Positions 1-64,000 of a stretch of 64,000 bases of DNA are shown piece by piece (positions within the stretch are counted from its first letter, which is position 1; every line of letters begins with the position of its first letter). The position numbers were made by a program, and so were the translations under genes. A model generated the notes under the pieces. That model searched no databases. It was given only the letters and a program-made list of their open reading frames with translations, and was not told where the DNA came from. The stretch comes from Sphingomonas paeninsulae (lineage in GTDB: Bacteria > Pseudomonadota > Alphaproteobacteria > Sphingomonadales > Sphingomonadaceae): positions 744,001 through 808,000 of the forward strand of contig NZ_CP032829.1 of assembly GCF_003660165.1 (NCBI RefSeq). The letters run 5' to 3'.

Positions 1-128
1 CGACCACCGGTCTTGTGCTTACCCTCGGTAAGCATCTTGACGGGCTTGCCCTTCCACAGCGACGACTTGTCGACGAGGATAAGTCCGCGTCGGGCCGGGC
101 TGGTCGGATTATAATGTTTAAGTGCCAT
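1..128 (-). CDS. rplB: 50S ribosomal protein L2 (N-terminal part, runs off the window)
   Basis: The minus-strand frame from the ATG at 128 gives the typical L2 start ([15 protein letters not shown], then [10 protein letters not shown]). Only the first 42 residues are inside the window. L2 is a primary 23S rRNA binder of the large subunit near the peptidyl transferase centre. It follows rplW by 3 nt, the usual S10-operon order, so it should be co-transcribed and is last here only because the window ends. Confidence 0.97.
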
Positions 129-131
129 GGC

Positions 132-470
132 TTAAATTCCCGTGGTCACGTCGATCGACTGGCCTGCGGCCAGCGTCACGATTGCCTTTTTGAAATCCGA
201 GCGAGTGTAGGGCGTGCCCTTCCACTTCTTGGTCTTGCCTTTCTGGACGATGGTATTCACCTTCATCACAGAAACGGAGAACAGCGCCTCAACCGCAGCT
301 TTGATCTGCGGCTTCGTTGCATCGTTCGCGACCTTGAACACAACTGCGTTGTATTCGCTCATCATCGTCGATTTCTCGGTGATGTAAGGGGCTACGACTA
401 CGTCGTAATGACGTATCTCGACGCCAGCGCCCGCCTTGACGGGCTTTATAGCCCGGCCAAACTTAGCCAT
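132..470 (-). CDS. rplW: 50S ribosomal protein L23
   Basis: The 112-residue protein carries the L23 core (APYITEKS near residue 28, then [15 protein letters not shown]). L23 sits at the exit of the peptide tunnel and is the docking site for trigger factor and SRP. The N-terminus is about 15 residues longer than in E. coli, an Ala/Lys-rich extension. Its start overlaps the end of rplD by 8 nt, so translational coupling is likely. Confidence 0.97.
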
Positions 471-1092
471 TGAACCGCGCCTCCAGCTTTTCGACTGCCG
501 CGCGGGTCAGGACCAGCGTTTCAGCTTTAAGAATGTCGTAAACGTTCGCGCCCACTGCGGGCAAGACGTTAATCGTGTGGATGTTGCCGCAAGCGAGCGC
601 GAAGCTCGTGTCGACCACATCCCCGTCAATGACCAAAGTGGTCTTGCCAAAGCCCAGGCTGGCCAGATTGGCGAACAAGTTCTTGGTCTTGCCATTTTCG
701 ACAGCCAGATTGTCCATGACAATTAGCGTGCCGTCCTTGATCTTCGACGACAGGGCCATTTTGAGGCCCATCGCACGGATTTTCTTGTTTAGCGACGGGT
801 TGAAGTCACGAACGCGAGCACCGTGAGCTTTACCACCGCCGATGAACGTTGGCGCGCGACGGTTACCGTGACGGGCGGTACCGCCACCCTTCTGGTTACC
901 GAACTTTTTACCGGTGCGCGCAACATCAGCACGCTCGCGAGTGCCACGGGCCGTGCCGCGACGCTTTTCGAGCTGCCAGACGACAACACGGTGAAGAATG
1001 TCGGCGCGTGGGTCGAGACCGAACACGTCTTCATTCAATTCGACGTCCGAAGTTGACTTCGCGCCGTCGAGAGTCTGAACTTGCAGTTTCAT
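463..1092 (-). CDS. rplD: 50S ribosomal protein L4
   Basis: The 209-residue protein has the L4 hallmark loop ([17 protein letters not shown], then [13 protein letters not shown]) that reaches into the exit tunnel. In E. coli L4 also represses its own S10 operon through an mRNA leader. The gene lies 2 nt after rplC and overlaps rplW by 8 nt. No E. coli-type S10 leader is visible upstream of rpsJ, so that mode of control cannot be inferred here. Confidence 0.97.
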
Positions 1093-1094
1093 GA

Positions 1095-1850
1095 TCAGCC
1101 CTCCTGGCCGTCGGTCGCTGCTGCCGTCGTCTCAACGACTTCGGCAGGCGTGTCCGCTGCGGTGTTGGTGTTGGCAGGAGCCTTGACCGATGCAGGATAT
1201 GGAGCGTCGGCATGGCGCGCGATTTTGGTCGCGTCCTTGACCATCAGCCATGTCCCCTTCGAGCCAGGAACCGAACCCTTAACGAACAACAGGCCGCGCT
1301 CGACGTCGGTCGATACGATCTCGAGGTTCTGCTGGGTACGCTGACGATCGCCCATATGGCCGGCCATCTTCTTGCCCTTGAAAACTTTACCTGGATCCTG
1401 ACGTTGCCCGGTCGAACCCAGCGAACGGTGAGACACCGAAACACCGTGGGTTGCGCGGAGACCGCCAAAGTTCCAGCGCTTCATACCGCCCTGGAAGCCC
1501 TTACCCTGCGTATGACCCGTCACATCGACCATCTGGCCGGGGACGAAATGATCTGCAGAGATTTCTGCGCCGACATCGACGAGAGCATCTTCCGAAACGC
1601 GAAATTCGTAAACGCGCGCCTTCAGCTCGACTTCGGCTTTACCGAAGTGACCGCGCTGTGGTTTTGCAACGTTCTTGGCTTTCGCAGTACCCGCACCAAC
1701 CTGAACAGCGACGTAACCGTCACGATCAGCAGTACGCTGCGAAATAACCTGGTTATTCTCAAGCGCCAAAACAGTGACGGGCACATGACGACCGTCGTCC
1801 TGGAACAAGCGGGTCATCCCCATTTTCTTCGCGATCACGCCAGTGCGCAT
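1095..1850 (-). CDS. rplC: 50S ribosomal protein L3
   Basis: L3 is an early-assembly protein of the large subunit; the motif [17 protein letters not shown] with RSLGSTGQ is the conserved peptidyl-transferase-proximal loop. Three in-frame starts exist (TTG 1871, ATG 1856, ATG 1850). A GAGGAG ribosome site at 1858-1863 sits 7 nt before the ATG at 1850 but only 1 nt before the ATG at 1856. I therefore choose 1850, giving 251 residues beginning [11 protein letters not shown] as in relatives. The C-terminus has an Ala/Thr-rich tail of about 40 residues beyond the E. coli length. Confidence 0.95.
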
Positions 1851-1870
1851 GACCATGCTCCTCAAATGCA

Positions 1871-1980
1871 ACAGAGGCCCGCAAGGACTATTCCTTACGG
1901 GCTTGCCTCAGCCCCATATATAAATGCGTGTCCCCGTCAGGGCTGGTTCCTCCGTTAGGAGGAGACGGGGGACGCAGACC
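1871..1980 (-). promoter_or_regulatory. Two hairpins in the rpsJ-rplC spacer
   Basis: The spacer between rpsJ and rplC is unusually long (about 197 nt) for this operon. It holds one hairpin with about 9 bp arms at 1878-1903, and a compound hairpin at 1930-1973. The outer arms of the second (GTCCCCGTC with GACGGGGGAC, one bulged G) enclose an inner CCTCC/GGAGG stem with a GTTA loop. Neither is followed by a T tract in the direction of transcription, so they do not look like terminators. They could be processing sites or a protein-binding leader for rplC; this is inference. Confidence 0.45.
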
Positions 1981-2047
1981 CCAGCAAGCTGGGCGGTATC
2001 CCGAATCTCCGCTTGCGAATCCCGAAGGCCGCGGCGGAGACAGGTCA

Positions 2048-2359
2048 TTAGGCCAAACGGATCTCTACGTCTACCCCTGCAGCGAGGTCGAGCTTCATCA
2101 AAGCATCAACTGTCTGCGGCGTAGGCTGAATGATATCAAGCAGGCGCTTGTAAGTGCGGACTTCGAACTGCTCACGCGACTTTTTGTCGACGTGCGGTCC
2201 ACGGTTCACAGTGAACTTCTCGATGCGCGTAGGCAACGGGATCGGACCACGGATGAGGGCGCCTGTGCGCTTTGCCGTATCGGCAATATCACCAGTGGCC
2301 TGATCGAGCACACGATGATCGAACGCCTTCAGGCGAATGCGGATATTCTGCGTTTCCAT
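2048..2359 (-). CDS. rpsJ: 30S ribosomal protein S10 (NusE)
   Basis: The protein matches S10 throughout ([15 protein letters not shown], then [16 protein letters not shown] and [11 protein letters not shown]). S10 is a 3' head protein of the 30S subunit and, as NusE, partners NusB and NusG in transcription antitermination. ATGs lie at 2365 and 2359; I prefer 2359 (METQNIRI, 103 residues) because alphaproteobacterial S10 proteins start there. Neither start has a clear Shine-Dalgarno. Confidence 0.95.
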
Positions 2360-2414
2360 GTCCATACCGATGCGAAAGAGCCGACCCGTCTTGCGGGCTT
2401 ACATAAATAGCAAA

Positions 2415-2444
2415 CCGCCCGACTCTCGGTTGAGAATCGAGCGG
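2415..2444 (-). terminator. Strong hairpin between tuf and rpsJ, possible attenuator
   Basis: In the transcript, 13-nt arms (2432-2444 with 2415-2427) pair fully if two G-U pairs are allowed, around a four-base loop. A short T-rich stretch (TTTGCTATTT) follows on the transcribed strand, weaker than a classic T tract. It lies 17 nt after the tuf stop. It may partly terminate, so that tuf is made in excess over rpsJ, or protect the tuf 3' end. Confidence 0.5.
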
Positions 2445-2460
2445 TGTGCGGTCGTCTATA

Positions 2461-3651
2461 TTACTTGGTGATCGAAGCCACAACCCCGGAGCCGACCGTG
2501 CGGCCGCCTTCGCGGATCGAGAAGCGCAGGCCCTGCTCCATCGCGATTGGCGCGATAAGCTTGACACCGAGCTGCACGTTGTCGCCTGGCATGACCATTT
2601 CAGTGCCCTCTGGGAGGACAACTTCGCCGGTCACGTCGGTCGTACGGAAGTAGAACTGCGGACGGTAGTTTGCGAAGAACGGCGTATGACGGCCACCCTC
2701 GTCCTTCGACAGGACGTAAACTTCCGACTGGAATTCGGTGTGCGGCTTGATCGAACCGGGCTTGCAGAGAACCTGTCCACGCTCAACTTCTTCACGGCCA
2801 ACACCGCGGATGAGTGCACCGATGTTGTCGCCGGCCTGACCCTGATCGAGCAGCTTGCGGAACATTTCGACGCCGGTCACGACGGTCTTCTTGGTGTCCT
2901 TAAGACCGACGATTTCAACTTCTTCGCCAACCTTAACGATGCCGGTTTCGACGCGACCGGTAACAACCGTACCGCGACCCGAAATCGAGAACACGTCCTC
3001 GATTGGCATCAGGAATGGCTTGTCCAGCGGACGAGCAGGCTGTGGGATCCAGCTGTCTACAGCGGCCATCAGCTTCAGAACGGCGTCATGGCCGATCTCA
3101 GGCTGCTTGTCGTCGAGCGCACAAACGGCCGAACCCTGGATGATGGGGATGTTATCGCCATCGAAATCATACTTCGAAAGAAGTTCGCGGATTTCCATTT
3201 CGACGAGCTCAAGGATTTCTGGATCATCGACCAGATCGACCTTGTTCATGAACACGACGAGCTGGGGGACACCAACCTGACGAGCGAGCAAAATGTGCTC
3301 GCGAGTCTGTGGCATAGGACCGTCAGTTGCGGAAACGACGAGAATGCCGCCATCCATCTGAGCAGCACCGGTGATCATGTTCTTCACATAATCGGCGTGG
3401 CCCGGGCAATCGACGTGCGCGTAGTGACGAGCTTCGGTTTCATATTCGACGTGTGCGGTCGAAATAGTGATGCCGCGCTCGCGCTCTTCGGGAGCCTTGT
3501 CGATGTTGGCATAGCTGGTGAAAGTCGCGCCGCCGGTTTCTGCGAGCACTTTCGTGATTGCAGCCGTCAGTGAAGTCTTACCGTGATCGACGTGACCGAT
3601 CGTGCCGATGTTACAATGCGGCTTGGTCCGCTCGAACTTTGCTTTTGCCAT
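2461..3651 (-). CDS. tuf: Elongation factor Tu
   Basis: The 396-residue protein is full-length EF-Tu, the GTPase that delivers aminoacyl-tRNA to the ribosomal A site. P-loop GHVDHGKTS is at residues 18-26, the switch I region RGITIS at about 58, DCPGHADY at about 80, and NKVD at about 135. It is the fourth gene of the str operon, separated from fusA by 78 nt. Only one tuf copy is in this window; whether a second exists cannot be told from here. Confidence 0.98.
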
Positions 3652-3729
3652 GATTTCCTACCTTCGTTTTTCAAATATCTGCGGGCGCGCCGCGCCGGTG
3701 CGGCGTGGCCCATAATCACAATTTTACGA

Positions 3730-5805
3730 TTACGCCAGCTTCGCTTTGACTTCTTCTGCAACGTTTGCCGGAACTTCCTCATAATGAGAGAATTCCATGC
3801 TGTACTGAGCACGTCCCTGAGTGAACGAACGCAGCTGATTCACATAGCCGAACATGTTAGCCAAAGGCACCATTGCCTCGACGGTTTGTGCGTTACCACG
3901 AGTGTCGGTGCCCTGAATCTGCCCGCGGCGTGAGTTCATGTCGCCGATGACGTCGCCCAGATAATCCTCTGGAGTGACGACTTCGACCTTCATGATCGGC
4001 TCGAGCAGCTTGATGCCTGCCTTCTGGGCACCTTCGCGCATCGCTGCACGTCCGGTGATTTCAAAAGCCAGCGCCGACGAATCGACGTCATGGTAGGCAC
4101 CGTCTGTAAGATGGATCTCGAAATCGATGATGGGGAAGCCGATGAGCGAACCGGTGTTTGCGATTTCGCGCATACCCTTTTCGACCGACGGGATATATTC
4201 CTTGGGGATATTGCCGCCCTTGACCTCGTCGAAGAACAGCACACCTGTGCCACGCTCACCAGGGACCAGCGTCAGCTTTACGCGACCGAACTGCCCCGAA
4301 CCACCCGACTGTTTCTTGTGGGTGTAATCGATGTCGACAGTCTTGCCGAGATACTCGCGATAGGCGACCTGTGGCGCGCCCACGTTGGCTTCGACCTTAA
4401 ATTCGCGACGCATACGATCGACGGTGATTTCGAGGTGAAGCTCGCCCATCCCCTTGATGATCGTCTGACCCGATTCGTGATCTGTGCTAACGCGCAACGA
4501 AGGATCTTCGCGTGCAAGACGATTGAGAGCGATGCCCATCTTTTCCTGATCGGCCTTGGTCTTCGGTTCCACGGCAACCTCGATGACGGGGTCCGGAAAC
4601 TCCATCCGCTCAAGGATGATCGGCGCGTTCAGGGCGCACAGGGTTTCACCCGTCGTCGTGTCTTTCAGACCAGCGAGCGCAACGATGTCGCCTGCATAGG
4701 CCACCTGGATATCTTCGCGGTCATTAGCATGCATCAACAGCATACGGCCGACCTTTTCTTTCTTGTCCTTAACCGAGTTCAACACGATCGACGACGTATC
4801 CAGCTTTCCCGAATAGATACGGGCAAAGGTCAGCGTACCGACGAAAGGATCGTTCATCACCTTGAACGCGAGCGCCGAGAACGGTGCTTCGTCGTTGGTT
4901 TCGCGCGATTCGACAGTCTCACCGTCGAGCTTCGTGCCTTCGACAGCAGGAACGTCGAGCGGCGACGGCAGATAGTCGACAACAGCGTCAAGCAAAGGCT
5001 GAACGCCCTTGTTCTTGAACGCCGAACCGCAAAGCACGGGAACGAATGCGAAAGCCAGCGTACCCTTGCGGATCAGCGCCTTCAGCGTCGCAGTGTCAGG
5101 CTCGGTGCCGTTGAGATAGGCCTCCATGACATCGTCGTCTTGCTCGACGGCCATTTCGATCAGCTCTGAACGAGCTGTCGCGGCTGCGTCGGCGAGATCG
5201 GCCGGAATGTCCTGATATTCGAACTTCGCGCCCAGCGACTCTTCGAGCCAGATGATCGCACGGTTCTCGACCAGATCGACGAGGCCCTTAAAGCCCCCCT
5301 CGATACCGATGGGGAGATACAGGACTGCCGGACGCGCGCCCAGGCGATCCTTGATCATGTCCACGCAACGCTGGAAGTTCGCGCCGGTACGGTCGAGCTT
5401 GTTGACGAAGCACATCCGCGGAACTTTATATTTGTCAGCCTGACGCCAGACAGTCTCGGACTGCGGCTCAACGCCGGCAACACCGTCGAAACAGGCTACC
5501 GCGCCATCGAGAACGCGCAACGAACGCTCGACTTCGATCGTGAAGTCAACGTGCCCGGGGGTGTCGATGATGTTGATGCGGTGGTCGTTCCAGAAGCACG
5601 TTGTAGCGGCGCTGGTGATCGTGATCCCGCGCTCTTGCTCCTGCTCCATCCAGTCCATCGTCGCGGTGCCTTCATGCACTTCGCCGATCTTGTAGGACTT
5701 TCCGGTGTAGTACAGAATCCGCTCTGTGGTCGTCGTTTTCCCGGCGTCGATGTGCGCCATGATGCCGATATTGCGATACATGCTGAGCGGATGGCTGCGG
5801 GCCAT
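3730..5805 (-). CDS. fusA: Elongation factor G
   Basis: The 691-residue translocase GTPase has AHIDAGKTT (residues 17-25), [10 protein letters not shown] at about 59, DTPGHVDF at about 81 and NKLDR at about 135, then domains II-V ending in the conserved [17 protein letters not shown]. It drives tRNA-mRNA translocation and, with RRF, ribosome recycling. It sits between rpsG and tuf in the standard str order. A hairpin with a T tract lies just upstream at the rpsG end. Confidence 0.98.
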
Positions 5806-5914
5806 GACGGTAACTCCGAAAAAGTTTGGAGGCGAACCGCGACGGCCCGCCTCCGGATTATATAGTGACTACCAACGATGTTCTCAACATAATCGCTGCT
5901 ACCAGCGTCATATC

Positions 5915-5937
5915 AAAAAACCCGTTGTTACCAACGG
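5915..5937 (-). terminator. Intrinsic-terminator-like hairpin built into the rpsG stop codon
   Basis: On the transcribed strand a 6-bp stem (CCGTTG with CAACGG, four-base loop) at 5922-5937 is followed by G and six T (5915-5920). The rpsG stop codon TAA falls in the loop. Ribosomes terminating on rpsG would melt the hairpin, so read-through into fusA could depend on rpsG translation. A second small hairpin (CGCTG-GTAG-CAGCG) follows immediately. Confidence 0.5.
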
Positions 5938-6398
5938 TAATGCGAGAATGCACGGTTGGCTTCTGCCATCCGGTGCGTGTCTTCGCGCTTCTTGACGGCG
6001 TTACCGCGATTGTTCGCAGCATCCATCAATTCACCCGAAAGACGTGCCGACATCGTATGCTCCGACCGCGCACGCGCCGCCGTGATGAGCCAACGAATAG
6101 CCAAAGCCTGCGAACGCTCGGTCCGCACTTCGACTGGCACCTGATAGGTGGCACCACCAACGCGACGCGAACGAACTTCGATGCCGGGCTTCACGTTGTT
6201 CAGCGCATCATGGAAAACACCGATCGGATCGCGCTTGGCGCGCGCTTCGACGGTTTCCATCGCGCTGTACACGATATTCTCGGCAACGGCTTTTTTACCG
6301 TCCAGCATGACGCTGTTCATGAATTTCGACAGAACCTGATCGCCAAAGCGTGGATCAGGCAGGATTTCCCGCTTTTCGGGACGACGACGACGTGCCAT
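5928..6398 (-). CDS. rpsG: 30S ribosomal protein S7
   Basis: The 156-residue protein has the S7 N-terminus ([20 protein letters not shown]) and the helix MEARAKRD-type segment [15 protein letters not shown]7 nucleates assembly of the 30S head and contacts tRNA at the E site. In E. coli it represses its operon by binding the rpsL-rpsG spacer; here that spacer is 51 nt and I see no obvious 16S mimic. Confidence 0.97.
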
Positions 6399-6449
6399 TT
6401 CAATTTCCTTCTAAACTTCAGCCTTTAGTGCCAGCAATAAACTGGCGGC

Positions 6450-6821
6450 TTACTTCGGACGCTTGGCGCCGTACTTGGAACGTGACTGCTTGCGATCCTT
6501 GACACCCTGGGTATCGAGAACGCCGCGCAGTACGTGGTAACGCACACCGGGAAGATCGCGAACACGACCGCCACGGATCAGCACGACCGAATGCTCCTGA
6601 AGGTTATGACCTTCACCCGGAATATAGCTGATAACTTCGCGCTGGTTCGTCAGGCGGATCTTGGCCACCTTGCGAAGCGCCGAGTTCGGCTTTTTCGGAG
6701 TCGTTGTGTAAACGCGCGTGCAAACGCCACGCTTCTGCGGATTTGCTTCCATCGCAGGGACCTTGGATTTGGCCTTCTGCGGGTCGCGACCCTTGCGGAT
6801 CAACTGGTTAATCGTCGGCAT
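6450..6821 (-). CDS. rpsL: 30S ribosomal protein S12, with arginine at position 88
   Basis: The 123-residue S12 is a decoding-centre protein. The loop [13 protein letters not shown] carries the usual Lys43, but the second streptomycin hot spot reads [11 protein letters not shown], so residue 88 (Met counted) is Arg where E. coli has Lys. K88R is a classical streptomycin-resistance substitution in E. coli. The gene is first in the operon; its promoter is proposed at 6989-7017, giving a leader of about 160 nt. Confidence 0.97.
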
Positions 6822-6988
6822 TTGAAGCCTTCACCTTTTGATTGCGGTTACTTTGCCGGTAGCGCGACGTCCCTGACGGGAACGCGTTAAAGCCGGGTGG
6901 CTAAACGCCCCCCAGTCCATCACGCAGCGGCAATGTTCAAGCTTTCGTCCCGCCAGACTCACAAAGGGGTCGTGCGAAGCGAGGGCGG

Positions 6989-7017
6989 CCCTTAACGCAG
7001 GAGTCGGACAGGGTCAA
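6989..7017 (-). promoter_or_regulatory. Sigma-70 promoter of the str operon
   Basis: On the minus strand there is TTGACC (7012-7017), a 17-nt spacer, and TAAGGG (6989-6994), followed by CCGCC. The rplU promoter at 29812 has a similar -35 and the same AGGGCCGCC block. It lies just in front of the oppositely directed glycosyltransferase gene, so transcription diverges from this point. Confidence 0.6.
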
Positions 7018-7070
7018 CATTGACGGCCCAAACGATTGCGCACATCGATGCCCGCCCCTATGCGGCCGCC

Positions 7071-8603
7071 ATGGCCAGCGTCGTGATCGAACAAACCCCG
7101 AAGCGAACACAGAGTCTCCTCGACTCGATCGAACAGCTTGAGGGCTGGCGGCTGTTCGCATTTTTCGCCCTGATCGCGATCGTGGCGCGTTGGCAAACCT
7201 TCGGCAATCCAGTCGGTGGATTCGACGAGCAGTTCTACCTCGTCATGGGCGACCGGATGCTTCAGGGCGCGCTGCCCTATGTCGACATCTTCGATCGCAA
7301 GCCGATCGGCCTTTTCCTGATTTTCGGGTTCATCCGGCTTCTCGGCGGCGAAGGAACGATCCAGACACAGATTATCGCCTGCCTGTTCGTGATTGCGACC
7401 GCGATGCTGATCCATCGCCTCGCACGTAGGATAGCGCCACCCGGTGCAGCTCTGGCTGCAGGGGTTGCCTACATATTCTGGCTGAACTTCCTGGAAGGCG
7501 AGGGCAGTCAGGCTCCGGTATTCTTCAACCTGACGATGATCGCTGCTGCCCTGGTGGTTGCGCGTGCGTGGCGTAATCGCGGCGCAAACCTCGCCGCCCT
7601 CGGCACGGCAGCCATGCTGCTCGCCGGCATCGCCATCCAGATCAAATATACCGCGTTGTTCGAAGGCATTTTCTTCGGGCTTGCGTTGATGTGGACCGGC
7701 TGGCGGGCTGGCATCTCCCCTGTCCGGCTGATCGCGTTGGGAGCGCTGTGGGTAGCCGTTGCACTGCTGCCAACGGCGGTCGCGTTGGTCACTTACGTCG
7801 CGATGGGTCATGGGCAGGAATTCTTCTTTGCCAATTTCGTTTCAATGTTCGGCAAACAGGGCGACAGCGCGGCAACGAGTCGGGAAGGACTGGCAACCAT
7901 GGCCGCGATATTATCGCCGCTGCTGGGACTTGCCGCCTTTCCCCCGCCTGCGACAAGCCCCGAAGAACTGTCGGAACGCCGCTTCGTGCAGCTTTGGCTG
8001 TTCGCCGCGATTGCCGGTCTGTTGATCTTCGGAAGTTTTCCAACCCCACAATATGCGATGCCACTGCTGGTGCCCGTCGTGATCGCCGCAGCGCCCCGCC
8101 TCGGACTCGGTAACGGGATCAAGACTTTCCGATGGGTGATGCTGATATGCGCACTGGTCGCGGGGCAGATCGTAATCGGGGCACTGATTCACAACAAGGG
8201 AGGTCGCGCCGAAGCTGCAGCGATTACCGCGGCCGCAATGCCCCGCCACGGCGGCTGCATATTCGTTTATGATGGCTACCCCGCGCTGTACCGGCTCACG
8301 CATAGCTGCTTGTTGTCGCGCTACGTTTTTCCCGGCCATCTCAACATGGAGAATGAGGACAGCATCAAAGCACTCGGCGTCGATGCATCGGATGAAGTCG
8401 AACGCATCATGCAGGCTGGTCCCGAAACGGTCATTGACGATTGGCCGACGTTCGAATTCGGCAATCACGTCGCGCACGCAACCGTCGTGCGCTATCTTGC
8501 CCGCGATTATCATCTCGTGCTGCGCCTGCCGACCGGCGCAAACCGCTTTCGCTTGGTCTATCGTCGCAACGAAACCGGTTCGATTTCCACCGGTCGAATG
8601 TAA
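7071..8603 (+). CDS. Integral-membrane glycosyltransferase of the GT-C / family 39 type
   Basis: About 510 residues with some ten hydrophobic segments. The first periplasmic loop carries GGFDEQFY soon after TM1, the acidic pair typical of GT-C enzymes that use polyprenyl-phosphate sugars. A soluble C-terminal part of about 130 residues follows the last membrane segment. Substrate and acceptor cannot be read from sequence; sphingomonads make glycosphingolipids and exopolysaccharides, so an envelope glycan is likely. A TTG at 7020 in the same frame is an alternative start with a weak ACAGGG site; I prefer the ATG at 7071. Its 3' end overlaps the convergent transporter gene by 46 nt. Confidence 0.75.
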   Translation: MASVVIEQTPKRTQSLLDSIEQLEGWRLFAFFALIAIVARWQTFGNPVGGFDEQFYLVMGDRMLQGALPYVDIFDRKPIGLFLIFGFIRLLGGEGTIQTQIIACLFVIATAMLIHRLARRIAPPGAALAAGVAYIFWLNFLEGEGSQAPVFFNLTMIAAALVVARAWRNRGANLAALGTAAMLLAGIAIQIKYTALFEGIFFGLALMWTGWRAGISPVRLIALGALWVAVALLPTAVALVTYVAMGHGQEFFFANFVSMFGKQGDSAATSREGLATMAAILSPLLGLAAFPPPATSPEELSERRFVQLWLFAAIAGLLIFGSFPTPQYAMPLLVPVVIAAAPRLGLGNGIKTFRWVMLICALVAGQIVIGALIHNKGGRAEAAAITAAAMPRHGGCIFVYDGYPALYRLTHSCLLSRYVFPGHLNMENEDSIKALGVDASDEVERIMQAGPETVIDDWPTFEFGNHVAHATVVRYLARDYHLVLRLPTGANRFRLVYRRNETGSISTGRM

Positions 8604-9478
8604 AGCCTGGTAACTGTTGGAAACTGTTTGCGAACATCCGCTTCGATTTCCGCGATGATCCGCTCAACATCGCCCGCCGAAATCCGGTTGTCGAAGTCCA
8701 CACTCATTGCCGCAACAATCTGATCGGGGGCGTTATGCACGGTGATAACTTCGCCTACCCGCATTATCCCGACTCGCGACGCAGCCTCTCGCAAGCCCGT
8801 CACCAAGGCCGGATCGGCCGCCTCCCCGATCAACAACCCCTTCGCTTCACGCGCGAGGAAAATTGCGACCATGCCCAGCAACAGCCCAATCACGATCGAG
8901 GCCGCACCATCGAAGTGCGGATTGCCCGTAACCTGCGAAAGCACCAGCCCGATCGCAGCCACGATCAGCCCCGCCATCGCCGCACCGTTCTCCAGCAGGA
9001 CGATCACCACGGTTGCGTCCTTCGTGCCGGTCAGCGCCTTCCACCAGCTCTTGCCTCCTCGCGACCCGTTGAATTGGCGAAAAGCCGCAACGGTCGATCC
9101 ACCTTCCAGCACGAAAGCCACCAGCAACACGCCATAGGCAATCAGCGGATCGACTGCCGGTTCGGGGGCGAGCATATGAAGGATACCCTCATAAACAGAA
9201 ACTCCTGCACCCAACGCGAACACCAGCAGCGCGACCACGAAGCTCCAGAAATAAAGCTCCCGGCCATAGCCACCCGGATATCTTGCGTCGGGCGCTTTGA
9301 CCGACCGCTTCTGCCCATAAAGCAACAGCAACTGGTTGGTTGAATCGACCAGGCTATGGACGCCTTCGGTCAGCATCGCCGACGATCCCGTCACTGCCGC
9401 AGCCACGAATTTTGCGACTGCAATGCCGACATTTGCTGCCAGCGCGACAATCAGAACGCGATTATTTCCGGGCTTCAT
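8558..9478 (-). CDS. Cation diffusion facilitator (CDF) family transporter
   Basis: 306 residues with about six membrane helices and a C-terminal cytoplasmic domain (SVDFDNRISAGDVERI). Metal-site residues of the family are present: H41 and D45 in EGVHSLVDS, and H188/D190 in NPHFDGAAS. CDF proteins export Zn, Co, Fe or Mn by proton exchange; the metal is not predictable here. The ATG at 9478 is chosen because it overlaps the stop of the upstream PAP2 gene as ATGA; an upstream in-frame extension would be arginine-rich and unlike the family. Confidence 0.85.
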   Translation of the reverse strand: MKPGNNRVLIVALAANVGIAVAKFVAAAVTGSSAMLTEGVHSLVDSTNQLLLLYGQKRSVKAPDARYPGGYGRELYFWSFVVALLVFALGAGVSVYEGILHMLAPEPAVDPLIAYGVLLVAFVLEGGSTVAAFRQFNGSRGGKSWWKALTGTKDATVVIVLLENGAAMAGLIVAAIGLVLSQVTGNPHFDGAASIVIGLLLGMVAIFLAREAKGLLIGEAADPALVTGLREAASRVGIMRVGEVITVHNAPDQIVAAMSVDFDNRISAGDVERIIAEIEADVRKQFPTVTRLYIRPVEIEPVSLRR

Positions 9479-10119
9479 GCCGATAGAGACGTTCGTGACG
9501 CCCGATCGATCCGTCGGGACAGGCTCGCCCCGATCAACGCGGCTCCGCCACCGAACATCCAGCCCCCAACAACGTCGCTCGGCCAATGCACCCCAAGCGA
9601 AACGCGCGACACACCGATCGCAGTTGCAAGCGCGATGGCCGCCACGGTCAGACGGCGATCCGCAACCAACAGAGCGGCCAGCAGCAACACGACCATCGAA
9701 TTGGCCGAATGTCCGCTGGGGTAGGATAAATTGCTCGGGTTATCGAGCCAGGGCACCAGTCCGGGTCGCACCCGCCCGAAAACTTCCTTCAGCGCCGTGT
9801 CGGTGAACACCGTCACAGCGATAACGACGACGTACAGCACAACGTCGCGCCAGTGCCGCCGCATCGCCAGCACCAATATCGCGGCGAAGATATAGGCCGA
9901 CCGGACCGAGGCCGACCCCAGCCAGCTCAACGCCTGTGCAACATTGATCGACCACCCCGAGGAATGCGCGCGGGTCAATGCCAGTGCCTTGAATATCGGA
10001 TCATCGAACCCGGCGAGATACCCCCCCGCTGGCGACCCCATCATCACAATGATACCCAAAATGAGCGAGACGATGATGAGGACAATGCCCCACCACCCCG
10101 CCTTAGCAATGCCATTCAT
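9475..10119 (-). CDS. PAP2-family membrane phosphatase
   Basis: 214 residues, about six membrane helices, with all three phosphatase signatures: K111-to-RP119 (KEVFGRVRP), PSGH at 134-137, and SR171 with H178 and D182 (SRVSLGVHWPSD). Such enzymes dephosphorylate undecaprenyl pyrophosphate, phosphatidate or phosphatidylglycerol phosphate at the membrane. It is coupled on both sides: TAATG overlap with the amidohydrolase upstream and ATGA with the CDF gene downstream. Confidence 0.88.
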   Translation of the reverse strand: MNGIAKAGWWGIVLIIVSLILGIIVMMGSPAGGYLAGFDDPIFKALALTRAHSSGWSINVAQALSWLGSASVRSAYIFAAILVLAMRRHWRDVVLYVVVIAVTVFTDTALKEVFGRVRPGLVPWLDNPSNLSYPSGHSANSMVVLLLAALLVADRRLTVAAIALATAIGVSRVSLGVHWPSDVVGGWMFGGGAALIGASLSRRIDRASRTSLSA

Positions 10120-11390
10120 TACTTGCCGCCTTTGACAACCACCCCGCCCTTGATAACGGTATCGACGTGCTGCAACAGGGTGATGTCCGCAATCGGATCA
10201 CCCGATACCGCGACGATGTCACCATAGCGACCAACGACAATTGCGCCGACGTCACCAGTCTTCCCCAATGCTTCGGCTGCGGATTTGGTTGCGGCCTGTA
10301 TCGCCTGCATCGGCGTCATGCCCCATTTCACCATCGTGGCGAACTGCTTGCCATTGTCGCCGTGCGGATAAACCCCGGCATCGGTCCCGAACAGCATCGG
10401 CACACCCGCACGAACAGCTTTCCGGAACGTCTCACGCTGCAACCGCCCGATTAACTTTTCCTTATCGAGACTTTCCTGCTCTGTGCCGTTCGCAGTTCCC
10501 GTCGCAAGGATATAATCGTCGTTATAGATATCCATGTCGAACCAGGTCTTGTGCTCCGCCGCCAGCTTTATCGTCGCATCGTCGGCCAGCGAGCAATGTT
10601 CAATCGTGTCGATGCCCGCCAGAATCGCGGTCTTGATCCCGTCATTACCGTGCGCGTGCGCAGCGACACGCAGACCCAACATATGCGCCTCGTCCGCAAT
10701 CGCTTTCATTTCCTCGAACGAAAGTTGCTGACCGCCAACGCTATCGCCCAGCGAAAATACACCACCGGTTGCGCAGATCTTGATAACGGTCGCACCGTAT
10801 TTATGCAGCCAGCGCACCTTGGCCCGCGCTTCGTCGGGTGAATTGATCACCGACTTCTGCACCACGTCCATAGAGGGTGGCAGACCGCCCCGGTCGCAAT
10901 GGCCGCCCGTCGAACCGATCGCATAGCCAGCAGTCGTCATACGAGGGCCCGGAATGTAGCCGCCGTCGATCGCCTGACGCAAACCGACGTCCTGAAAGTC
11001 GTCCGACCCAACATTGCGGACACTGGTGAAACCAGCGTTGATTGTTTTCAAGGCGTTGGCGACCCCAACCGCGCTCCAGAAACTGTCGGTATAGCGTAAC
11101 CCCTGATAGCCGCCGACTTCCGCCAGCGCGGTCAGGTGGACGTGCATGTCGATCAAGCCCGGCAGGATCGTCCGCCCCGGCAGATCGATCAGCTTCGCAC
11201 CCGCTGGAACGTTCAGCGAACCCTGACGACCGACCGCCGTGATCCGGCCATCCGTGACGACAACGAGCGGCTTGTCGGTTGTTTTCCCACTAAGCACATC
11301 GACCATATGATCGGCACTGATAGCGACGGTTTCGGCCTGAACAGTCGTCGTAAGCGTGAGCGCGACAAGCGCGGCTAGGATCAGTCGCAT
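10119..11390 (-). CDS. Secreted amidohydrolase-family metallohydrolase
   Basis: 423 residues. The ATG at 11390 gives a clean Sec signal (MRLILAALVALTLTTTVQA) and has a purine-rich site upstream; an earlier in-frame start would spoil the signal. The amidohydrolase barrel is marked by DMHVH (residues 81-85), AAHAHGNDG, HCSLADD and the late metal Asp in FGTDAGVYPHG. Close relatives act on Xaa-Pro-type dipeptides or imidazolone-like rings in the periplasm; the substrate is unknown. Confidence 0.85.
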   Translation of the reverse strand: MRLILAALVALTLTTTVQAETVAISADHMVDVLSGKTTDKPLVVVTDGRITAVGRQGSLNVPAGAKLIDLPGRTILPGLIDMHVHLTALAEVGGYQGLRYTDSFWSAVGVANALKTINAGFTSVRNVGSDDFQDVGLRQAIDGGYIPGPRMTTAGYAIGSTGGHCDRGGLPPSMDVVQKSVINSPDEARAKVRWLHKYGATVIKICATGGVFSLGDSVGGQQLSFEEMKAIADEAHMLGLRVAAHAHGNDGIKTAILAGIDTIEHCSLADDATIKLAAEHKTWFDMDIYNDDYILATGTANGTEQESLDKEKLIGRLQRETFRKAVRAGVPMLFGTDAGVYPHGDNGKQFATMVKWGMTPMQAIQAATKSAAEALGKTGDVGAIVVGRYGDIVAVSGDPIADITLLQHVDTVIKGGVVVKGGK

Positions 11391-11454
11391 GAATTCCCCC
11401 CTGTGTAAGCTCGCGAACATACACGCACGCAAACGCCGGGGAAGCCATCAAAAC

Positions 11455-12852
11455 CTAAAAATGAATTGCCCGGCCATAAGCGCCCAGCACGCTCTCATGC
11501 ATCATCTCGCTCAGCGTCGGATGCGCGAACACCGTTTCCATCAGCGCTTCCTCGGTCGTCTCCAATTGCCGTGCAACGACATAGCCCTGAATCAGTTCGG
11601 TCACTTCGGCCCCGACCATATGCGCGCCGAGCAGTTCGCCTGTCTTTGCATCGAACACCGTCTTCACGAAACCTTCGGCCTCACCCAAGGCAATTGCCTT
11701 CCCGTTGCCGATAAAGGGGAACTTGCCGACCTTCAGCTCGAAACCAGCAGCCTTTGCCGCATCTTCCGTCATGCCGACGCTGGCAACCTGTGGCCGCGAA
11801 TAGGTGCAACCGGGGATATTCCAGGTCTTGAACTCATGCGGGTTCAGTCCGGCAATCGCCTCGACGCAAACGATACCCTCATGGCTCGCCTTATGCGCCA
11901 GCCACGGGGGGCCGGTCACGTCACCGATGGCAAAGATGCCCGGCACGTTGGTACGGCCGAAACCATCGACCTTGATATGGAAACGCTTGTCCGGCTCAAC
12001 GCCGACTTCCTCCAGCCCGATATTCTCGACATTCGGGACAATCCCGATTGCGACGATGGCGTGGCTGAATGTCTCGGTCGTGATGGTGCCGTCTGGTGCC
12101 TTCAACTCGGCAGTCACTTCAGTATCGGTCGTGGTCAGTTTCTGCACACCGGTCGAAACCAGCAGCTTCATTCCCTGCTTGGTCAGCGTCTTGTGCATGA
12201 ACTCGCTGATCTCGACATCCTCGACCGGCAACACGCGGTCGAGCATTTCGACAATCGTCACGTCTGCACCCATGTCCGAATAGAATGACGCGAACTCAAC
12301 CCCGATCGCGCCCGATCCGATGACCAGCAGCCTGGTCGGCATCTCGGGCGGCACCATTGCGTGACGGTATGTCCAGATGCGCTTTCCGTCGGCCTTGGCA
12401 AACGGCAAATCTCGCGCCCGCGCACCCGTTGCAACGATGATGTTCTTGGCTTCAAGCTTACGCACCTGATCGCCCGTCGTGACCGATAGCTTACCCGGCG
12501 CGGTCAGCTTGCCCTCGCCCTCGACCACCGTCACCTTGTTCTTCTTCATCAGGCCTTTGACGCCGGCATTAAGCGTTCCCGCTACCTTGCGGCTGCGATC
12601 GACGATCTTGCTCAGGTCGAAACTGACGTTCGTCGCCGACAGCCCATAGGCATCGGCGTGCGTCATGTAATGATAGATTTCCGAAGACCGCAGCAACGCC
12701 TTGGTGGGGATACACCCCCAGTTCAGACAAATCCCGCCCAGCCGCTCCCGCTCGACGATTGCGACTTTCATGCCGAGCTGACTCGCACGGATCGCCGCAA
12801 CGTAACCGCCGGGACCGGAGCCAAGAATGATGAGGTCGTAGGTTTCAGACAT
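11455..12852 (-). CDS. lpdA: Dihydrolipoyl dehydrogenase (E3)
   Basis: 465 residues. FAD-binding GSGPGG at 11-16, redox disulfide C42-x4-C47 (GGICLNWGC), NAD motif GSGAIGVEF, and the C-terminal interface with HAHPTLSE, where H and E form the catalytic dyad (AHPTLSEMMHE here). It reoxidises lipoamide for pyruvate and 2-oxoglutarate dehydrogenases. It lies 76 nt downstream of the E2 gene with a hairpin between them, so it probably serves the pyruvate complex but could be shared. Confidence 0.96.
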   Translation of the reverse strand: MSETYDLIILGSGPGGYVAAIRASQLGMKVAIVERERLGGICLNWGCIPTKALLRSSEIYHYMTHADAYGLSATNVSFDLSKIVDRSRKVAGTLNAGVKGLMKKNKVTVVEGEGKLTAPGKLSVTTGDQVRKLEAKNIIVATGARARDLPFAKADGKRIWTYRHAMVPPEMPTRLLVIGSGAIGVEFASFYSDMGADVTIVEMLDRVLPVEDVEISEFMHKTLTKQGMKLLVSTGVQKLTTTDTEVTAELKAPDGTITTETFSHAIVAIGIVPNVENIGLEEVGVEPDKRFHIKVDGFGRTNVPGIFAIGDVTGPPWLAHKASHEGIVCVEAIAGLNPHEFKTWNIPGCTYSRPQVASVGMTEDAAKAAGFELKVGKFPFIGNGKAIALGEAEGFVKTVFDAKTGELLGAHMVGAEVTELIQGYVVARQLETTEEALMETVFAHPTLSEMMHESVLGAYGRAIHF

Positions 12853-12867
12853 GAACTACTCCAAGCC

Positions 12868-12888
12868 CCTCTTCCCTTGCGGAAGAGG
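12868..12888. repeat. Palindromic hairpin between pdhC and lpdA
   Basis: A perfect 8-bp stem (CCTCTTCC with GGAAGAGG) with a five-base loop CTTGC. The layout CCCTC..CC-TTGC-GG..GAGGG resembles the hairpin at 18936-18957, so it looks like one member of a small dispersed palindrome family. It has no T tract and so may act as an mRNA processing or stability element. Confidence 0.6.
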
Positions 12889-12928
12889 GAGGGACCGCCA
12901 CACCGGCAGCAAGTGTTAAAACGGCGGG

Positions 12929-14233
12929 CTAAGCAACCAACCCCAGCGGGTTTTCCACCAGCGCCTTGAACGCCTTCATCAGTTGCGCGCCGTCCGATCC
13001 ATCGATCGCCCTATGATCGAACGAACCCGTCGCCGACATAACTGTCGCAATCGCCAGTGCATCATCGACAATATAGGGACGCTTTTCGCCCGCACCAATT
13101 GCCATAATCATCGCCTGTGGCGGGTTGATGACGGCGTCGAAATTCTTGATGCCGAACATGCCCATGTTCGAAATGCTCGCGGTGCCACCCTGATATTCGT
13201 TCGGCTGCAACTTGCCCGCCTTTGCCCGCTCGGCCAGATCTTTCATATCGACCGATATCGCCGACATGGCCTTGGTATCCGCACCGACGATGATCGGGGT
13301 AATCAGTCCGGCGGGGATCGAGACCGCAACCGAAATGTCGGCGCGGCTATATTTGATCAACGTGTCGCCGGCATAGCTGACGTTACACGCCGGAACCTCG
13401 ATCAGCGAAAGCGCCAGCGCCTTGATCAGCATATCGTTGACGCTAAGTTTAATCCCACGCCCCGTCAAAGCAGCGTTCAATTCGCCACGCAGCTTCAACA
13501 ACGCATCAAGGCGGATATCGACCGTCAGGTAAATATGCGGAACATTCTGTTTCGATTCGGTCAGGCGGCGCGCGATAACTTTGCGCATTCCCGACAGTTT
13601 GACGGATTCCTGGGGGATGGCGCTCGTCGCCGACTCAGGCGCGGCCTCGGTCGCGACCGGAGCATGCGCCGTCGGTATTGCAGCCGGAGCCGATGACTGA
13701 GCAACGCCCGCCGTCGCTCCTTCAACGTCGGCCCTCACAATGCGTCCGCCCGGACCCGATCCTGTCAGCCCCGACAGCTCAACACCCTTGGCAGCAGCCA
13801 GACGTTTGGCGAGCGGCGAGGCAATTACACGATCGCCAGCCTTCGCTGGCGCAGCCGTAGCGGTGGCAGGTGGAGGTGCAGCAGCTTCGGCCTTCGCTGC
13901 AACCTTGGGCTCTTCCGCCTTCGGCGCAGGCGCAGCAGCGGGCGCCTCTTCTTTCTTCGGTGCAGGTTCAGTTTTGGCAGGTTTCGCAGTTTCATCATCG
14001 CCCGCAATCAGCGCGATTACTGTACCGACCTTGACCTCGGTCCCTTCCGTCACGGTAATTTCAGAGATCGTTCCCTCATCCACCGCTTCGAATTCCATCG
14101 TCGCCTTGTCAGTTTCGATCTCTGCAAGCAGATCGCCCGACTTCACCGTATCGCCCACTTTCACCAGCCACTTGGCCAGCGTTCCGACCTCCATCGTTGG
14201 GGACAGTGCTGGCATTTTAAGCTCGATGGGCAT
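12929..14233 (-). CDS. pdhC: Pyruvate dehydrogenase E2, dihydrolipoamide acetyltransferase
   Basis: 434 residues. One N-terminal lipoyl domain with the lipoylated Lys43 in ETDKATMEF, an Ala/Pro/Lys linker (about 80-135), a peripheral-subunit-binding domain ([11 protein letters not shown]...[11 protein letters not shown]) and the catalytic domain ending in [12 protein letters not shown], with active-site His and Asp. The lipoyl sequence [17 protein letters not shown] is the pyruvate-type E2. No E1 genes are adjacent in this window. Confidence 0.95.
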
Positions 14234-14363
14234 GGGCTTCCTCGGTCCTTCGCGGTTACCACGACGTGTGGCCCGTCAATCGGGCACCCGGGCGGCAGGG
14301 TCAAGCACCGCTCTTGCGCATTTTAATCAGGTGACGCAGCTTTCGCGCAAAGAGGAACCGAAG

Positions 14364-14816
14364 ATGCGTACTTACCTCGTCGTGATAGACGGAACGCCCG
14401 AGGCAGAGGTCGCATTGCGCTTCGCCGCTCGACGCGCTGCAAAAACCGGCGGGGGCGTCCAGATTCTCGCGCTGATCGCACCGACCGAGTTTGTCGCGTT
14501 CGGTGGCGTACAGGCAACGATCGAAGCCGAAGCGCGCGAGTCTACCGAAAGCATCGTCAATCGCGCAGCCGGGGCCATCGTCACAGAGGCTGGAATCACC
14601 CCCACGATCGTCGTGAAGACTGGGGAATCCATCGCGCTCATACTGGAAACCATCCACGAAAACCCGGACATCGGCGCGCTCGTTCTGGGCGCAGCGGTTG
14701 GCGCGCCCGGCCCCCTGATCGCGCATTTTGCAGGAGCTGAGTCGGGCAGCCTTCCCTGTCCGTTAATGATCGTGCCGGGCTCGCTGGATCGCGAAGCTCT
14801 CGACCGACTGAGCTAA
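14364..14816 (+). CDS. Universal stress protein family
   Basis: 150 residues with the UspA alpha/beta fold (MRTYLVVIDGTPEAEVALRFA at the start, VLGAAVGAPG near residue 118, and SLPCPLMIVPG near the end). The ATP motif G-2x-G-9x-G is only partly kept, so nucleotide binding is uncertain. An AGAGGA ribosome site lies 7 nt before the ATG at 14364. It is followed directly by the M28 peptidase gene and divergent from pdhC. Confidence 0.85.
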   Translation: MRTYLVVIDGTPEAEVALRFAARRAAKTGGGVQILALIAPTEFVAFGGVQATIEAEARESTESIVNRAAGAIVTEAGITPTIVVKTGESIALILETIHENPDIGALVLGAAVGAPGPLIAHFAGAESGSLPCPLMIVPGSLDREALDRLS

Positions 14817-14829
14817 GATGGAGCATATC

Positions 14830-16128
14830 GTGAAATACCTCCTCCCCATCCCAGCCGCCCTCCTGATCGCGGCGGCTCCGGCCCCCGACCCGACAGCCTT
14901 GCGCGCCAGCGTCAGCAAGCTTGTGAGCTTCGGTACACGGCACACTTTGTCTTCGCCGACTGATCCAAAGCGCGGCATCGGCGCGGCGCGCGCATGGGTG
15001 GCGAGCGAATTTCTCCGCATCGGCAAAGGCTGTGGCGGCTGCATCACCGTCGACCAGCCACACGCCAGCTTCCAGAATGCCCGCGCGCCACAGGGTGTCG
15101 ATATCGTCGATGTTCTCGGTATTCAAAAGGGAACCGGCGACCCGAACCACGTCGTCATTGTCGCCGGGCATATCGACAGCCGCGTGACCGACGTGATGAA
15201 CGTGACCAGCGATGCTCCGGGTGCCAACGACGATGCCTCGGGCGTCGCACTCGTCATTGAGGCGGCGCGGATATTGTCGCGCGAAAAGCATGAGGCAACA
15301 ATCATTTACGCCGCACTTTCGGGAGAAGAACAGGGTCTGTTCGGCGGCCAGTTGCTCGCCAACACAGCCAAAGCGCGCGGCTGGCACGTCGCCGCGATGC
15401 TCAACAACGACATCGTCGGCAACACCCTGGGTATCGACGGTCGCGTCGTGGCAAACCGCGTCCGGGTGTTCAGCGAGGGCATACCGGCGTCGGCCGATCC
15501 CGCCGCGTTGAAACTGGCGCGTGCCAGCGGCGCTGAGGATGACAGCCCCTCTCGCGCGCTCGCCAAAACCGTCGGTCGGATAGCGACTGCAACGCCCGGC
15601 ATTGGTCTCGAAGCTCTGCTCGTTCGCCGCCCCGACCGCTTTGGACGTGGCGGCGATCATAGTCCGATGCTCGACGCAGGGTTTCCCGCGATCAGGTTTT
15701 CGGTTGGCGTCGAGAACTACGACGCCCAGCATCAGGATCTACGTACCGAAAACGGCAGGATTTACGGCGACACGATCGACCGGATGGACTTCCCTTATCT
15801 GGCCCGCGTGACCGCGCTGAACGTCGCCACTCTGCGCCAGATCGCTGACGCTCCTCCCGCACCGGAGGGGGTATTTGCAGCAGGCGCACTCGGCACCGAC
15901 ACGACGATCAACTGGAAGGCCGTGCCCGGAGCCACCGGCTACCGCGTCCGCTGGCGTCGCGCTGACAAATCCGAATGGGAAAACGCAAAGGATTTTCCAT
16001 CGACTGTCACACAGGCGGTTTTGAAAACGATCATCGTCGACGATAATTTTGTCGGGGTTTCGGCGCTGTCGACGAACGGCGCAGAGAGCATCGTTACCTT
16101 CGCCGGACTACCCCCGCCAAAACACTGA
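14830..16128 (+). CDS. Secreted M28-family zinc peptidase with C-terminal Fn3-like domain
   Basis: A Sec signal (MKYLLPIPAALLIAAAPA) precedes an M28 catalytic domain: metal His in VAGHIDSR, bridging Asp in GANDDASG, catalytic Glu pair in SGEEQGLFGG, metal Asp in NNDIVGN and the last His in NYDAQHQD. About 90 C-terminal residues look like a fibronectin type III fold (WKAVPGATGYRVRWRR). The GTG at 14830 with GGAG six bases upstream is preferred; an in-frame ATG at 14818 starts one base after the preceding stop and would lack a ribosome site. Likely a periplasmic aminopeptidase. Confidence 0.88.
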   Translation: MKYLLPIPAALLIAAAPAPDPTALRASVSKLVSFGTRHTLSSPTDPKRGIGAARAWVASEFLRIGKGCGGCITVDQPHASFQNARAPQGVDIVDVLGIQKGTGDPNHVVIVAGHIDSRVTDVMNVTSDAPGANDDASGVALVIEAARILSREKHEATIIYAALSGEEQGLFGGQLLANTAKARGWHVAAMLNNDIVGNTLGIDGRVVANRVRVFSEGIPASADPAALKLARASGAEDDSPSRALAKTVGRIATATPGIGLEALLVRRPDRFGRGGDHSPMLDAGFPAIRFSVGVENYDAQHQDLRTENGRIYGDTIDRMDFPYLARVTALNVATLRQIADAPPAPEGVFAAGALGTDTTINWKAVPGATGYRVRWRRADKSEWENAKDFPSTVTQAVLKTIIVDDNFVGVSALSTNGAESIVTFAGLPPPKH

Positions 16129-16132
16129 CCGA

Positions 16133-17155
16133 TCAGCTTCCGCAGGCGCAGGCTGGCTTTGGCCGTGGTTTATACCGCCGGACGACTTTCTTGCGCACCG
16201 GCACATAGCTGACGACATCGTAGCTGATCGTGCGCGTCGTCATGACCGGAGCGCCGGTGTTGACGACTACCGTCGTAACCGTCGTACCGCCGCCGTCATA
16301 ACCATAGGACTGGCTATAGCCGCCGCCATAACTCGCGCCGCGATTGCCGCTGTCATATTCACCATTATTCCAGTGCGGATGAACGCTGCCACGCCATTCG
16401 CCCTGATAGGATTGCACAGGGCCGCCGTCCCAGCTTCCCGTCCAACGCCCCTTATAAGCGTATTTCTTGTCGTGCTTGCCGCGGTGACGCCTGTCATCGC
16501 GATAATCGCCCCCCCGGTCATCTTGGCCCCGATAATCGCCGCGATCGCTCCCGGCGTATCGTTCGTCATGATCGGCCCAGTTCACATCGTCGCGCCAGTC
16601 GTAAACGCGGCCCCACTGATCGGTCAGGACGGCATCGTCATAATAGCGCGACCAGCCGAAACCGCTCGCAAGGCGCGACAAGCCGTAACTGTCGAAATCG
16701 GCGATGAAATAATTCGGAGCAACCCATTCGCTGGGAAGCTGATAGCCATATGATGGGCGCTGGTAGGACGAGTGCTCCTGACGCCCCTCTGGCCGATTGC
16801 CCTCTGCCCAATCGGATCTACCGCGATCGGCACCACGACGGGGTTCATGTTGCGACGGTGAAGTCATTACCTGACGAGGCATTGGCGGAACGGCCATCTC
16901 TGGTGGAGCAATGGCCTGCGACCGCGCCACGGGGATTGATGCCTGCCGGGGCAGTTGCCTGATCGGAGCCACAACGGGTGCCGAAACAATTGGAGCAGCC
17001 GGTTTCGGCACAGCGGCTTTTGGCCGCGCCACGATCACCGGCGGCGCACCCACGCGCGAGTCGTCATTGACTGCCGGGGGCGCTGCATGAGCCAGAACGG
17101 GTACAGCAAATGCCAATGCAAACAACGAAACGCGAGGGTATTTGCGGCTCTGCAT
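16133..17155 (-). CDS. RcnB-like periplasmic protein with long low-complexity regions
   Basis: 340 residues with a signal peptide ending AHA. After a Pro/Ala/Val-rich stretch comes an RcnB-type segment at about 165-205 (YFIADFDSYGLSRLASGFGWSRYYDDAVLTDQ in part; DSYGL, W..Y.DDAVL and GRVYDW are the visible family marks). A His/Asp/Arg/Gly-rich tract follows, and the C-terminus ends in basic residues and CACGS. RcnB of E. coli modulates Ni/Co efflux; metal handling is inferred only from this domain. Its stop is 4 nt from the convergent M28 gene. Confidence 0.65.
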   Translation of the reverse strand: MQSRKYPRVSLFALAFAVPVLAHAAPPAVNDDSRVGAPPVIVARPKAAVPKPAAPIVSAPVVAPIRQLPRQASIPVARSQAIAPPEMAVPPMPRQVMTSPSQHEPRRGADRGRSDWAEGNRPEGRQEHSSYQRPSYGYQLPSEWVAPNYFIADFDSYGLSRLASGFGWSRYYDDAVLTDQWGRVYDWRDDVNWADHDERYAGSDRGDYRGQDDRGGDYRDDRRHRGKHDKKYAYKGRWTGSWDGGPVQSYQGEWRGSVHPHWNNGEYDSGNRGASYGGGYSQSYGYDGGGTTVTTVVVNTGAPVMTTRTISYDVVSYVPVRKKVVRRYKPRPKPACACGS

Positions 17156-17208
17156 AGTTAACGCTCCCGTGGGCCACGCTCCGCAAAGTCACGGCATTGC
17201 ATGGTTTC

Positions 17209-17224
17209 TTAACACTTTGTTAGC
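17209..17224 (+). promoter_or_regulatory. Weak CtrA-like site upstream of the RcnB-like gene
   Basis: TTAA-N7-TTAGC, one base off the full CtrA consensus TTAA-N7-TTAAC, about 55 nt upstream of the ATG at 17155. The near-consensus match and position are suggestive only; ctrA itself lies 4 kb away and has a perfect site. Confidence 0.25.
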
Positions 17225-17280
17225 ATTGTTCAGAAACCATCGCCAGCACCGGGGATCACCTCCCGCTGTCCCGTTCAGGG

Positions 17281-17772
17281 TCAGATGCGTGCCGAAAGCA
17301 GCGCCGCAACAGCCTCACAACCCGCCGCATCGCCTGTATCGAAACGCGCAACGTTCGGGCTGTCGAGATCAACCACACCCAGCAATTCGCCACCTCTTAT
17401 CAAAGGCACGACAAGTTCGGACCGCGAAGCCGCATCGCACGCAATATGGCCGGGAAACGCATGGACATCCTCGACCAGTTGCGTCGTCCGCGTGGCAGCT
17501 GCGGTGCCGCAAACTCCAGCGCCGATAGCAATCCTGATACACGCCGCCTTGCCCTGAAACGGGCCAAGGACCAGCTCGCCATCGACCAGCCGGTAAATCC
17601 CGGCCCAGTTCACATCGGGGAGGTATTCGAACAGCAACGCCGCTGCATTTGCCATATTGGCAATGCCATCAGGCTCGCCAGCGGTGATCGCGTCGATCGC
17701 CGACAACAGGTCGCGCCATAACGCACCCTTGTCTCCGCCCTCGTCCAACGTCTGGATTTCAAAATTCTGCAT
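17281..17772 (-). CDS. msrC: Free methionine-(R)-sulfoxide reductase (GAF fold)
   Basis: 163 residues forming one GAF domain. The three conserved cysteines are C78, C88 and C112 (GKAACIRI, GAGVCGTA, GHIACDA), with exactly the 10 and 24 residue spacing of E. coli fRMsr. The segment SRSELVVPL completes the family signature. It reduces free Met-(R)-sulfoxide in the cytoplasm. It lies 28 nt upstream of nothing on its own strand but close behind arfB, and may be transcribed with it. Confidence 0.92.
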   Translation of the reverse strand: MQNFEIQTLDEGGDKGALWRDLLSAIDAITAGEPDGIANMANAAALLFEYLPDVNWAGIYRLVDGELVLGPFQGKAACIRIAIGAGVCGTAAATRTTQLVEDVHAFPGHIACDAASRSELVVPLIRGGELLGVVDLDSPNVARFDTGDAAGCEAVAALLSARI

Positions 17773-17800
17773 CAGTTCCCAAACTCAATCGAGCCCAACA

Positions 17801-18208
17801 TCAATCGAGCGCCACCTTTCCACGCCCCTTTTTAACCTCTCCCCGGATGACCTTCGAATTCACCCGCTTGGCCTTGGCATTCTTGCTCGGCCGGGTCTTC
17901 ACCCGCCGCGCCTGAACGATATGGGCCTTGGCAACCAGTTCTGCCAGCCGCTCGCGCGCTTCGGCCCGGTTCGCTTCCTGCGTGCGATTGCTGCGCGCGG
18001 TCAGCACGATCTCGCCATCATTGGTCCAGCGACTTCCCGCCAGCACCTTCAACCGAACATAAGCGTGAGGCGAAAGACCAAGCGCGAACACGTCCAGCCT
18101 GATCTGAACCGCTGTCGCCACCTTGTTGACGTTCTGCCCACCCGGCCCCGTCGCGGCGAGGAACTTCTCCTCGATCGCGTCCTCGGGCAGCGGCGGCCAG
18201 TCAGCCAT
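17801..18208 (-). CDS. arfB: Ribosome-rescue peptidyl-tRNA hydrolase ArfB (YaeJ)
   Basis: 135 residues with the release-factor GGQ motif at 23-25 (ATGPGGQNVNK) and the basic C-terminal tail (RRVKTRPSKNAKAKRVNSK) that enters the empty mRNA channel. It hydrolyses peptidyl-tRNA on stalled ribosomes without a stop codon. Its start overlaps the end of the RluA-type gene by 8 nt. Confidence 0.93.
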   Translation of the reverse strand: MADWPPLPEDAIEEKFLAATGPGGQNVNKVATAVQIRLDVFALGLSPHAYVRLKVLAGSRWTNDGEIVLTARSNRTQEANRAEARERLAELVAKAHIVQARRVKTRPSKNAKAKRVNSKVIRGEVKKGRGKVALD

Positions 18209-18923
18209 TTTCGGGTTCGGGGATTATTTCGGGCGTCCCGACAGTCGGCGTACCAACCACACTCCCGGTTACATCGGGGCCGAATCCGGCGTCGATGAAG
18301 CGGTCGGGAATCGGTGCCGTTGCCGCAATCGCGTCCTTACCCTCTCGGGGAAGCGACAGACCCGACGCGTGGAGCATCATCGGCCCCACGCCATCGCCGT
18401 AAACCGGGTCGCCCGATATAGCGAAGCCCAGACCCTCGACCGCATGAACGCGAAGCTGGTGCGTGCGGCCTGTCTCGGGACGGAAAGCGATCAACGCGCG
18501 CCCTTCGCGGACGCCCAGTTTCGTCCATCCAGTGCGCGCCGACTTGCCCTTGGGATCAACGACCATGCGCCAGCCTTCTTCGCGGCTGCTGATCTTGGCG
18601 AGCGGCAGGTCGATCATGCCCTCATTTTCTTGCGGGTTCCCAGTCAGGACCGCGAGATAGATTTTCTCGACCAACCCTGCCTCGAACGCCGCGCCGAAAC
18701 GCTTGAGCGCCTTGGGATTGCGCGCCAGCAGCAGGCAACCCGACGTATCTCGATCGAGGCGATGCACCGCGTGCGGCACACGCCGGAAACCGAAACGCAT
18801 CGAATCCAGATGGTTATGGATCGAAAGGGAGCCGTCGCGTGGCGGATCGACCGGCAAGCCCGAGGGCTTGTCGATAATGATCGCCTCGGCATCGATGAAC
18901 AAAATTGTGTCGGCAAGCATCAT
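18201..18923 (-). CDS. RluA-family RNA pseudouridine synthase
   Basis: 240 residues with the catalytic HRLDRDTSG motif (H54 to G62; catalytic Asp57) and the later RPETGRTHQLRVH and GDPVYG elements. There is no N-terminal S4 domain, as in the short RluA type that modifies 23S rRNA and some tRNAs. The C-terminus has a Gly/Thr/Pro tail of about 30 residues not needed for the fold. Which uridine it modifies is not predictable. Confidence 0.9.
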   Translation of the reverse strand: MMLADTILFIDAEAIIIDKPSGLPVDPPRDGSLSIHNHLDSMRFGFRRVPHAVHRLDRDTSGCLLLARNPKALKRFGAAFEAGLVEKIYLAVLTGNPQENEGMIDLPLAKISSREEGWRMVVDPKGKSARTGWTKLGVREGRALIAFRPETGRTHQLRVHAVEGLGFAISGDPVYGDGVGPMMLHASGLSLPREGKDAIAATAPIPDRFIDAGFGPDVTGSVVGTPTVGTPEIIPEPENG

Positions 18924-18935
18924 GATAAAATATCC

Positions 18936-18957
18936 CCCCTCCCGCTTGCGGGAGGGG
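18936..18957. repeat. Palindromic hairpin upstream of the pseudouridine synthase
   Basis: Perfect 10-bp stem CCCCTCCCGC with GCGGGAGGGG around TT, followed by a G-rich run (18958-18969). It has the same architecture as 12868-12888. Such C-rich/G-rich palindromes recur in sphingomonad intergenic regions as far as I know the group; copy number here is two clear members. Confidence 0.6.
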
Positions 18958-19054
18958 ACGGGGGTGGGCCTGAATAATGCGCGTGTAGCGCGATGGCGTC
19001 TTCAGGCCCAGCCCCCGTCCGTTCAGGCACAGCCGCCGCCCGCCCGGCAGAGAT

Positions 19055-19633
19055 TTAGCCGAACAGCCTGGTCGCAACCTCGGCCACCCGGCGACCCTGA
19101 TACCGCGCACCATCAAGGTCGATTTTGGAAGGCTGACGTTCGCCCTGCCCGCCGGCAATCGTCGTCGCGCCATAAGGAGCACCGCCGACGACCTCAGCGA
19201 AACCCATTTGCCCGGCGTGTCCGTAATCCAGGCCGACAATCGTCATGCCAAAGTGAAGCAGGTTCGTGATGATCGAGAACAAAGTCGTTTCCTGACCGCC
19301 ATGCTGGCTCGCGGTCGATACGAACGCGCCGCCGACCTTGCCGTTCAGTGCGCCGGTTGCCCACAATCCCCCCGCCTGATCGAGAAAGCCCGCCATCGCG
19401 CCGCTCATCCGACCGAAACGCGTACCGGTGCCGACCACGATTGCGTCATAATCAGCCAGTTCGGCGATTGTGGCCTGCGGGTCACTCGGACGGGCCGCTG
19501 GTGCGCCTTCCGCATCGGGAATGCGCTTTACGTCAACGGTTGCTCCTGCACCGCGAGCACCTTCGGCAATCGCGTCAGCCATCTGCGCAATATGGCCGTA
19601 ATGAGAATAGTAGAGCACCAGAACTTTTGCCAT
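19055..19633 (-). CDS. wrbA: NAD(P)H:quinone oxidoreductase, WrbA family
   Basis: 192 residues, flavodoxin-like, with the FMN phosphate loop [11 protein letters not shown] near residue 9, [18 protein letters not shown] and the conserved [15 protein letters not shown] loop. WrbA proteins are tetrameric FMN enzymes reducing quinones by two electrons. It lies downstream of the pirin gene, another quinone/flavonoid-linked family, separated by 132 nt containing a decayed palindrome at about 19674-19695. Confidence 0.93.
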
Positions 19634-19765
19634 GTCGTATCTCCTTGAAAGTGTTTGAATTTTCTCTCCCGCTTTCCTGAACCTGTCGATGGGCTGTCCC
19701 GCTTGCTTGGCTGAGCAAAGAAGGCCAGCTTTTCCACAAGCTCAAGGAAGCGGTTTTAGTAGAAA

Positions 19766-20458
19766 TTAAGCAGCGTCCACGAGGACGAGTTCGCTGTCGT
19801 CATTGGCGAATATCGAATATTTTCCTTCACCCAGGGCAACACCGTCGCGGGTGTCGACTGCGACTCCATCGACTTCGATTCGGCCAAGTGCGGGGACGAG
19901 GTAAGCGTGACGGCCCGCGCCGACTTCGTGGGTAACGGACTCGCCGGCTTTCAGCACAGCACCCATCACCCGCGCGTCGGCACGAATCGGCAATGCGCCT
20001 TCGTCGTCAAACCCACTGGCGAGAATCTGGAACTGGCCCGAACGGTCGTCCTTTGGAAAGGGCTTTGCACCCCAGCCCGGAGCGCCACCGAATTCGCGGG
20101 GTTCGATCCAGATCTGGAACAGCGTCGTCGCTTCGTTTTCGACGTTGAACTCGGCGTGGCGAACGCCCGAACCAGCGCTCATTACCTGAACATCGCCAGC
20201 GCCGGTGCGACCTTTATTACCCATCGAATCTTCATGGGTGATCGCGCCGGTACGGACATAGGTGATGATTTCCATGTCGCGGTGGGGATGTGGCGGAAAA
20301 CCGGAATTGGCAGCAATCGTGTCATCGTTCCAGACGCGAATGCTGCCCCAGCCCATGCGTTTCGGGTCGCGATAGTCAGCGAATGAAAAATGGTGATGCG
20401 CGTCGAGCCAGCCGTGGTTGGCGGCACCGAGCGATTTGAAGGGGCGAATATCGATCAT
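19766..20458 (-). CDS. Pirin family protein (possible quercetin 2,3-dioxygenase)
   Basis: 230 residues forming two cupin barrels. The metal-binding HPHRDMEI and the GVRHAEFN elements are present, as is the opening AANHGWLDAHHHFSFADY. Members of this YhhW-type group have quercetinase activity in vitro; the cellular role is unsettled. The ATG at 20458 has GGAG 8 nt upstream; a longer frame upstream is untypical sequence. The gene is divergent from a LysR regulator that likely controls it. Confidence 0.88.
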   Translation of the reverse strand: MIDIRPFKSLGAANHGWLDAHHHFSFADYRDPKRMGWGSIRVWNDDTIAANSGFPPHPHRDMEIITYVRTGAITHEDSMGNKGRTGAGDVQVMSAGSGVRHAEFNVENEATTLFQIWIEPREFGGAPGWGAKPFPKDDRSGQFQILASGFDDEGALPIRADARVMGAVLKAGESVTHEVGAGRHAYLVPALGRIEVDGVAVDTRDGVALGEGKYSIFANDDSELVLVDAA

Positions 20459-20534
20459 TGGTTGCACTCCATTTGGAGGGGGGTTGTTGAGACACAACAT
20501 AGGTGTCAGGATTGGATAAGAAATAGAAACCTTT

Positions 20535-20549
20535 GAAACGGATCGTTTC
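20535..20549. promoter_or_regulatory. Palindromic operator candidate in the pirin-lysR gap
   Basis: GAAACG-GAT-CGTTTC, a perfect 6-bp inverted repeat with 3-nt centre, ends 3 nt before the lysR ATG. A further GAAAC (20526) precedes it. Position and symmetry suit an autoregulatory LysR site governing both divergent genes. Confidence 0.45.
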
Positions 20550-20552
20550 CAT

Positions 20553-21470
20553 ATGCGTCTTCCCGACCTTGAAGCCTGGGCCATTTTTGCCACCGTGGTG
20601 GAGCATCGCTCGTTCAGCGCGGCCGCCGTTGCGCTGGGACTGTCAAAGGCAACGGTTTCAAAAGCGATCACCCGTTTGGAGACGCAAACGGGGGCGAGCC
20701 TGTTCCACCGCACATCGCGCCGGTTGGCCCTGACGGAAACCGGCACCAGTCTCGCCGAGCGCGCGGCACGCATCCTTGCCGATGCTCAGGCGATCGACGA
20801 ATGTGCGCGTGAAAGCACAACCGCGCCTGCGGGACTTGTCCGGCTGGCGGTGCCGATGAGTTTCGGCCTGAGCCACGTCGGCCCGATCATCTCGCGCTTT
20901 CTGACCGCATTTCCAAAAATCGACGTGGACCTTAATCTCAGCGACGAACGCGTCGATCTCGTCGGGGATGGCTATGACGCGGCATTGCGCATTGCCGCGC
21001 TCCCCGATTCATCGCTGCGTGCCCGTAAATTGCGCGACGTCGAAACCCGCATTGTCGCGGCACCGTCCTATCTTGAGCGGCGGGGCAATCCGCGCCACCC
21101 CGCCGACCTCAACCAGCATGACTGCTTCGGCTACGCCTATTTCTCGACTCCCGAACACTGGCGGTTGGTTAATGCCAAAAACAAGGAAATCGCCGTTGTG
21201 AAGCCCGGCGGCAGGCTGCGCACGAACAATGCCGACTCGATGCTACCCGCGCTTTTCGCGGGTCACGGCATCGCCATCGCCCCCGATTTCATCGTCGATG
21301 CGGCCATTGCAAACGGTCAGGTCGTTGCCATCCTCCACGGCTGGTCTCCGCCCGCCATTGCCCTGCACCTCGTAACCCCGCCCGGCCGACTCAGACCCCG
21401 CCGAGTCGAAGCGTTACTGGACTTCCTGACCGAGTCTTTAACCAGCGACTCGCGGATTCCTGCGGCTTAA
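20553..21470 (+). CDS. LysR-family transcriptional regulator
   Basis: 305 residues. N-terminal winged helix-turn-helix (FSAAAVALGLSKATVSKAITRLE, residues about 22-44) and a C-terminal periplasmic-binding-like effector domain starting near residue 90 (GLVRLAVPMSFG). The N-terminal pattern places it in the group that usually sits next to pirin genes and responds to redox-active or aromatic compounds. Its stop codon lies inside the CtrA box of the next gene. Confidence 0.92.
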   Translation: MRLPDLEAWAIFATVVEHRSFSAAAVALGLSKATVSKAITRLETQTGASLFHRTSRRLALTETGTSLAERAARILADAQAIDECARESTTAPAGLVRLAVPMSFGLSHVGPIISRFLTAFPKIDVDLNLSDERVDLVGDGYDAALRIAALPDSSLRARKLRDVETRIVAAPSYLERRGNPRHPADLNQHDCFGYAYFSTPEHWRLVNAKNKEIAVVKPGGRLRTNNADSMLPALFAGHGIAIAPDFIVDAAIANGQVVAILHGWSPPAIALHLVTPPGRLRPRRVEALLDFLTESLTSDSRIPAA

Positions 21471-21482
21471 GTAGAAATTAAC
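21467..21482 (+). promoter_or_regulatory. CtrA binding site in front of ctrA
   Basis: TTAA-GTAGAAA-TTAAC, a perfect match to TTAA-N7-TTAAC, about 93 nt upstream of the ctrA ATG and overlapping the lysR stop codon. This fits autoregulation of ctrA, known in Caulobacter. Confidence 0.7.
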
Positions 21483-21574
21483 CTTTTCCCTTCATCCGTT
21501 GTTTGGTTAATGGAGTGCGTCGCGCAGTCGATCGGGACTGGCAGACGACAGGGTTGAACAGGGGACTTTCGCCG

Positions 21575-22288
21575 ATGCGTGTGCTTTTAATCGAAGATGA
21601 GCCAACGACGGCGAAGGCCATCGAACTGATGCTCTCTGCCGAAGGGTTTAACGTTTACACAACCGATTTGGGCGAAGAGGGCCTCGATCTTGGTAAACTG
21701 TATGACTATGATATCATCTGTCTCGACCTGAACTTGCCCGACATGCACGGGTACGACGTTCTAAAGAAATTGCGCGTTGCAAAGGTGTCCACGCCGGTCC
21801 TGATCCTGTCGGGTATCAGCGAAATGGATTCCAAGGTGCGCTCGTTCGGCTTCGGTGCCGATGATTATGTTACAAAGCCGTTCCACCGCGACGAACTGGT
21901 CGCCCGCATCCACGCCGTGGTTCGCCGTTCAAAGGGTCACAGCCAGTCGGTCATCCGTACCGGCAAGCTTGCCGTTAACCTCGATGCAAAGACCGTCGAA
22001 GTCGATGGCAGCCGCGTCCATCTGACCGGCAAGGAATATGCGATGCTCGAATTACTGAGCCTGCGCAAAAGCACCACGCTGACCAAGGAAATGTTCCTGA
22101 ACCACCTTTATGGCGGCATGGACGAACCCGAACTCAAGATTATCGACGTGTTCATCTGCAAGCTGCGCAAGAAGCTGTCGCTGGCCTGTCAGGGTGAAAA
22201 CTACATCGAGACTGTCTGGGGCCGCGGCTATGTCCTGCGCGATCCCGAAGACGCGATCCTCATGGAGCCTATCGCGCAAGTCGCTTAA
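21575..22288 (+). CDS. ctrA: Cell cycle response regulator CtrA
   Basis: 237 residues. The receiver domain has E7/D8, phospho-acceptor D51 ([16 protein letters not shown]) and K104-type KPF; the OmpR-type winged helix follows ([35 protein letters not shown]). The sequence [20 protein letters not shown] is nearly that of Caulobacter CtrA. In sphingomonads it controls motility and surface genes rather than being essential. The ATG at 21575 is chosen over an upstream GTG-type extension because of this N-terminus and the CAGGGGA site upstream. A strong terminator follows. Confidence 0.96.
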
Positions 22289-22318
22289 CGAAAACTCCCA
22301 CCTACCCGGGTGCAACAG

Positions 22319-22347
22319 GCCGGCCGCAGCGATGCGGCCGGCTTTTT
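22319..22347 (+). terminator. Rho-independent terminator of ctrA
   Basis: Perfect 9-bp stem GCCGGCCGC with GCGGCCGGC, six-base loop, then TTTTT (22343-22347). It ends 1 nt before the stop codon of the convergent GMC gene, so it is directed at ctrA. Confidence 0.9.
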
Positions 22348-22348
22348 G

Positions 22349-24357
22349 TTATCCCACCGGAAACACCTGACGCCCGGCGGTCGCGTAATGTGCCATTGCC
22401 ATCGTCGTGAGCTGTGCATTTACACGGATGCAGCTTGGAAAGACGCTGGCGTCGGTGACCAGTACATTGGTCGTACCGTGAACCCGGCAATCCAGATCGA
22501 CGATGCCGCATTCGGGGTCCGCATTCATCGCGTTACCCCCGTGGGGGTGCGAGCTCGATAGCACCAAATCGTCGGCCTCGCGGATACCGTCCTCCAGAAA
22601 AGCCTCGATGTCGGTGTCTGGGTAAATCGTCCCGCCCCGCGCCAGCGCCGGATAAACCTCGACCGCCCCGCCAGCCAGATGGACTCGCGCCAGCGTCGCG
22701 ATCGCACGCCGAATCAGCGGCAAGTCGACCTCGTTATCCAGCTTGAAATGCAGCTTCCCACCGATCAGCCGTCCGCGCCGATCTGCCGGAAACAGGATGC
22801 CAGCCGAAACGAGTCGCGAATAATTCTGCATCTTGCTGGCGTGATCGGAAAACCAGCCGCTCAACAGGCTCGCCATGCTCATCGGCGGCTGAAAGTGCGA
22901 TTCCATCAGGAAATCACCGCGATCGACATAAGTCGCCATCTGGTCCTCGTCCCATGCGCGAACCGGCCGGTTTTCGGGCATCAGCGCGGATACAGGACTG
23001 GCGATGTTCAGCGAGATGCCCTCGCCCGCACCGTCGATGCCACTCGCGCTCAGCAATCGGCTCGACGCCATCGTTCCTGCCGCGACAACAACGCCCTGCG
23101 TCGTCAGAATCGTGCGACGCTGACCATCGGAAAACTCGACATCGACACCCGCGGCGACACATTTTCCATCGACCAGTTCCTCGTGCCACAGGATGTTAAG
23201 CACCCGCGCATCCGCCAATATCCGCGCTTTTTCGGCCCGCGCCTTGATCAGATACGACTGCGCCATCCCATTCTTGCGACCATAGGGGCAGCCGGTGTTG
23301 CAATAACCGCAATAGGCACAATCTGCTCCGATCCGACGCGGGCCATAGTTCTTGCGAAACCATAATGCGGGTGATGCATCATTGACCAACTTATTGGTTT
23401 CATTGGTGTAAACATGCCACCCGGCCAGCAAATGCGCACCATTGTTCAACCCGCTTTTCGGGTCGATCCGCTCAATTTCCAACTCCGCCTCAACCGCGTC
23501 ATAGGCAGCACCGAATCGCACTTTGTCCACCGCCGCACCGATGCTCGCCCATTTCTCCAGAACATCGGGCGCATCAGGATGAATCAGCCCCGGCTGGTCG
23601 ACCCGCAGCGCAATGCCATTGTTGATGACCGTACCGCCGCCCACACAATGCGCCTGGAATACGACGAAATCATTATCCCGGCTGGTCTGGATTCCACCAT
23701 CGACAAATAGCCGCGCCGTCATCCGGCGCTCCTCGTGCGTTATCTCCTGCGAGGGATAATGCGGACCCGCCTCGATAATCAGGACATCATGCCCCTGCAC
23801 CGCAAGGTTATAGGCGGCAACCGCCCCCCCGCCCCCGATCCCACGACGATCACGCCCACACTGTCTGGGCAGGCGCCATGCCCGACAAAATCCTGCGACG
23901 TCAGTTCACGTCCCTCGACCAGTGTCAGGGGAACGTCATCGACACCACGTTCGCGAAACAGCGGCAGCGTGAACCCGATCTGCGCGTGGACCGGATTACC
24001 TAAATTATCCTCCTGCGTATCGCCCTGCCAGTGGCCGTAATATCCCGCATAGATAATGGTGCGGATACGCGCGAGATCCTGAAGGAAATCGACCCGCGTC
24101 AGTTCCAGACGGGCCCGGATGGACCGGGCACGTTCCTTCGGCGACTGGAGCAAAAAGACAGGGCCACCCAGCACGATGAACACGGCATCGATCAGCAGCC
24201 CGATTTGCTGGGGCTTGCTCCCCGAAATCAACCCGAACTGATGCTGCAAATTCTCCACGACCTGCTCGGGAGAAATAACCATCTCGACGTCGAAGAACAA
24301 AGCTTCGGTAAGCGCTTCAAGGATGGAGGCCTGAATGGCATTGAACGGCTGTCGCAC
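22349..24357 (-). pseudogene. GMC-type FAD oxidoreductase, interrupted by a one-base frameshift
   Basis: Two frames together make one protein of about 669 residues. The first (from GTG 24357) has a helical N-terminal region of about 175 residues as in long-chain alcohol oxidases and ends in VIVVGSGAGG. The second picks up as AVAAYNLAVQGHDVLIIEAG and runs to the C-terminus with FQAHCVGGGTVINNG, cysteines of DCAYCGYCNTGCPYG, and the active-site SSSHPHGGNAMN. The break lies in a run of seven C (23824-23830), G on the coding strand; eight would restore GSGAGGAVAAY. Thus the dinucleotide motif GxGxxG itself is split. It is either a recent pseudogene, a slippage-variable tract or a sequencing error. 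Confidence 0.85.
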
Positions 24358-24427
24358 TTTCGTCTCCGGATAAGAGTGCGACCTCCTGTTTGGCCATATC
24401 TAACCGGTGTGCGGCGCTATGCCTATG

Positions 24428-25018
24428 CTATTCGACCAGATATTCGATCGGCTTGAACCGTCCATTGTTCGATTGCAGCGCCGAACATGCGGTCAGCCCA
24501 ACGATCAGGTCCATGCGCGCGATGAACTTTATGTAATCGCCCGGCTTGCTCAGCGGTGGCAAAACGCTGATCGCGCCGGTCGTGCCGTCCACAGATACAT
24601 TCATGAAACAGTTAAACGCGATCGGAATGGCATCGGGGAGCACGCCAAAAGGTTCCAGTGCTCCGGCAAGGTTGCCAAAGCATCCCTGATGCGGATCGGT
24701 GTCGCCATAGATGATCCTGAACGTGTCCTTCGAACAGGGCGTCAATAGAAAGTCGTGCCGTCCGACCATATCCTCAACGATCTCGAGCATCACATTGCTG
24801 CGGTTCGAATAGAGCGGGTCACCCGTCGTAAGATAGATGCGGCTCGCGTAATCGAGCGTCCGACCCGACGAAAGCGCCTCGCCGATGTCATGTGCGTTGA
24901 AGCACAAAAGGTCTGCGACCTGCTCGCCCTGCGGGTCGATGACCGTCAGCGTCTGCCCCGCCCCCACTTTGAACGCTGTCCCAGTGCGGGGGGCAATATG
25001 CATGGTCTCAAGCAGCAT
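24428..25018 (-). CDS. DUF1989 (urea carboxylase-associated type) protein
   Basis: 196 residues, single domain. Family marks are IDPQGEQVADLLCFNAHD (about 27-44), NRSNVMLEIVEDMVGRHDFLLTPCS, and FNCFMNVSVDG. Relatives in guanidine catabolism act as carboxyguanidine deiminase subunits; others are uncharacterised, so activity here is inferred only at family level. AAGGAG lies 6 nt before the ATG at 25018, which overlaps the YqcI/YcgG gene by 11 nt. Only one DUF1989 paralogue is present, where the known deiminase needs two. Confidence 0.8.
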   Translation of the reverse strand: MLLETMHIAPRTGTAFKVGAGQTLTVIDPQGEQVADLLCFNAHDIGEALSSGRTLDYASRIYLTTGDPLYSNRSNVMLEIVEDMVGRHDFLLTPCSKDTFRIIYGDTDPHQGCFGNLAGALEPFGVLPDAIPIAFNCFMNVSVDGTTGAISVLPPLSKPGDYIKFIARMDLIVGLTACSALQSNNGRFKPIEYLVE

Positions 25019-25706
25019 CGCTTTGCTCCTTACGCGGGTCAGAGAACGGGCAGCGCCATTCGGTACCGACAACCCGTCCACTATATTGTCGTGCCTCACT
25101 AAGGTCGCCGTGACGCGAAAGCATTGGATTAATCGAACCGGCCATCGCCATATCGCGGTCGAGGATCGCCCCACGCAACTTCTCATATCGACCTTCGGCG
25201 CGAAGCCGCTCGAACTGATCGTGCAGGTTGAACACCATTACCGGCACGGGAAAACGGCGCGCAGGACGGCTCGCCTTGGGATGCAGGCCAACTACAAAAA
25301 ATGCCTCGCCGCCAAAGCTGAGTGAAAAATGCGGATGGTTAGGATCGGCGCTGACGCGGTGGTCATAATCCTGCCCCAGCCACGCGTCCTTATCGGCGAT
25401 CGACTGGATTCGATCCCACATATTTGCCTCGAACGTCGCCTCGTCCAGATCGTCCGGCCCTTCGAAAATCACGGCAAGGCTCTGGAACAGCTTGTCCTCG
25501 GCGCGGTAGTTCGCAACGAATTCCAGCAACGCCGCATGCATTTCAAGATCGTTCCACCCGCTCGTAATCGACCGCGCAACGACTGTTTTGATCTGGTTAC
25601 GCGCGAGCGCGGCCTTTGCCCCGACACAGGGGAAATCCTGATCGGCAATCGACGCGTGAAACTGGTCGATCAGCATATGGTTCTCGGTAAACGGCGAATT
25701 TGGCAT
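25008..25706 (-). CDS. YqcI/YcgG-family protein (GntA-like heme N-oxygenase fold)
   Basis: 232 residues. Marks of the family are FPCVGAKAALARNQ near residue 25, the conserved NPHFSLSFGGEAFFVVGLHPKASRPARRF around 120-150, and the ending GTEWRCPFSD. Characterised members are heme-dependent enzymes that N-hydroxylate guanidino groups (GntA of guanitoxin synthesis). First gene of a coupled unit with the DUF1989 and GMC genes, which suggests an oxidative nitrogen pathway. Substrate unknown. Confidence 0.75.
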   Translation of the reverse strand: MPNSPFTENHMLIDQFHASIADQDFPCVGAKAALARNQIKTVVARSITSGWNDLEMHAALLEFVANYRAEDKLFQSLAVIFEGPDDLDEATFEANMWDRIQSIADKDAWLGQDYDHRVSADPNHPHFSLSFGGEAFFVVGLHPKASRPARRFPVPVMVFNLHDQFERLRAEGRYEKLRGAILDRDMAMAGSINPMLSRHGDLSEARQYSGRVVGTEWRCPFSDPRKEQSDAA

Positions 25707-25815
25707 CGGCTCCCTCAGCGATGGTGACGGTTTGGATTTGTTGCCCCCCTAACGCACGAGAAAATGATTCTTTCCGCTCTTGTGCGCCGCATCAAAGCAA
25801 CGCAGTCTGTTCATA

Positions 25816-27258
25816 ATGAAGCCAAAAGCGTTCGACGAGATTTGGGGCAAAAGCAGCGGCGATGTGCCGCGTGCTGCTTTTGCCTCGCTCGCACGTTGGA
25901 TGGGCAACACGCCCCTGCACGAACTGGAACGCAGGCAACAATCTGCCGAAGCGACGTTCCGGCAACTCGGCATAACTTTTGCCGTCTATGGCGACGATGA
26001 TGCCGCAGAACGAATCATCCCCTTCGACATTGTGCCACGCGTGTTCACAGCCAGCGAGTGGTCGCGATTGTCGGCTGGCCTGGTGCAACGGGTAGAGGCG
26101 ATCAACGCCTTCCTGACCGACATATACAGCGATCGAAAGATAATTGCGGAGGGGTTGCTGCCCCCCGACATCGTCCTGACCAATCCGCAGTTCCGACCAG
26201 AGATCGTAGGGTCTGCGCCACCGCATAATATCTGGTCGCACATTTCGGGCATCGATCTCGTCCGCACCGGCCCCGATGATTTTTGGGTACTTGAGGATAA
26301 TGCGCGCACCCCGTCGGGTGTGTCCTACATGCTGGAAAACCGCGAGGCGATGTTGCGCCTCTGCCCCGAACTGTTCCGCCAGTATAAGGTGCGGCCGGTT
26401 GACAGTTATGGCGATATGCTGCTCGAAACGCTGCGGTCGGTTGCCCCGATCGGTGCGGGCTCCGATCCGGTTTGCGTGATCCTGACGCCCGGCCGCTTCA
26501 ATTCGGCCTATTATGAACACAGCTTTCTTGCCGACAGCCTCGGCATTGAATTGGTCGAAGCCGCCGATCTGGAAGTCGATGACGATTTCGTCTGGATGCG
26601 GACCATCTCTGGCCGCGTTCGCGTGGACGTTATCTACCGCCGTGTGGACGATGATTATATCGACCCGCTGGTCTTCAAGCCCGATTCGATGCTCGGCGTT
26701 CCCGGCTTGATCGCGGCCTATCGCGCGGGCCATGTCGCCATCGTCAACGCGCCCGGCACAGGCATTGCCGATGACAAGGCGATCTATAGCTATATGCCAG
26801 AGATCGTGAAGTTTTATGCCGATGCAGAGCCACTGCTGCCGATCGTCGAAACATGGCGCTGCCGCGAACCGCAGGCGCTAAAATATGTCCTCGACCGTCT
26901 GCCCGAACTCGTTGTGAAACTGGTCGACGGGTCGGGCGGCTATGGAATGCTGGTCGGGCCGACCGCGTCCAAGGCAGAGATCGAGATATTCCGTGCGGCT
27001 TTGATCGCAGAGCCACATCGTTACATCGCCCAGCCGACTTTGGCGCTGTCCACAGTGCCGACACTCACCGACAACGGCATCTCCCCGCGTCACGTCGATT
27101 TCCGCCCGTTCGTGCTGACCGGCACCAACGGCGTAAAGATCGTGCCCGGCGGCCTCACCCGCGTTGCCCTGAAAGAGGGCTCGCTGGTCGTCAATTCCAG
27201 TCAGGGTGGAGGCACCAAGGACAGTTTTGTCCTCGCCGATGATGGGGAGGCTGGCTAA
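25816..27258 (+). CDS. Circularly permuted ATP-grasp protein (Anbu cluster)
   Basis: 480 residues of the type 2 permuted ATP-grasp family: NAFLTDIYSDRKI, the GIDLVRTGPDDFWVLEDNARTPSGVSY block with metal/ATP residues, and KLVDGSGGYGMLVGP for nucleotide binding. Family members are predicted peptide ligases. First gene of a four-gene unit; its stop overlaps the next start as TAATG. The ATG at 25816 is preferred over a TTG at 25780 on protein pattern; no clear ribosome site is visible. Confidence 0.88.
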   Translation: MKPKAFDEIWGKSSGDVPRAAFASLARWMGNTPLHELERRQQSAEATFRQLGITFAVYGDDDAAERIIPFDIVPRVFTASEWSRLSAGLVQRVEAINAFLTDIYSDRKIIAEGLLPPDIVLTNPQFRPEIVGSAPPHNIWSHISGIDLVRTGPDDFWVLEDNARTPSGVSYMLENREAMLRLCPELFRQYKVRPVDSYGDMLLETLRSVAPIGAGSDPVCVILTPGRFNSAYYEHSFLADSLGIELVEAADLEVDDDFVWMRTISGRVRVDVIYRRVDDDYIDPLVFKPDSMLGVPGLIAAYRAGHVAIVNAPGTGIADDKAIYSYMPEIVKFYADAEPLLPIVETWRCREPQALKYVLDRLPELVVKLVDGSGGYGMLVGPTASKAEIEIFRAALIAEPHRYIAQPTLALSTVPTLTDNGISPRHVDFRPFVLTGTNGVKIVPGGLTRVALKEGSLVVNSSQGGGTKDSFVLADDGEAG

Positions 27259-28193
27259 TGCTGAGCCGCACCGCAGCGTCGCTCTATTGGATGGGCCGTT
27301 ACGTCGAACGTGCCGAATTTACCGCGCGCCTTGTCGAGGCAACCGTCCGCCTCGACGCCCTGTCGAGTTCGCCCGCAGGAGAAGCGGCATGGGCCAGTGC
27401 CTTGATGGTCATCGATTCGGACACCGAGTTCGCAGCGACTGGCGAAAAGCTGACCCCCCGCAATGTCGCCCGCTTCCTGACACTCTCCACGACTCACTCC
27501 GGCTCGGTCGTCAGTTGCCTCGACAAGGCCCGCGATAATGCAAAAGCCGTACGCACTGCCCTAACCCGCGAGGCATGGGCGACGATCAACCGCGCATGGT
27601 TATTGTTCCACGGACGGACCAGCCCCGGCGACACACAGGCGACTCTGAACCTCGTCAACGAGGCGCAAGCGGAAACGCGCGGGTTCGAGGGCGCGATCGG
27701 CCGGATGATGCGCAACCCATCGTCGTGGTTCATCCGTCTGGGCGCAACGATGGAGCGCGCCGATAACACCGCACGATTGCTCGACGTGAAATATCATATT
27801 CTTTTGCCAGAGGGCGAGAATGTCGGCGGCACCGTCGATCGCGACCAGTGGACGACGATCCTGCAAACCGTATCCGCCGTGAACGCCTATCGCTGGCTTT
27901 ATCGCGACGGGTTGAAGCCGTGGTTCGTCACCGAACTGCTGATCCTGCGCCGTGAGCTACCGCGCTCACTCGCCGCCAGTGCAGAGGAAGTCGTCCAGCA
28001 TCTGAATGCGCTCGGCAAACAAACCGGGTTTCAGGGAGAGGCCGACCGCCTTGCCCGTTTGCGCCATGCCCGCCTCGGTCTCACGAAAGTATCCACAATC
28101 GTCGGGGACGGCCTGCACGAGTATCTGGAGAATTTCATTGATGAAAATGCGGCATTGAGCAAAGCCATCGCTCGCCAGTTCAGGTTCGACTGA
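27258..28193 (+). CDS. Alpha-E domain protein (DUF403, Anbu cluster)
   Basis: 311 residues, predicted all-helical, with the typical opening MLSRTAASLYWMGRYVERAEFTARL (visible marks: LYWMGRY, ERAE) and internal GATMERADNTARLLDVKYH, a second ERAD repeat. Function is unknown; the domain nearly always travels with the permuted ATP-grasp protein and transglutaminase. Coupled to both neighbours through TAATG and TGATG overlaps. Confidence 0.88.
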   Translation: MLSRTAASLYWMGRYVERAEFTARLVEATVRLDALSSSPAGEAAWASALMVIDSDTEFAATGEKLTPRNVARFLTLSTTHSGSVVSCLDKARDNAKAVRTALTREAWATINRAWLLFHGRTSPGDTQATLNLVNEAQAETRGFEGAIGRMMRNPSSWFIRLGATMERADNTARLLDVKYHILLPEGENVGGTVDRDQWTTILQTVSAVNAYRWLYRDGLKPWFVTELLILRRELPRSLAASAEEVVQHLNALGKQTGFQGEADRLARLRHARLGLTKVSTIVGDGLHEYLENFIDENAALSKAIARQFRFD

Positions 28194-28996
28194 TGCGCCT
28201 CGCGATCGACCATCACAGCACCTATAATTTCAGCCAGCCACAAGCACGCGTTGTTCAGTTACTGCGCGTCACACCGAATGATTACGCCGCGCAGACCGTG
28301 ATCGACTGGCGTATCGACGTCGATTGCGACGCACGACTCCGCACGGGCTATGACGGCTACGGCAATACGACGACGATGCTGTACGTCGATGGCCCGATCG
28401 AACACATTGCAATCACGGTGCGCGGCGAAGTCCTGACCGAAGATATGGCCGGCATCGTCAAGGGCATCGACGAACCCCTGCCCCCGCTGTTCTACACGCG
28501 CACCACCCCGCTAACCGCACCCGACCCGACGATAGCTGCCCATGCGCGCAGCGTCGGATCGTCCGATCGCCTCGAACGTGCGCACGCCTTGAACGCACTC
28601 GTCGGCAGCAGCATCGCAATCCACGGTGGCCGCACAGCGGGAGCACTCCCCGCCGAAATCCTCGCGCGCGGCAGTGGCAGCGTAAAGGATGCCGCCCACT
28701 TGCTGGTCGCCGTCGGCCATGCCGCTGGCTATCCCGCGCGCATCGTCTCTGGTCACAGCCTTCACGGTCCCGATCGCGGAACCCGGCAAAGCGCACATTA
28801 TTGGGCCGAGCTCTACGTCGAACGGCTCGGCTGGGTCGGTCTCGATCCCTGTTCGGGGTTCAGTCCCGACGAAAGCTATGTCAGGGTCGCCGTGGGACTC
28901 GATGGCTCCGACGTCACCCCGGTGTCCGGCATGCGAAAAGGCGGCGGTATCGAGGAACTCGATGTCGGCGTATTCGTGGGGCAGTCGCAGGACTGA
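28193..28996 (+). CDS. Transglutaminase-like cysteine-less variant or protease (Anbu cluster)
   Basis: 267 residues. N-terminal beta domain (LAIDHHSTYNFSQPQARVVQLLRVTP) followed by a transglutaminase-like core: GSVKDAAHLLVAVGHAAGYPARIVSG, HYWAELYVERLGWVGLDPC. The position where papain-like members have the nucleophile (usually DC.H) reads KDAAH, so the usual catalytic Cys seems replaced by Ala; His (HYWAE) and Asp (LDPC) remain. Third gene of the unit, starting in a TGATG overlap. Confidence 0.85.
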   Translation: MRLAIDHHSTYNFSQPQARVVQLLRVTPNDYAAQTVIDWRIDVDCDARLRTGYDGYGNTTTMLYVDGPIEHIAITVRGEVLTEDMAGIVKGIDEPLPPLFYTRTTPLTAPDPTIAAHARSVGSSDRLERAHALNALVGSSIAIHGGRTAGALPAEILARGSGSVKDAAHLLVAVGHAAGYPARIVSGHSLHGPDRGTRQSAHYWAELYVERLGWVGLDPCSGFSPDESYVRVAVGLDGSDVTPVSGMRKGGGIEELDVGVFVGQSQD

Positions 28997-29038
28997 TTCG
29001 TTCGGCCAAACTGGGGCATTGCCGAAAGGGCGTGTTAT

Positions 29039-29788
29039 ATGACGTATTGCGTGGGATTGCTGGTCGATGCCGGCCTTGTGATCATTTCCGACACCCGCAC
29101 CAACGCCGGTATCGACAACATCTCGACATATAAAAAACTACATACACTGATCGACGACGAGGAACGGACGGTCTTTGTCGCCAGCGCGGGGAGTCTGTCG
29201 GTAACCCAGTCGATGCTGTCCATGTTGAAGGAGGGGCTACCTTGCCTCGACGATACCGGCGTACCCCGCCGTGTCGAGACGCAGCACACGATGTTCCGCG
29301 TCGCTCAACTTGTCGGAGAAGCGCTATCGACGGCGCGGCGCGCTATCGGACACACGCTAGAGGGTACGAAAATCAATTCGAGCGCGTCGATCCTTCTTGG
29401 CGGACGACTCGGCGACGGCCCGCTGGCGCTCTACCTCGTCTATGCAGAGGGTAATTTCATCGAATGTATGCCCGATGCTCCGTTCATGCAGATCGGCGAA
29501 CTCAAATATGGAAAACCGATTCTCGACCGCGCGTTGCAATGGGAGTCGCCGTTGGATGAAGCGGTGAAGGTTGCGCTGATGTCTTTCGATTCGACGATGC
29601 GATCGAACCTGTCGGTCGGCCTGCCTTTCGATCTGGTCGCGATATCCAGCGATAAGGATCAAAAGATCGTGAGGCTGCGAATCGAAGCGGACGACAGCTA
29701 TTTTGCGCTGCTTTCGTCGGAATGGGGTCGCTTGCTGAATGAATCTCGCGCCGTGATCCCCGATCCGCCCTTTTTGCACCTCGATTAA
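29039..29788 (+). CDS. Anbu, bacterial proteasome-like peptidase subunit
   Basis: 249 residues with the proteasome beta fold. Thr2 after the initiator Met is the predicted N-terminal nucleophile (MTYCVGLLVDAGLVIISDTR); SDTRTNAGIDN and the Lys in TYKKLH fit the Ntn active site, and AGSLSVTQS follows. Anbu forms a helical or ring-like assembly, distinct from HslV. It completes the known gene set ATP-grasp, alpha-E, transglutaminase, Anbu; the natural substrate is unresolved. Confidence 0.93.
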   Translation: MTYCVGLLVDAGLVIISDTRTNAGIDNISTYKKLHTLIDDEERTVFVASAGSLSVTQSMLSMLKEGLPCLDDTGVPRRVETQHTMFRVAQLVGEALSTARRAIGHTLEGTKINSSASILLGGRLGDGPLALYLVYAEGNFIECMPDAPFMQIGELKYGKPILDRALQWESPLDEAVKVALMSFDSTMRSNLSVGLPFDLVAISSDKDQKIVRLRIEADDSYFALLSSEWGRLLNESRAVIPDPPFLHLD

Positions 29789-29811
29789 GGCCCGCTGGGC
29801 CAACCACCGGC

Positions 29812-29840
29812 TTGACAGTTCGCGGACCTTTGCATAGGGC
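29812..29840 (+). promoter_or_regulatory. Sigma-70 promoter of rplU-rpmA
   Basis: TTGACA at 29812-29817, 16-nt spacer, ATAGGG at 29834-29839, then CCGCC. The AGGGCCGCC block is shared with the str operon promoter at 6989. The ATG of rplU is 64 nt downstream. Confidence 0.6.
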
Positions 29841-29902
29841 CGCCCTTCTTCCGACGGGCTTTCTGCCTTGTTGGAGCCATCTTTTTGACTTGAGTGAGAG
29901 CC

Positions 29903-30280
29903 ATGTTCGCAGTCGTGCGCACGGGCGGCAAGCAGTATCGCGTTGCCGCAGGAGACAAAATCGTCGTCGAGAAAATCGACGGTGTAGCTGGTGCGCAGAT
30001 TGCGCTGACCGACATTCTTTTCGCGGGTGCCGATGGCGTCGCGCAAGGGATTGCTGGGCTGACAGTCGCTGCCGAAATTATCGCGCAGGCGAAAGCCGAG
30101 AAGATTATCGTCTTCAAGAAAAAGCGTCGCCATAATTACCGTCGCAAAAACGGTCATCGCCAACAGCACACGATCCTCAGGATCCTGAGTGTGGGCGCAG
30201 AAGGCACCAAGGCTTCGGCCAAGGCCGCCAAAACCGAAACTGCAGCACCGGTCGCACCGGTCGCAGCAGCGACCGAATAA
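29903..30280 (+). CDS. rplU: 50S ribosomal protein L21
   Basis: 125 residues from the ATG at 29903 ([14 protein letters not shown]). The L21 core ends with [17 protein letters not shown], followed by an Ala/Lys/Thr/Pro-rich tail of about 30 residues absent from E. coli L21. L21 binds 23S rRNA with L20. A GTG nine bases upstream is in frame but would disturb the conserved start. Confidence 0.96.
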
Positions 30281-30293
30281 GGAGTAACAAACC

Positions 30294-30563
30294 GTGGCAC
30301 ATAAAAAGGCAGGTGGTTCATCCCGCAACGGTCGCGATTCGGCCGGACGTCGTCTTGGCGTGAAGAAATACGGCGGCGAAGCTGTCCTCGCGGGCAACAT
30401 TCTCGTGCGTCAGCGCGGCACTCGCGTATGGCCAGGCAGAAATGTTGGTCTTGGCACGGATCATACTTTGTTCGCGCTCGTTGAGGGCCGCGTACAGTTT
30501 CATGATGGAAAGCAAGGCCGCAAATATGTGTCGGTTGATATGATTGCACAGGCAGCTGAATAA
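30294..30563 (+). CDS. rpmA: 50S ribosomal protein L27
   Basis: 89 residues beginning [16 protein letters not shown]; the N-terminus reaches the peptidyl transferase centre. Starts at GTG (30294) with AAGGAG nine bases upstream, 13 nt after rplU. No N-terminal extension that would need cleavage, as in Firmicutes. Confidence 0.97.
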
Positions 30564-30582
30564 CTGATGATCCTATTTACGG

Positions 30583-30658
30583 GTCATCCTCAGGGTGACC
30601 CGAAGACCTGCCAAGGCAGGTCGTGAGGGAGACGGGTCACCCCCGAGCTCCCTTTTTT
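30583..30658 (+). terminator. Overlapping hairpins and terminator after rpmA
   Basis: Three structures compete for the same bases. A long one pairs GGGTGACCCG (30593-30602) with CGGGTCACCC (30633-30642), a perfect 10-bp stem enclosing a second perfect 8-bp stem GACCTGCC/GGCAGGTC (30605-30622). A last stem GGGAG (30627-30631) with CTCCC (30648-30652) is followed by six T (30653-30658) and can serve as terminator. The last stem overlaps the outer arm of the first. Confidence 0.65.
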
Positions 30659-30730
30659 GTATCTCCCTCACATCGTGTCGCCGTGCCGTAATCAAACGCG
30701 TGCATAGGCGATGGCAAGAGGAGAGCGACA

Positions 30731-31261
30731 GTGTTCGCAAGGACCGAAAGACTATTGCTGCGGCCCGGCTGGGTCGAAGACGCCCCCGCACTGGCGCAGG
30801 CGATCAACCGTGAAGATATCGTCCTTAATCTGGCGCACGTCCCGTGGCCCTATTCAGTCGCCGATGCGGAAAGTTTTTTAACTAACGACCGAGCAACGGG
30901 CGAAACCAACCTCTTGATCTTTGAACGTACATCGGCCGAACCACGGTTGATCGGCGGGATCGGCCTTGCCCGCAATGCGGGACAGACCATCCTCGGTTAC
31001 TGGATCACGCCGTCCAGTTGGGGAAAAGGTTTTGCCACAGAGGCCGGACGCGCAGTGATCGACATAGCGCGCGAGACACTGCGTATCGGTCAGCTCACAG
31101 CCCGGCATTTTGTCGACAATCCGGCATCAGGGCAGGTTTTGCGCAAGCTCGGCTTTTGCGCGACGGGAGAACGCGAGCCGTTGTTCAGCAAAGGCCGCGG
31201 CACATCGTCACCGGGCCTGTCCTATACGCTCGACCTCAATGCGCTTGTCTTAGCCGCCTGA
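30731..31261 (+). CDS. GNAT-family N-acetyltransferase (RimJ/RimL type)
   Basis: 176 residues, starting at GTG with GGAGAG upstream (MFARTERLLLRPGWVEDAPA). The acetyl-CoA loop appears as ILGYWITPSSWGKGFATEAG and the late motif as NPASGQVLRKLGF. Substrate unknown; related enzymes acetylate ribosomal protein N-termini or small amines. Its 3' end overlaps the convergent second GNAT gene by 26 nt. Confidence 0.88.
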   Translation: MFARTERLLLRPGWVEDAPALAQAINREDIVLNLAHVPWPYSVADAESFLTNDRATGETNLLIFERTSAEPRLIGGIGLARNAGQTILGYWITPSSWGKGFATEAGRAVIDIARETLRIGQLTARHFVDNPASGQVLRKLGFCATGEREPLFSKGRGTSSPGLSYTLDLNALVLAA

Positions 31262-31760
31262 AAACGCGTGCCTCATCGGGGAGGTCCGCACACGCGACGT
31301 AACCATTGCGTGTCGCAACCTTCACCGATGCGGCATTGCCGTCAGAAATCAGGCATCGTGTTTCGGACGCGATCAGATTTACGTCCACCCAGGCGACCAT
31401 CGCGCTGACCGCTTCGCTGGCGATCCCACTGCCCCATGCTTGCTGAGCAAAGGCCCAACCTATTTCGGGAGCGCCTTCCAATGCCACAATGCCGCGCCGG
31501 AAGTCGCTGAAGCCGCCCTCACCTATCAATATGCCGCTCTCACGATCGCATATCGCCCAGAGGCCATAGCCGATCAGCTGCCAGCTTCCGGTATATTGCA
31601 AAATCCGAAACCAAGCCTCCTGTGACGATTTCGGTACGCCGCCGATAAACCGCGTTACCTCGTTGTTTCCCCACAGCGCCGCGCAAGCGGGATGGTCCTC
31701 CACCCGGTGGGCACGGAGAACCAGTCGCTGCGTGACGATCGAAGGCGCGATTGCGGTCAG
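31236..31760 (-). CDS. GNAT-family N-acetyltransferase, apparently starting at CTG
   Basis: The protein is of the RimJ/RimL type (GEGGFSDFRRG, EIGWAFAQQAWGSGIASEA, DGNAASVKVATRNGY). The first usual start is a GTG at 31703, but the conserved N-terminal strand VTQRLVLRAHRVEDHPA is encoded upstream of it in the same open frame. No ATG, GTG or TTG occurs there. A CTG at 31758-31760 overlaps the TGA of the preceding gene as CTGA, the same geometry as ATGA coupling elsewhere here, and gives 174 residues, the normal family length. If CTG is not used, the protein lacks strand 1. Confidence 0.78.
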   Translation of the reverse strand: MTAIAPSIVTQRLVLRAHRVEDHPACAALWGNNEVTRFIGGVPKSSQEAWFRILQYTGSWQLIGYGLWAICDRESGILIGEGGFSDFRRGIVALEGAPEIGWAFAQQAWGSGIASEAVSAMVAWVDVNLIASETRCLISDGNAASVKVATRNGYVACADLPDEARVFRRLRQAH

Positions 31761-32617
31761 GCGGCCATCGCCGATTGCGGCAAAACTGCTGCCGCGTAAT
31801 CGCTGTCGACCTTTGCAATCAGTGCGCGGTCATCATGATTCCAGGGATGAAAGCCCGGCATAAAAAAAGCGAGCCACGCGGGAATCATCCGACGGACCAC
31901 GCCCGGCGTTCCCAACAGATACCAGGCCAGCCGCGCCTTGATACGCCATCCCGTCAATCCGTCCTGACGCAGTAATTCCAGCGTCGCGCGCCAACGCGCA
32001 GGCCAGAATGTTTTCGTAACGACCAGCATCATGATCGCCTTCACTTTCCAGCGCTTCCACGCCGACCAGTCGCGTGTCGCGTGCATCCAGGTATCGTAAG
32101 CAACACCCTTATGCTCGATTTCCTCGATCGCGTGCCAATCCCACATCGCCTTTAAATCGGGTGCCAGATTCGAAAAGTATTTCGGGTTAGCAAGCATTTG
32201 ATGCGCCATCATCGCGGTATAATGCTCAAGCGCCATCGTCACGGCAAGATTCAGGATTTGCGGCCGATCCTTTGTCAATTCCAGACTATCGACAACAACT
32301 TTTTCAAGATCTGCGATCTGGTATCCGGCATCGACAACGCGATTGTTGAAAGCAACGTGTTCGCGGCTGTGCATGACCTCCTGCATTACGAACGACTTGA
32401 TTTCCGCGCTCAATTTCGGCGATGCGCCATCACGAAACGCCTTCACCGATTCGACGAAAAACGCCTCACCCTTTGGAAAGGTGATCGACAGTGCGTCGTG
32501 GAATGTGCTCGCGATAGGGTCGTCGTTCAGCCACCAGCGCTTCTGTGCGGTACCACGCCCGAAACGTCGGTCGCGTGGGGTAATCGTCAGGTCGGTAGGC
32601 GTTTTGTCATGAGACAT
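31757..32617 (-). CDS. PF10118-type predicted metal-dependent hydrolase
   Basis: 286 residues, helical, with spaced metal ligands in the pattern of a di-iron-like bundle: E and H in MQEVMHSREH, E and H in ALEHYTAMMAH, and EEIEHKGVAYD. Function is unproven in this family. The ATG at 32617 has AGGAG 8 nt upstream. It is divergent from a TetR regulator across only 44 nt, so that regulator probably represses it. Confidence 0.75.
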   Translation of the reverse strand: MSHDKTPTDLTITPRDRRFGRGTAQKRWWLNDDPIASTFHDALSITFPKGEAFFVESVKAFRDGASPKLSAEIKSFVMQEVMHSREHVAFNNRVVDAGYQIADLEKVVVDSLELTKDRPQILNLAVTMALEHYTAMMAHQMLANPKYFSNLAPDLKAMWDWHAIEEIEHKGVAYDTWMHATRDWSAWKRWKVKAIMMLVVTKTFWPARWRATLELLRQDGLTGWRIKARLAWYLLGTPGVVRRMIPAWLAFFMPGFHPWNHDDRALIAKVDSDYAAAVLPQSAMAA

Positions 32618-32661
32618 GCTAAGCACTCCTAATTCAACCAAACTAAAGCTTACTAACATTC

Positions 32662-33258
32662 ATGTCAATAGAACGCAAACGCCTGTCGCCTGATGAAAGC
32701 CGCAGCGTGGCGCTGGATGCAGCGCGCGATATCCTGATTGCCGAAGGTCCACAAAGCGTCACTCTTAAGGCAGTATCTGCGCGAATCGGGAAAACCCACG
32801 CGAATCTGCTTCATCATTTTGGATCGGCGCTTGGTCTGCAAAAGGCGTTGGCGGCGATGCTTGCCGAAACCGTGTGTGACAACATTGCCGCCACTGTTTG
32901 CAAAGCGCGCCGTGGTGAGTGCAGTCCGCAGGCTATCGTCGATATGACATTCGACGCGTTCGATGGACAGGGTGCGGGTGCGCTGGCGGCATGGATGCTG
33001 ATGACCGGCGACCGTGACGCGCTCGACCCTATACTCGAATCGATTCATCGGCTGGTCGACGAACTTAGTGTTGATAATGAGGATGGCTTAATTCGCGAGG
33101 ATACCCTGACTCTCGTATTTATGGCATTGGGCGACGCACTGCTTGGCAAGGCGATGGCGAAAGCGCTCGGCCTTCCCCGTGAAGCGGCGCGAGAAATCGC
33201 CTATCGCCAACTCCTTTCATCGCCCGGCGTGCAAGCGCGTATGGCAGCTTTAATCTGA
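32662..33258 (+). CDS. TetR-family transcriptional regulator
   Basis: 198 residues. Helix-turn-helix at about 35-60 (VTLKAVSARIGKTHANLLHHFGSALGLQKAL) and a ligand-binding helical C-terminal domain. It shares the 44-nt divergent gap with the PF10118 gene. The gap contains direct repeats ACTAA-N5-ACTAA rather than a clear palindrome. Confidence 0.88.
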   Translation: MSIERKRLSPDESRSVALDAARDILIAEGPQSVTLKAVSARIGKTHANLLHHFGSALGLQKALAAMLAETVCDNIAATVCKARRGECSPQAIVDMTFDAFDGQGAGALAAWMLMTGDRDALDPILESIHRLVDELSVDNEDGLIREDTLTLVFMALGDALLGKAMAKALGLPREAAREIAYRQLLSSPGVQARMAALI

Positions 33259-33301
33259 CCCTTGCCCGGTAAAACGGGAACGGGGTAATCTGGAACTCGA
33301 A

Positions 33302-34348
33302 ATGCATTTTCTCGATCAAGCCAAAGTCTATATTTCCTCCGGTGCCGGTGGGCCCGGCGCAGTTGCGTTTCGGCGTGAAAAATTCGTCGAATATGGTGGC
33401 CCCGACGGCGGCAACGGTGGCAAGGGCGGCGATATCATTTTCGAAGCCGTCGCTGGCCTCAACACGCTCATCGACTTTCGATATACCCAACACTTTCGTG
33501 CACCTCGCGGAAAAGGTGGGTCGGGCAGCAACCGCACTGGTGCCGGCGGTGACGACCTTATCATCCGCGTTCCGATCGGCACGCAATTGCTCAGCGACGA
33601 CCGCGAACATGTCCTCGCCGATTTCACCAAAGTCGGCGAACGGCGCGTTTTCCTGCGCGGCGGCGACGGCGGACGTGGAAATGCCACCTACAAGACATCG
33701 ACCAACCGCGCGCCGCGACAGCACGGCGTCGGCTGGCCGGGTGAGGAAATGTGGGTGTGGCTACGCCTGAAACTGCTGGCGGATGCCGGGCTGCTTGGCC
33801 TTCCCAATGCTGGGAAATCGACCTTCATCAATGCGGTTACCAATGCACGGGCAAAGGTTGGCGCTTATCCATTCACGACCGTCCGCCCACAACTCGGCGT
33901 CGTCACTTACCGCGATCGTGAGTGGGTCGTTGCCGATATTCCCGGCCTGATCGAAGGTGCTGCCGAAGGTGCGGGTATCGGCGATCGTTTCCTTGGTCAC
34001 GTCGAACGCTGTCGGGTGCTGCTGCACCTTGTCGATGCCACCGGTGACGACCCCGTCGGTGCCTATCGCATCGTTCGCAAGGAACTCAAAAACTACGGCG
34101 CGGGCCTGATCGACAAGACCGAAGTGATCGGCCTGAACAAGATCGACGCGCTGGAGTCTGCCGAGGTCAAGAAACTCGTCACTAAACTGAAACGGGCATC
34201 CAAGGCCGAAGTATTCCCAATGTCGGGCGCGGCGGGAACCGGGCTGGACGTCGTGCTCGACCGACTGGCGGACGCGATACCTTCTGTCGGGATCAGCCCT
34301 GCGAAGGTGGAAGCGGGAGATCCCGCGTCCGAATGGTCGCCCCTCTGA
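33302..34348 (+). CDS. obgE: Obg/CgtA GTPase
   Basis: 348 residues. The glycine-rich Obg fold (1 to about 158, with SSGAGGPGAVAFRREKF and GGDGGRGNATYKTSTNRAPRQ marks) precedes a GTPase domain with P-loop GLPNAGKST, switch VADIPGLIEGAAEG and NKID. Essential ribosome-assembly and stress-linked GTPase. It has no extended C-terminal domain. Confidence 0.96.
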   Translation: MHFLDQAKVYISSGAGGPGAVAFRREKFVEYGGPDGGNGGKGGDIIFEAVAGLNTLIDFRYTQHFRAPRGKGGSGSNRTGAGGDDLIIRVPIGTQLLSDDREHVLADFTKVGERRVFLRGGDGGRGNATYKTSTNRAPRQHGVGWPGEEMWVWLRLKLLADAGLLGLPNAGKSTFINAVTNARAKVGAYPFTTVRPQLGVVTYRDREWVVADIPGLIEGAAEGAGIGDRFLGHVERCRVLLHLVDATGDDPVGAYRIVRKELKNYGAGLIDKTEVIGLNKIDALESAEVKKLVTKLKRASKAEVFPMSGAAGTGLDVVLDRLADAIPSVGISPAKVEAGDPASEWSPL

Positions 34349-34397
34349 TTGGCGCACCGGGTTTCCCTGAAAGCAATCTCGCTTTAAGCCCGCCAGC

Positions 34398-35519
34398 GTG
34401 AATCATGCCTTGTCCCCTGCTGCTTGTCGCCGCCTGATTGTGAAGGTCGGATCTTCGCTGCTCGTCGATGCGAGCGGCGCGGTGCGGCGCGAATGGCTGG
34501 CGACACTGGTCGCGGACATCGCCCGGCGCATCGCTGCCGGACAACAGGTCGCGGTTGTTTCGTCCGGTGCGATTGCTTTGGGCGCGCGACGGCTAAAATT
34601 GACGAAGGGAGGTCGCGCAAACCTCGAAGATGCGCAAGCCGCCGCTGCGGTCGGGCAGATTGCACTTGCCGGCGTGTGGGCGGACTTGCTCGGCGATCAT
34701 GGCCTAACTGCCGCGCAGATGCTCGTGACGCTTGACGACCTTGAAGATCGTCGCCGTTATCTCAACGCGTCCGCCACTCTGGAACGGCTGCTGTCGCTCA
34801 AGGTCGTTCCGATTATCAACGAGAACGACTCGGTTGCCACGCACGAAATAAAGTTCGGCGATAATGATCGGCTGGCTGCCCGAATCGGTGCGGCCGCAAA
34901 TGCCCAGGGCGTCGTTCTGCTATCCGATGTCGATGGTCTCTACACCGCCGATCCCACGCGCGATACCACCGCCACCCGCATCGAACGCGTTACCCGCATC
35001 GATGCCAAAGTGCTGGCGATGGCTGGCACTGGCACATCATCCGGCATGGGATCGGGCGGCATGGCTTCGAAGATCGAAGCGGCGCGCATCGCCAATAGCG
35101 CAGGAGCCGACCTGATCATCATTTCCGGCCACGAAAGCCATCCGTTAACGCGCATGGATTCAGGTGAGAACGGCACGGTATTCGTGGCGTCGGCGCGAAC
35201 AAAAGGGCGCAAGACATGGCTGGCCGGGCGATTGACCGTCCGTGGCACCATTCACGTTGATGCCGGGGCCGTGCGCGCGCTTGCGTCAGGCGCATCGTTG
35301 CTGGCAGCCGGAGCCAAACGCACCGAAGGAAGTTTCTCGCGTGGTGATGTTGTGGACATTGCCGGTCCCGATGGCACGCCGATCGCAAGGGGCCTCAGCG
35401 AATATGACGCAGCCGATGCTGCGCGAATTACGGGCCTGAAAAGCGACGCGATCGCTGCCGTCCTTGGCTACGCGCCACGGTCGGCCCTGATCCACCGCGA
35501 TCATATGGTCCACCTTTGA
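34398..35519 (+). CDS. proB: Glutamate 5-kinase
   Basis: 373 residues. Amino acid kinase domain (VKVGSSLLVD, VSSGAIALGARRL, NENDSVATHEIKFGDNDRL) followed by a C-terminal PUA domain from about 275 (GRLTVRGTIHVDAGAVRAL). First step of proline synthesis. Starts at GTG 34398. Its stop overlaps the next start in TGATG. No proA is adjacent. Confidence 0.96.
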   Translation: MNHALSPAACRRLIVKVGSSLLVDASGAVRREWLATLVADIARRIAAGQQVAVVSSGAIALGARRLKLTKGGRANLEDAQAAAAVGQIALAGVWADLLGDHGLTAAQMLVTLDDLEDRRRYLNASATLERLLSLKVVPIINENDSVATHEIKFGDNDRLAARIGAAANAQGVVLLSDVDGLYTADPTRDTTATRIERVTRIDAKVLAMAGTGTSSGMGSGGMASKIEAARIANSAGADLIIISGHESHPLTRMDSGENGTVFVASARTKGRKTWLAGRLTVRGTIHVDAGAVRALASGASLLAAGAKRTEGSFSRGDVVDIAGPDGTPIARGLSEYDAADAARITGLKSDAIAAVLGYAPRSALIHRDHMVHL

Positions 35520-36418
35520 TGCGTATCGCGGTCACAGGAGCAACCGGCTTCGTCGGCGGCCATCTTTTGCCCCGGCTAATCGAAGCGGGGCACGAGGTCA
35601 GGGCACTGACCCGCAAACCTAAAGCAAGATGTGCAGGAATAACCTGGATCGATGGTGCCCTAAACGACGACACCGCACTCGCCCGCTTGTGCGAAGGCTG
35701 TGACGCCGTCATCCACGTCGCCGGCGTCGTGAGCGCGGACTTTGCAGGGTTCGATGCCGGGAACCGACTCGGCACGCTGGCTATCGTCCGTGCCGCCGAA
35801 ACTGCCGGAGCAACGCGTTTCGTTCACATCTCCTCCCTCGCCGCGCGAGAACCCCAGCTTTCGATGTACGGAGCTTCGAAACACGCCGCAGAGGACGTCG
35901 TGACTGCCTCCAGCCTCGACTGGCGAATCGTTCGTCCAACCGCGATCTATGGCCCCGAAGACACGGGGATGCTCGACATATTTCGCATGGCAAAACACGG
36001 TTTCGTCGTGCTTCCCCCAACCGGCAGCATGTCGGTCATTCACGTCGATGATCTTTGCCGCCTGATCGTTGCGCTAACCGAAAGCCCCGATGGTCGCGTG
36101 CTCTACGAAGCAGACGACGGCGTTCCGGGCGGCTGGACTCATCGCGAATTTGCTGCCGCACTCGGTAAGGCGATGGACCGCAAGGGGATTGCTTTGCCGA
36201 TGTCAAAGTCGGTGCTTTCGATCGCATCGCGGCTGGACGTCCTGTTCCGCGGGAAAAACGCAAAACTGACGGCCGATCGCGTCGGTTATCTTACTCATCC
36301 GGACTGGACGATCGCCCCCGGTCACCGCGTCCCCGCCACACTCTGGACGCCGCAAATCGCCACCCAGGCTGGCCTTGCGAACACCGCCAACTGGTACCGC
36401 GAACATCGGTGGTTATAG
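35519..36418 (+). CDS. NAD-dependent epimerase/dehydratase family protein, CerR-like candidate
   Basis: 299 residues, extended short-chain dehydrogenase fold with TGATGFVGGHL at the N-terminus and the catalytic Tyr-Lys pair in MYGASKHAAED. In Caulobacter an enzyme of this family (CerR) reduces the ceramide precursor, and here the gene lies about 650 nt from acp-spt, so a sphingolipid role is plausible but inferred. It is translationally coupled to proB and overlaps the convergent Pycsar-type gene by 6 nt. Confidence 0.75.
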   Translation: MRIAVTGATGFVGGHLLPRLIEAGHEVRALTRKPKARCAGITWIDGALNDDTALARLCEGCDAVIHVAGVVSADFAGFDAGNRLGTLAIVRAAETAGATRFVHISSLAAREPQLSMYGASKHAAEDVVTASSLDWRIVRPTAIYGPEDTGMLDIFRMAKHGFVVLPPTGSMSVIHVDDLCRLIVALTESPDGRVLYEADDGVPGGWTHREFAAALGKAMDRKGIALPMSKSVLSIASRLDVLFRGKNAKLTADRVGYLTHPDWTIAPGHRVPATLWTPQIATQAGLANTANWYREHRWL

Positions 36419-36946
36419 CACGCCTGTAAATTGCAGCGCGAATGCGGCCATCGTCAGCACCAGGCCAACGAGAAAGACTCGGTACGCCGCGCCCAGGAAT
36501 TTATACTTCTTATGCTGTAACACCTGCCCATTCTGGTAAATGTCGCGGAGCATAGCGCGGTGAACCGTTGCAGGCTCACTAAGCAGGACCAGCATTTTAT
36601 CGATATACTCGTCCTCGCTCATATTCGCGAAACTGCCGAAAAACAGCAGGTTGGGCTTTGCCGATGGTTTTGACCTGATCGACGGCATGATCGCGAACAC
36701 CGCCAGCATCGCCGACAGAAACGCGAATGTCGCCACTATGATGAGCGCAACCGACAGATGTTCGCGGCTCGCTTGATTGACCGCAATCGTAAACACCACG
36801 AACGTTGCCCCCATCAGTATACTCGCCTTCTGGTCCGCCATTTGCGACAGGCTGACATTGATCTGCTCGGTCGTGCGGATCAGGTGGATGGCATCGGCGG
36901 CCAAGGGTCGAACGGGCAAATCGACGGGAGTTACAGGTTCGGGCAT
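36413..36946 (-). CDS. Pycsar-type transmembrane effector family (PycTM), no cyclase nearby
   Basis: 177 residues. An amphipathic N-terminal helix (IRTTEQINVSLSQMADQKAS) leads to two membrane helices at about 43-61 and 65-88, a cytoplasmic segment with FFGSFANMSEDEYI and MLRDIYQNGQVLQHKKYK, and a last membrane helix at about 152-172. That order and the FFG...DEY...DIY...KYK pattern match the PF18967 effectors of the Pycsar antiphage defence, which permeabilise membranes on cCMP/cUMP binding. No nucleotide cyclase gene lies within the window beside it, so it may be an orphan or have another role. Confidence 0.65.
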   Translation of the reverse strand: MPEPVTPVDLPVRPLAADAIHLIRTTEQINVSLSQMADQKASILMGATFVVFTIAVNQASREHLSVALIIVATFAFLSAMLAVFAIMPSIRSKPSAKPNLLFFGSFANMSEDEYIDKMLVLLSEPATVHRAMLRDIYQNGQVLQHKKYKFLGAAYRVFLVGLVLTMAAFALQFTGVL

Positions 36947-37068
36947 GGGTGTCGTCTCCCAGAGAAAAAGTGTGCGCGACCGTTACGAATTTGCATCCGC
37001 CTTAACCCTGCCCGACTCCCGCCGCAATCGCTTGGCAGGGCGGCCCCACACCCGTTAAGGAACGCGGC

Positions 37069-37311
37069 ATGACCGAACGCACAGAAATCTATGACATCGT
37101 CGCCGCGCAGATCGCGCCTTTCAACAAAAAAGGCGTTGCGCTGAGCGAGGCCACAACCTTTGCCGGCGATCTCGAATGGGATTCGCTGACAGTCATGGAT
37201 TTCGTTGCCGCGATCGAAGATGAATTCGACATCATCATCACGATGAACATGCAGGCCGAAATCGAAACCGTCGGGCAATTGATCGACGCAGTAGGCAAGT
37301 TGAAAGCATGA
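37069..37311 (+). CDS. Acyl carrier protein dedicated to sphingolipid synthesis
   Basis: 80 residues. The phosphopantetheine site is Ser39 in EWDSLTVMDFV, and the fold is acidic and helical. Its stop overlaps the serine palmitoyltransferase start by 4 nt (ATGA). Alphaproteobacterial SPT genes are regularly paired with such an ACP, which presents the acyl chain to SPT. AGGA lies 8 nt before the ATG. Confidence 0.9.
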   Translation: MTERTEIYDIVAAQIAPFNKKGVALSEATTFAGDLEWDSLTVMDFVAAIEDEFDIIITMNMQAEIETVGQLIDAVGKLKA

Positions 37312-38519
37312 GCGACCTGTTTTCCAAATTCGACGCCCTGATCGAGGAACGTCAGGCGCTGCTCGATACCGGTGTGCGCGACCCCTATTCAATCGTCATG
37401 GAAAAAGTGCTGTCGCCGACGCGCGCGCTGATCAACGGCAAGGAAACTATCCTTGTCGGCACCTATAATTACATGGGCATGACCTTCGACCCCGACGTCA
37501 TTCAGGCGGGCAAGGATGCGCTCGATCAGTTCGGCGCGGGCACGACTGGCAGCCGACTGCTCAATGGCACTTATCAGGGCCATCGCGAGTGCGAGGATGC
37601 GCTGAAAGAATTTTACGGCACCGATTACGCGATGGTGTTTTCGACCGGTTATCAGGCGAACCTCGGGCTGGTTTCGACCATCGCGGGCAAAGGTGACTAC
37701 ATCATCCTCGACGCCGACAGCCATGCGTCAATCTACGACGGCTGTGCTTTGGGGAATGCCGAAGTCGTCCGCTTCCGCCACAATTCGGTCGAAGATCTCG
37801 ACAAGCGCCTCGGTCGCTTGCCACCCGAAGCAGGTAAGCTGGTAGTCCTTGAGGGCGTCTATTCGATGCTCGGCGACGTTGCACCGCTGCCCGAAATGGT
37901 CGCTGTCGCAAAGAAACACGGCTGCATGATCATGTGCGACGAAGCGCATGGCATGGGCTTTTTCGGCAAACATGGTCGTGGCGTCTTTGAGGAAATGGGC
38001 TGCGAAGGCGACATCGACTTTATCGTCGGCACGTTCAGTAAATCGGTCGGCACAGTCGGCGGCTTCGTCGTGTCCAATCACCCGAAGTTCGAAGTGCTCC
38101 GCCTCGTCACCCGTCCCTACGTCTTCACCGCGTCGCTGCCGCCCAGCGTTGTGGCGACCGCAGCGACCTCGATCCGCAAACTCATGCACGCAGGCAACAA
38201 ACGCGCGCATCTATGGGAAAACTCGAAGCGGCTGCACGGCGGTTTGCGCGAACTCGGCTATAAACTCGGCACCGAAACCCCGCAGTCGGCCATCATCGCG
38301 ATCATTCTCACGGATCAGGCTCAGGCAGTCGCACTGTGGCAATCGCTGCTCGAAGGCGGCGTTTATGTGAACCTCGCGCGTCCGCCAGCAACCCCTGCGG
38401 GCATGTTCCTGTTGCGCTGTTCTCTATGTGCCGAACATTCGGCCGAGGAGGTCGAAACAATCCTCGGATTGTTCGCTACTTCGGGACGGGCGGTTGGTTG
38501 CATCGGACCAGCCCGGTAG
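37308..38519 (+). CDS. spt: Serine palmitoyltransferase
   Basis: 403 residues of the alpha-oxoamine synthase family. Substrate-binding and PLP residues: GSRLLNGTY, H139 in DADSHASIYDG, DEAHGMGFFG at 211-220, and Schiff-base Lys245 in GTFSKSVGTVGG, where the VGTVGG sequence is the SPT type rather than 8-amino-7-oxononanoate synthase. It condenses serine with an acyl thioester to 3-ketosphinganine in the cytoplasm, committing carbon to sphingolipids, the hallmark lipid of sphingomonads. Confidence 0.96.
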   Translation: MSDLFSKFDALIEERQALLDTGVRDPYSIVMEKVLSPTRALINGKETILVGTYNYMGMTFDPDVIQAGKDALDQFGAGTTGSRLLNGTYQGHRECEDALKEFYGTDYAMVFSTGYQANLGLVSTIAGKGDYIILDADSHASIYDGCALGNAEVVRFRHNSVEDLDKRLGRLPPEAGKLVVLEGVYSMLGDVAPLPEMVAVAKKHGCMIMCDEAHGMGFFGKHGRGVFEEMGCEGDIDFIVGTFSKSVGTVGGFVVSNHPKFEVLRLVTRPYVFTASLPPSVVATAATSIRKLMHAGNKRAHLWENSKRLHGGLRELGYKLGTETPQSAIIAIILTDQAQAVALWQSLLEGGVYVNLARPPATPAGMFLLRCSLCAEHSAEEVETILGLFATSGRAVGCIGPAR

Positions 38520-38530
38520 CCGCTCTTTCC

Positions 38531-38549
38531 ACCCCAATTCCCTTGGGGT
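38531..38549. terminator. Small hairpin after spt
   Basis: Perfect 7-bp stem ACCCCAA with TTGGGGT around TTCCC, 12 nt after the spt stop and 14 nt before the histidine kinase start. No T tract. Could separate the two transcripts weakly. Confidence 0.35.
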
Positions 38550-38562
38550 AGATTAGCCCGAA

Positions 38563-40512
38563 ATGGTGAACCGTCTCAGCGAGGATAGTGCGCCGCGCCG
38601 CGGCTGGCGAACCGCAGCCCTGATGCTGGCGGGTCTGCTTGCCGTCGCCATAAGCGCTGCGCTGATCGTCTCGCTAAATACAGCCACTCGTCAGCGGGAT
38701 TCCGCTCTTGGCTGGCAACAGCACAGCTACGAGGTCATGATCCTCGCTCGCGAGCTGGACGCCACGATGGCGAAATCCGAAGCCACGCTCGGACGCTTCG
38801 TCATCAGCGGCAACAAGGACGTCGGCCGCACCTATTTCGACGCGTGGCGCCGAGCGGGCACATTGCTCGACAAACTCACCAGCGAAACGAGCGATCGACC
38901 GGAGCAGCGCGCGCTGATTGCCGCTTTGCGAGATGCCTACACCGTGCGCGGCAGCGAATTGTCAGACGTCGCTCTCCGCACCAACTATGGCCAGAACGAT
39001 CAGGCACTCTCCACTTATTACGAGGCTGGAAAAGCCCCCAGCCTGTCACGCCTGGATGGCCTCCTGACGCGGATCATCGCCAACGAACGCGCAATTCTCG
39101 ACGCACGCACCAATACTGCCGACGATACGGTCGCACTCTCCAATCGAATTGCCACCATATTATCGTTTGTCGGCCTGATTATCCTGTTGTGCGCGGCATG
39201 GCTCGGGCGAAGCGCCTGGGCGGCATGGCGCGACCGTCAGGATGAAGAGCAGCGCAACAGTGAGCTGGAATATGCGGTCGCCGAAAGAACGGGGGAACTG
39301 AGTGATGCAAACACGCGGCTTATGGCCGAAATGGTCGAGCGCGAATTTGCCGAGGAGCGATTAAGGCAGGCGCAAAAGATGGAGGCCGTGGGCCAACTCA
39401 CCGGTGGTATCGCACACGATTTCAACAATATGCTCGGTGTCGTAATCGGCGGGATAGAGCTTGCTCGGCGGCGGATTACCGAACCTGCCCCTGAAGTCGA
39501 ACGTCATCTCGCCAATGCGATGGAGGGTGCCAATCGTGCTGCCGCGCTCACCAAACGGCTTCTGTCGTTCGCTCGGGCAGAACCGCTGCTCCCCGTCGGT
39601 CTGGACCCCGACACGCTGATTCGTGGCATGGGCGAAATGCTCGACCGCACGTTGGGGGACACGATCGAAGTCATCATTCTAGAGGGCGCGAGCTGGTCAG
39701 TTTTCATCGACGCGCACCAGATGGAAAACGCATTGCTGAACCTTGCCGTCAATGCGCGGGACGCGATGGAATATGGTGGTAAGCTCACCATCTCGACGGC
39801 CGACGTCAACCTCGTCGAAGGCGAAATCGCCGAAGCTCCTGTCGGTGATTATGTTCGCATCGCAGTCAGCGACACTGGTGAGGGCATGAGCGCAAAAGTG
39901 CTCGAACGCATCTTCGATCCGTTTTTCACCACCAAAACTGTTGGCAAAGGCACTGGTCTGGGCCTGTCGCAAATCTTTGGATTCGTGCGGCAGTCGGGTG
40001 GTGGGATTGCCGCTACATCGACGCCCGGACACGGAACCACCGTCTCAATTTATCTGCCCCGCCATTGCGGCAACGTCACAGCGATGGCGGATAGTGCCGA
40101 GCAATCGGACGGTCGATCGCATTATACCGGCGTCGTAACTTTGGTGATCGAGGACGACCCGCGCGTTCTGAACGCGACAGTCGGTGCGTTGCGCGAACTC
40201 GGTCATCTTCCCCTGCCCTGCGCCTCCGCCGCCGATGTACCAGCCCTTTTGCGCGAACACCGCGACATCGGCCTGATTGTCAGCGATGTGCTGATGCCCG
40301 GCGTCACCGGTCCAGAACTTGTCGCGGCGATCCACACGCTGCACCCTGAATTGCCGGTTCTGTTCGTGACGGGGTTTGCCGGTGATGTCGAAGACCCACA
40401 GGCGTTCGGCGGCCATGAAGTTCTGAGAAAACCATTCACGATCGCTAGCCTAGGCGATGCCGTTGAACGGGTACTAGACCGTGCCAACGCTGCGCAATCG
40501 AAGGCAGCTTAG
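38563..40512 (+). CDS. Membrane hybrid histidine kinase with CHASE3-like sensor and receiver
   Basis: 649 residues. TM1 at about 16-38, a periplasmic helical sensor of CHASE3 type (RELDATMAKSEATLGRFVISGN), TM2 at about 197-214, a coiled segment, the phospho-accepting H285 in GGIAHDFNN, an ATPase domain with NLAVNARDAM and DTGEGM and GTGLGLS, and a receiver with VSDVLMPG and LRKPF. The class is that of orphan hybrid kinases. The input signal is unknown; its position in the lipid region may be fortuitous. It overlaps the next convergent gene by 4 nt. Confidence 0.9.
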   Translation: MVNRLSEDSAPRRGWRTAALMLAGLLAVAISAALIVSLNTATRQRDSALGWQQHSYEVMILARELDATMAKSEATLGRFVISGNKDVGRTYFDAWRRAGTLLDKLTSETSDRPEQRALIAALRDAYTVRGSELSDVALRTNYGQNDQALSTYYEAGKAPSLSRLDGLLTRIIANERAILDARTNTADDTVALSNRIATILSFVGLIILLCAAWLGRSAWAAWRDRQDEEQRNSELEYAVAERTGELSDANTRLMAEMVEREFAEERLRQAQKMEAVGQLTGGIAHDFNNMLGVVIGGIELARRRITEPAPEVERHLANAMEGANRAAALTKRLLSFARAEPLLPVGLDPDTLIRGMGEMLDRTLGDTIEVIILEGASWSVFIDAHQMENALLNLAVNARDAMEYGGKLTISTADVNLVEGEIAEAPVGDYVRIAVSDTGEGMSAKVLERIFDPFFTTKTVGKGTGLGLSQIFGFVRQSGGGIAATSTPGHGTTVSIYLPRHCGNVTAMADSAEQSDGRSHYTGVVTLVIEDDPRVLNATVGALRELGHLPLPCASAADVPALLREHRDIGLIVSDVLMPGVTGPELVAAIHTLHPELPVLFVTGFAGDVEDPQAFGGHEVLRKPFTIASLGDAVERVLDRANAAQSKAA

Positions 40513-41372
40513 CGAACAGCTCCGCTCCGCAACAAACGCGGGAGTAAGCTGACACCGCCCAATATCGGAAACCGCCGTTGCCACGGCTTTATCGCTATAG
40601 CGGTCCCGGCGTGGCGATTAATCTTCCACGCCAAATAATCGATCCCACCGGCAAAGGTCGCAGTGGCCTTTGCCAACCGTAGCACCGACATGATTTTTCC
40701 CCGTCGACGCAGCGTCGTCCAGCGTTGCTCCGCCTCTTCCCGACTCATCGGCACAACCGAAATAGCATCGGCAAATTGCGCATATCGTTCGGGGTCTGCA
40801 TCGACCACCGCTCCCGGTCTCGCGCTGCTTTCCGCCCTCAATTCGGACGCATAGGTCAACTCGAATCCTCGCCTCCAAACATCCAGCAAGTCGCCGTTCG
40901 TCATAGGACGAGCCAGCGCAAGCAACGTCGGGGCAGCCTTGGCAACAGCACCGACCGCTGCGCCGCGCGCCACGCTATCGGCCACCCAAACCAGTCGCGA
41001 AGGTTGCGCAAACCGCGCCCACACCGAAACCGTGTCGGCGTCAGGGTCGCACAGCCTCGCAAAGTCAGCCTCGCTCAATACTGCATATTTGGCGGCTAAT
41101 TTATCACTGGCGAAGGGGAAAACGTTCGGCGGGATGAGGCGATTAGCAGTCGCGAGCCAGCACCGGTCGAACGCAGCGGCGTAATCCGAAACGATCAGAT
41201 AAAAATCGAGCATCAGCCCGTCGAGCTGCTTTTCGCGCAGGCATGACCCGTAAAATAGTACCGCCCGGGAAGCCGCGCCGTGTTTGGCAGCGATTGCCGC
41301 TGCCATGTCTGAAACTTCCTGAGCGACAGGCATCCCCAGCTCGTCTGCAACCAGCCGAGAGAGATCGCTCAT
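40509..41372 (-). CDS. Tam41-like nucleotidyltransferase, putative lipid-phosphate cytidylyltransferase
   Basis: 287 residues. FYGSCLREKQLDGLMLDFYLIVSDY resembles the nucleotidyltransferase loop of the Tam41 family (GS...DF), and KYAVLSEADFARLC with the following WARFAQPSRLVWV fits the second half of that fold. Tam41 makes CDP-diacylglycerol in mitochondria. The ATG overlaps the stop of the lipid kinase (ATGA), so kinase then cytidylyltransferase would give a CDP-lipid; with the neighbouring spt genes a sphingolipid substrate is my inference. Confidence 0.6.
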   Translation of the reverse strand: MSDLSRLVADELGMPVAQEVSDMAAAIAAKHGAASRAVLFYGSCLREKQLDGLMLDFYLIVSDYAAAFDRCWLATANRLIPPNVFPFASDKLAAKYAVLSEADFARLCDPDADTVSVWARFAQPSRLVWVADSVARGAAVGAVAKAAPTLLALARPMTNGDLLDVWRRGFELTYASELRAESSARPGAVVDADPERYAQFADAISVVPMSREEAEQRWTTLRRRGKIMSVLRLAKATATFAGGIDYLAWKINRHAGTAIAIKPWQRRFPILGGVSLLPRLLRSGAVR

Positions 41373-42331
41373 GCAGCGAGGCGCAGAAACGCCATGGGCT
41401 TGGTCGGACGCAGGGTAATCGGCGCGCCGGGTCCGGTATGAAAGATCTCGCCGTCCAAAATAACGCTGCTACGGTCGCTCTCGATGCGGATATGGTCGCC
41501 ATGCTCGACATGCACTCCGGTCATTGGGCGCGAACCAAGGCGCCCCATCAGTGCCGCATGAATAGCGCGAACCAGCGCAATCGCCGACTGATCGACCGCC
41601 ATGAATTTGAGGCCGGGCCGCACGCCGCCCTCGGTCTTGCTACCCAGCAACATCTTCTCGAGCGTCGTAACGATCATTAGCGCAAACCGCCCGGTGACCT
41701 GCCCATCACGCATCAGCGAAATCCGCATCGGCGAAGGTAGTGGCGGCAGAAACTTTGCGCTGAAACCCGGAATCAATGAAAGCAAGACTGCCAAAACCGT
41801 CACAAAATGGCTGAGGCCATTCGACATACCCAGTGGATAGATCACATGGCGGCAATACAAAATCGAATCGGCCAGCCCCGCCCCACCGAGGAACATGCCC
41901 AGCACTGGCGGACGCCCACCTTCGCTGAGCGCGATCAACTCACGTCGCACGACATGGTCGTCGAGGTCCGATGCGGCCAGCTCCAGAATCCGCGCCAGTC
42001 CGGCAACCGGATCGCCAGTCGAGCCGAGGTCGAGCGCGATCAAATTGGTCTTGCCGTTGGGCAGCACCGCAACCGGCGGTGGATTGCCTTCGAAATAATT
42101 GCCCTGATGCAATTCGGTCAGTGCCGCCTGAACGGTACCGTCGCCGCCATTGATGACGAGAACGCGCGGCCGAACACAGGCGATTGAGCGCAGCGCCTCA
42201 CCAATCTGGCCGACATGCTCAACCTCATAGTGAAACAGCTCACCATGTTCGGCGCAAAACTCACGAATGCGCGGCAGGAGAGCAAGATTGCCCGTGGAGC
42301 TCGGGTTGGACAGAAGCGCAACCCGCGCCAT
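41369..42331 (-). CDS. Diacylglycerol kinase-family lipid kinase, ceramide kinase candidate
   Basis: 320 residues. DAGK catalytic domain with VLVINGGDGTVQAAL (about 56-70), VAVLPNGKTNLIALD, and the C-terminal beta domain with VILDGEIFHTG. The gene is second in a coupled trio between the DUF2141 gene (TGATG) and the Tam41-like gene (ATGA). Caulobacter makes ceramide phosphate with a kinase of this family (CpgB), so ceramide or a sphingoid base is a good guess; a diacylglycerol or undecaprenol substrate cannot be excluded. Confidence 0.72.
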   Translation of the reverse strand: MARVALLSNPSSTGNLALLPRIREFCAEHGELFHYEVEHVGQIGEALRSIACVRPRVLVINGGDGTVQAALTELHQGNYFEGNPPPVAVLPNGKTNLIALDLGSTGDPVAGLARILELAASDLDDHVVRRELIALSEGGRPPVLGMFLGGAGLADSILYCRHVIYPLGMSNGLSHFVTVLAVLLSLIPGFSAKFLPPLPSPMRISLMRDGQVTGRFALMIVTTLEKMLLGSKTEGGVRPGLKFMAVDQSAIALVRAIHAALMGRLGSRPMTGVHVEHGDHIRIESDRSSVILDGEIFHTGPGAPITLRPTKPMAFLRLAA

Positions 42332-42828
42332 CAATTTTTGCCTACGGGGCGAATCGAGAAGCCGCTGCGATAATTCAGTACGACGCCGATTTCGCGCGGC
42401 ACTTGCCCGACCGGGATGACCACTTTTTCAAAGTCCGGCTTCAGATGTAGCAAAGAGAGCGAAGGATTGCGCGAAAACGCCGCCCCATCGTCCCAACCTG
42501 ATTTGCCACTGCCATCCACGTCGTGGCGCACAGCAATCGCGTATTTTCCGGGGCCAGGAACCGCTATACAAACGTCCATATAACCCGACGCCGTCACTGG
42601 CAGTTCGATCCGACGCAATTTTTTGCCCTTCGCCAGCCAGTCCGCCGGGTTGCCGCCATAGACCTGCACACGCAGCATACCCGTCCGCGCCTTGAATCCT
42701 TCGACCCGCACCAGTACCGCCGACGCAGTAGGGTTTGCGCAAGCCGCCGCGTCGCTTCCAAGAATAGCCGCGCGCGATGGCGCTGCGTTCAAAACAGCCA
42801 ATGCAATGAGGACCGAACGTATCTTCAA
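42331..42828 (-). CDS. DUF2141 secreted protein
   Basis: 165 residues with a signal peptide (MKIRSVLIALAVLNAAPSRA) and a single beta-sandwich domain: LRVQVYGGNPADWLAKG, VPGPGKYAIAVRHDVDGSGKSGW. Function of the domain is unknown. GGAGG lies 8 nt before the TTG at 42828, which I choose; TTG 42831 is also possible. First gene of the trio with lipid kinase and Tam41-like gene, so a lipid-related periplasmic role is suggested. Confidence 0.75.
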   Translation of the reverse strand: MKIRSVLIALAVLNAAPSRAAILGSDAAACANPTASAVLVRVEGFKARTGMLRVQVYGGNPADWLAKGKKLRRIELPVTASGYMDVCIAVPGPGKYAIAVRHDVDGSGKSGWDDGAAFSRNPSLSLLHLKPDFEKVVIPVGQVPREIGVVLNYRSGFSIRPVGKN

Positions 42829-42980
42829 CAAAATCACCTCCAACGCAGGCAATGATGAAGCACGCTTGTACGCCCGCGCCCCTGTTCATTTTCCCCTGCA
42901 ATGTTATTTGGGTGCGGTTTGCGGCCAAATAATGGTCAAGGTTCGGCGCAACATGCACAATCGCGGTCAAGGAATGGCAA

Positions 42981-44186
42981 ATATCTAATTTTCTTACAGC
43001 CACGGACCGCTATCTGGCGCGCCTGATCATCGTTCCCCTGCTTTCATCGCTCGTAGTCGCGGCGATGCTGCTGGTGCTCGACCGCATGTTGCGCCTATTC
43101 GATTTCGTCGCATCCGAAGGCGGTCCGGTCAGCGTCGTGTGGAAAATGCTTGCCAATCTGCTGCCCGAATATTTGTCGCTCGGCATTCCGATCGGCGTTC
43201 TGCTCGGTATTTTGCTCGCGTTTCGAAAAATTGCGCTGTCGTCCGAACTCGACGTTCTGCTGGCCGTCGGGCAAAGCTATTGGCGGCTGCTGCGCGTACC
43301 CTTCATGTTTGCGGCGCTTTTCGCGCTCGTCAATTTCGCGATCCTCGGCTTCGTCCAGCCTTACACTCGCTACGCCTATGAAGGACTGCGCTTCGAGCTG
43401 CGTTCGGGCGCTCTCGGTGCCTCGATAAAGGTCGGAGAATTCACCCGACTCGGCAAGAACATGACCCTGCGCATCGAAAAGAGCGCAGATCAGGGGCGTC
43501 AACTGTCAGGCATCTTCGTCATGGCCAAGCAGGATGATGGCAAGACGCTCGCCGTCACTGCAAAAAGCGGTCAGTTCATGGCAACCGATGATCCCGACGT
43601 CATCATCCTGCGGCTCGCGGACGGCACTCTGGTCAACAACGCACCCGAGTTCAAAACCCCCCGCATCCTGACATTCAAGGCGCACGATCTGCCCATCGAC
43701 CTGCCAAAAATCGAATCCTTCCGCGGTCGTGGTCAGGGTGAGCGCGAGTTAACGCTGCCCGAACTGGTTGCTGTCGGGAAAAGCACGAAAGCGACTGAGA
43801 CGGTCCGCAACGAAATCCGCTCGCAAATCCATTTCCGACTGGTGCAGGTCGTCGTGATGATGTTCCTGCCGCTGCTGGCAGTTGCGCTCGCGGTGCCTCC
43901 CAAGCGATCGACGTCGGCGATCGGCGTATTCCTGTCGATCGTGATGCTGGTCGCCTATTACAAGATCAACGAATATGCCGAGGGTATGGGGTCGATCGGC
44001 TTGCTCAACCCGTTTTTTGCGATCTGGGTTCTATTCGTCGTCTTCGTTTCGCTAGTTGGCTGGATGTTCTACACGCTCGCCTATATCCCCGGCGGTCAGC
44101 CGATCGGCGGCCTCGACCGCGCATTCGGCAAGGCGTTCGCGGGCATCAAACAGCTGTTCACGCGATTTGTCAGGAAGCCACGCTGA
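42981..44186 (+). CDS. lptF: Lipopolysaccharide-type export permease LptF, start codon disturbed
   Basis: About 402 residues with the YjgP/YjgQ topology: TM helices at the N-terminus (RYLARLIIVPLLSSLVVAA), a periplasmic jellyroll in the middle, and three C-terminal helices. The conserved N-terminus is encoded upstream of the first ATG in this frame (43065), but no ATG, GTG or TTG precedes it. An ATA at 42981 lies 7 nt after AAGGA. Alternatively an ATG at 42974 would be in frame if one A of the triplet 42979-42981 were absent. In E. coli LptF with LptG pulls LPS from the inner membrane; sphingomonads carry glycosphingolipids instead. Confidence 0.85.
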   Translation: MSNFLTATDRYLARLIIVPLLSSLVVAAMLLVLDRMLRLFDFVASEGGPVSVVWKMLANLLPEYLSLGIPIGVLLGILLAFRKIALSSELDVLLAVGQSYWRLLRVPFMFAALFALVNFAILGFVQPYTRYAYEGLRFELRSGALGASIKVGEFTRLGKNMTLRIEKSADQGRQLSGIFVMAKQDDGKTLAVTAKSGQFMATDDPDVIILRLADGTLVNNAPEFKTPRILTFKAHDLPIDLPKIESFRGRGQGERELTLPELVAVGKSTKATETVRNEIRSQIHFRLVQVVVMMFLPLLAVALAVPPKRSTSAIGVFLSIVMLVAYYKINEYAEGMGSIGLLNPFFAIWVLFVVFVSLVGWMFYTLAYIPGGQPIGGLDRAFGKAFAGIKQLFTRFVRKPR

Positions 44187-45280
44187 TGCCGAGCTTTTTC
44201 CCGTCCCGCACCATCGCGCTATATATGGGCAAGATGTTCGTCGTCCGTAGCTTTGCCGTGCTGGCTTTGCTTCTGCTCATCCTGCAAATGCTCGATCTTC
44301 TGAGCGAATCGGACAAGATTCTGGCCGTCAAAGGCAACGGCCAGCACGAAATCATGACCTATGTCGGACTGCGACTGCCACAATTGGCCCAGCGTTTCCT
44401 GCCATTCTGCGTCCTTCTCGGCACACTCATCACGCTCGTCACCCTCAACCAGAACAGTGAAGTCGTTTCGATGAAAGCGGCCGGTCTTTCCGCGCATCAG
44501 GTTCTTGCGCCGCTGATCGTCGCAAGTCTGGCGATCGCAACGATGTCATTCTTCTTCAACGAACGCATCGTCACACGCTCATCGGCCACGCTCGATCGTT
44601 GGCAAAACGCCAATTACGGCAAGATACCGTCGGGTGACGAAGCTCAGGCCAACGTCTGGGTACGCGCCGGCAACGATCTGATCCATGCCGAGGATGTCAC
44701 TGGGCGCGGGACAAATGCTGTACTCACCGGCGTAGAAATCTACAGTCGCAAGAATGGCGAGCTCGCTGAAATCCTTCGCGCGCCACGTGGCACGGCGGTC
44801 CGCGGCGGCGGCTGGGCGTTGACGAGTGCAAACATATTCGACGTAACGAGCGGAACCATCCGAGAGCTTGGCCCGATCACCATCGGCAAGAACATCCGGC
44901 CCGACCAGTTCACCCTGTCGAACGTCGATGGCGCAGGCCTGTCGCTTCTCCAGCTTAAAAGCACGATCGACGAATTAGAGGCTGCCGGGCGACCAGTCGC
45001 ATCCCTCCAGTCTATCTTGTGGCACAAGATTTCAGGTCCGCTATCCACCGTTCTCATGCCGCTGCTTGGCGCGGTTGCCGCATTTGGTCTCGCACGGTCG
45101 GGCGCGCTGTTCGTCCGTGCCGTCATCGGCATGGGCCTTGGCTTTGCTTATTTCGTGGCGGACAATTTCGGCCTGGCGATGGGAAATCTCGGCGCATATC
45201 CGCCCCTGCTGGCGGCATGGGGTCCGTTTTTCCTGTTTCTGCTGATCGGCGAAGCGGTGTTGATCCGCACCGAAGAGTAA
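44186..45280 (+). CDS. lptG: Export permease LptG
   Basis: 364 residues, partner of LptF: six membrane helices around a jellyroll domain, with YMGKMFVVRSFAVLALLLLILQMLD at the N-terminus and the FGLARSG and MGLGFAYFVADNFG helices at the C-terminus. Start overlaps lptF stop as TGATG. LptFG with LptB form the ABC extractor for outer-leaflet glycolipids; lptB is not in the window. Confidence 0.88.
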   Translation: MPSFFPSRTIALYMGKMFVVRSFAVLALLLLILQMLDLLSESDKILAVKGNGQHEIMTYVGLRLPQLAQRFLPFCVLLGTLITLVTLNQNSEVVSMKAAGLSAHQVLAPLIVASLAIATMSFFFNERIVTRSSATLDRWQNANYGKIPSGDEAQANVWVRAGNDLIHAEDVTGRGTNAVLTGVEIYSRKNGELAEILRAPRGTAVRGGGWALTSANIFDVTSGTIRELGPITIGKNIRPDQFTLSNVDGAGLSLLQLKSTIDELEAAGRPVASLQSILWHKISGPLSTVLMPLLGAVAAFGLARSGALFVRAVIGMGLGFAYFVADNFGLAMGNLGAYPPLLAAWGPFFLFLLIGEAVLIRTEE

Positions 45281-45443
45281 CCCCGCACCTTTCGCGCCTA
45301 AACGCCAGCATTACGCATTATGCAATCCGCGGAGCGCGTAGAAGTTGGCTCAATCCCTAGCAGCCCTACAGTGCTAAACCCCTGATTCTACAGACATTGT
45401 CCCATTTTGAGAACGATGCAGGTTTTTCAGTGACAACTGAATA

Positions 45444-45459
45444 TTAACCGTATCTTAAC
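45444..45459 (+). promoter_or_regulatory. CtrA binding site upstream of the PEP-CTERM gene
   Basis: TTAA-CCGTATC-TTAAC, a perfect CtrA box, 25 nt before the ATG at 45484. Its proximity to the start would put it in the leader or near +1, where CtrA may activate from -35 or repress. Confidence 0.55.
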
Positions 45460-45483
45460 GATCTAATAATGGGAGAGAATGTA

Positions 45484-46304
45484 ATGAATAAGTTTACAGC
45501 ATTTGCGATGTTTAGTGTTGCCAGCGCCCTGGCCATGCCAGCAGCGGCAGTCGAGAGCGTGATAACCGACTTGAACAGCCCAGTACCTGCCGGGACAAGT
45601 TGGGGCACTCTTCCCGGCGAAAACACAGGCACTGTCACCATAACTGGCACAGCTCCACGCTCAGGCAATGGTTCGCTCGAAATCACAGGTGACAGAACAC
45701 GCGTTCAGACTGGCGTCCAATACGCACCCTTTACGACCGTCGTAGGCTCACTCAGCGATGCACAGAGCCTGACCTTCGACTGGCAAATTGCAGGCGACAG
45801 TGGTCGTCAGGAATACAGCCCGGCCTTGCGTCTGCTCACGCAGAGCGGCGACACGCGGAGCGAGTTGATCTGGGAATCAGCGTATCAGCCTGGCCCGACT
45901 CCGGGAACAAGTGAACAGTCACTGCCAAGTGGCAACTGGTATTCGTCCAGCCCGACCGATCTGTTTTACCAGAATGTGGCGGGGCGGGTCCAACATACGT
46001 TGGTGGGACTCAGAGCTATGTTTTGATGACACTCGCCGGTTGGGCAAGTTCCAGCTATTATGGTGCGGGCGCAACGGTGTCCGGGATCAGTGTCGGAGCA
46101 GGCAGTGGAGCAGGCGCAGATTACCACGCCTTTGCCGATAATGTGACATACACAACGACGCAGGGTTCAACGACCTACAACTTCGAAACCCTGGTTTCCG
46201 CGGCTCCGGAACCAGCAACCTGGGGCATGATGATTGTCGGCTTCGGCATTGTTGGCGGCGCGACCCGACGCCAGAAGCGTGGGGAGCGCGCGCTGCTCGC
46301 TTAA
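45484..46304 (+). pseudogene. Secreted PEPxxWA-CTERM protein, interrupted by a one-base frameshift
   Basis: The ATG at 45484 with GGGAGAG upstream gives a signal peptide (MNKFTAFAMFSVASALAMPAAA) and a beta-rich body. That frame reads LFYQNVAG and then stops at 46026. A second frame encodes GPTYVGGTQSYVLMTLAGWA and the sorting signal PEPATWGMMIVGFGIVGGATRRQKR. One extra G in the run at 45981-45984 joins them to 273 residues. PEP-CTERM proteins are processed by an exosortase and released or surface-attached. Whether truncation is real or a sequencing error is open. Confidence 0.8.
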
Positions 46305-46326
46305 AAAATCACTCGCTAAATACAAA

Positions 46327-46360
46327 CGGCCGCTGGTTCATAACCAGCGGCCGCTTTTTT
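46327..46360 (+). terminator. Rho-independent terminator after the PEP-CTERM gene
   Basis: Perfect 12-bp stem CGGCCGCTGGTT with AACCAGCGGCCG, loop CAT, then C and six T (46355-46360). It ends 36 nt before the convergent desaturase stop and serves the plus strand. Confidence 0.92.
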
Positions 46361-46396
46361 GCATGCTACTAAAAAGAAACATCAAACAACCTGCGT

Positions 46397-47500
46397 TTAA
46401 GCCACCCCCCGCATCGTATTTGCCATCAAACTACGGACCAAACCCGGCAGTCCTGCATAGCTCGCCTTATGATAGGGCGAATCCTCGGTCACGGCCGCCG
46501 CAATCCGCCGGTGGGCCTCTCCCAGTGCATGATATGGCAAACTGGGCAACAGGTGGTGCAGCGCGTGATAGCGCAGCCCCACGGGCGCCCACAGCGCGGG
46601 CAGCAAGGTCGGCGGTGGCACATTCACCGTATCCAGATATTGCGCGGTCACCGTCATCGTCTCGCCGTCGTTTTCCCAAAGATGCGCGACCAGCGTCCGC
46701 ACCTGATTGAGTACCGCGACACCCGAAGCCACGCCCAGAAAAATCAGGAACCCGCGCAACGGCACAACCCCGGTCGCGACCAGCGTCAACAGCGTGATTG
46801 CCCAGATGCTCGCGCCAGCTTCGAACCAGTGCCACAGCGTCCGCGCCTCACCCTCGGGCGCACGGCGGCGGAATGCGGGGTTGATCGCCAGTCCCGAATA
46901 TTGGGCGACGATCCGTTCACGAAGTTTCGGAAACACCACGCCCAGTGGCGTCAGCACCGCAAACCGGACCAGCAAGACAATCGGCGCCAGCAATGAAACG
47001 ACAACGAACAGCGGCAACGAATAGGGCTTCATCAGCGCCAGCGGCAAATATTCGGGATCATCGGTCGTGCCGTAACGCGTTCGCGCATGATGAAGCGTAT
47101 GAACGCCCTCATAGAGGAACGACGGCACCAGCATCGGAATACCCATCAGCAGGTTCCAGCCAATGCGGAAACCCGGCACCGACGAATGCTTCATGTGCGT
47201 CAGTTCGTGAATAAAGCTGCCCGCACGATAGAGCGCCAACACGGACGCGACAGCCGCAAGAATCGCCCAGCCGACGGGCACCAACACGATCGCCGCATAC
47301 AGCGCGCCATAGCCAAGCACAGCCGACCCCAGCATGTCGCCCCAATATATGGCCGGACGGGCGGCGGATATGTCGCGGGTCAGCTCGGCCGCAGCCCTCA
47401 GCATCGCCATATCGTCCGCGATCCGAACACGCGCCGCAGGGGCCGTCAGGACTGTCGGCGCTTCGGCTTCGAGGCCGTCCAGAAGAAGTGAGCTTTTCAT
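46397..47500 (-). CDS. Membrane fatty acid desaturase family protein
   Basis: 367 residues from the ATG at 47500 (MKSSLLLDG). The three histidine boxes for the di-iron site are HELTH, HTLHH and HALHH, among four to six membrane helices. Family members desaturate or hydroxylate acyl chains, including sphingoid bases. It is divergent (125 nt) from the ceramide-synthase candidate, which favours a sphingolipid acyl substrate; that is inference. Confidence 0.85.
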   Translation of the reverse strand: MKSSLLLDGLEAEAPTVLTAPAARVRIADDMAMLRAAAELTRDISAARPAIYWGDMLGSAVLGYGALYAAIVLVPVGWAILAAVASVLALYRAGSFIHELTHMKHSSVPGFRIGWNLLMGIPMLVPSFLYEGVHTLHHARTRYGTTDDPEYLPLALMKPYSLPLFVVVSLLAPIVLLVRFAVLTPLGVVFPKLRERIVAQYSGLAINPAFRRRAPEGEARTLWHWFEAGASIWAITLLTLVATGVVPLRGFLIFLGVASGVAVLNQVRTLVAHLWENDGETMTVTAQYLDTVNVPPPTLLPALWAPVGLRYHALHHLLPSLPYHALGEAHRRIAAAVTEDSPYHKASYAGLPGLVRSLMANTMRGVA

Positions 47501-47625
47501 GATCGTCGGTTCGTATCGAAAGATAATGGCAGCACCGTGGCGAATCCAGACCGGCAACCTCGCTCGCGACTTGACACCGCCGACCGAAGGCGGGACTTGG
47601 ACACAAAGTCGAAAGGCGCCGTAAA

Positions 47626-48786
47626 TTGGCCAACATCAACACCGTGACGATCCGCGAAGTCAAATCGAAGGCCGATCGCACGGCATTCGTCGACCTGCCT
47701 TTCCGCCTCTATGAAAACGACCCGAACTGGGTTCCCCCTCTGAAATACGAGGTCCATGGGCTTATCACGCCAGGCAAGAATCCGTGGTTCGAGCATGGCG
47801 AGGCGCAGCTTTTTCTGGCCGAAGCATCCGGTCGCGAGGTTGGTCGCATCTCTGCCCACATCGACTTCCTTGCGCTGACGCAACCCGTCGAACAGGGCAT
47901 GGGTCCGGGGACTGGCAACTGGGGTCTGCTTGAGGCCGAGACTCAGGAAGTCGCCAGCGCTTTGATCGCTCGCGCCGAAGACTGGTTGCGCGCCAAGAAG
48001 ATGACCCGCGTCCTCGCTCCGCTGTCGATTTCGATCTGGGATGAGCCGGGGTTGCTGACAAAGGGGTTCGATCACCCGCCGACGGTAATGATGGGACACA
48101 ACAGCCCCGATTATCAGCCATGGATCGAAGGTGCCGGCTATGCGCCTGTTAAAACATTGCTTACCTACGAAATCCCCATCACCAAGGAATTTCCACCACT
48201 GGTCCAGCGGATCGTCAAATCGGGCGAACGCAATCCCCGTATCGTCATACGCCGCGTCGACAAGAGCAATTTCAAGGCCGAAGCTGCGCTCATCCTGAAC
48301 ATCCTGAACGATGCGTGGAGCGACAACTGGGGCTTCGTCCCGCTGACCGATTCCGAAATCGCCTATGTCGGTAAAAAGCTAAAAGACATTGTTTACGAGG
48401 ACTTGATCCGCATTGCCGAGGTCGAGGGCAAGCCGGTCGCGTTCATGATGACGCTGCCGGATCTGAACGAGAAACTGATGGGCTATGGCGGTTCGCTGCT
48501 CCCGTTCAATTGGGCAAAACTGCTCTGGTGGTTGCGTGCGCCAAAGGTTCGGACAATGCGCGTACCGTTGATGGGCGTGCTGAAGGAATATCAGGCCACC
48601 CGCCTCGCGAGTCAGTTGGCTTTCATGTTGATCGAATTCATCCGTCGCGATGCGATCACGAAGTACGGCTCGACGCGCGGCGAATTCGGCTGGGTACTCG
48701 ACGACAACAAGCCAATGCGTTCAGTCGGCGAAGCGATCGATGGCGTCATCAACAAGGTTTATACCATTTACGAAAAGCCGCTCTGA
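47626..48786 (+). CDS. GNAT-like acyltransferase, candidate bacterial ceramide synthase
   Basis: 386 residues from a TTG at 47626. The N-terminal marks FRLYENDPNWVPPLKYE and GKNPWFEHGEAQLFLAE, and MGHNSPDYQPWIEGAGY mid-protein, belong to a family of unusual long GNAT proteins often misnamed in databases. The bacterial ceramide synthase bCerS of Caulobacter is of GNAT type and, as I recall it, belongs to this group. With spt, acp and an epimerase-type reductase in the same 13 kb, N-acylation of a sphingoid base is a reasonable prediction; I hold it as inference. Confidence 0.68.
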   Translation: MANINTVTIREVKSKADRTAFVDLPFRLYENDPNWVPPLKYEVHGLITPGKNPWFEHGEAQLFLAEASGREVGRISAHIDFLALTQPVEQGMGPGTGNWGLLEAETQEVASALIARAEDWLRAKKMTRVLAPLSISIWDEPGLLTKGFDHPPTVMMGHNSPDYQPWIEGAGYAPVKTLLTYEIPITKEFPPLVQRIVKSGERNPRIVIRRVDKSNFKAEAALILNILNDAWSDNWGFVPLTDSEIAYVGKKLKDIVYEDLIRIAEVEGKPVAFMMTLPDLNEKLMGYGGSLLPFNWAKLLWWLRAPKVRTMRVPLMGVLKEYQATRLASQLAFMLIEFIRRDAITKYGSTRGEFGWVLDDNKPMRSVGEAIDGVINKVYTIYEKPL

Positions 48787-48895
48787 CGGACTCACACGGC
48801 GCGGGCCACCTCCGGGCAAGCGCCATTCTACGTCATGCGCTTTCTATCGACCGTCAGGAAAGCTGGCTCAGAAATGCCGGGCGACCGGTCTTCGG

Positions 48896-49669
48896 TTAGG
48901 GCCTTAGCGTAATCCACGTCGGCGCATGATCGCTGGCCTTTTCCCGCCCCCGATAGTCGCGATCGACGCCGGCATCGCCTAACCGGTCAGCAGCCTCTGC
49001 GCTCAACATCAGATGGTCGATCCGAAACCCCGCATCGCGGGGCCAGGCGTTCATCTGATAATCCCAGAACGTCCATAATTTCTCATTCGGGTGCCGCGCA
49101 TTTAACGCATCAGTCCATCCTTGAGCCGAAAACCTGCGAAATGCCGCACGGCTTTCCGGCTGGACGAGCGCATCGCCCTGCAATCCACGCGGCGACCAGA
49201 TGTCATCGTCGGTCGGTACCACATTATAGTCGCCGGCCAGCACCGTCGGCTTTTCCTCCTCGAGCAGCAAAGCCGCCCGATCCATCAGCCGGTCAAACCA
49301 TTTCAGTTTATAATCGAACTTCGGTCCCGGCTGGGGATTGCCGTTGGGCAGGTAAATCGACGCGATCACCACGCCATCCACCTCCGCTTCCAGATAGCGG
49401 CTGTGTGTGTCGTCGGGATCATCGGGAAGGCCACGAAGCCGCTCGATCGGGTCGTCGCCGCGCGCCAGTATGGCAACGCCGTTAAACCCTTTTTGCCCAT
49501 GCCAGATGGCACCATAGCCAGCGGCGCGAATGTCAGCCTCTGGGAATGTCTCGTCGCTCGATTTCAGTTCCTGTAGGCACGCCACATCGGGCTTTGTCTC
49601 TTCGAGCCACTCAAGCAAACGCGGCAGACGCGCCTTGATACCATTGACGTTGTATGTTGCGATTTTCAT
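48896..49669 (-). CDS. xth: Exodeoxyribonuclease III / AP endonuclease
   Basis: 257 residues. MKIATYNVNGIKARL opening, metal Glu in CLQELKSSDE, GDYNVVPTD with catalytic Asp and Asn, and the closing SDHAP. It repairs abasic sites and has 3'-5' exonuclease activity. Starts at ATG 49669, downstream of erpA by 24 nt. Confidence 0.94.
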   Translation of the reverse strand: MKIATYNVNGIKARLPRLLEWLEETKPDVACLQELKSSDETFPEADIRAAGYGAIWHGQKGFNGVAILARGDDPIERLRGLPDDPDDTHSRYLEAEVDGVVIASIYLPNGNPQPGPKFDYKLKWFDRLMDRAALLLEEEKPTVLAGDYNVVPTDDDIWSPRGLQGDALVQPESRAAFRRFSAQGWTDALNARHPNEKLWTFWDYQMNAWPRDAGFRIDHLMLSAEAADRLGDAGVDRDYRGREKASDHAPTWITLRP

Positions 49670-49693
49670 GCCGGTGCCCCTCGAACGCCAGAG

Positions 49694-50023
49694 CTATACC
49701 GAAAAACTGGACCCGCACCCACAACCGCTGGCGGCATTCGGATTGGTCACCTTAAACGCCGATCCGCCCAGCGATTCGACATAATCGACCGCCGCACCCT
49801 GCACGAGGTCGAGGCTTACCGGATCGACAATCAAGCGTACACCATCGCGCGTCGCGACGCTGTCATCGGCATCAACGCTGTCCGCCAGCCCGAATTTATA
49901 TTGAAATCCCGAACATCCTCCGCCCTCGACCGACAGACGCAGGATAGCAGGCTTGGCCTGTTTCGCCGCGATCGCCGCAACGCGGGCCGCAGCGGATGGA
50001 GTCAGGTCGATTGTTTCGTTCAT
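49694..50023 (-). CDS. erpA: Iron-sulfur cluster insertion protein, ErpA/HesB family
   Basis: 109 residues of the A-type carrier family. The cluster-binding cysteines are in GGGCSGFQYKFG and the C-terminal GCGCGSSF. It passes Fe-S clusters to apoproteins. Choice of ErpA over IscA or SufA is by general pattern only; no suf genes adjoin. Confidence 0.88.
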   Translation of the reverse strand: MNETIDLTPSAAARVAAIAAKQAKPAILRLSVEGGGCSGFQYKFGLADSVDADDSVATRDGVRLIVDPVSLDLVQGAAVDYVESLGGSAFKVTNPNAASGCGCGSSFSV

Positions 50024-50080
50024 GAACTCAAGATAGGCGCGAGCACCCGCATCAGCAAGCAGCCCACGATATTCCGTACC

Positions 50081-51235
50081 TTATTGAGCAGGACCACCCA
50101 TCGCGAGTTGCCTGCTGCCGCTCTGTGCAGGGATCGCCGCCAGATAAGTCGCTGACTGCAAGAATGGCATCGGGTTCACCGCATGGCCATCAAGCCGCAC
50201 TTCATAATGAAGATGCGAACCTGTCGAACGCCCGGTCGAACCCATGCGCGCGATCAGGTCGCCACGCTTCACCCGCTGTCCGGCATGGACAAGCGAAGCC
50301 GAAAGATGACCATAACGTGTTTGAATGCCGCGACCGTGATCGATCTCGACCAGATTGCCGTAACCGCCAGCCCATTCCGATCGTGCCACGATACCGTCGG
50401 CGGTTGCATAGACGTTCGACCCCATCCGTCCGGGCATATCGACGCCGGCGTGCATTGCGGCCGACGAACGAAAAGGATCGCTGCGCACGCCGAAACCGCT
50501 GCTGAATGTCATAGATTCAACGGGCTTCAACGATGGAATGGAAACCGTGCCCTGCTGCAATCGATCGAGCCGTTTCCACGACTGGAACAATGCGCGGAAC
50601 TGAGGATCGGCCTGTCCCTTGGTCGCCGTCGTGTCGATCGGCTCGAAGGGTCCACCCATGGCGGAAACGTTGCGCCCCTTAAGCTGGCGTGGCGCGATGC
50701 CCATCTTGCGAAGCGAAGCGGTCGTCGCGGCATATTGCGCATCGACCACGGCCATCGCTTGCGTTGCCATCGCGGTCTGGCGACCCTCTACAGCCTGAAG
50801 CGGCGCGACGACTGATCCAGCCATCGCAGTCGCCGTGGTCGCCGACGCTGGCATCACAGGGCTGCCTTTGCCGGTCAGGATCGCAGTCAAGAAAGCTTGC
50901 TTTTGATCGACGCGGGCAGCGTGAGCGGCGGCTTCCTGCTTCAGTTTGGCGAGACCGGTCTGCATCGCAGCGACCTTGTGCTGCATCTGCGACACCTGAG
51001 CGTCCTGCGCAAATGCGGCGGTAATCATGGGAGCCGCGCCAGCGATCTGGGCAGTTGCGAAAAGCGAAAGGCCGATCGTCGCAGAAACCACCGACGCACC
51101 GATAGCCTGAGCCCGTGCCGAAAGGTGGATCCGCCGAAGCGTCGAACCATCGTGAAGAAACAGGTCACGAGCCCGGAAAGCGTTGCGAGCTTTTAACACA
51201 AGCCCGTTCACTTCAAAAAAAGTCATACGAAACAT
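50081..51235 (-). CDS. M23-family (LytM) peptidoglycan endopeptidase or activator
   Basis: 384 residues. A cytoplasmic N-terminus of about 45, one membrane segment at about 46-70, a coiled-coil (QMQHKVAAMQTGLAKLKQEAAAHAARVDQKQ), and a LytM domain with FSSGFGVRSDPF, HAGVDMPG, and GSHLHYEVRLDG. The metal ligands H and D (MHAGVDMP) and HLH are intact, so it can be an active D,D-endopeptidase. The ATG at 51235 has GGGGA five bases upstream. Confidence 0.88.
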   Translation of the reverse strand: MFRMTFFEVNGLVLKARNAFRARDLFLHDGSTLRRIHLSARAQAIGASVVSATIGLSLFATAQIAGAAPMITAAFAQDAQVSQMQHKVAAMQTGLAKLKQEAAAHAARVDQKQAFLTAILTGKGSPVMPASATTATAMAGSVVAPLQAVEGRQTAMATQAMAVVDAQYAATTASLRKMGIAPRQLKGRNVSAMGGPFEPIDTTATKGQADPQFRALFQSWKRLDRLQQGTVSIPSLKPVESMTFSSGFGVRSDPFRSSAAMHAGVDMPGRMGSNVYATADGIVARSEWAGGYGNLVEIDHGRGIQTRYGHLSASLVHAGQRVKRGDLIARMGSTGRSTGSHLHYEVRLDGHAVNPMPFLQSATYLAAIPAQSGSRQLAMGGPAQ

Positions 51236-51365
51236 TCAAATCCCCGGGCGACCCGATTCGGAGTTTTTTTGCTTGCCGCTGGAAATTGCCCGTTTCCAAT
51301 CGACAGGGATGTGATGTTGCATCAAGGTTAATATAGGCAACCCACAGGCGACCGGGACGGGGCGG

Positions 51366-51384
51366 GCCGCACTCGAAGTGCGGC
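51366..51384. repeat. Perfect hairpin between bcp and the M23 gene
   Basis: 8-bp stem GCCGCACT with AGTGCGGC around CGA, 64 nt after the bcp stop. No T tract on either strand. The 213-nt gap is otherwise unremarkable. Confidence 0.4.
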
Positions 51385-51448
51385 GAAGCGATGAAATCAC
51401 GATCGATCAGGGAACAAAACTGGCGGTTGTGCGTAACGTTAGGTCGAA

Positions 51449-51916
51449 TCAAATCCGCGTTCGAGCAGCTTCCAGCACTGCGTCGGCGTGCCCGGTAACC
51501 TTCACCTTGTGCCAGATTTCGACCAGTTTTCCGTCGCTTGCGATAAGGAAAGTCGCGCGCTCGATGCCCATATATTTCCGGCCATAAAGCGTCTTTTCGA
51601 CCCATACACCGAACGCCTCACACAGGCTTCCATCGCCGTCAGATCCCAGCGCGATCTTCAGATCATATTTACCGACGAACTTGTCATGGCGCGCCACGCT
51701 GTCTTTTGAAATGCCGACAACTGCAACGCCCGCCGCCGCGAAATCATCGGCCAGCGCCGTAAAATCCTGCGCCTCTCTGGTGCAACCAGTCGTATCGTCT
51801 TTCGGATAGAAATAGAGCACCAGGGGTGCGCCACGATAGTCTGCAATCGACTTGCGCACGCCGCCTGACACATCGAAACTGCCGTCCGGTGCCTGATTAC
51901 CGATTTCCAATGTCAT
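51449..51916 (-). CDS. bcp: Thioredoxin-dependent peroxiredoxin, BCP/PrxQ family
   Basis: 155 residues. Peroxidatic Cys45 in FYPKDDTTGCTREAQ; the usual resolving Cys at +5 is Gln50, so resolution must use another Cys (GSLCEAFG near 98) or an external thiol. It reduces H2O2 and organic peroxides. Start overlaps the glnE stop as ATGA. Confidence 0.9.
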   Translation of the reverse strand: MTLEIGNQAPDGSFDVSGGVRKSIADYRGAPLVLYFYPKDDTTGCTREAQDFTALADDFAAAGVAVVGISKDSVARHDKFVGKYDLKIALGSDGDGSLCEAFGVWVEKTLYGRKYMGIERATFLIASDGKLVEIWHKVKVTGHADAVLEAARTRI

Positions 51917-54618
51917 GCTTTCATCACCTTATCGACCACCGCGTCCCAATGTCGCGAAACACAGTGTTGCGCCACCTGAAGCCGGGCAAGCAAATCCTGC
52001 CAATCATCCGCTCCACAGGCGCGCGCAACGATTTCACGCGTCGCGGGCGCAGGTTCCGCCATCTTTGGCGACACCAACCGCAACGTAACAAGCAATCGCG
52101 TCAGCAAATCATGGGCATCGAGTAAGCCGGGCTCAACCAGCCCTTTCCCGGCCAGTATCGCAATCGCGCTGCCAAGATCGGGCGCGAACCCGGCACGCGT
52201 GGCAAGCTGTTGAAAATGCACAGCGAACTCCAGATCGACCAACCCCCCTTTGGAAAGTTTTACGTCCAGTGGTCCCAATGGCGGCTTGTTCAGCGCGATG
52301 TCGCCCCGCATTTCTACCACTTCCGTGGCCAGTGCCGGAATATCGCGCTCCTGTTCCAGAACCCCTGCGATTATCGCGTTCAAATCTGCGCGGGCAGCAT
52401 CGGACCCGAACACCGGGCGGGCGCGGGTCAGCGCCATATGCTCCCATGTCCACGCATTCTCTCGCTGATATCGGGCAAAGGATTCGAACGAAACAACAAG
52501 CGGCCCCTGCTTTCCCGAAGGACGCAAGCGGGTATCGACCTCGTAAAGCGCGCCTGCCGATGTCGGCGCACTCAGGCCCGCCGTCAGTCGCTGCGCCAGC
52601 CGATTATAATAATGCGAAGCGCCCAATGGTTTCTCACCATTCGATTCCGCATGGAAATCACCAACAAACAGATAGACCAGATCGAGGTCGGATGCATGGG
52701 TCAGCAACCCGCCGCCAAACCGTCCAAGCGCCAGAACGACCATCTCCGACCCTGGAATCTCGCCATGTTTGCGGGAAAAATCGGCGGTCACGGTGTTTGC
52801 AACGGTCACTAATGCAGCCTCTGCGACGCGCGCATAACCAGCCGCAACGTCGATGGGATCGGCACGCCCCTCGACGATCTGGGTGCCGAGCGCAAACCGG
52901 TAGTCGCCCACGATATGGCGCACGCGATCGAATTGAGGTTCAACCTCCCCGCTGCGCTCACGCATTTCCGCAACCAAAGTCGAAACATCGCCAACCGGAT
53001 CGAACGCGCTGGCATCGATCAACCTGTCGAGCAGCGCCGGATGCCCGCCGAGTGCTTCGGCCAGTGTCGGCGCATGGCTGAGTATATCGACAAGTTGCCT
53101 TGTCAGACGTGGTTGCGCCTCCAGCAGGCGGAAAAGGTTGATTGCACTTGGCAGGCCCGACACCAGACGATCGAAAGCAGCAAGCGCAGCGTCAGGATCG
53201 GGCGCGGCGCCAAACGCAACGATCAGTCCCGGCAGCGCAGCCTCCAGCGCTTCGAGAGCGGCCGGACTCCGCAGTGCGCGAACTTTGCCACTTCGCCATT
53301 CACCGATCCGCCGCGCCATTGCCGCCGGATCGGCATAGCCCGCTTTCACCAGCGCGGTTTCTGCCGCCACCGGAACACGCTGCGGCGCATCGCTGTCGAG
53401 CGCATCATACAAGGTACCGATCGCATCGACATGGGGAGCGAGCAGCGCCAGCAAAGCTGCACCGTCATCCAGACCGTGCAGTCGCGCGACACCATCCAAC
53501 GCAATTTGATCCATTGGCAAAGTGTGAGTCTGGCGGTCATCGACCATCTGCAGACGATGTTCGATCGTGCGGAACAGACGGTATGCCGTTGTCAGGGTTT
53601 CCGCCGCTTTCGGTTCGATCCAGCCTGCGTCAGCCAGCGCCACGATCGCGCCCAATGTATTGGGAACCCTTAGTGCGGGATCGCGACCGCCGTGAATGAG
53701 CTGCTGTATCTGGACGAAAAATTCGATCTCGCGAATCCCGCCCCTTCCTCGCTTCAAATCGAAACCCGGCCCAAAAATCTGCCCCGCCGAATGATGCGCG
53801 CGAATGCGCTGCGACATTGCCCGCAATTCGCCGACCGCTCCGAAATCGAGCGAGCGTCGCCACACGAACGGCTTGATGGCGTCGAGGAAATCCTGTCCCA
53901 TACGCACATCGCCCGCCGCCACACGCGCGCGGATAAATGCGGCTCTCTCCCACCCCAAAGCACTCGATTCATAATATGAAATCGCCGCTTCCACCGGCAA
54001 TGCGATTTGCGTTGCCTCTGGCGAAGGTCGCAACCTCAGATCAACCCGAAAGACATATCCGTCGCCGTCACGGGTATTGAGCAAGTTGACCACCGACTTT
54101 GCAATTCGCACCGCACCCTCTGCCGGGTCTTCCCTCGGCTTCAGCGGGACCGTGTTGGGGTCGTAGATCAGGATCGGATCGATGTCCGAGCTGTAATTCA
54201 ATTCGCGACTGCCATGTTTGCCGAGGGCAATCACCGCAAAGCCCGCTGGCTCGACGCCGGGAGTCCGTTGCTCCACCGCCTCGCCAATCGCCATTTCAAG
54301 CGCGCGGTCGGCAAAACCGGAAAGCTCGCCCACCACCCGCTCCAGCGGCAACGCTCCCGCCAGATCGCCGATTGCCACCGCAAGGGCCAGTCGATCCCGC
54401 TCGATACGCAAACGACGCGCAACCGGACCGTCGACTTCCGCTGCGCACGCAATGGCCCGTTCCATATTTCCAGCCTGAAGCAGGGCCGTGATCTCTGGCC
54501 GCCGCTCCATCGCTTCGCGTAAAAATGGCGCATGGCATCGGGCGCGCTCCAGCGCTTCGGCAAAATTTACGGCAGGAGGAGTTTCGATAGCGATCGCTGA
54601 CCTCGTCTCAGGTGGCAC
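51913..54618 (-). CDS. glnE: Bifunctional glutamine synthetase adenylyltransferase/deadenylase
   Basis: 901 residues with two nucleotidyltransferase domains. The N-terminal (deadenylase) site is GSRELNYSSDIDPILIYD at about 127-144 and the C-terminal (adenylylase) site is GGGLLTHASDLDLVYL at about 650. Each is followed by its helical domain. It adjusts glutamine synthetase by AMP addition and removal under PII control. Starts at GTG 54618. Confidence 0.95.
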   Translation of the reverse strand: MPPETRSAIAIETPPAVNFAEALERARCHAPFLREAMERRPEITALLQAGNMERAIACAAEVDGPVARRLRIERDRLALAVAIGDLAGALPLERVVGELSGFADRALEMAIGEAVEQRTPGVEPAGFAVIALGKHGSRELNYSSDIDPILIYDPNTVPLKPREDPAEGAVRIAKSVVNLLNTRDGDGYVFRVDLRLRPSPEATQIALPVEAAISYYESSALGWERAAFIRARVAAGDVRMGQDFLDAIKPFVWRRSLDFGAVGELRAMSQRIRAHHSAGQIFGPGFDLKRGRGGIREIEFFVQIQQLIHGGRDPALRVPNTLGAIVALADAGWIEPKAAETLTTAYRLFRTIEHRLQMVDDRQTHTLPMDQIALDGVARLHGLDDGAALLALLAPHVDAIGTLYDALDSDAPQRVPVAAETALVKAGYADPAAMARRIGEWRSGKVRALRSPAALEALEAALPGLIVAFGAAPDPDAALAAFDRLVSGLPSAINLFRLLEAQPRLTRQLVDILSHAPTLAEALGGHPALLDRLIDASAFDPVGDVSTLVAEMRERSGEVEPQFDRVRHIVGDYRFALGTQIVEGRADPIDVAAGYARVAEAALVTVANTVTADFSRKHGEIPGSEMVVLALGRFGGGLLTHASDLDLVYLFVGDFHAESNGEKPLGASHYYNRLAQRLTAGLSAPTSAGALYEVDTRLRPSGKQGPLVVSFESFARYQRENAWTWEHMALTRARPVFGSDAARADLNAIIAGVLEQERDIPALATEVVEMRGDIALNKPPLGPLDVKLSKGGLVDLEFAVHFQQLATRAGFAPDLGSAIAILAGKGLVEPGLLDAHDLLTRLLVTLRLVSPKMAEPAPATREIVARACGADDWQDLLARLQVAQHCVSRHWDAVVDKVMKA

Positions 54619-54655
54619 GGCGCAACCTTCCGTCCCCTTACCGCGTTGGATCTAT

Positions 54656-54850
54656 ATGGTCCGCAGCGAATTTACAGGCACATTAAGCCAGACACCAGTA
54701 CCCCGACTGGCATCCATGCCCGATCGCGGCGATGGCGTCGGTGCCGCTCTGCGATCGGTATCGCGTGTCGAACGTTCGTTGCCCAACGACATGACGAAGT
54801 TGCTGAACCTTCTCGACGCGATACCGGACCGCATTAACGGTTGCGGCTGA
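54656..54850 (+). CDS. Small NepR-like protein, convergent with ecfG
   Basis: 64 residues with no assigned function by length alone. Its second half, VGAALRSVSRVERSLPNDMTKLL then NLLDAI, resembles the NepR anti-sigma core of the real nepR nearby (VGTALRAAYQQAVDEKIPSDLL). The match has the same GxALR and PxDxxxLLxxL spacing but is two residues shorter between them and lacks the usual Tyr. The gene overlaps the 3' end of ecfG by 17 nt tail to tail. Ribosome site is weak (TTGGA). It could be a second, degenerate NepR, a known situation in other Alphaproteobacteria, or a remnant. Confidence 0.5.
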   Translation: MVRSEFTGTLSQTPVPRLASMPDRGDGVGAALRSVSRVERSLPNDMTKLLNLLDAIPDRINGCG

Positions 54851-55460
54851 GTTCGCTCACTTCGGCCATAATCGTATCCAGAACGCTGACGCCCTCATTA
54901 TCCGGGCCATCCCTTCTGGAAGGAAGCGACGGATCGGACATTGCAGCCTCCAGCGCGACCCGACCACGGGCAACGCGGCTCTTGATTGTGCCAACCGCCA
55001 CGCCGCAGATTTCCGCCGCTTCTTCATAGGCAAAGCCGCCAGCGCCCACCAGAATCAGCGCCTCGCGTTGCGATTGTGGTAATTGTAGCAGGGCGCGCTG
55101 AAGATCACCCAATTCGACGTGCCGATCCTGAGAAGCGGGTGCCGCGAGAATACGGTCCGCCGTCAGATCGTCCCATTCGCCCCGGAAACGGCGACGGCGC
55201 ACTTGTGAAAAATAGAGGTTGCGCAGGATGATGAAAGTCCAGGCGCGCATGTTTGTGCCCGCCTGAAAACGACCTCGAGCCGCCCACGCCTTCATTAGCG
55301 TTTCCTGCACCAGATCGTCCGCCAGATCCCGGTCCCCCGACAGCGAGCGCCCAAAAGCGCGCAACTGCGGGATGACCAGACCAAGCTGTTCCTTGAAGTC
55401 CTTGTCCGACAGAGCAACATGCTCGACGGGTGCGTCCTCCGCTTCGATTTCGTCGGTCAT
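54834..55460 (-). CDS. ecfG: General stress response sigma factor EcfG
   Basis: 208 residues with sigma region 2 (FGRSLSGDRDLADDLVQETLMKAWAARGRF) and region 4 (LLQLPQSQREALILVGAGGFAYEEAAEICGVAVGTIKSRVARGR) joined by a short linker, typical of ECF group 15. It directs the alphaproteobacterial general stress regulon and is held by NepR. Gene order and the adjacent phyR and nepR make assignment firm. An EcfG-type promoter lies upstream of the small gene that precedes it, so it should be self-activated. Confidence 0.95.
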   Translation of the reverse strand: MTDEIEAEDAPVEHVALSDKDFKEQLGLVIPQLRAFGRSLSGDRDLADDLVQETLMKAWAARGRFQAGTNMRAWTFIILRNLYFSQVRRRRFRGEWDDLTADRILAAPASQDRHVELGDLQRALLQLPQSQREALILVGAGGFAYEEAAEICGVAVGTIKSRVARGRVALEAAMSDPSLPSRRDGPDNEGVSVLDTIMAEVSELSRNR

Positions 55461-55479
55461 TTATTTCCCGTCGTATCGT

Positions 55480-55617
55480 TCAACGAGCGACATAAGAAGC
55501 GATGGCGAAGCCGACAACGACAAGCACCAAAGAAATCGCAAGAACATAGCGCACGATATGCGGCGTCTGACCGCCCCGCGCTTCGTTCGTGGTCACATGG
55601 ACCGGTGGCTCTTCCAT
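55480..55617 (-). CDS. 45-residue membrane protein preceding ecfG
   Basis: The 46-codon frame starts MEEPPVHVTTNEARGG and has one clear membrane helix at about 24-43 (YVLAISLVLVVVGFAIASYV) followed by AR. GGGAG stands five bases before the ATG. It lies 19 nt upstream of ecfG on the same strand and behind the EcfG promoter at 55643-55668, so it is the first gene of an EcfG-driven unit. I know no characterised homologue. It could tune envelope stress signals or simply be an undescribed stress membrane peptide. Confidence 0.78.
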   Translation of the reverse strand: MEEPPVHVTTNEARGGQTPHIVRYVLAISLVLVVVGFAIASYVAR

Positions 55618-55642
55618 AACAACTCCCAGCGTTCACTACATA

Positions 55643-55668
55643 AACGCAGCGTAAACGCTCGTGGTTCC
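55643..55668 (-). promoter_or_regulatory. EcfG-dependent promoter of the small gene-ecfG unit
   Basis: On the minus strand GGAAC (55664-55668), 17-nt spacer, CGTT (55643-55646), the full consensus of EcfG promoters. It sits between the phyR stop (55670) and the small gene start (55617). Confidence 0.8.
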
Positions 55669-55669
55669 G

Positions 55670-56464
55670 TCACGCTGCCGGAACGGTCGCTTCATCGAAA
55701 AACAAAGCCTGTGCGATCGCCGCTTTCACCGTCGCCCGCTGAAAAGGCTTGGTAATCAGGAAGGTCGGCTCTGGCCGCTCGCCGGTAAGAAGACGCTCGG
55801 GGAATGCCGTGATAAAAATCACCGGCACCGAGAATTCAGCGAGTATGTCCTTCACCGCATCGATGCCCGAACTGTCGTCGGCCAACTGAATATCGGCAAG
55901 CACCAGCCCCGGACGATGCGCGCGCGCGGCGGCAACGGCTTCGTCGCGCGTCACGGCGATACCGCACACTTCATGCCCCTGATCGCGGACGATCGTTTCC
56001 AGATCCATCGCGATCAGCGGCTCATCCTCAATGATGAGCACGTTAGCCCGCGTCTGGCCCTCGATCTCCGTCAGCGCTTCATCGACCAGCGTTTCGACCT
56101 TTTCAGACGACTGACCAATCAGATAAGCGGCATCCTCAGTCGTGAAACCTTCCATTGCGGTCAGCAACAATGCCTGCCGCGACAATGGAGTCACGCGTGA
56201 GAGGCGCGCCTGGGCAATATCCTCCCCCGACCCGGTATCGAACGCGGACGGAGCCATTGGATCGGTCGACGACCAGATTGCATGGAATGTCCGGTACAGC
56301 CCCAGCCGTGCATCCACATCGCGCGGAAACTCGTCCGGTGCCGCGACAATGGCCTCTAGAGTGGCACGCACATAATTATCACCATTGGACTGGTTACCGG
56401 TGAGAGCGCGCGCATATCGGCGCAGAAAAGGTAAGTGCGGCGCTAATTGCTGACCGAGCGACAT
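55670..56464 (-). CDS. phyR: General stress response regulator PhyR (sigma-like plus receiver)
   Basis: 264 residues. A sigma-like domain resembling EcfG (MSLGQQLAPHLPFLRRYARALTGN..., LSRVTPLSRQALLLTAMEGFTTEDAAYLIG) at 1-135 and a receiver with Asp191 in LVLADIQLADDSSG and KPF. Phosphorylated PhyR binds NepR and frees EcfG. The ATG at 56464 has the family N-terminus. Divergent from nepR across 259 nt. Confidence 0.95.
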   Translation of the reverse strand: MSLGQQLAPHLPFLRRYARALTGNQSNGDNYVRATLEAIVAAPDEFPRDVDARLGLYRTFHAIWSSTDPMAPSAFDTGSGEDIAQARLSRVTPLSRQALLLTAMEGFTTEDAAYLIGQSSEKVETLVDEALTEIEGQTRANVLIIEDEPLIAMDLETIVRDQGHEVCGIAVTRDEAVAAARAHRPGLVLADIQLADDSSGIDAVKDILAEFSVPVIFITAFPERLLTGERPEPTFLITKPFQRATVKAAIAQALFFDEATVPAA

Positions 56465-56570
56465 GATCTTGTGGGTCCTCCCGTAATGCCTAATCATTTC
56501 CGCCAGCAAGCACGCTTTTGCAAGTGTGCGCACGGCAGAAACCACGCGGAAAATTCCCCGCGTGCCAAAT

Positions 56571-56595
56571 GGAACCAATGAGCACGTCTTTTGTT
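56571..56595 (+). promoter_or_regulatory. Probable EcfG promoter of nepR-phyP
   Basis: GGAAC (56571-56575), 16-nt spacer, TGTT (56592-56595), one base off CGTT, upstream of nepR by about 130 nt. NepR is under EcfG control in related bacteria. Confidence 0.45.
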
Positions 56596-56723
56596 TCGTG
56601 ACCGGGACAAGAGTTCTGCTATTCGGCCCGCGAGTGGGCGGAGAAGCAGGGTGTCACTCGGTCCAGACCCGCGCGGCCGCGCGTGTTTGAGAACGGAACT
56701 TGCTCGTATGTGTTTGGGGATCA

Positions 56724-56903
56724 ATGGTTTCGACAGACAAAAAAGCCGGTGCAAAGAAAGCCAAGCCGGCTGGTTCCAGTCATCAGCATCATCGCTCGCC
56801 TGACGAAGGAGATGTGGGCACCGCCTTGCGCGCTGCGTATCAACAGGCCGTCGATGAAAAAATTCCTTCGGATCTGCTCGATCTGCTTGGCAAGCTTAGC
56901 TGA
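56724..56903 (+). CDS. nepR: Anti-sigma factor NepR
   Basis: 59 residues. Disordered Lys/Ala-rich start then the core VGTALRAAYQQAVDEKIPSDLLDLLGKLS, with the two NepR helices that clamp EcfG domains 2 and 4. It is too short to be called by most gene finders. Ten nt upstream of the histidine-kinase-like gene, with which it is probably co-transcribed. Confidence 0.9.
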   Translation: MVSTDKKAGAKKAKPAGSSHQHHRSPDEGDVGTALRAAYQQAVDEKIPSDLLDLLGKLS

Positions 56904-56913
56904 TTAAAGTGGC

Positions 56914-58491
56914 ATGAGCGGTCCCGATTCCACTGGGGGCGGGATGTTCGCGCGGCGATTTGCCGATCTTCCCACCGGCATAAAAATGCTAGCCATCATC
57001 AGCGTGGCTCTCATTCCGCTGGGCCTGATCGCCCTGCTGGCATCGCTTCAATCCAACCGAACCGCAGACCTTCAGCGCCGCGCCGATTTGCGAGTGGCAA
57101 TAACCGAAGTCAGTCGCAAACTGGGTGGCGAACTGGGCGCGGACATCAGCGCCCTTGCGGTGGCAGCCGATATGGTTGCCGTCGGCGGCATGAACGAAGA
57201 AGCCTGCTCGCGCCTCCAGATCATTCTTAATTCGCGGGCAGCCAAACCGTCGGGCATCGCGGTAATCGGCCCGGACCGATCCGTCGTTTGCGGTAGCCGG
57301 CAATACCAGTCCACCGCCGCACCGTTTCTACCCGAACCATCCGCACCGCGCGCGGTATTCAAAGACGGCGGCGTCGATATCCGCGTTTTTTCAAAGACAG
57401 GCACGGCGGCAGCAGTCGCTCATTATTCCGTTAACGCAGTGGCGAGCCTCGTCCAGCCGATCGGCATACCGATTCCCTATAGCCTGGCATTGCTGGGCGA
57501 CAGCGATCAACTGACCCTCGCCACGCATCAGTCATCTTATCTGAGCCCCACCGAAAAATTCGAAACGCCGGTCGGGTTGCTCGGCCTCAGCCTCCGCATG
57601 TCGGTCGAGCGGGCCCCGATCAGCGCAACCGAATTGCTCCTGACCTTCCTGCCGCTGTTGATGTGGGCTTCTGCTGCCGCGGTCAGTTTCCTTGTCGTCG
57701 ACCGTTTGCTCATCCGGCCATTGGCGCAACTGCGCGCCGGGATTGCCGGATTGCAGCCGGGCGAACTTTACTCGGTGCCAAAGATTCGCACCCCAGCGCG
57801 AGAAATCCGCGAACTTGCAGAAACTTTCGAACGCGTCGGCAAAAACCTGACCGCGCATGAGATCGAGCTTGCCAGTGCATTGGCGAATCAGACCCGGCTG
57901 ACACGCGAAGTCCATCATCGGGTAAAAAACAACCTTCAGGTCATTGCCAGCCTGATCAGCCTTCATGCCCGCGGCGTGCCGCCCGGTGAAACGGCCAATG
58001 CTTATGCGTCGATACAGCGACGCGTCGACGCGCTCGCCATCGTTCACCGCAATCATTATGCCGAACTGGAAGACGGCGGCATCAGCATGAAAGCGCTGAT
58101 CGACGAACTTGCGACGAATCTGCGGGCCGGGTTTGCGGTGAACCGTCTGGCTCCGGCCATTATGACGACGACGCCCAGCCTGCGCGTGTCACAGGATGTG
58201 GCCGTGCCAATCGCGTTCCTGCTGACTGAACTCACCGAACTGTCGATGGCGAACGATCCGACTGCACCCCTGTCGATCAGTGTTTCCATCGCGAACGCAC
58301 CCCATCGAGCCATTCTTTCCATCCAGTCGGCAGGCCTTCGTGCCAGTGATGCGCTGACGAACAAACTCGACGCACGATATGGCCGTATTATCACAGGTCT
58401 TTCTCGACAGCTCAGGGTTCCACTGATCCATGACGGTCAGGCGGGCCTTTATGAAATCGAGATTTCTACGCTGAATCAGGACGACGTATAA
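56914..58491 (+). CDS. phyP: PhyP-like membrane histidine kinase with degenerate ATPase domain
   Basis: 525 residues. TM1 about 25-45, periplasmic sensor, TM2 about 241-262, HAMP-like segment, and a HisKA_2-type helix with H334/H335 in VHHRVKNNLQVIASLISLHARG. The ATP domain is degenerate: the N box reads ELTELSMAND instead of NELVTNALKH and the glycine-rich G boxes are absent. Such a protein cannot phosphorylate by ATP and matches PhyP, described in a sphingomonad as negative regulator of PhyR at this locus; I infer phosphatase function. Confidence 0.82.
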   Translation: MSGPDSTGGGMFARRFADLPTGIKMLAIISVALIPLGLIALLASLQSNRTADLQRRADLRVAITEVSRKLGGELGADISALAVAADMVAVGGMNEEACSRLQIILNSRAAKPSGIAVIGPDRSVVCGSRQYQSTAAPFLPEPSAPRAVFKDGGVDIRVFSKTGTAAAVAHYSVNAVASLVQPIGIPIPYSLALLGDSDQLTLATHQSSYLSPTEKFETPVGLLGLSLRMSVERAPISATELLLTFLPLLMWASAAAVSFLVVDRLLIRPLAQLRAGIAGLQPGELYSVPKIRTPAREIRELAETFERVGKNLTAHEIELASALANQTRLTREVHHRVKNNLQVIASLISLHARGVPPGETANAYASIQRRVDALAIVHRNHYAELEDGGISMKALIDELATNLRAGFAVNRLAPAIMTTTPSLRVSQDVAVPIAFLLTELTELSMANDPTAPLSISVSIANAPHRAILSIQSAGLRASDALTNKLDARYGRIITGLSRQLRVPLIHDGQAGLYEIEISTLNQDDV

Positions 58492-58506
58492 TTTATCGAA
58501 CAACGT

Positions 58507-58531
58507 GGAACCGCTTTTAATTTCGTTTGTT
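58507..58531 (+). promoter_or_regulatory. Second, weaker EcfG-like promoter
   Basis: GGAAC (58507-58511), 16-nt spacer, TGTT (58528-58531), the same variant as in front of nepR. It is followed by a hairpin (58540-58577), which would lie in its transcript. Confidence 0.25.
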
Positions 58532-58539
58532 TTTAAATT

Positions 58540-58577
58540 CGGACAGCGACCTTTTGCCCCCCCGCTCTCGCTGTCCG
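58540..58577 (+). terminator. Hairpin downstream of phyP
   Basis: 10-bp perfect stem CGGACAGCGA with TCGCTGTCCG enclosing an 18-nt C-rich loop, about 50 nt after the phyP stop. No T tract follows, so termination would be Rho-assisted or the structure regulatory. Confidence 0.4.
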
Positions 58578-58590
58578 GAACCAAGGGTCC

Positions 58591-58616
58591 GGAACCGTGC
58601 TACCCCCCAGCACGTT
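58591..58616 (+). promoter_or_regulatory. EcfG-dependent promoter of the entericidin-like gene
   Basis: GGAAC (58591-58595), 17-nt spacer, CGTT (58613-58616), perfect consensus. The spacer contains the inverted repeat CGTGCT/AGCACG. The ATG of the lipoprotein gene is 118 nt downstream. Confidence 0.75.
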
Positions 58617-58733
58617 TTCGGACCCATATTTTTGTCCGGCACACGATGTGCTGCCATGAGCAATGGTGCCGCGACGGAACGAATCGGCGGCCTTAATCAT
58701 TTTCATTTCGCATCAACTTCACGGAGACGAATT

Positions 58734-58862
58734 ATGCGTAACAAAGTTCTGACGGTCGCTATCCTCGCCTGCGCATTCGCTGCAACCGCCTGCAACACCG
58801 TCCGTGGCGCAGGCCGTGACGTGAAGTCGGCTGGCTCGGCTGTGGAAAAAAGCGCCAACTAA
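58734..58862 (+). CDS. Entericidin A/B-family small lipoprotein
   Basis: 42 residues. Signal peptide with a lipobox before Cys (FAATAC then NTVRGAGRDVKSAG), the typical entericidin pattern. GGAG lies 8 nt before the ATG. Family members are small outer-membrane-associated lipoproteins linked to stress; here a perfect EcfG promoter precedes it. Its stop is 10 nt from the convergent tatC stop. Confidence 0.85.
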   Translation: MRNKVLTVAILACAFAATACNTVRGAGRDVKSAGSAVEKSAN

Positions 58863-58872
58863 TACGATTTCG

Positions 58873-59661
58873 TTACTCGACGGCCGCTGCGTCCTCGCGG
58901 GCGCGGCGGCGTCCCGTAAACCAGGTCGCCACCAGCGTCAGCTCGTACAGAATACAGAGCGGCACAGCGAGCAGCATCATCGACCCGATATCGGGCGGAG
59001 TTAATACCGCCGCCACCGCAGCGTTGGCGACGATCGCGTAACGCCGGAATGCCACCAGTTGAGCGCGGGTCACGATCCCCGCGACTTCCAGCAGCATCAG
59101 CAGCACCGGCAACAGAAACGCGAGGCCAAAGCCGAACATGAACTGCATCACGAATTTCAGATAGCTGCCAACGTCCGGCAGCGCCTGTTGCGTAACGCCG
59201 CCAAGATCCCCCTGAAAACCGAGCAGAAATTTCAGGGCAAGCGGAATCGCCACGAAATAAGCGAGGCTGGCACCCGCCGCGAACAGCAACGGAGTCGCCA
59301 TCAGGAACGGCAACAGCGCCTTACGTTCCTTTTTATAAAGGCCCGGCGCGACAAACAGCCAGAGCTGATTGGCGATCACCGGAAACGCGATCATCAACGC
59401 AGAAAAGAATGCGACCTTCATCTCGACGAAAAACCCGCCATAGATTTCGGTGTTGATCAGCGTTTTTTGTCCAGCAATTTGCAGCGGCTCGACCAGCACG
59501 ACGAGAATCTTGCGCGCGAAATAAAGGCAAAAACAAAACGCAGCACCCAGCGCCAGAAACGACCACAACAACCGGCGTCTCAGCTCGATCAGATGTTCGA
59601 GTAGCGGGGCACGGCTGGCATCGATCTCGTCAACCGGCATGTCGTCCACAGTATCGCTCAA
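58873..59661 (-). CDS. tatC: Twin-arginine translocase subunit TatC
   Basis: 262 residues with six membrane helices and LLEHLIELRRRLLWSF at the N-terminus, TatC's twin-arginine-signal-recognition region. It assembles with TatB for substrate binding. Coupled to tatB by a 4-nt ATGA overlap. Confidence 0.95.
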   Translation of the reverse strand: MSDTVDDMPVDEIDASRAPLLEHLIELRRRLLWSFLALGAAFCFCLYFARKILVVLVEPLQIAGQKTLINTEIYGGFFVEMKVAFFSALMIAFPVIANQLWLFVAPGLYKKERKALLPFLMATPLLFAAGASLAYFVAIPLALKFLLGFQGDLGGVTQQALPDVGSYLKFVMQFMFGFGLAFLLPVLLMLLEVAGIVTRAQLVAFRRYAIVANAAVAAVLTPPDIGSMMLLAVPLCILYELTLVATWFTGRRRAREDAAAVE

Positions 59662-60089
59662 GCGGGGCGCTCCGGCTGTTCGGGGAAGGGTAACCCCGGC
59701 TCGGCGGGCGATACAGGCATGATCGGCTTCTGAACCACGGCCCCGGTCGCAGGCACCGGTTCGATCACGGGCGCAGGCTCAGCCACAGCAGCCGGAACAG
59801 TCGAAGGGGCAGGCACATTCTCGATCGGCGTACTGTTCTCGATCAGCGCACTGGTGGGATAAGCCTGCATGATGCGCTCATTCTCTTCCTTCCACTTCTT
59901 CTCCATGTCCTCCAGCTCGGCCTCGCGGATCATGTTGTCGAAGCCCGATCGGAAATGACGCGCCATACCGCGCGCCTTGCCGACCCATTGACCGACCACG
60001 CGCATGACGCGTGGCAAATCCTTCGGCCCAATGACGAGCAGAGCAATCACCGCCACGGCGATCAATTCAGAAGGTGCAATGTCGAACAT
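59658..60089 (-). CDS. tatB: Twin-arginine translocase subunit TatB
   Basis: 143 residues. N-terminal membrane helix (MFDIAPSELIAVAVIALLVIGPKDLP), amphipathic helix RVVGQWVGKARGMARHFRSG, and a Pro/Val-rich C-terminus of about 60 residues. The G-P-x-x-LP motif (GPKDLP) is the TatB hinge. Confidence 0.92.
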   Translation of the reverse strand: MFDIAPSELIAVAVIALLVIGPKDLPRVMRVVGQWVGKARGMARHFRSGFDNMIREAELEDMEKKWKEENERIMQAYPTSALIENSTPIENVPAPSTVPAAVAEPAPVIEPVPATGAVVQKPIMPVSPAEPGLPFPEQPERPA

Positions 60090-60118
60090 TCGTAGCTGGC
60101 CTTTCGCCCGCAGGCGGA

Positions 60119-60382
60119 TCAGGCGATAGGATCGGTCGGTTTCTGAGCAGCCGCAGCTTTGTTCCGTTCATGCTCGGCGATGATATCGGCGGCCGTCCGA
60201 CCTTCGATCAACGGAGCAGCCGGCGGGGTAAGCGTTGGCGCATTCTCTTCGTCGGCCATACCCTTTTTGAAGTTCTTCACGCCCTTCGCCACGTCGCCCA
60301 TAAGTGCGGAAAAGCGACCGCCGCCAAGCAGCAGAGCAGCCACGACCGCGAGGATCAGAATATGCGGAAGCGACAAACCCAT
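60119..60382 (-). CDS. tatA: Twin-arginine translocase subunit TatA
   Basis: 87 residues. Short membrane helix with the LLLGGGRF hinge, amphipathic helix [18 protein letters not shown], then a flexible tail. Oligomerises to form the transport patch. 29 nt upstream of tatB. Confidence 0.93.
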
Positions 60383-60410
60383 AACGTAAACTCCTGAATG
60401 CCCATCCTAT

Positions 60411-60995
60411 CTAGTCGTCTTCGCCGGAGGTTTCCAGTTCGCCGTCGAATCCTGTGCCATCGCCATTGGGATCGGACTTGTCGAGCAAACCTGCAGCGCG
60501 CAAATCCTCTATGCCGGGAAGGTCGCGGCGGTCGCTTAACCCAAAATGCGTCAGGAAATCAGCGGTCGTTGCGTATGTTAACGGGCGACCCGGCATCTCA
60601 CGCCGACCGGCGGGCGCAATCCACCCGGCCTCCATCAGAACATCGAGCGTTCCTCTGGAAATCTGAACGCCACGTATCGCTTCGATTTCGGCCCGACTAA
60701 CGGGTTCGTGATAAGCAATGATCGCAAGCGTCTCGGTGCCAGCCCGACTCAATCGCCGCACCGATTCGCGGGTTTCGCGAAGGAGGTGCGCAAGATCGGC
60801 TGCCGTCTGGAAATGCCAGCGCCCACCCCGTTCGACCAGATTAATGCCATGTCCCGCGTGGCGCGCCGTCACCGCTTCAAGAGCAGCCTCCACCCCCGCG
60901 CTCACGCCAAGCCGCTGCTTGATTTCGTCGATCGCCAACGGTGTCTCACTGGCAAACAACAGCGCTTCGACCGCCCTATGAAGTTCGGCGGTCAC
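60411..60995 (-). CDS. scpB: Condensin accessory protein ScpB
   Basis: 194 residues with the ScpB winged helices (LLFASETPLAIDEIKQRLGV, RAGTETLAIIAYHEPVSRAEIEAIRGVQ). Acts with SMC and ScpA in chromosome organisation. Starts at 60995 with a 4-nt overlap with scpA. Confidence 0.93.
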   Translation of the reverse strand: MTAELHRAVEALLFASETPLAIDEIKQRLGVSAGVEAALEAVTARHAGHGINLVERGGRWHFQTAADLAHLLRETRESVRRLSRAGTETLAIIAYHEPVSRAEIEAIRGVQISRGTLDVLMEAGWIAPAGRREMPGRPLTYATTADFLTHFGLSDRRDLPGIEDLRAAGLLDKSDPNGDGTGFDGELETSGEDD

Positions 60996-61714
60996 GCCGC
61001 GCGCACCATCAACGGCGCAAACGGGGCGTCCTGCTGCAAGTCGATCACGCCGCGCCGGGCCAGTTCCAGCGTTGCAACCACAGTCGATGCCAGCGCCGAA
61101 CGTCGATAATCCGGGGTACCATCCACCGGCAGAAACGCAGCGATAGCGGTCCAGTCACCGATACGCCCCAGCATCGCCTCGATCCGTAGCATTGCCGCCT
61201 CCAGCGAGAGCACGGGTCGCCGTGACACCTGATGCAGCACCGGGGCGCTGCGGGCCTGAACCACGCCATAGGCCACAAGCAGATCATAGAGGCTTGCTTT
61301 CCAGATCGTGTGTCGCTCGGTCGCAAGGCCCTCCGGCGAAGCCCGCCTGAACACATCGCGACCGATCAGGTCACGCGCCATCAATCGCGCGCCCGCTTCA
61401 CGCATCGCATCGAGCCGCAACAGTCGTTGCTGAAGGCGGAATGCAAGTTCTTCCGGGCTAGGATCTTCCTGCTCTACGCGCGGCAGCAACAGACAGGATT
61501 TCAGATAAGCAAGCCACGCCGCCATAACGAGATAGTCCGCCGCCTGATCGAGCCGTTCGGCCCCCGCGCGCTTCAGATAATCGAGATATTGGTCGACAAG
61601 TGCCAATATCGAAATCTGATGCAGATCGACTTTCTGCGTCCGTGCGAGCGCCAATAATAGGTCGAGCGGCCCTTCCCAGCCATCGAGGTCGAGCGTCAGT
61701 TGGTCGTTATTCAC
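60992..61714 (-). CDS. scpA: Condensin kleisin ScpA
   Basis: 240 residues: LDLDGWEGPLDLLLALARTQKVDLHQISI and the middle DAADYLVMAAWLAYLKSCLLLP, typical of ScpA. Bridges SMC heads. Coupled on both sides by ATGA overlaps. Confidence 0.93.
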   Translation of the reverse strand: MNNDQLTLDLDGWEGPLDLLLALARTQKVDLHQISILALVDQYLDYLKRAGAERLDQAADYLVMAAWLAYLKSCLLLPRVEQEDPSPEELAFRLQQRLLRLDAMREAGARLMARDLIGRDVFRRASPEGLATERHTIWKASLYDLLVAYGVVQARSAPVLHQVSRRPVLSLEAAMLRIEAMLGRIGDWTAIAAFLPVDGTPDYRRSALASTVVATLELARRGVIDLQQDAPFAPLMVRAA

Positions 61715-62717
61715 ACAAGCGCCAGCAACGCGTCGCGTTTCGCGATCAGGTCGGCAATTTCCGAATAATCCGTCACCGGGGCAATCGTCGCCATCGCACG
61801 CCCCAGCCGTTCCGCGCCGATGCTCGTGATCTCGGGCAGGGCTTCGACGATTGCGATCATCTCATCCATACGGCCCCAGCAATTCAGCGCGATGTCACAG
61901 CCCGCCGCAATGCACGCGGCCGCGCGGTCGCTGACTTCACCCGACAGCGCCTTCATATCCAGGTCGTCGCTCATCAACAGGCCATCGAAACCGATCCGCC
62001 CGCGGATGATCTCCGCGATAATCGTCGGCGACATCGTGACGCAGCGTTCGCCGTCCCACGCCGGAAACATGATGTGCCCCGTCATCGCCATCGGTGCATT
62101 GTTCAGTCGTTCGAACGGCCGCAAATCTATCGCCAGTTCCTCGTCTGTCGCATCGACCACCGGCAAGTCATGGTGGCTATCGACCACCGCGCGCCCCTGG
62201 CCCGGCATATGTTTGACGATGCCGACCACGCCCCCTTCACGCAGGCCGTCGATTACGAACCGCCCCAGTGAAGCCACCCGCATCGGATCGGCACCCAATG
62301 CGCGGTCGCCAATTGCAGGGTGTGTCTCGGCTGTCCGCACATCGAGCAACGGCAGCGCATCGACGGTGATCCCGACCTCCGCCAGCGTCAGCCCGATCGC
62401 CTTTGCATTGACGCGTGCCGCCTCCATCGCTGAAATCGGAGCCACATTGTAAAGCGCATCGAACGCCGCGCCCGCTGGGAACGCCGGCCATTCGGGCGGC
62501 TGCATCCGGGATACGCGCCCCCCTTCCTGATCGATCAGGATAGCCAGATCGTCCCGTCCGCTCAGCGCGCGCAAATCATCGGTCAGCGCCCGTAACTGCG
62601 TCCGGTCGACGCAGTTACGTTTGAACATGATGTAACCAGCGGGTCACAATCGCGAAAGAACGCGCGTTCGTCAGGGGTCAGTTTGGGGCCGGACAGGCCA
62701 AAGATTACGGGCTTCAT
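61711..62717 (-). pseudogene. nagZ: Beta-N-acetylhexosaminidase NagZ, N-terminus broken by a one-base frameshift
   Basis: The frame from ATG 62717 begins as NagZ should (MKPVIFGLSGPKLTPDERAFF) but runs out of frame at about 62640. The remaining body, from LFKRNCVDR-type sequence onwards (LIDQEGGRVSRMQPP, KHMPGQGRAVVDSHHDLP with catalytic His and Asp, MSDDLDMKAL), is intact. One extra C after 62640 (CCAGCGGG to CCAGCCGGG) rejoins both parts into a 335-residue protein of normal length. As written, translation could also begin at the internal ATG 62628, losing the first barrel strand. NagZ releases GlcNAc from peptidoglycan fragments. Confidence 0.85.
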
Positions 62718-62733
62718 CGAAAACGCATACTCC

Positions 62734-62782
62734 GCTTCCCTGAGCCTGTCGAAGGATTGCCCTTCGGCAGGCTCAGGGAAGC
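62734..62782. repeat. Long palindromic repeat between the SPOR gene and nagZ
   Basis: 22-nt arms (62734-62755 and 62761-62782) pair with one mismatch around a five-base loop. The core CCTGAGCCTGTCGAAGG is, to my knowledge, a recurrent sphingomonad intergenic palindrome; a decayed copy is visible near 19671-19690. It may act as a bidirectional terminator or RNase target. Confidence 0.7.
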
Positions 62783-62806
62783 GATATCTACTAAGTTCGT
62801 CAGCCC

Positions 62807-63538
62807 TTAATTAACCAACAGACAGTTCTCACCGGCAACCTTCAGCTTGCCACAGATCGTGCTGGCGTCGGCTCCGGCATTCGCGCGCAGGCGATAGAAA
62901 TCGCTGCCGTTGACCGTCGCAGCTTCGACCGATTTCGTCAGCGGTGCCAGATAGGCAAACCGCTTCGTCAGCTTGACCCAGGCCGCACTCGCCTGTGCTT
63001 CCGAATTGAACGAACCCAGTTGCACCAGCGAACCCGAAGCCGCCGCCGCGCTGCCGCGAGCAGCAGCCTTTGCTGGCGGAGTCGCAACCAGCGTGCCACC
63101 CGACGCAGGCATTGATGTCGTCGCGACCTTCGATGCGGGCGCCCCCGCAGGTGTCGCCAGCCCGGCCTTGCCACTCGCAACCGGCGCTTCCGCTGTCGCG
63201 TTCAGGTCTATCTTGCCATTCGCCTCAGCCCCTTCCGAAGCTGCAAACGCGCTGTCGCCCTGTCCTTCGACCTTCATGCCACCAGGCGCATCGGGACGCA
63301 CTTTATAGTCGCCCTCCTGCGCCGCGATCAGCTTGCCATCGCCCTGCGGCCCCGGCCCATGATTACGCAGCAGCCACACGCCGCCAATGACCAGCCCCAG
63401 CGCCGCGAGTGCCGCCAGAACGAATCCGGCCAGCTTCCCCGTCGAAACGCGGTCATTGTCCTCGTCATTCACCGCCTCAAGCCAAGGCAGCCGGTCTTCG
63501 TCGTTGAGCGACAGTGCTTCGCGATCGGTATCGGTCAA
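62807..63538 (-). CDS. SPOR-domain envelope protein
   Basis: 243 residues. Short cytoplasmic part (acidic), one membrane helix at about 34-56 (LAGFVLAALAALGLVIGGVWLL), a long Ala/Pro/Gly linker, and a C-terminal SPOR domain (LVQLGSFNSEAQASAAWVKLTKRF...DFYRLRANAGADAS). SPOR binds denuded glycan at division sites. Starts at TTG 63538 with GAGGAG eight bases upstream, 1 nt after the argS stop, so coupling is likely. Confidence 0.85.
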   Translation of the reverse strand: MTDTDREALSLNDEDRLPWLEAVNDEDNDRVSTGKLAGFVLAALAALGLVIGGVWLLRNHGPGPQGDGKLIAAQEGDYKVRPDAPGGMKVEGQGDSAFAASEGAEANGKIDLNATAEAPVASGKAGLATPAGAPASKVATTSMPASGGTLVATPPAKAAARGSAAAASGSLVQLGSFNSEAQASAAWVKLTKRFAYLAPLTKSVEAATVNGSDFYRLRANAGADASTICGKLKVAGENCLLVN

Positions 63539-63539
63539 A

Positions 63540-64000
63540 TTACATCTCCTCGGCGGCGGTCACGCCCATGATCGACAAGCCATTACGGATAATCTGTCCG
63601 ATGCCATCCACCATGAAAAGCCGGGCCTGTGTCAAATCGGGATCGTTAACTATCAGAACCCGCCGATCAGGCCGATCATTGCCAACATTAAAAAATGCGT
63701 GGAACGCGGCGGCGAGGTCATAAAGATAGAATGCAACACGGTGCGGCTCCCGACTCGACGCTGCCGACTCGACGATTCGCGGAAACTGCGCCGCCATTTT
63801 GATGAGCGTCAGATCCTCGGCATCAAGCTTTGCAACATCGGGATTCCCCCCTGAAATGCCCGCCTCTGCAATCTTGCGCGCCAGCGACCTGATCCGCGCA
63901 TGGGCATATTGGACATAGAAAACCGGATTGTCCTTCGACGCCTCGACCACCTTGGCAAAGTCGAAATCCATCTGCGCATCGGCCTTGCGGCTCAACATCG
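63540..64000 (-). CDS. argS: Arginyl-tRNA synthetase (C-terminal part, runs off the window)
   Basis: About 153 residues of the class I ArgRS C-terminal anticodon-binding domain are inside the window (NPVFYVQYAHARIRSLARK, LYDLAAAFHAFFNVGNDRPD, LSIMGVTAAEEM at the end). The family core with HIGH lies beyond 64000. First gene of the argS-SPOR-nagZ-scpA-scpB-tat run usual in Alphaproteobacteria. Confidence 0.93.
   Translation of the reverse strand, partial: MLSRKADAQMDFDFAKVVEASKDNPVFYVQYAHARIRSLARKIAEAGISGGNPDVAKLDAEDLTLIKMAAQFPRIVESAASSREPHRVAFYLYDLAAAFHAFFNVGNDRPDRRVLIVNDPDLTQARLFMVDGIGQIIRNGLSIMGVTAAEEM

Follow-up and report, generated by a model that had tools for sequence, protein, structure and literature searches.

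A DAGK-family lipid kinase and a Tam41-like nucleotidyltransferase, encoded by adjacent genes close to the serine palmitoyltransferase (SPT) gene of Sphingomonas paeninsulae, probably catalyse successive steps of a phosphosphingolipid branch leading from ceramide to ceramide-1-phosphate and on to CDP-ceramide. In the proposed mechanism ceramide would be phosphorylated by the kinase, and the Tam41-like enzyme, judging from its fold and the positions of its motifs, would transfer CMP from CTP onto ceramide-1-phosphate to yield CDP-ceramide and pyrophosphate. A phosphotransferase could then let a small hydroxy compound, which may be glycerate in Caulobacter CPG, displace CMP, and the anionic product would leave the inner membrane via an LptFG pair whose neighbouring genes are the only ones of this kind found, with a DUF2141 protein as putative exported accessory protein. 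CDP-ceramide as the actual product is something that we infer, as are both substrates, the acceptor and the export; established are the anatomy of the genes, the predicted class of fold, the conservation and the co-occurrence. In the Caulobacter CPG pathway, the conversion of ceramide-1-phosphate to ceramide phosphoglycerate is a step still to be solved; with the fold, the conserved positions and the co-inheritance, what had been suggested from a domain becomes a defined reaction that can be assayed. If CDP-ceramide is indeed made, the CDP-diacylglycerol logic of glycerophospholipids would be carried into sphingolipid metabolism. Added by this analysis are the Tam41 fold with its conserved positions, the counts for co-inheritance and co-decay, the coupling of a DUF2141 gene in Sphingomonadales and a narrowed third step.

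Parts of this picture have been published. According to the available excerpts of PMC11324152, the adjacent Caulobacter crescentus genes CC_1160 and CC_1161 (cpgB and cpgC, CCNA_01218/01219), which encode a ceramide kinase and a CDP-DAG-synthase-like protein in the spt region, are both required for ceramide phosphoglycerate, orthologues occur in Sphingomonas wittichii and Zymomonas mobilis, and an NDP-activated ceramide was proposed in 2024 as the product of CC_1161. The Caulobacter kinase CpgB phosphorylates ceramide in vitro (excerpt of PMC10331486), in agreement with the statement in a sequence-only reading of this DNA that Caulobacter has a ceramide kinase of the same kinase family. The mechanism of CpgC is called unidentified in the accessible passages of PMC12275187 and of PMC13228409 (a preprint of May 2026), and those of PMC12275187 and PMC11324152 describe the Caulobacter product lipids as important for LPS-less survival and polymyxin sensitivity. 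The CDP-ceramide-like route that had been put forward as new thus closely resembles an idea already in print; its link to sphingolipid synthesis is supported, its novelty is reduced, and no link from the trio to glycosphingolipids, the other destination then considered, was seen. CDP-ceramide itself was not found in the open-access literature, the nearest wording being 'activated ceramide derivative' in the 2024 paper PMC11324152. Placed beside a CpgB-type kinase at the spt locus, the Tam41-like gene and its kinase neighbour are most likely the counterparts of cpgC and cpgB, an orthology that rests on position. In contrast to Caulobacter, the pair is preceded by a translationally coupled DUF2141 gene, and neither a cpgA-like CDP-alcohol transferase nor lpxC was found in this genome (the LpxC search was positive in four of 14 controls). 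CpgD (CCNA_01210), the phosphoglycerate cytidylyltransferase of the CPG2 pathway, is likewise a cytidylyltransferase, but it belongs to COG1213 and activates glycerate rather than ceramide, as described in the excerpts of PMC12275187.

The window, that is the whole stretch of 64,000 nucleotides that was analysed, lies on contig C3 of a genome of 3.99 Mb in three contigs, and the following features were assigned around the trio:

35516..36418, plus strand, NAD-dependent epimerase/dehydratase family protein, cerR-like (Pfam; syntenic with spt)
37069..37311, plus strand, acyl carrier protein, acpR-like (position ahead of spt and similarity between loci)
37308..38519, plus strand, serine palmitoyltransferase spt (NF047603, 772 bits against a cut-off of 670)
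38563-40512, hybrid histidine kinase (CHASE3), in the interval from spt to the Tam41-like gene
40509..41372, minus strand, Tam41-like nucleotidyltransferase of 287 aa, CpgC candidate (fold and motif positions)
41369..42331, minus strand, DAGK-family lipid kinase, CpgB ceramide-kinase candidate (PF00781 DAGK_cat, E 4e-13)
42331..42828, minus strand, DUF2141 protein (PF09912, E 5e-17, 62.2 bits, above the cut-off of 24.4)
43065..44186, plus strand, divergent from the trio, lptF (PF03739)
44186..45280, plus strand, lptG (PF03739)
46397..47557, minus strand, fatty-acid desaturase/hydroxylase family protein (PF00487, E 2e-25)
47626..48786, plus strand, GNAT-like protein, candidate bacterial ceramide synthase (weak Pfam match only)

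The three minus-strand genes are joined as the sequence-only reading had described, with a TGATG overlap (TTGATGG) between the DUF2141 and kinase genes and an ATGA overlap (GCATGAGC) between the kinase and Tam41-like genes. Its distance of 2 kb to spt was likewise accurate, since 1,989 bases separate the end of spt from the stop of the Tam41-like gene; the interval holds the hybrid histidine kinase gene, which had gone unmentioned and overlaps the 3' end of the Tam41-like gene by four bases. ORFs similar to this histidine kinase were present in 62 of the 80 named loci. The DUF2141 gene (longest ORF 42331-42852) has a TTG start preceded by GGAGG, as seen by inspection, and its product probably is exported, given a hydrophobic N-terminal stretch recognised by eye; when its fold was searched for in the PDB, no match reached E <= 0.001 and only weak beta-sandwich similarities appeared. 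The kinase starts with ATG at 42331 (longest ORF to 42334) and carries the motif INGGDGT, i.e. a DAGK catalytic domain with GGDG present. For lptF the family match already starts at 43008, ahead of the earliest ATG, GTG or TTG in the frame (43065). The GNAT-like protein shares 38% identity with an E. coli BL21(DE3) ORF that lies near spt and carries the annotation yghO. Apart from these genes, a membrane protein at 36413-36946, antisense between cerR and acpR, matches PycTM (Pycsar effector, E 3e-26), and similar ORFs were found in 20 of the 80 named loci. At 45469-46304 two ORFs overlap in different frames, the second with a PEP-CTERM-like tail, and by eye they resemble a single gene split by a frameshift.

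The Tam41 fold, a nucleotidyltransferase domain followed by a winged-helix domain, was matched over residues 14-240 of the 287-aa protein (PDB 6ig4, 6ig2 and 7ecd), with moderate TM-scores of 0.48-0.56 and an identity of 11-17%. The motif positions common to 6ig4 and 7ecd (GS, the D of IDF/IDL, KYG and GRFQKP) are occupied by YGS, LDF, KYA and ARFAQP, and a TYxxELR stretch is the counterpart of the SYxGDxR-like stretch of Tam41. The earlier Tam41-type call, which was to be given up if these positions were absent, is thereby supported. Most family members share a PPNV[FY] motif; S43 and P81 are not invariant, being A in one and W in nine of 24 further positive Sphingomonadales genomes, respectively. 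In the comparison with Tam41/MMP37 models that had been suggested, PF09139 did not match and hhalign gave a probability of 70-74%. None of the Pfam and NCBIfam profiles matched the protein, including the CdsA-type CTP_transf_1 (PF01148), for which the genome has a gene elsewhere (G000:C3:148232). With PF09139, two of 31 aligned homologues matched, that from locus L150 alone above the cut-off, and the other 29 gave no match at E <= 1. Across 190 genomes of the class and 398 of the phylum no match exceeded the cut-off; those below it in G182 (6.5e-5) and G097 (0.55) both fell inside independently found family members, and sub-cut-off matches were additionally seen in three other Pseudomonadota genomes (loci L155-L157 in G336, G567 and G466). 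The 14 control genomes had no PF09139 match, and none was obtained at E <= 1 in the Caulobacter control genome, though CC_1161 has been reported with an InterPro CDP-DAG-synthase domain. Profile searches of PDB sequences returned no Tam41 chain: profile A1 gave nothing at E <= 1 and profile A4 solely 9xbd_E, a nucleotidyltransferase-domain protein (E 0.047).

A different nucleotidyltransferase activity, with another nucleotide or acceptor and with, for instance, proteins or the head groups of sphingolipids as targets of modification, would suit the functional breadth of the superfamily and the weaker structural matches, among them aminoglycoside and MNT nucleotidyltransferases. It would also suit Y58, which stands where the classical motif presumably has its second carboxylate and which is Y in 114 of 116 members. 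However, both Tam41 chains are hydrophobic at the equivalent position as well (IDFIF, IDLIL), a wide gap separates the Tam41 matches from the remainder of the structure list and the resemblance runs on through the second domain, which makes such an activity very unlikely. Because antibiotic-modifying and toxin-antitoxin chains occur in that list, these functions were considered as well and were dismissed for the size of the gap.

The trio is real and well conserved, and its arrangement is more than chance. The order DUF2141, kinase, Tam41-like gene was found in 20 of 20 loci (L001-L020), representing 20 of the 44 matching Sphingomonadales genomes, and in the remaining 24 the kinase likewise adjoins the Tam41-like gene. 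On named genome contigs 79 of 80 loci were usable, and in 50 of these the Tam41-like gene has the kinase just upstream of it in the same orientation; elsewhere in the class this applies to 17 of 19 usable loci (of 20). Strict adjacency is thus ruled out as a rule, since it fails at 29 of the named-contig loci, 26 of them titled Sphingobium. Ten of these 29 genomes were searched, and in each of the ten the kinase was found elsewhere; in the 15 misses that were inspected the Tam41-like gene, the histidine kinase gene, spt and acpR stay together.

The distribution of the Tam41-like family, present in 21 of 190 alphaproteobacterial genomes, follows that of SPT. Matches to the SPT model occur in 169 of these 190 genomes, since related enzymes are recognised too, but in only three do they exceed its curated cut-off; SPT-positive were therefore called the 25 genomes with at least 432 bits, the rest reaching at most 263 bits, and this dividing line was set by us. 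The Tam41-like gene was found in 21 of the 25 SPT-positive genomes and in none of the other 165 (Fisher p 3e-24, with related genomes not being independent), which substantiates the earlier claim of a tie between the two enzymes and sphingolipid synthesis. Kinase and Tam41-like gene form a detachable branch of this synthesis. The four SPT-positive genomes without the Tam41-like gene (G070, G203, G137 and G124) retain spt and acpR, the 19 kb read contain cerR and a GNAT gene as well in three of them, and no kinase match was obtained in any of the four. Likewise, the 40 kb read from E. coli BL21(DE3) contains spt, acpR, cerR, GNAT and lptFG genes and neither the kinase nor the Tam41-like gene.

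This distribution bears on a diacylglycerol salvage, in which the kinase would make phosphatidic acid and the Tam41-like enzyme CDP-diacylglycerol, as Tam41 does. These are the textbook reactions of both parent families, but salvage leaves the tie to SPT, and the absence of the gene from genomes without a clear SPT, unexplained. Moreover, a CdsA-type gene is present in 59 of 59 Sphingomonadales relatives and the Caulobacter kinase acts on ceramide (PMC10331486, excerpt), so that salvage appears distinctly improbable. Unlike Tam41/Mmp37, the mitochondrial and bacterial CDP-DAG synthase whose fold and GS/D/K/R motif positions it shares, the window gene is tied to SPT genomes and not to phospholipid synthesis.

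The strongest pointer that one enzyme works on the product of the other, as in the ceramide branch proposed here, is their co-loss within Sphingomonadales. A query with one protein detected the Tam41-like gene in 44 of 59 genomes, and at E <= 1e-10 the kinase was found in all 44 of these versus four of the 15 others (Fisher p 5e-9; one further match among the 15, at 4e-4, was left out of the count). In all 44 genomes (20 plus 24 read) the adjoining kinase has an intact GGDG. The four kinase homologues without a Tam41-like gene sit at the spt locus and read GGDA, GDKA, GGQA and GDRA:

L186, 9614-10600, kinase homologue without GGDG, at an spt locus
L187, 8914-9876, kinase homologue without GGDG, at an spt locus
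L188, 9306-10265, kinase homologue without GGDG, at an spt locus
L189, 8978-10153, kinase homologue without GGDG, at an spt locus

No Tam41-like gene turned up when the 15.8-19 kb surrounding these four were searched with a profile. With GGDG gone from every one of them, absence of the second enzyme goes along with decay of this kinase motif; since three of the four belong to one family (f8), perhaps two losses rather than four are represented. In the wider set GGDG was present in 83 of 83 other distinct kinases covering the motif, one more being truncated, and a GGDG kinase was found elsewhere in ten genomes in which the two genes lie apart, as well as in G244 and G181. Presence of the kinase alone was ruled out as a predictor of the Tam41-like gene, given the homologues that four of the 15 negatives keep at the spt locus.

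For the third step, only two CDP-alcohol transferase (PF01066) genes were found in the genome. One passes the cut-off of the pgsA model, and the other, a pssA candidate with 104.7 bits against a cut-off of 107, follows an ORF resembling, by eye, phosphatidylserine decarboxylase. With pgsA and pssA as the only genes of the family found, the search for the next enzyme is narrowed: if CDP-ceramide is made in this genome, one of these two must use it, unless the user does not belong to PF01066. The lack of a known dedicated CDP-alcohol transferase for this step would also fit a scheme, cited in the excerpts of PMC11324152 as an earlier one, in which a CpgC-type protein joins glycerate or phosphoglycerate straight to ceramide-1-phosphate without free CDP-ceramide, and so would the genetics taken alone, cpgC being needed for ceramide phosphoglycerate. 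Against such direct attachment speak a fold and motif positions typical of a CTP-using phosphatidate cytidylyltransferase, and the same excerpts rate the reaction as energetically not very favourable; we regard it as unlikely. The full form of our own proposal is possible and put forward tentatively: the Tam41-like protein would be a CTP:ceramide-1-phosphate cytidylyltransferase and the first enzyme demonstrated to produce a sphingolipid in nucleotide-activated form, and CDP-ceramide would enter an ordinary PgsA or PssA reaction to provide phosphosphingolipid head groups in a lipid A-less bacterium, with export via the only LptFG pair.

The lptF and lptG genes divergent from the trio are the only two PF03739 matches in the genome. 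LptF2/G2-type proteins have been suggested as movers of phosphosphingolipids (PMC11324152, in the part available), and the position of lptFG beside the trio, with no lpxC found, is consistent with this suggestion. In other members of the class, a motif scan placed an ORF with a CDP-alcohol phosphotransferase motif directly before the kinase in six of 20 loci, which fits the published CC_1159 (cpgA), and directly before the Tam41-like gene in L149; two of these ORFs were run against Pfam and both match PF01066. Near lptFG a second ORF with a CDP-alcohol transferase motif was observed in loci of other orders (L135, 15627-16838; L136, 2475-3689; L149, 3028-4410), and that of L135 matches PF01066.
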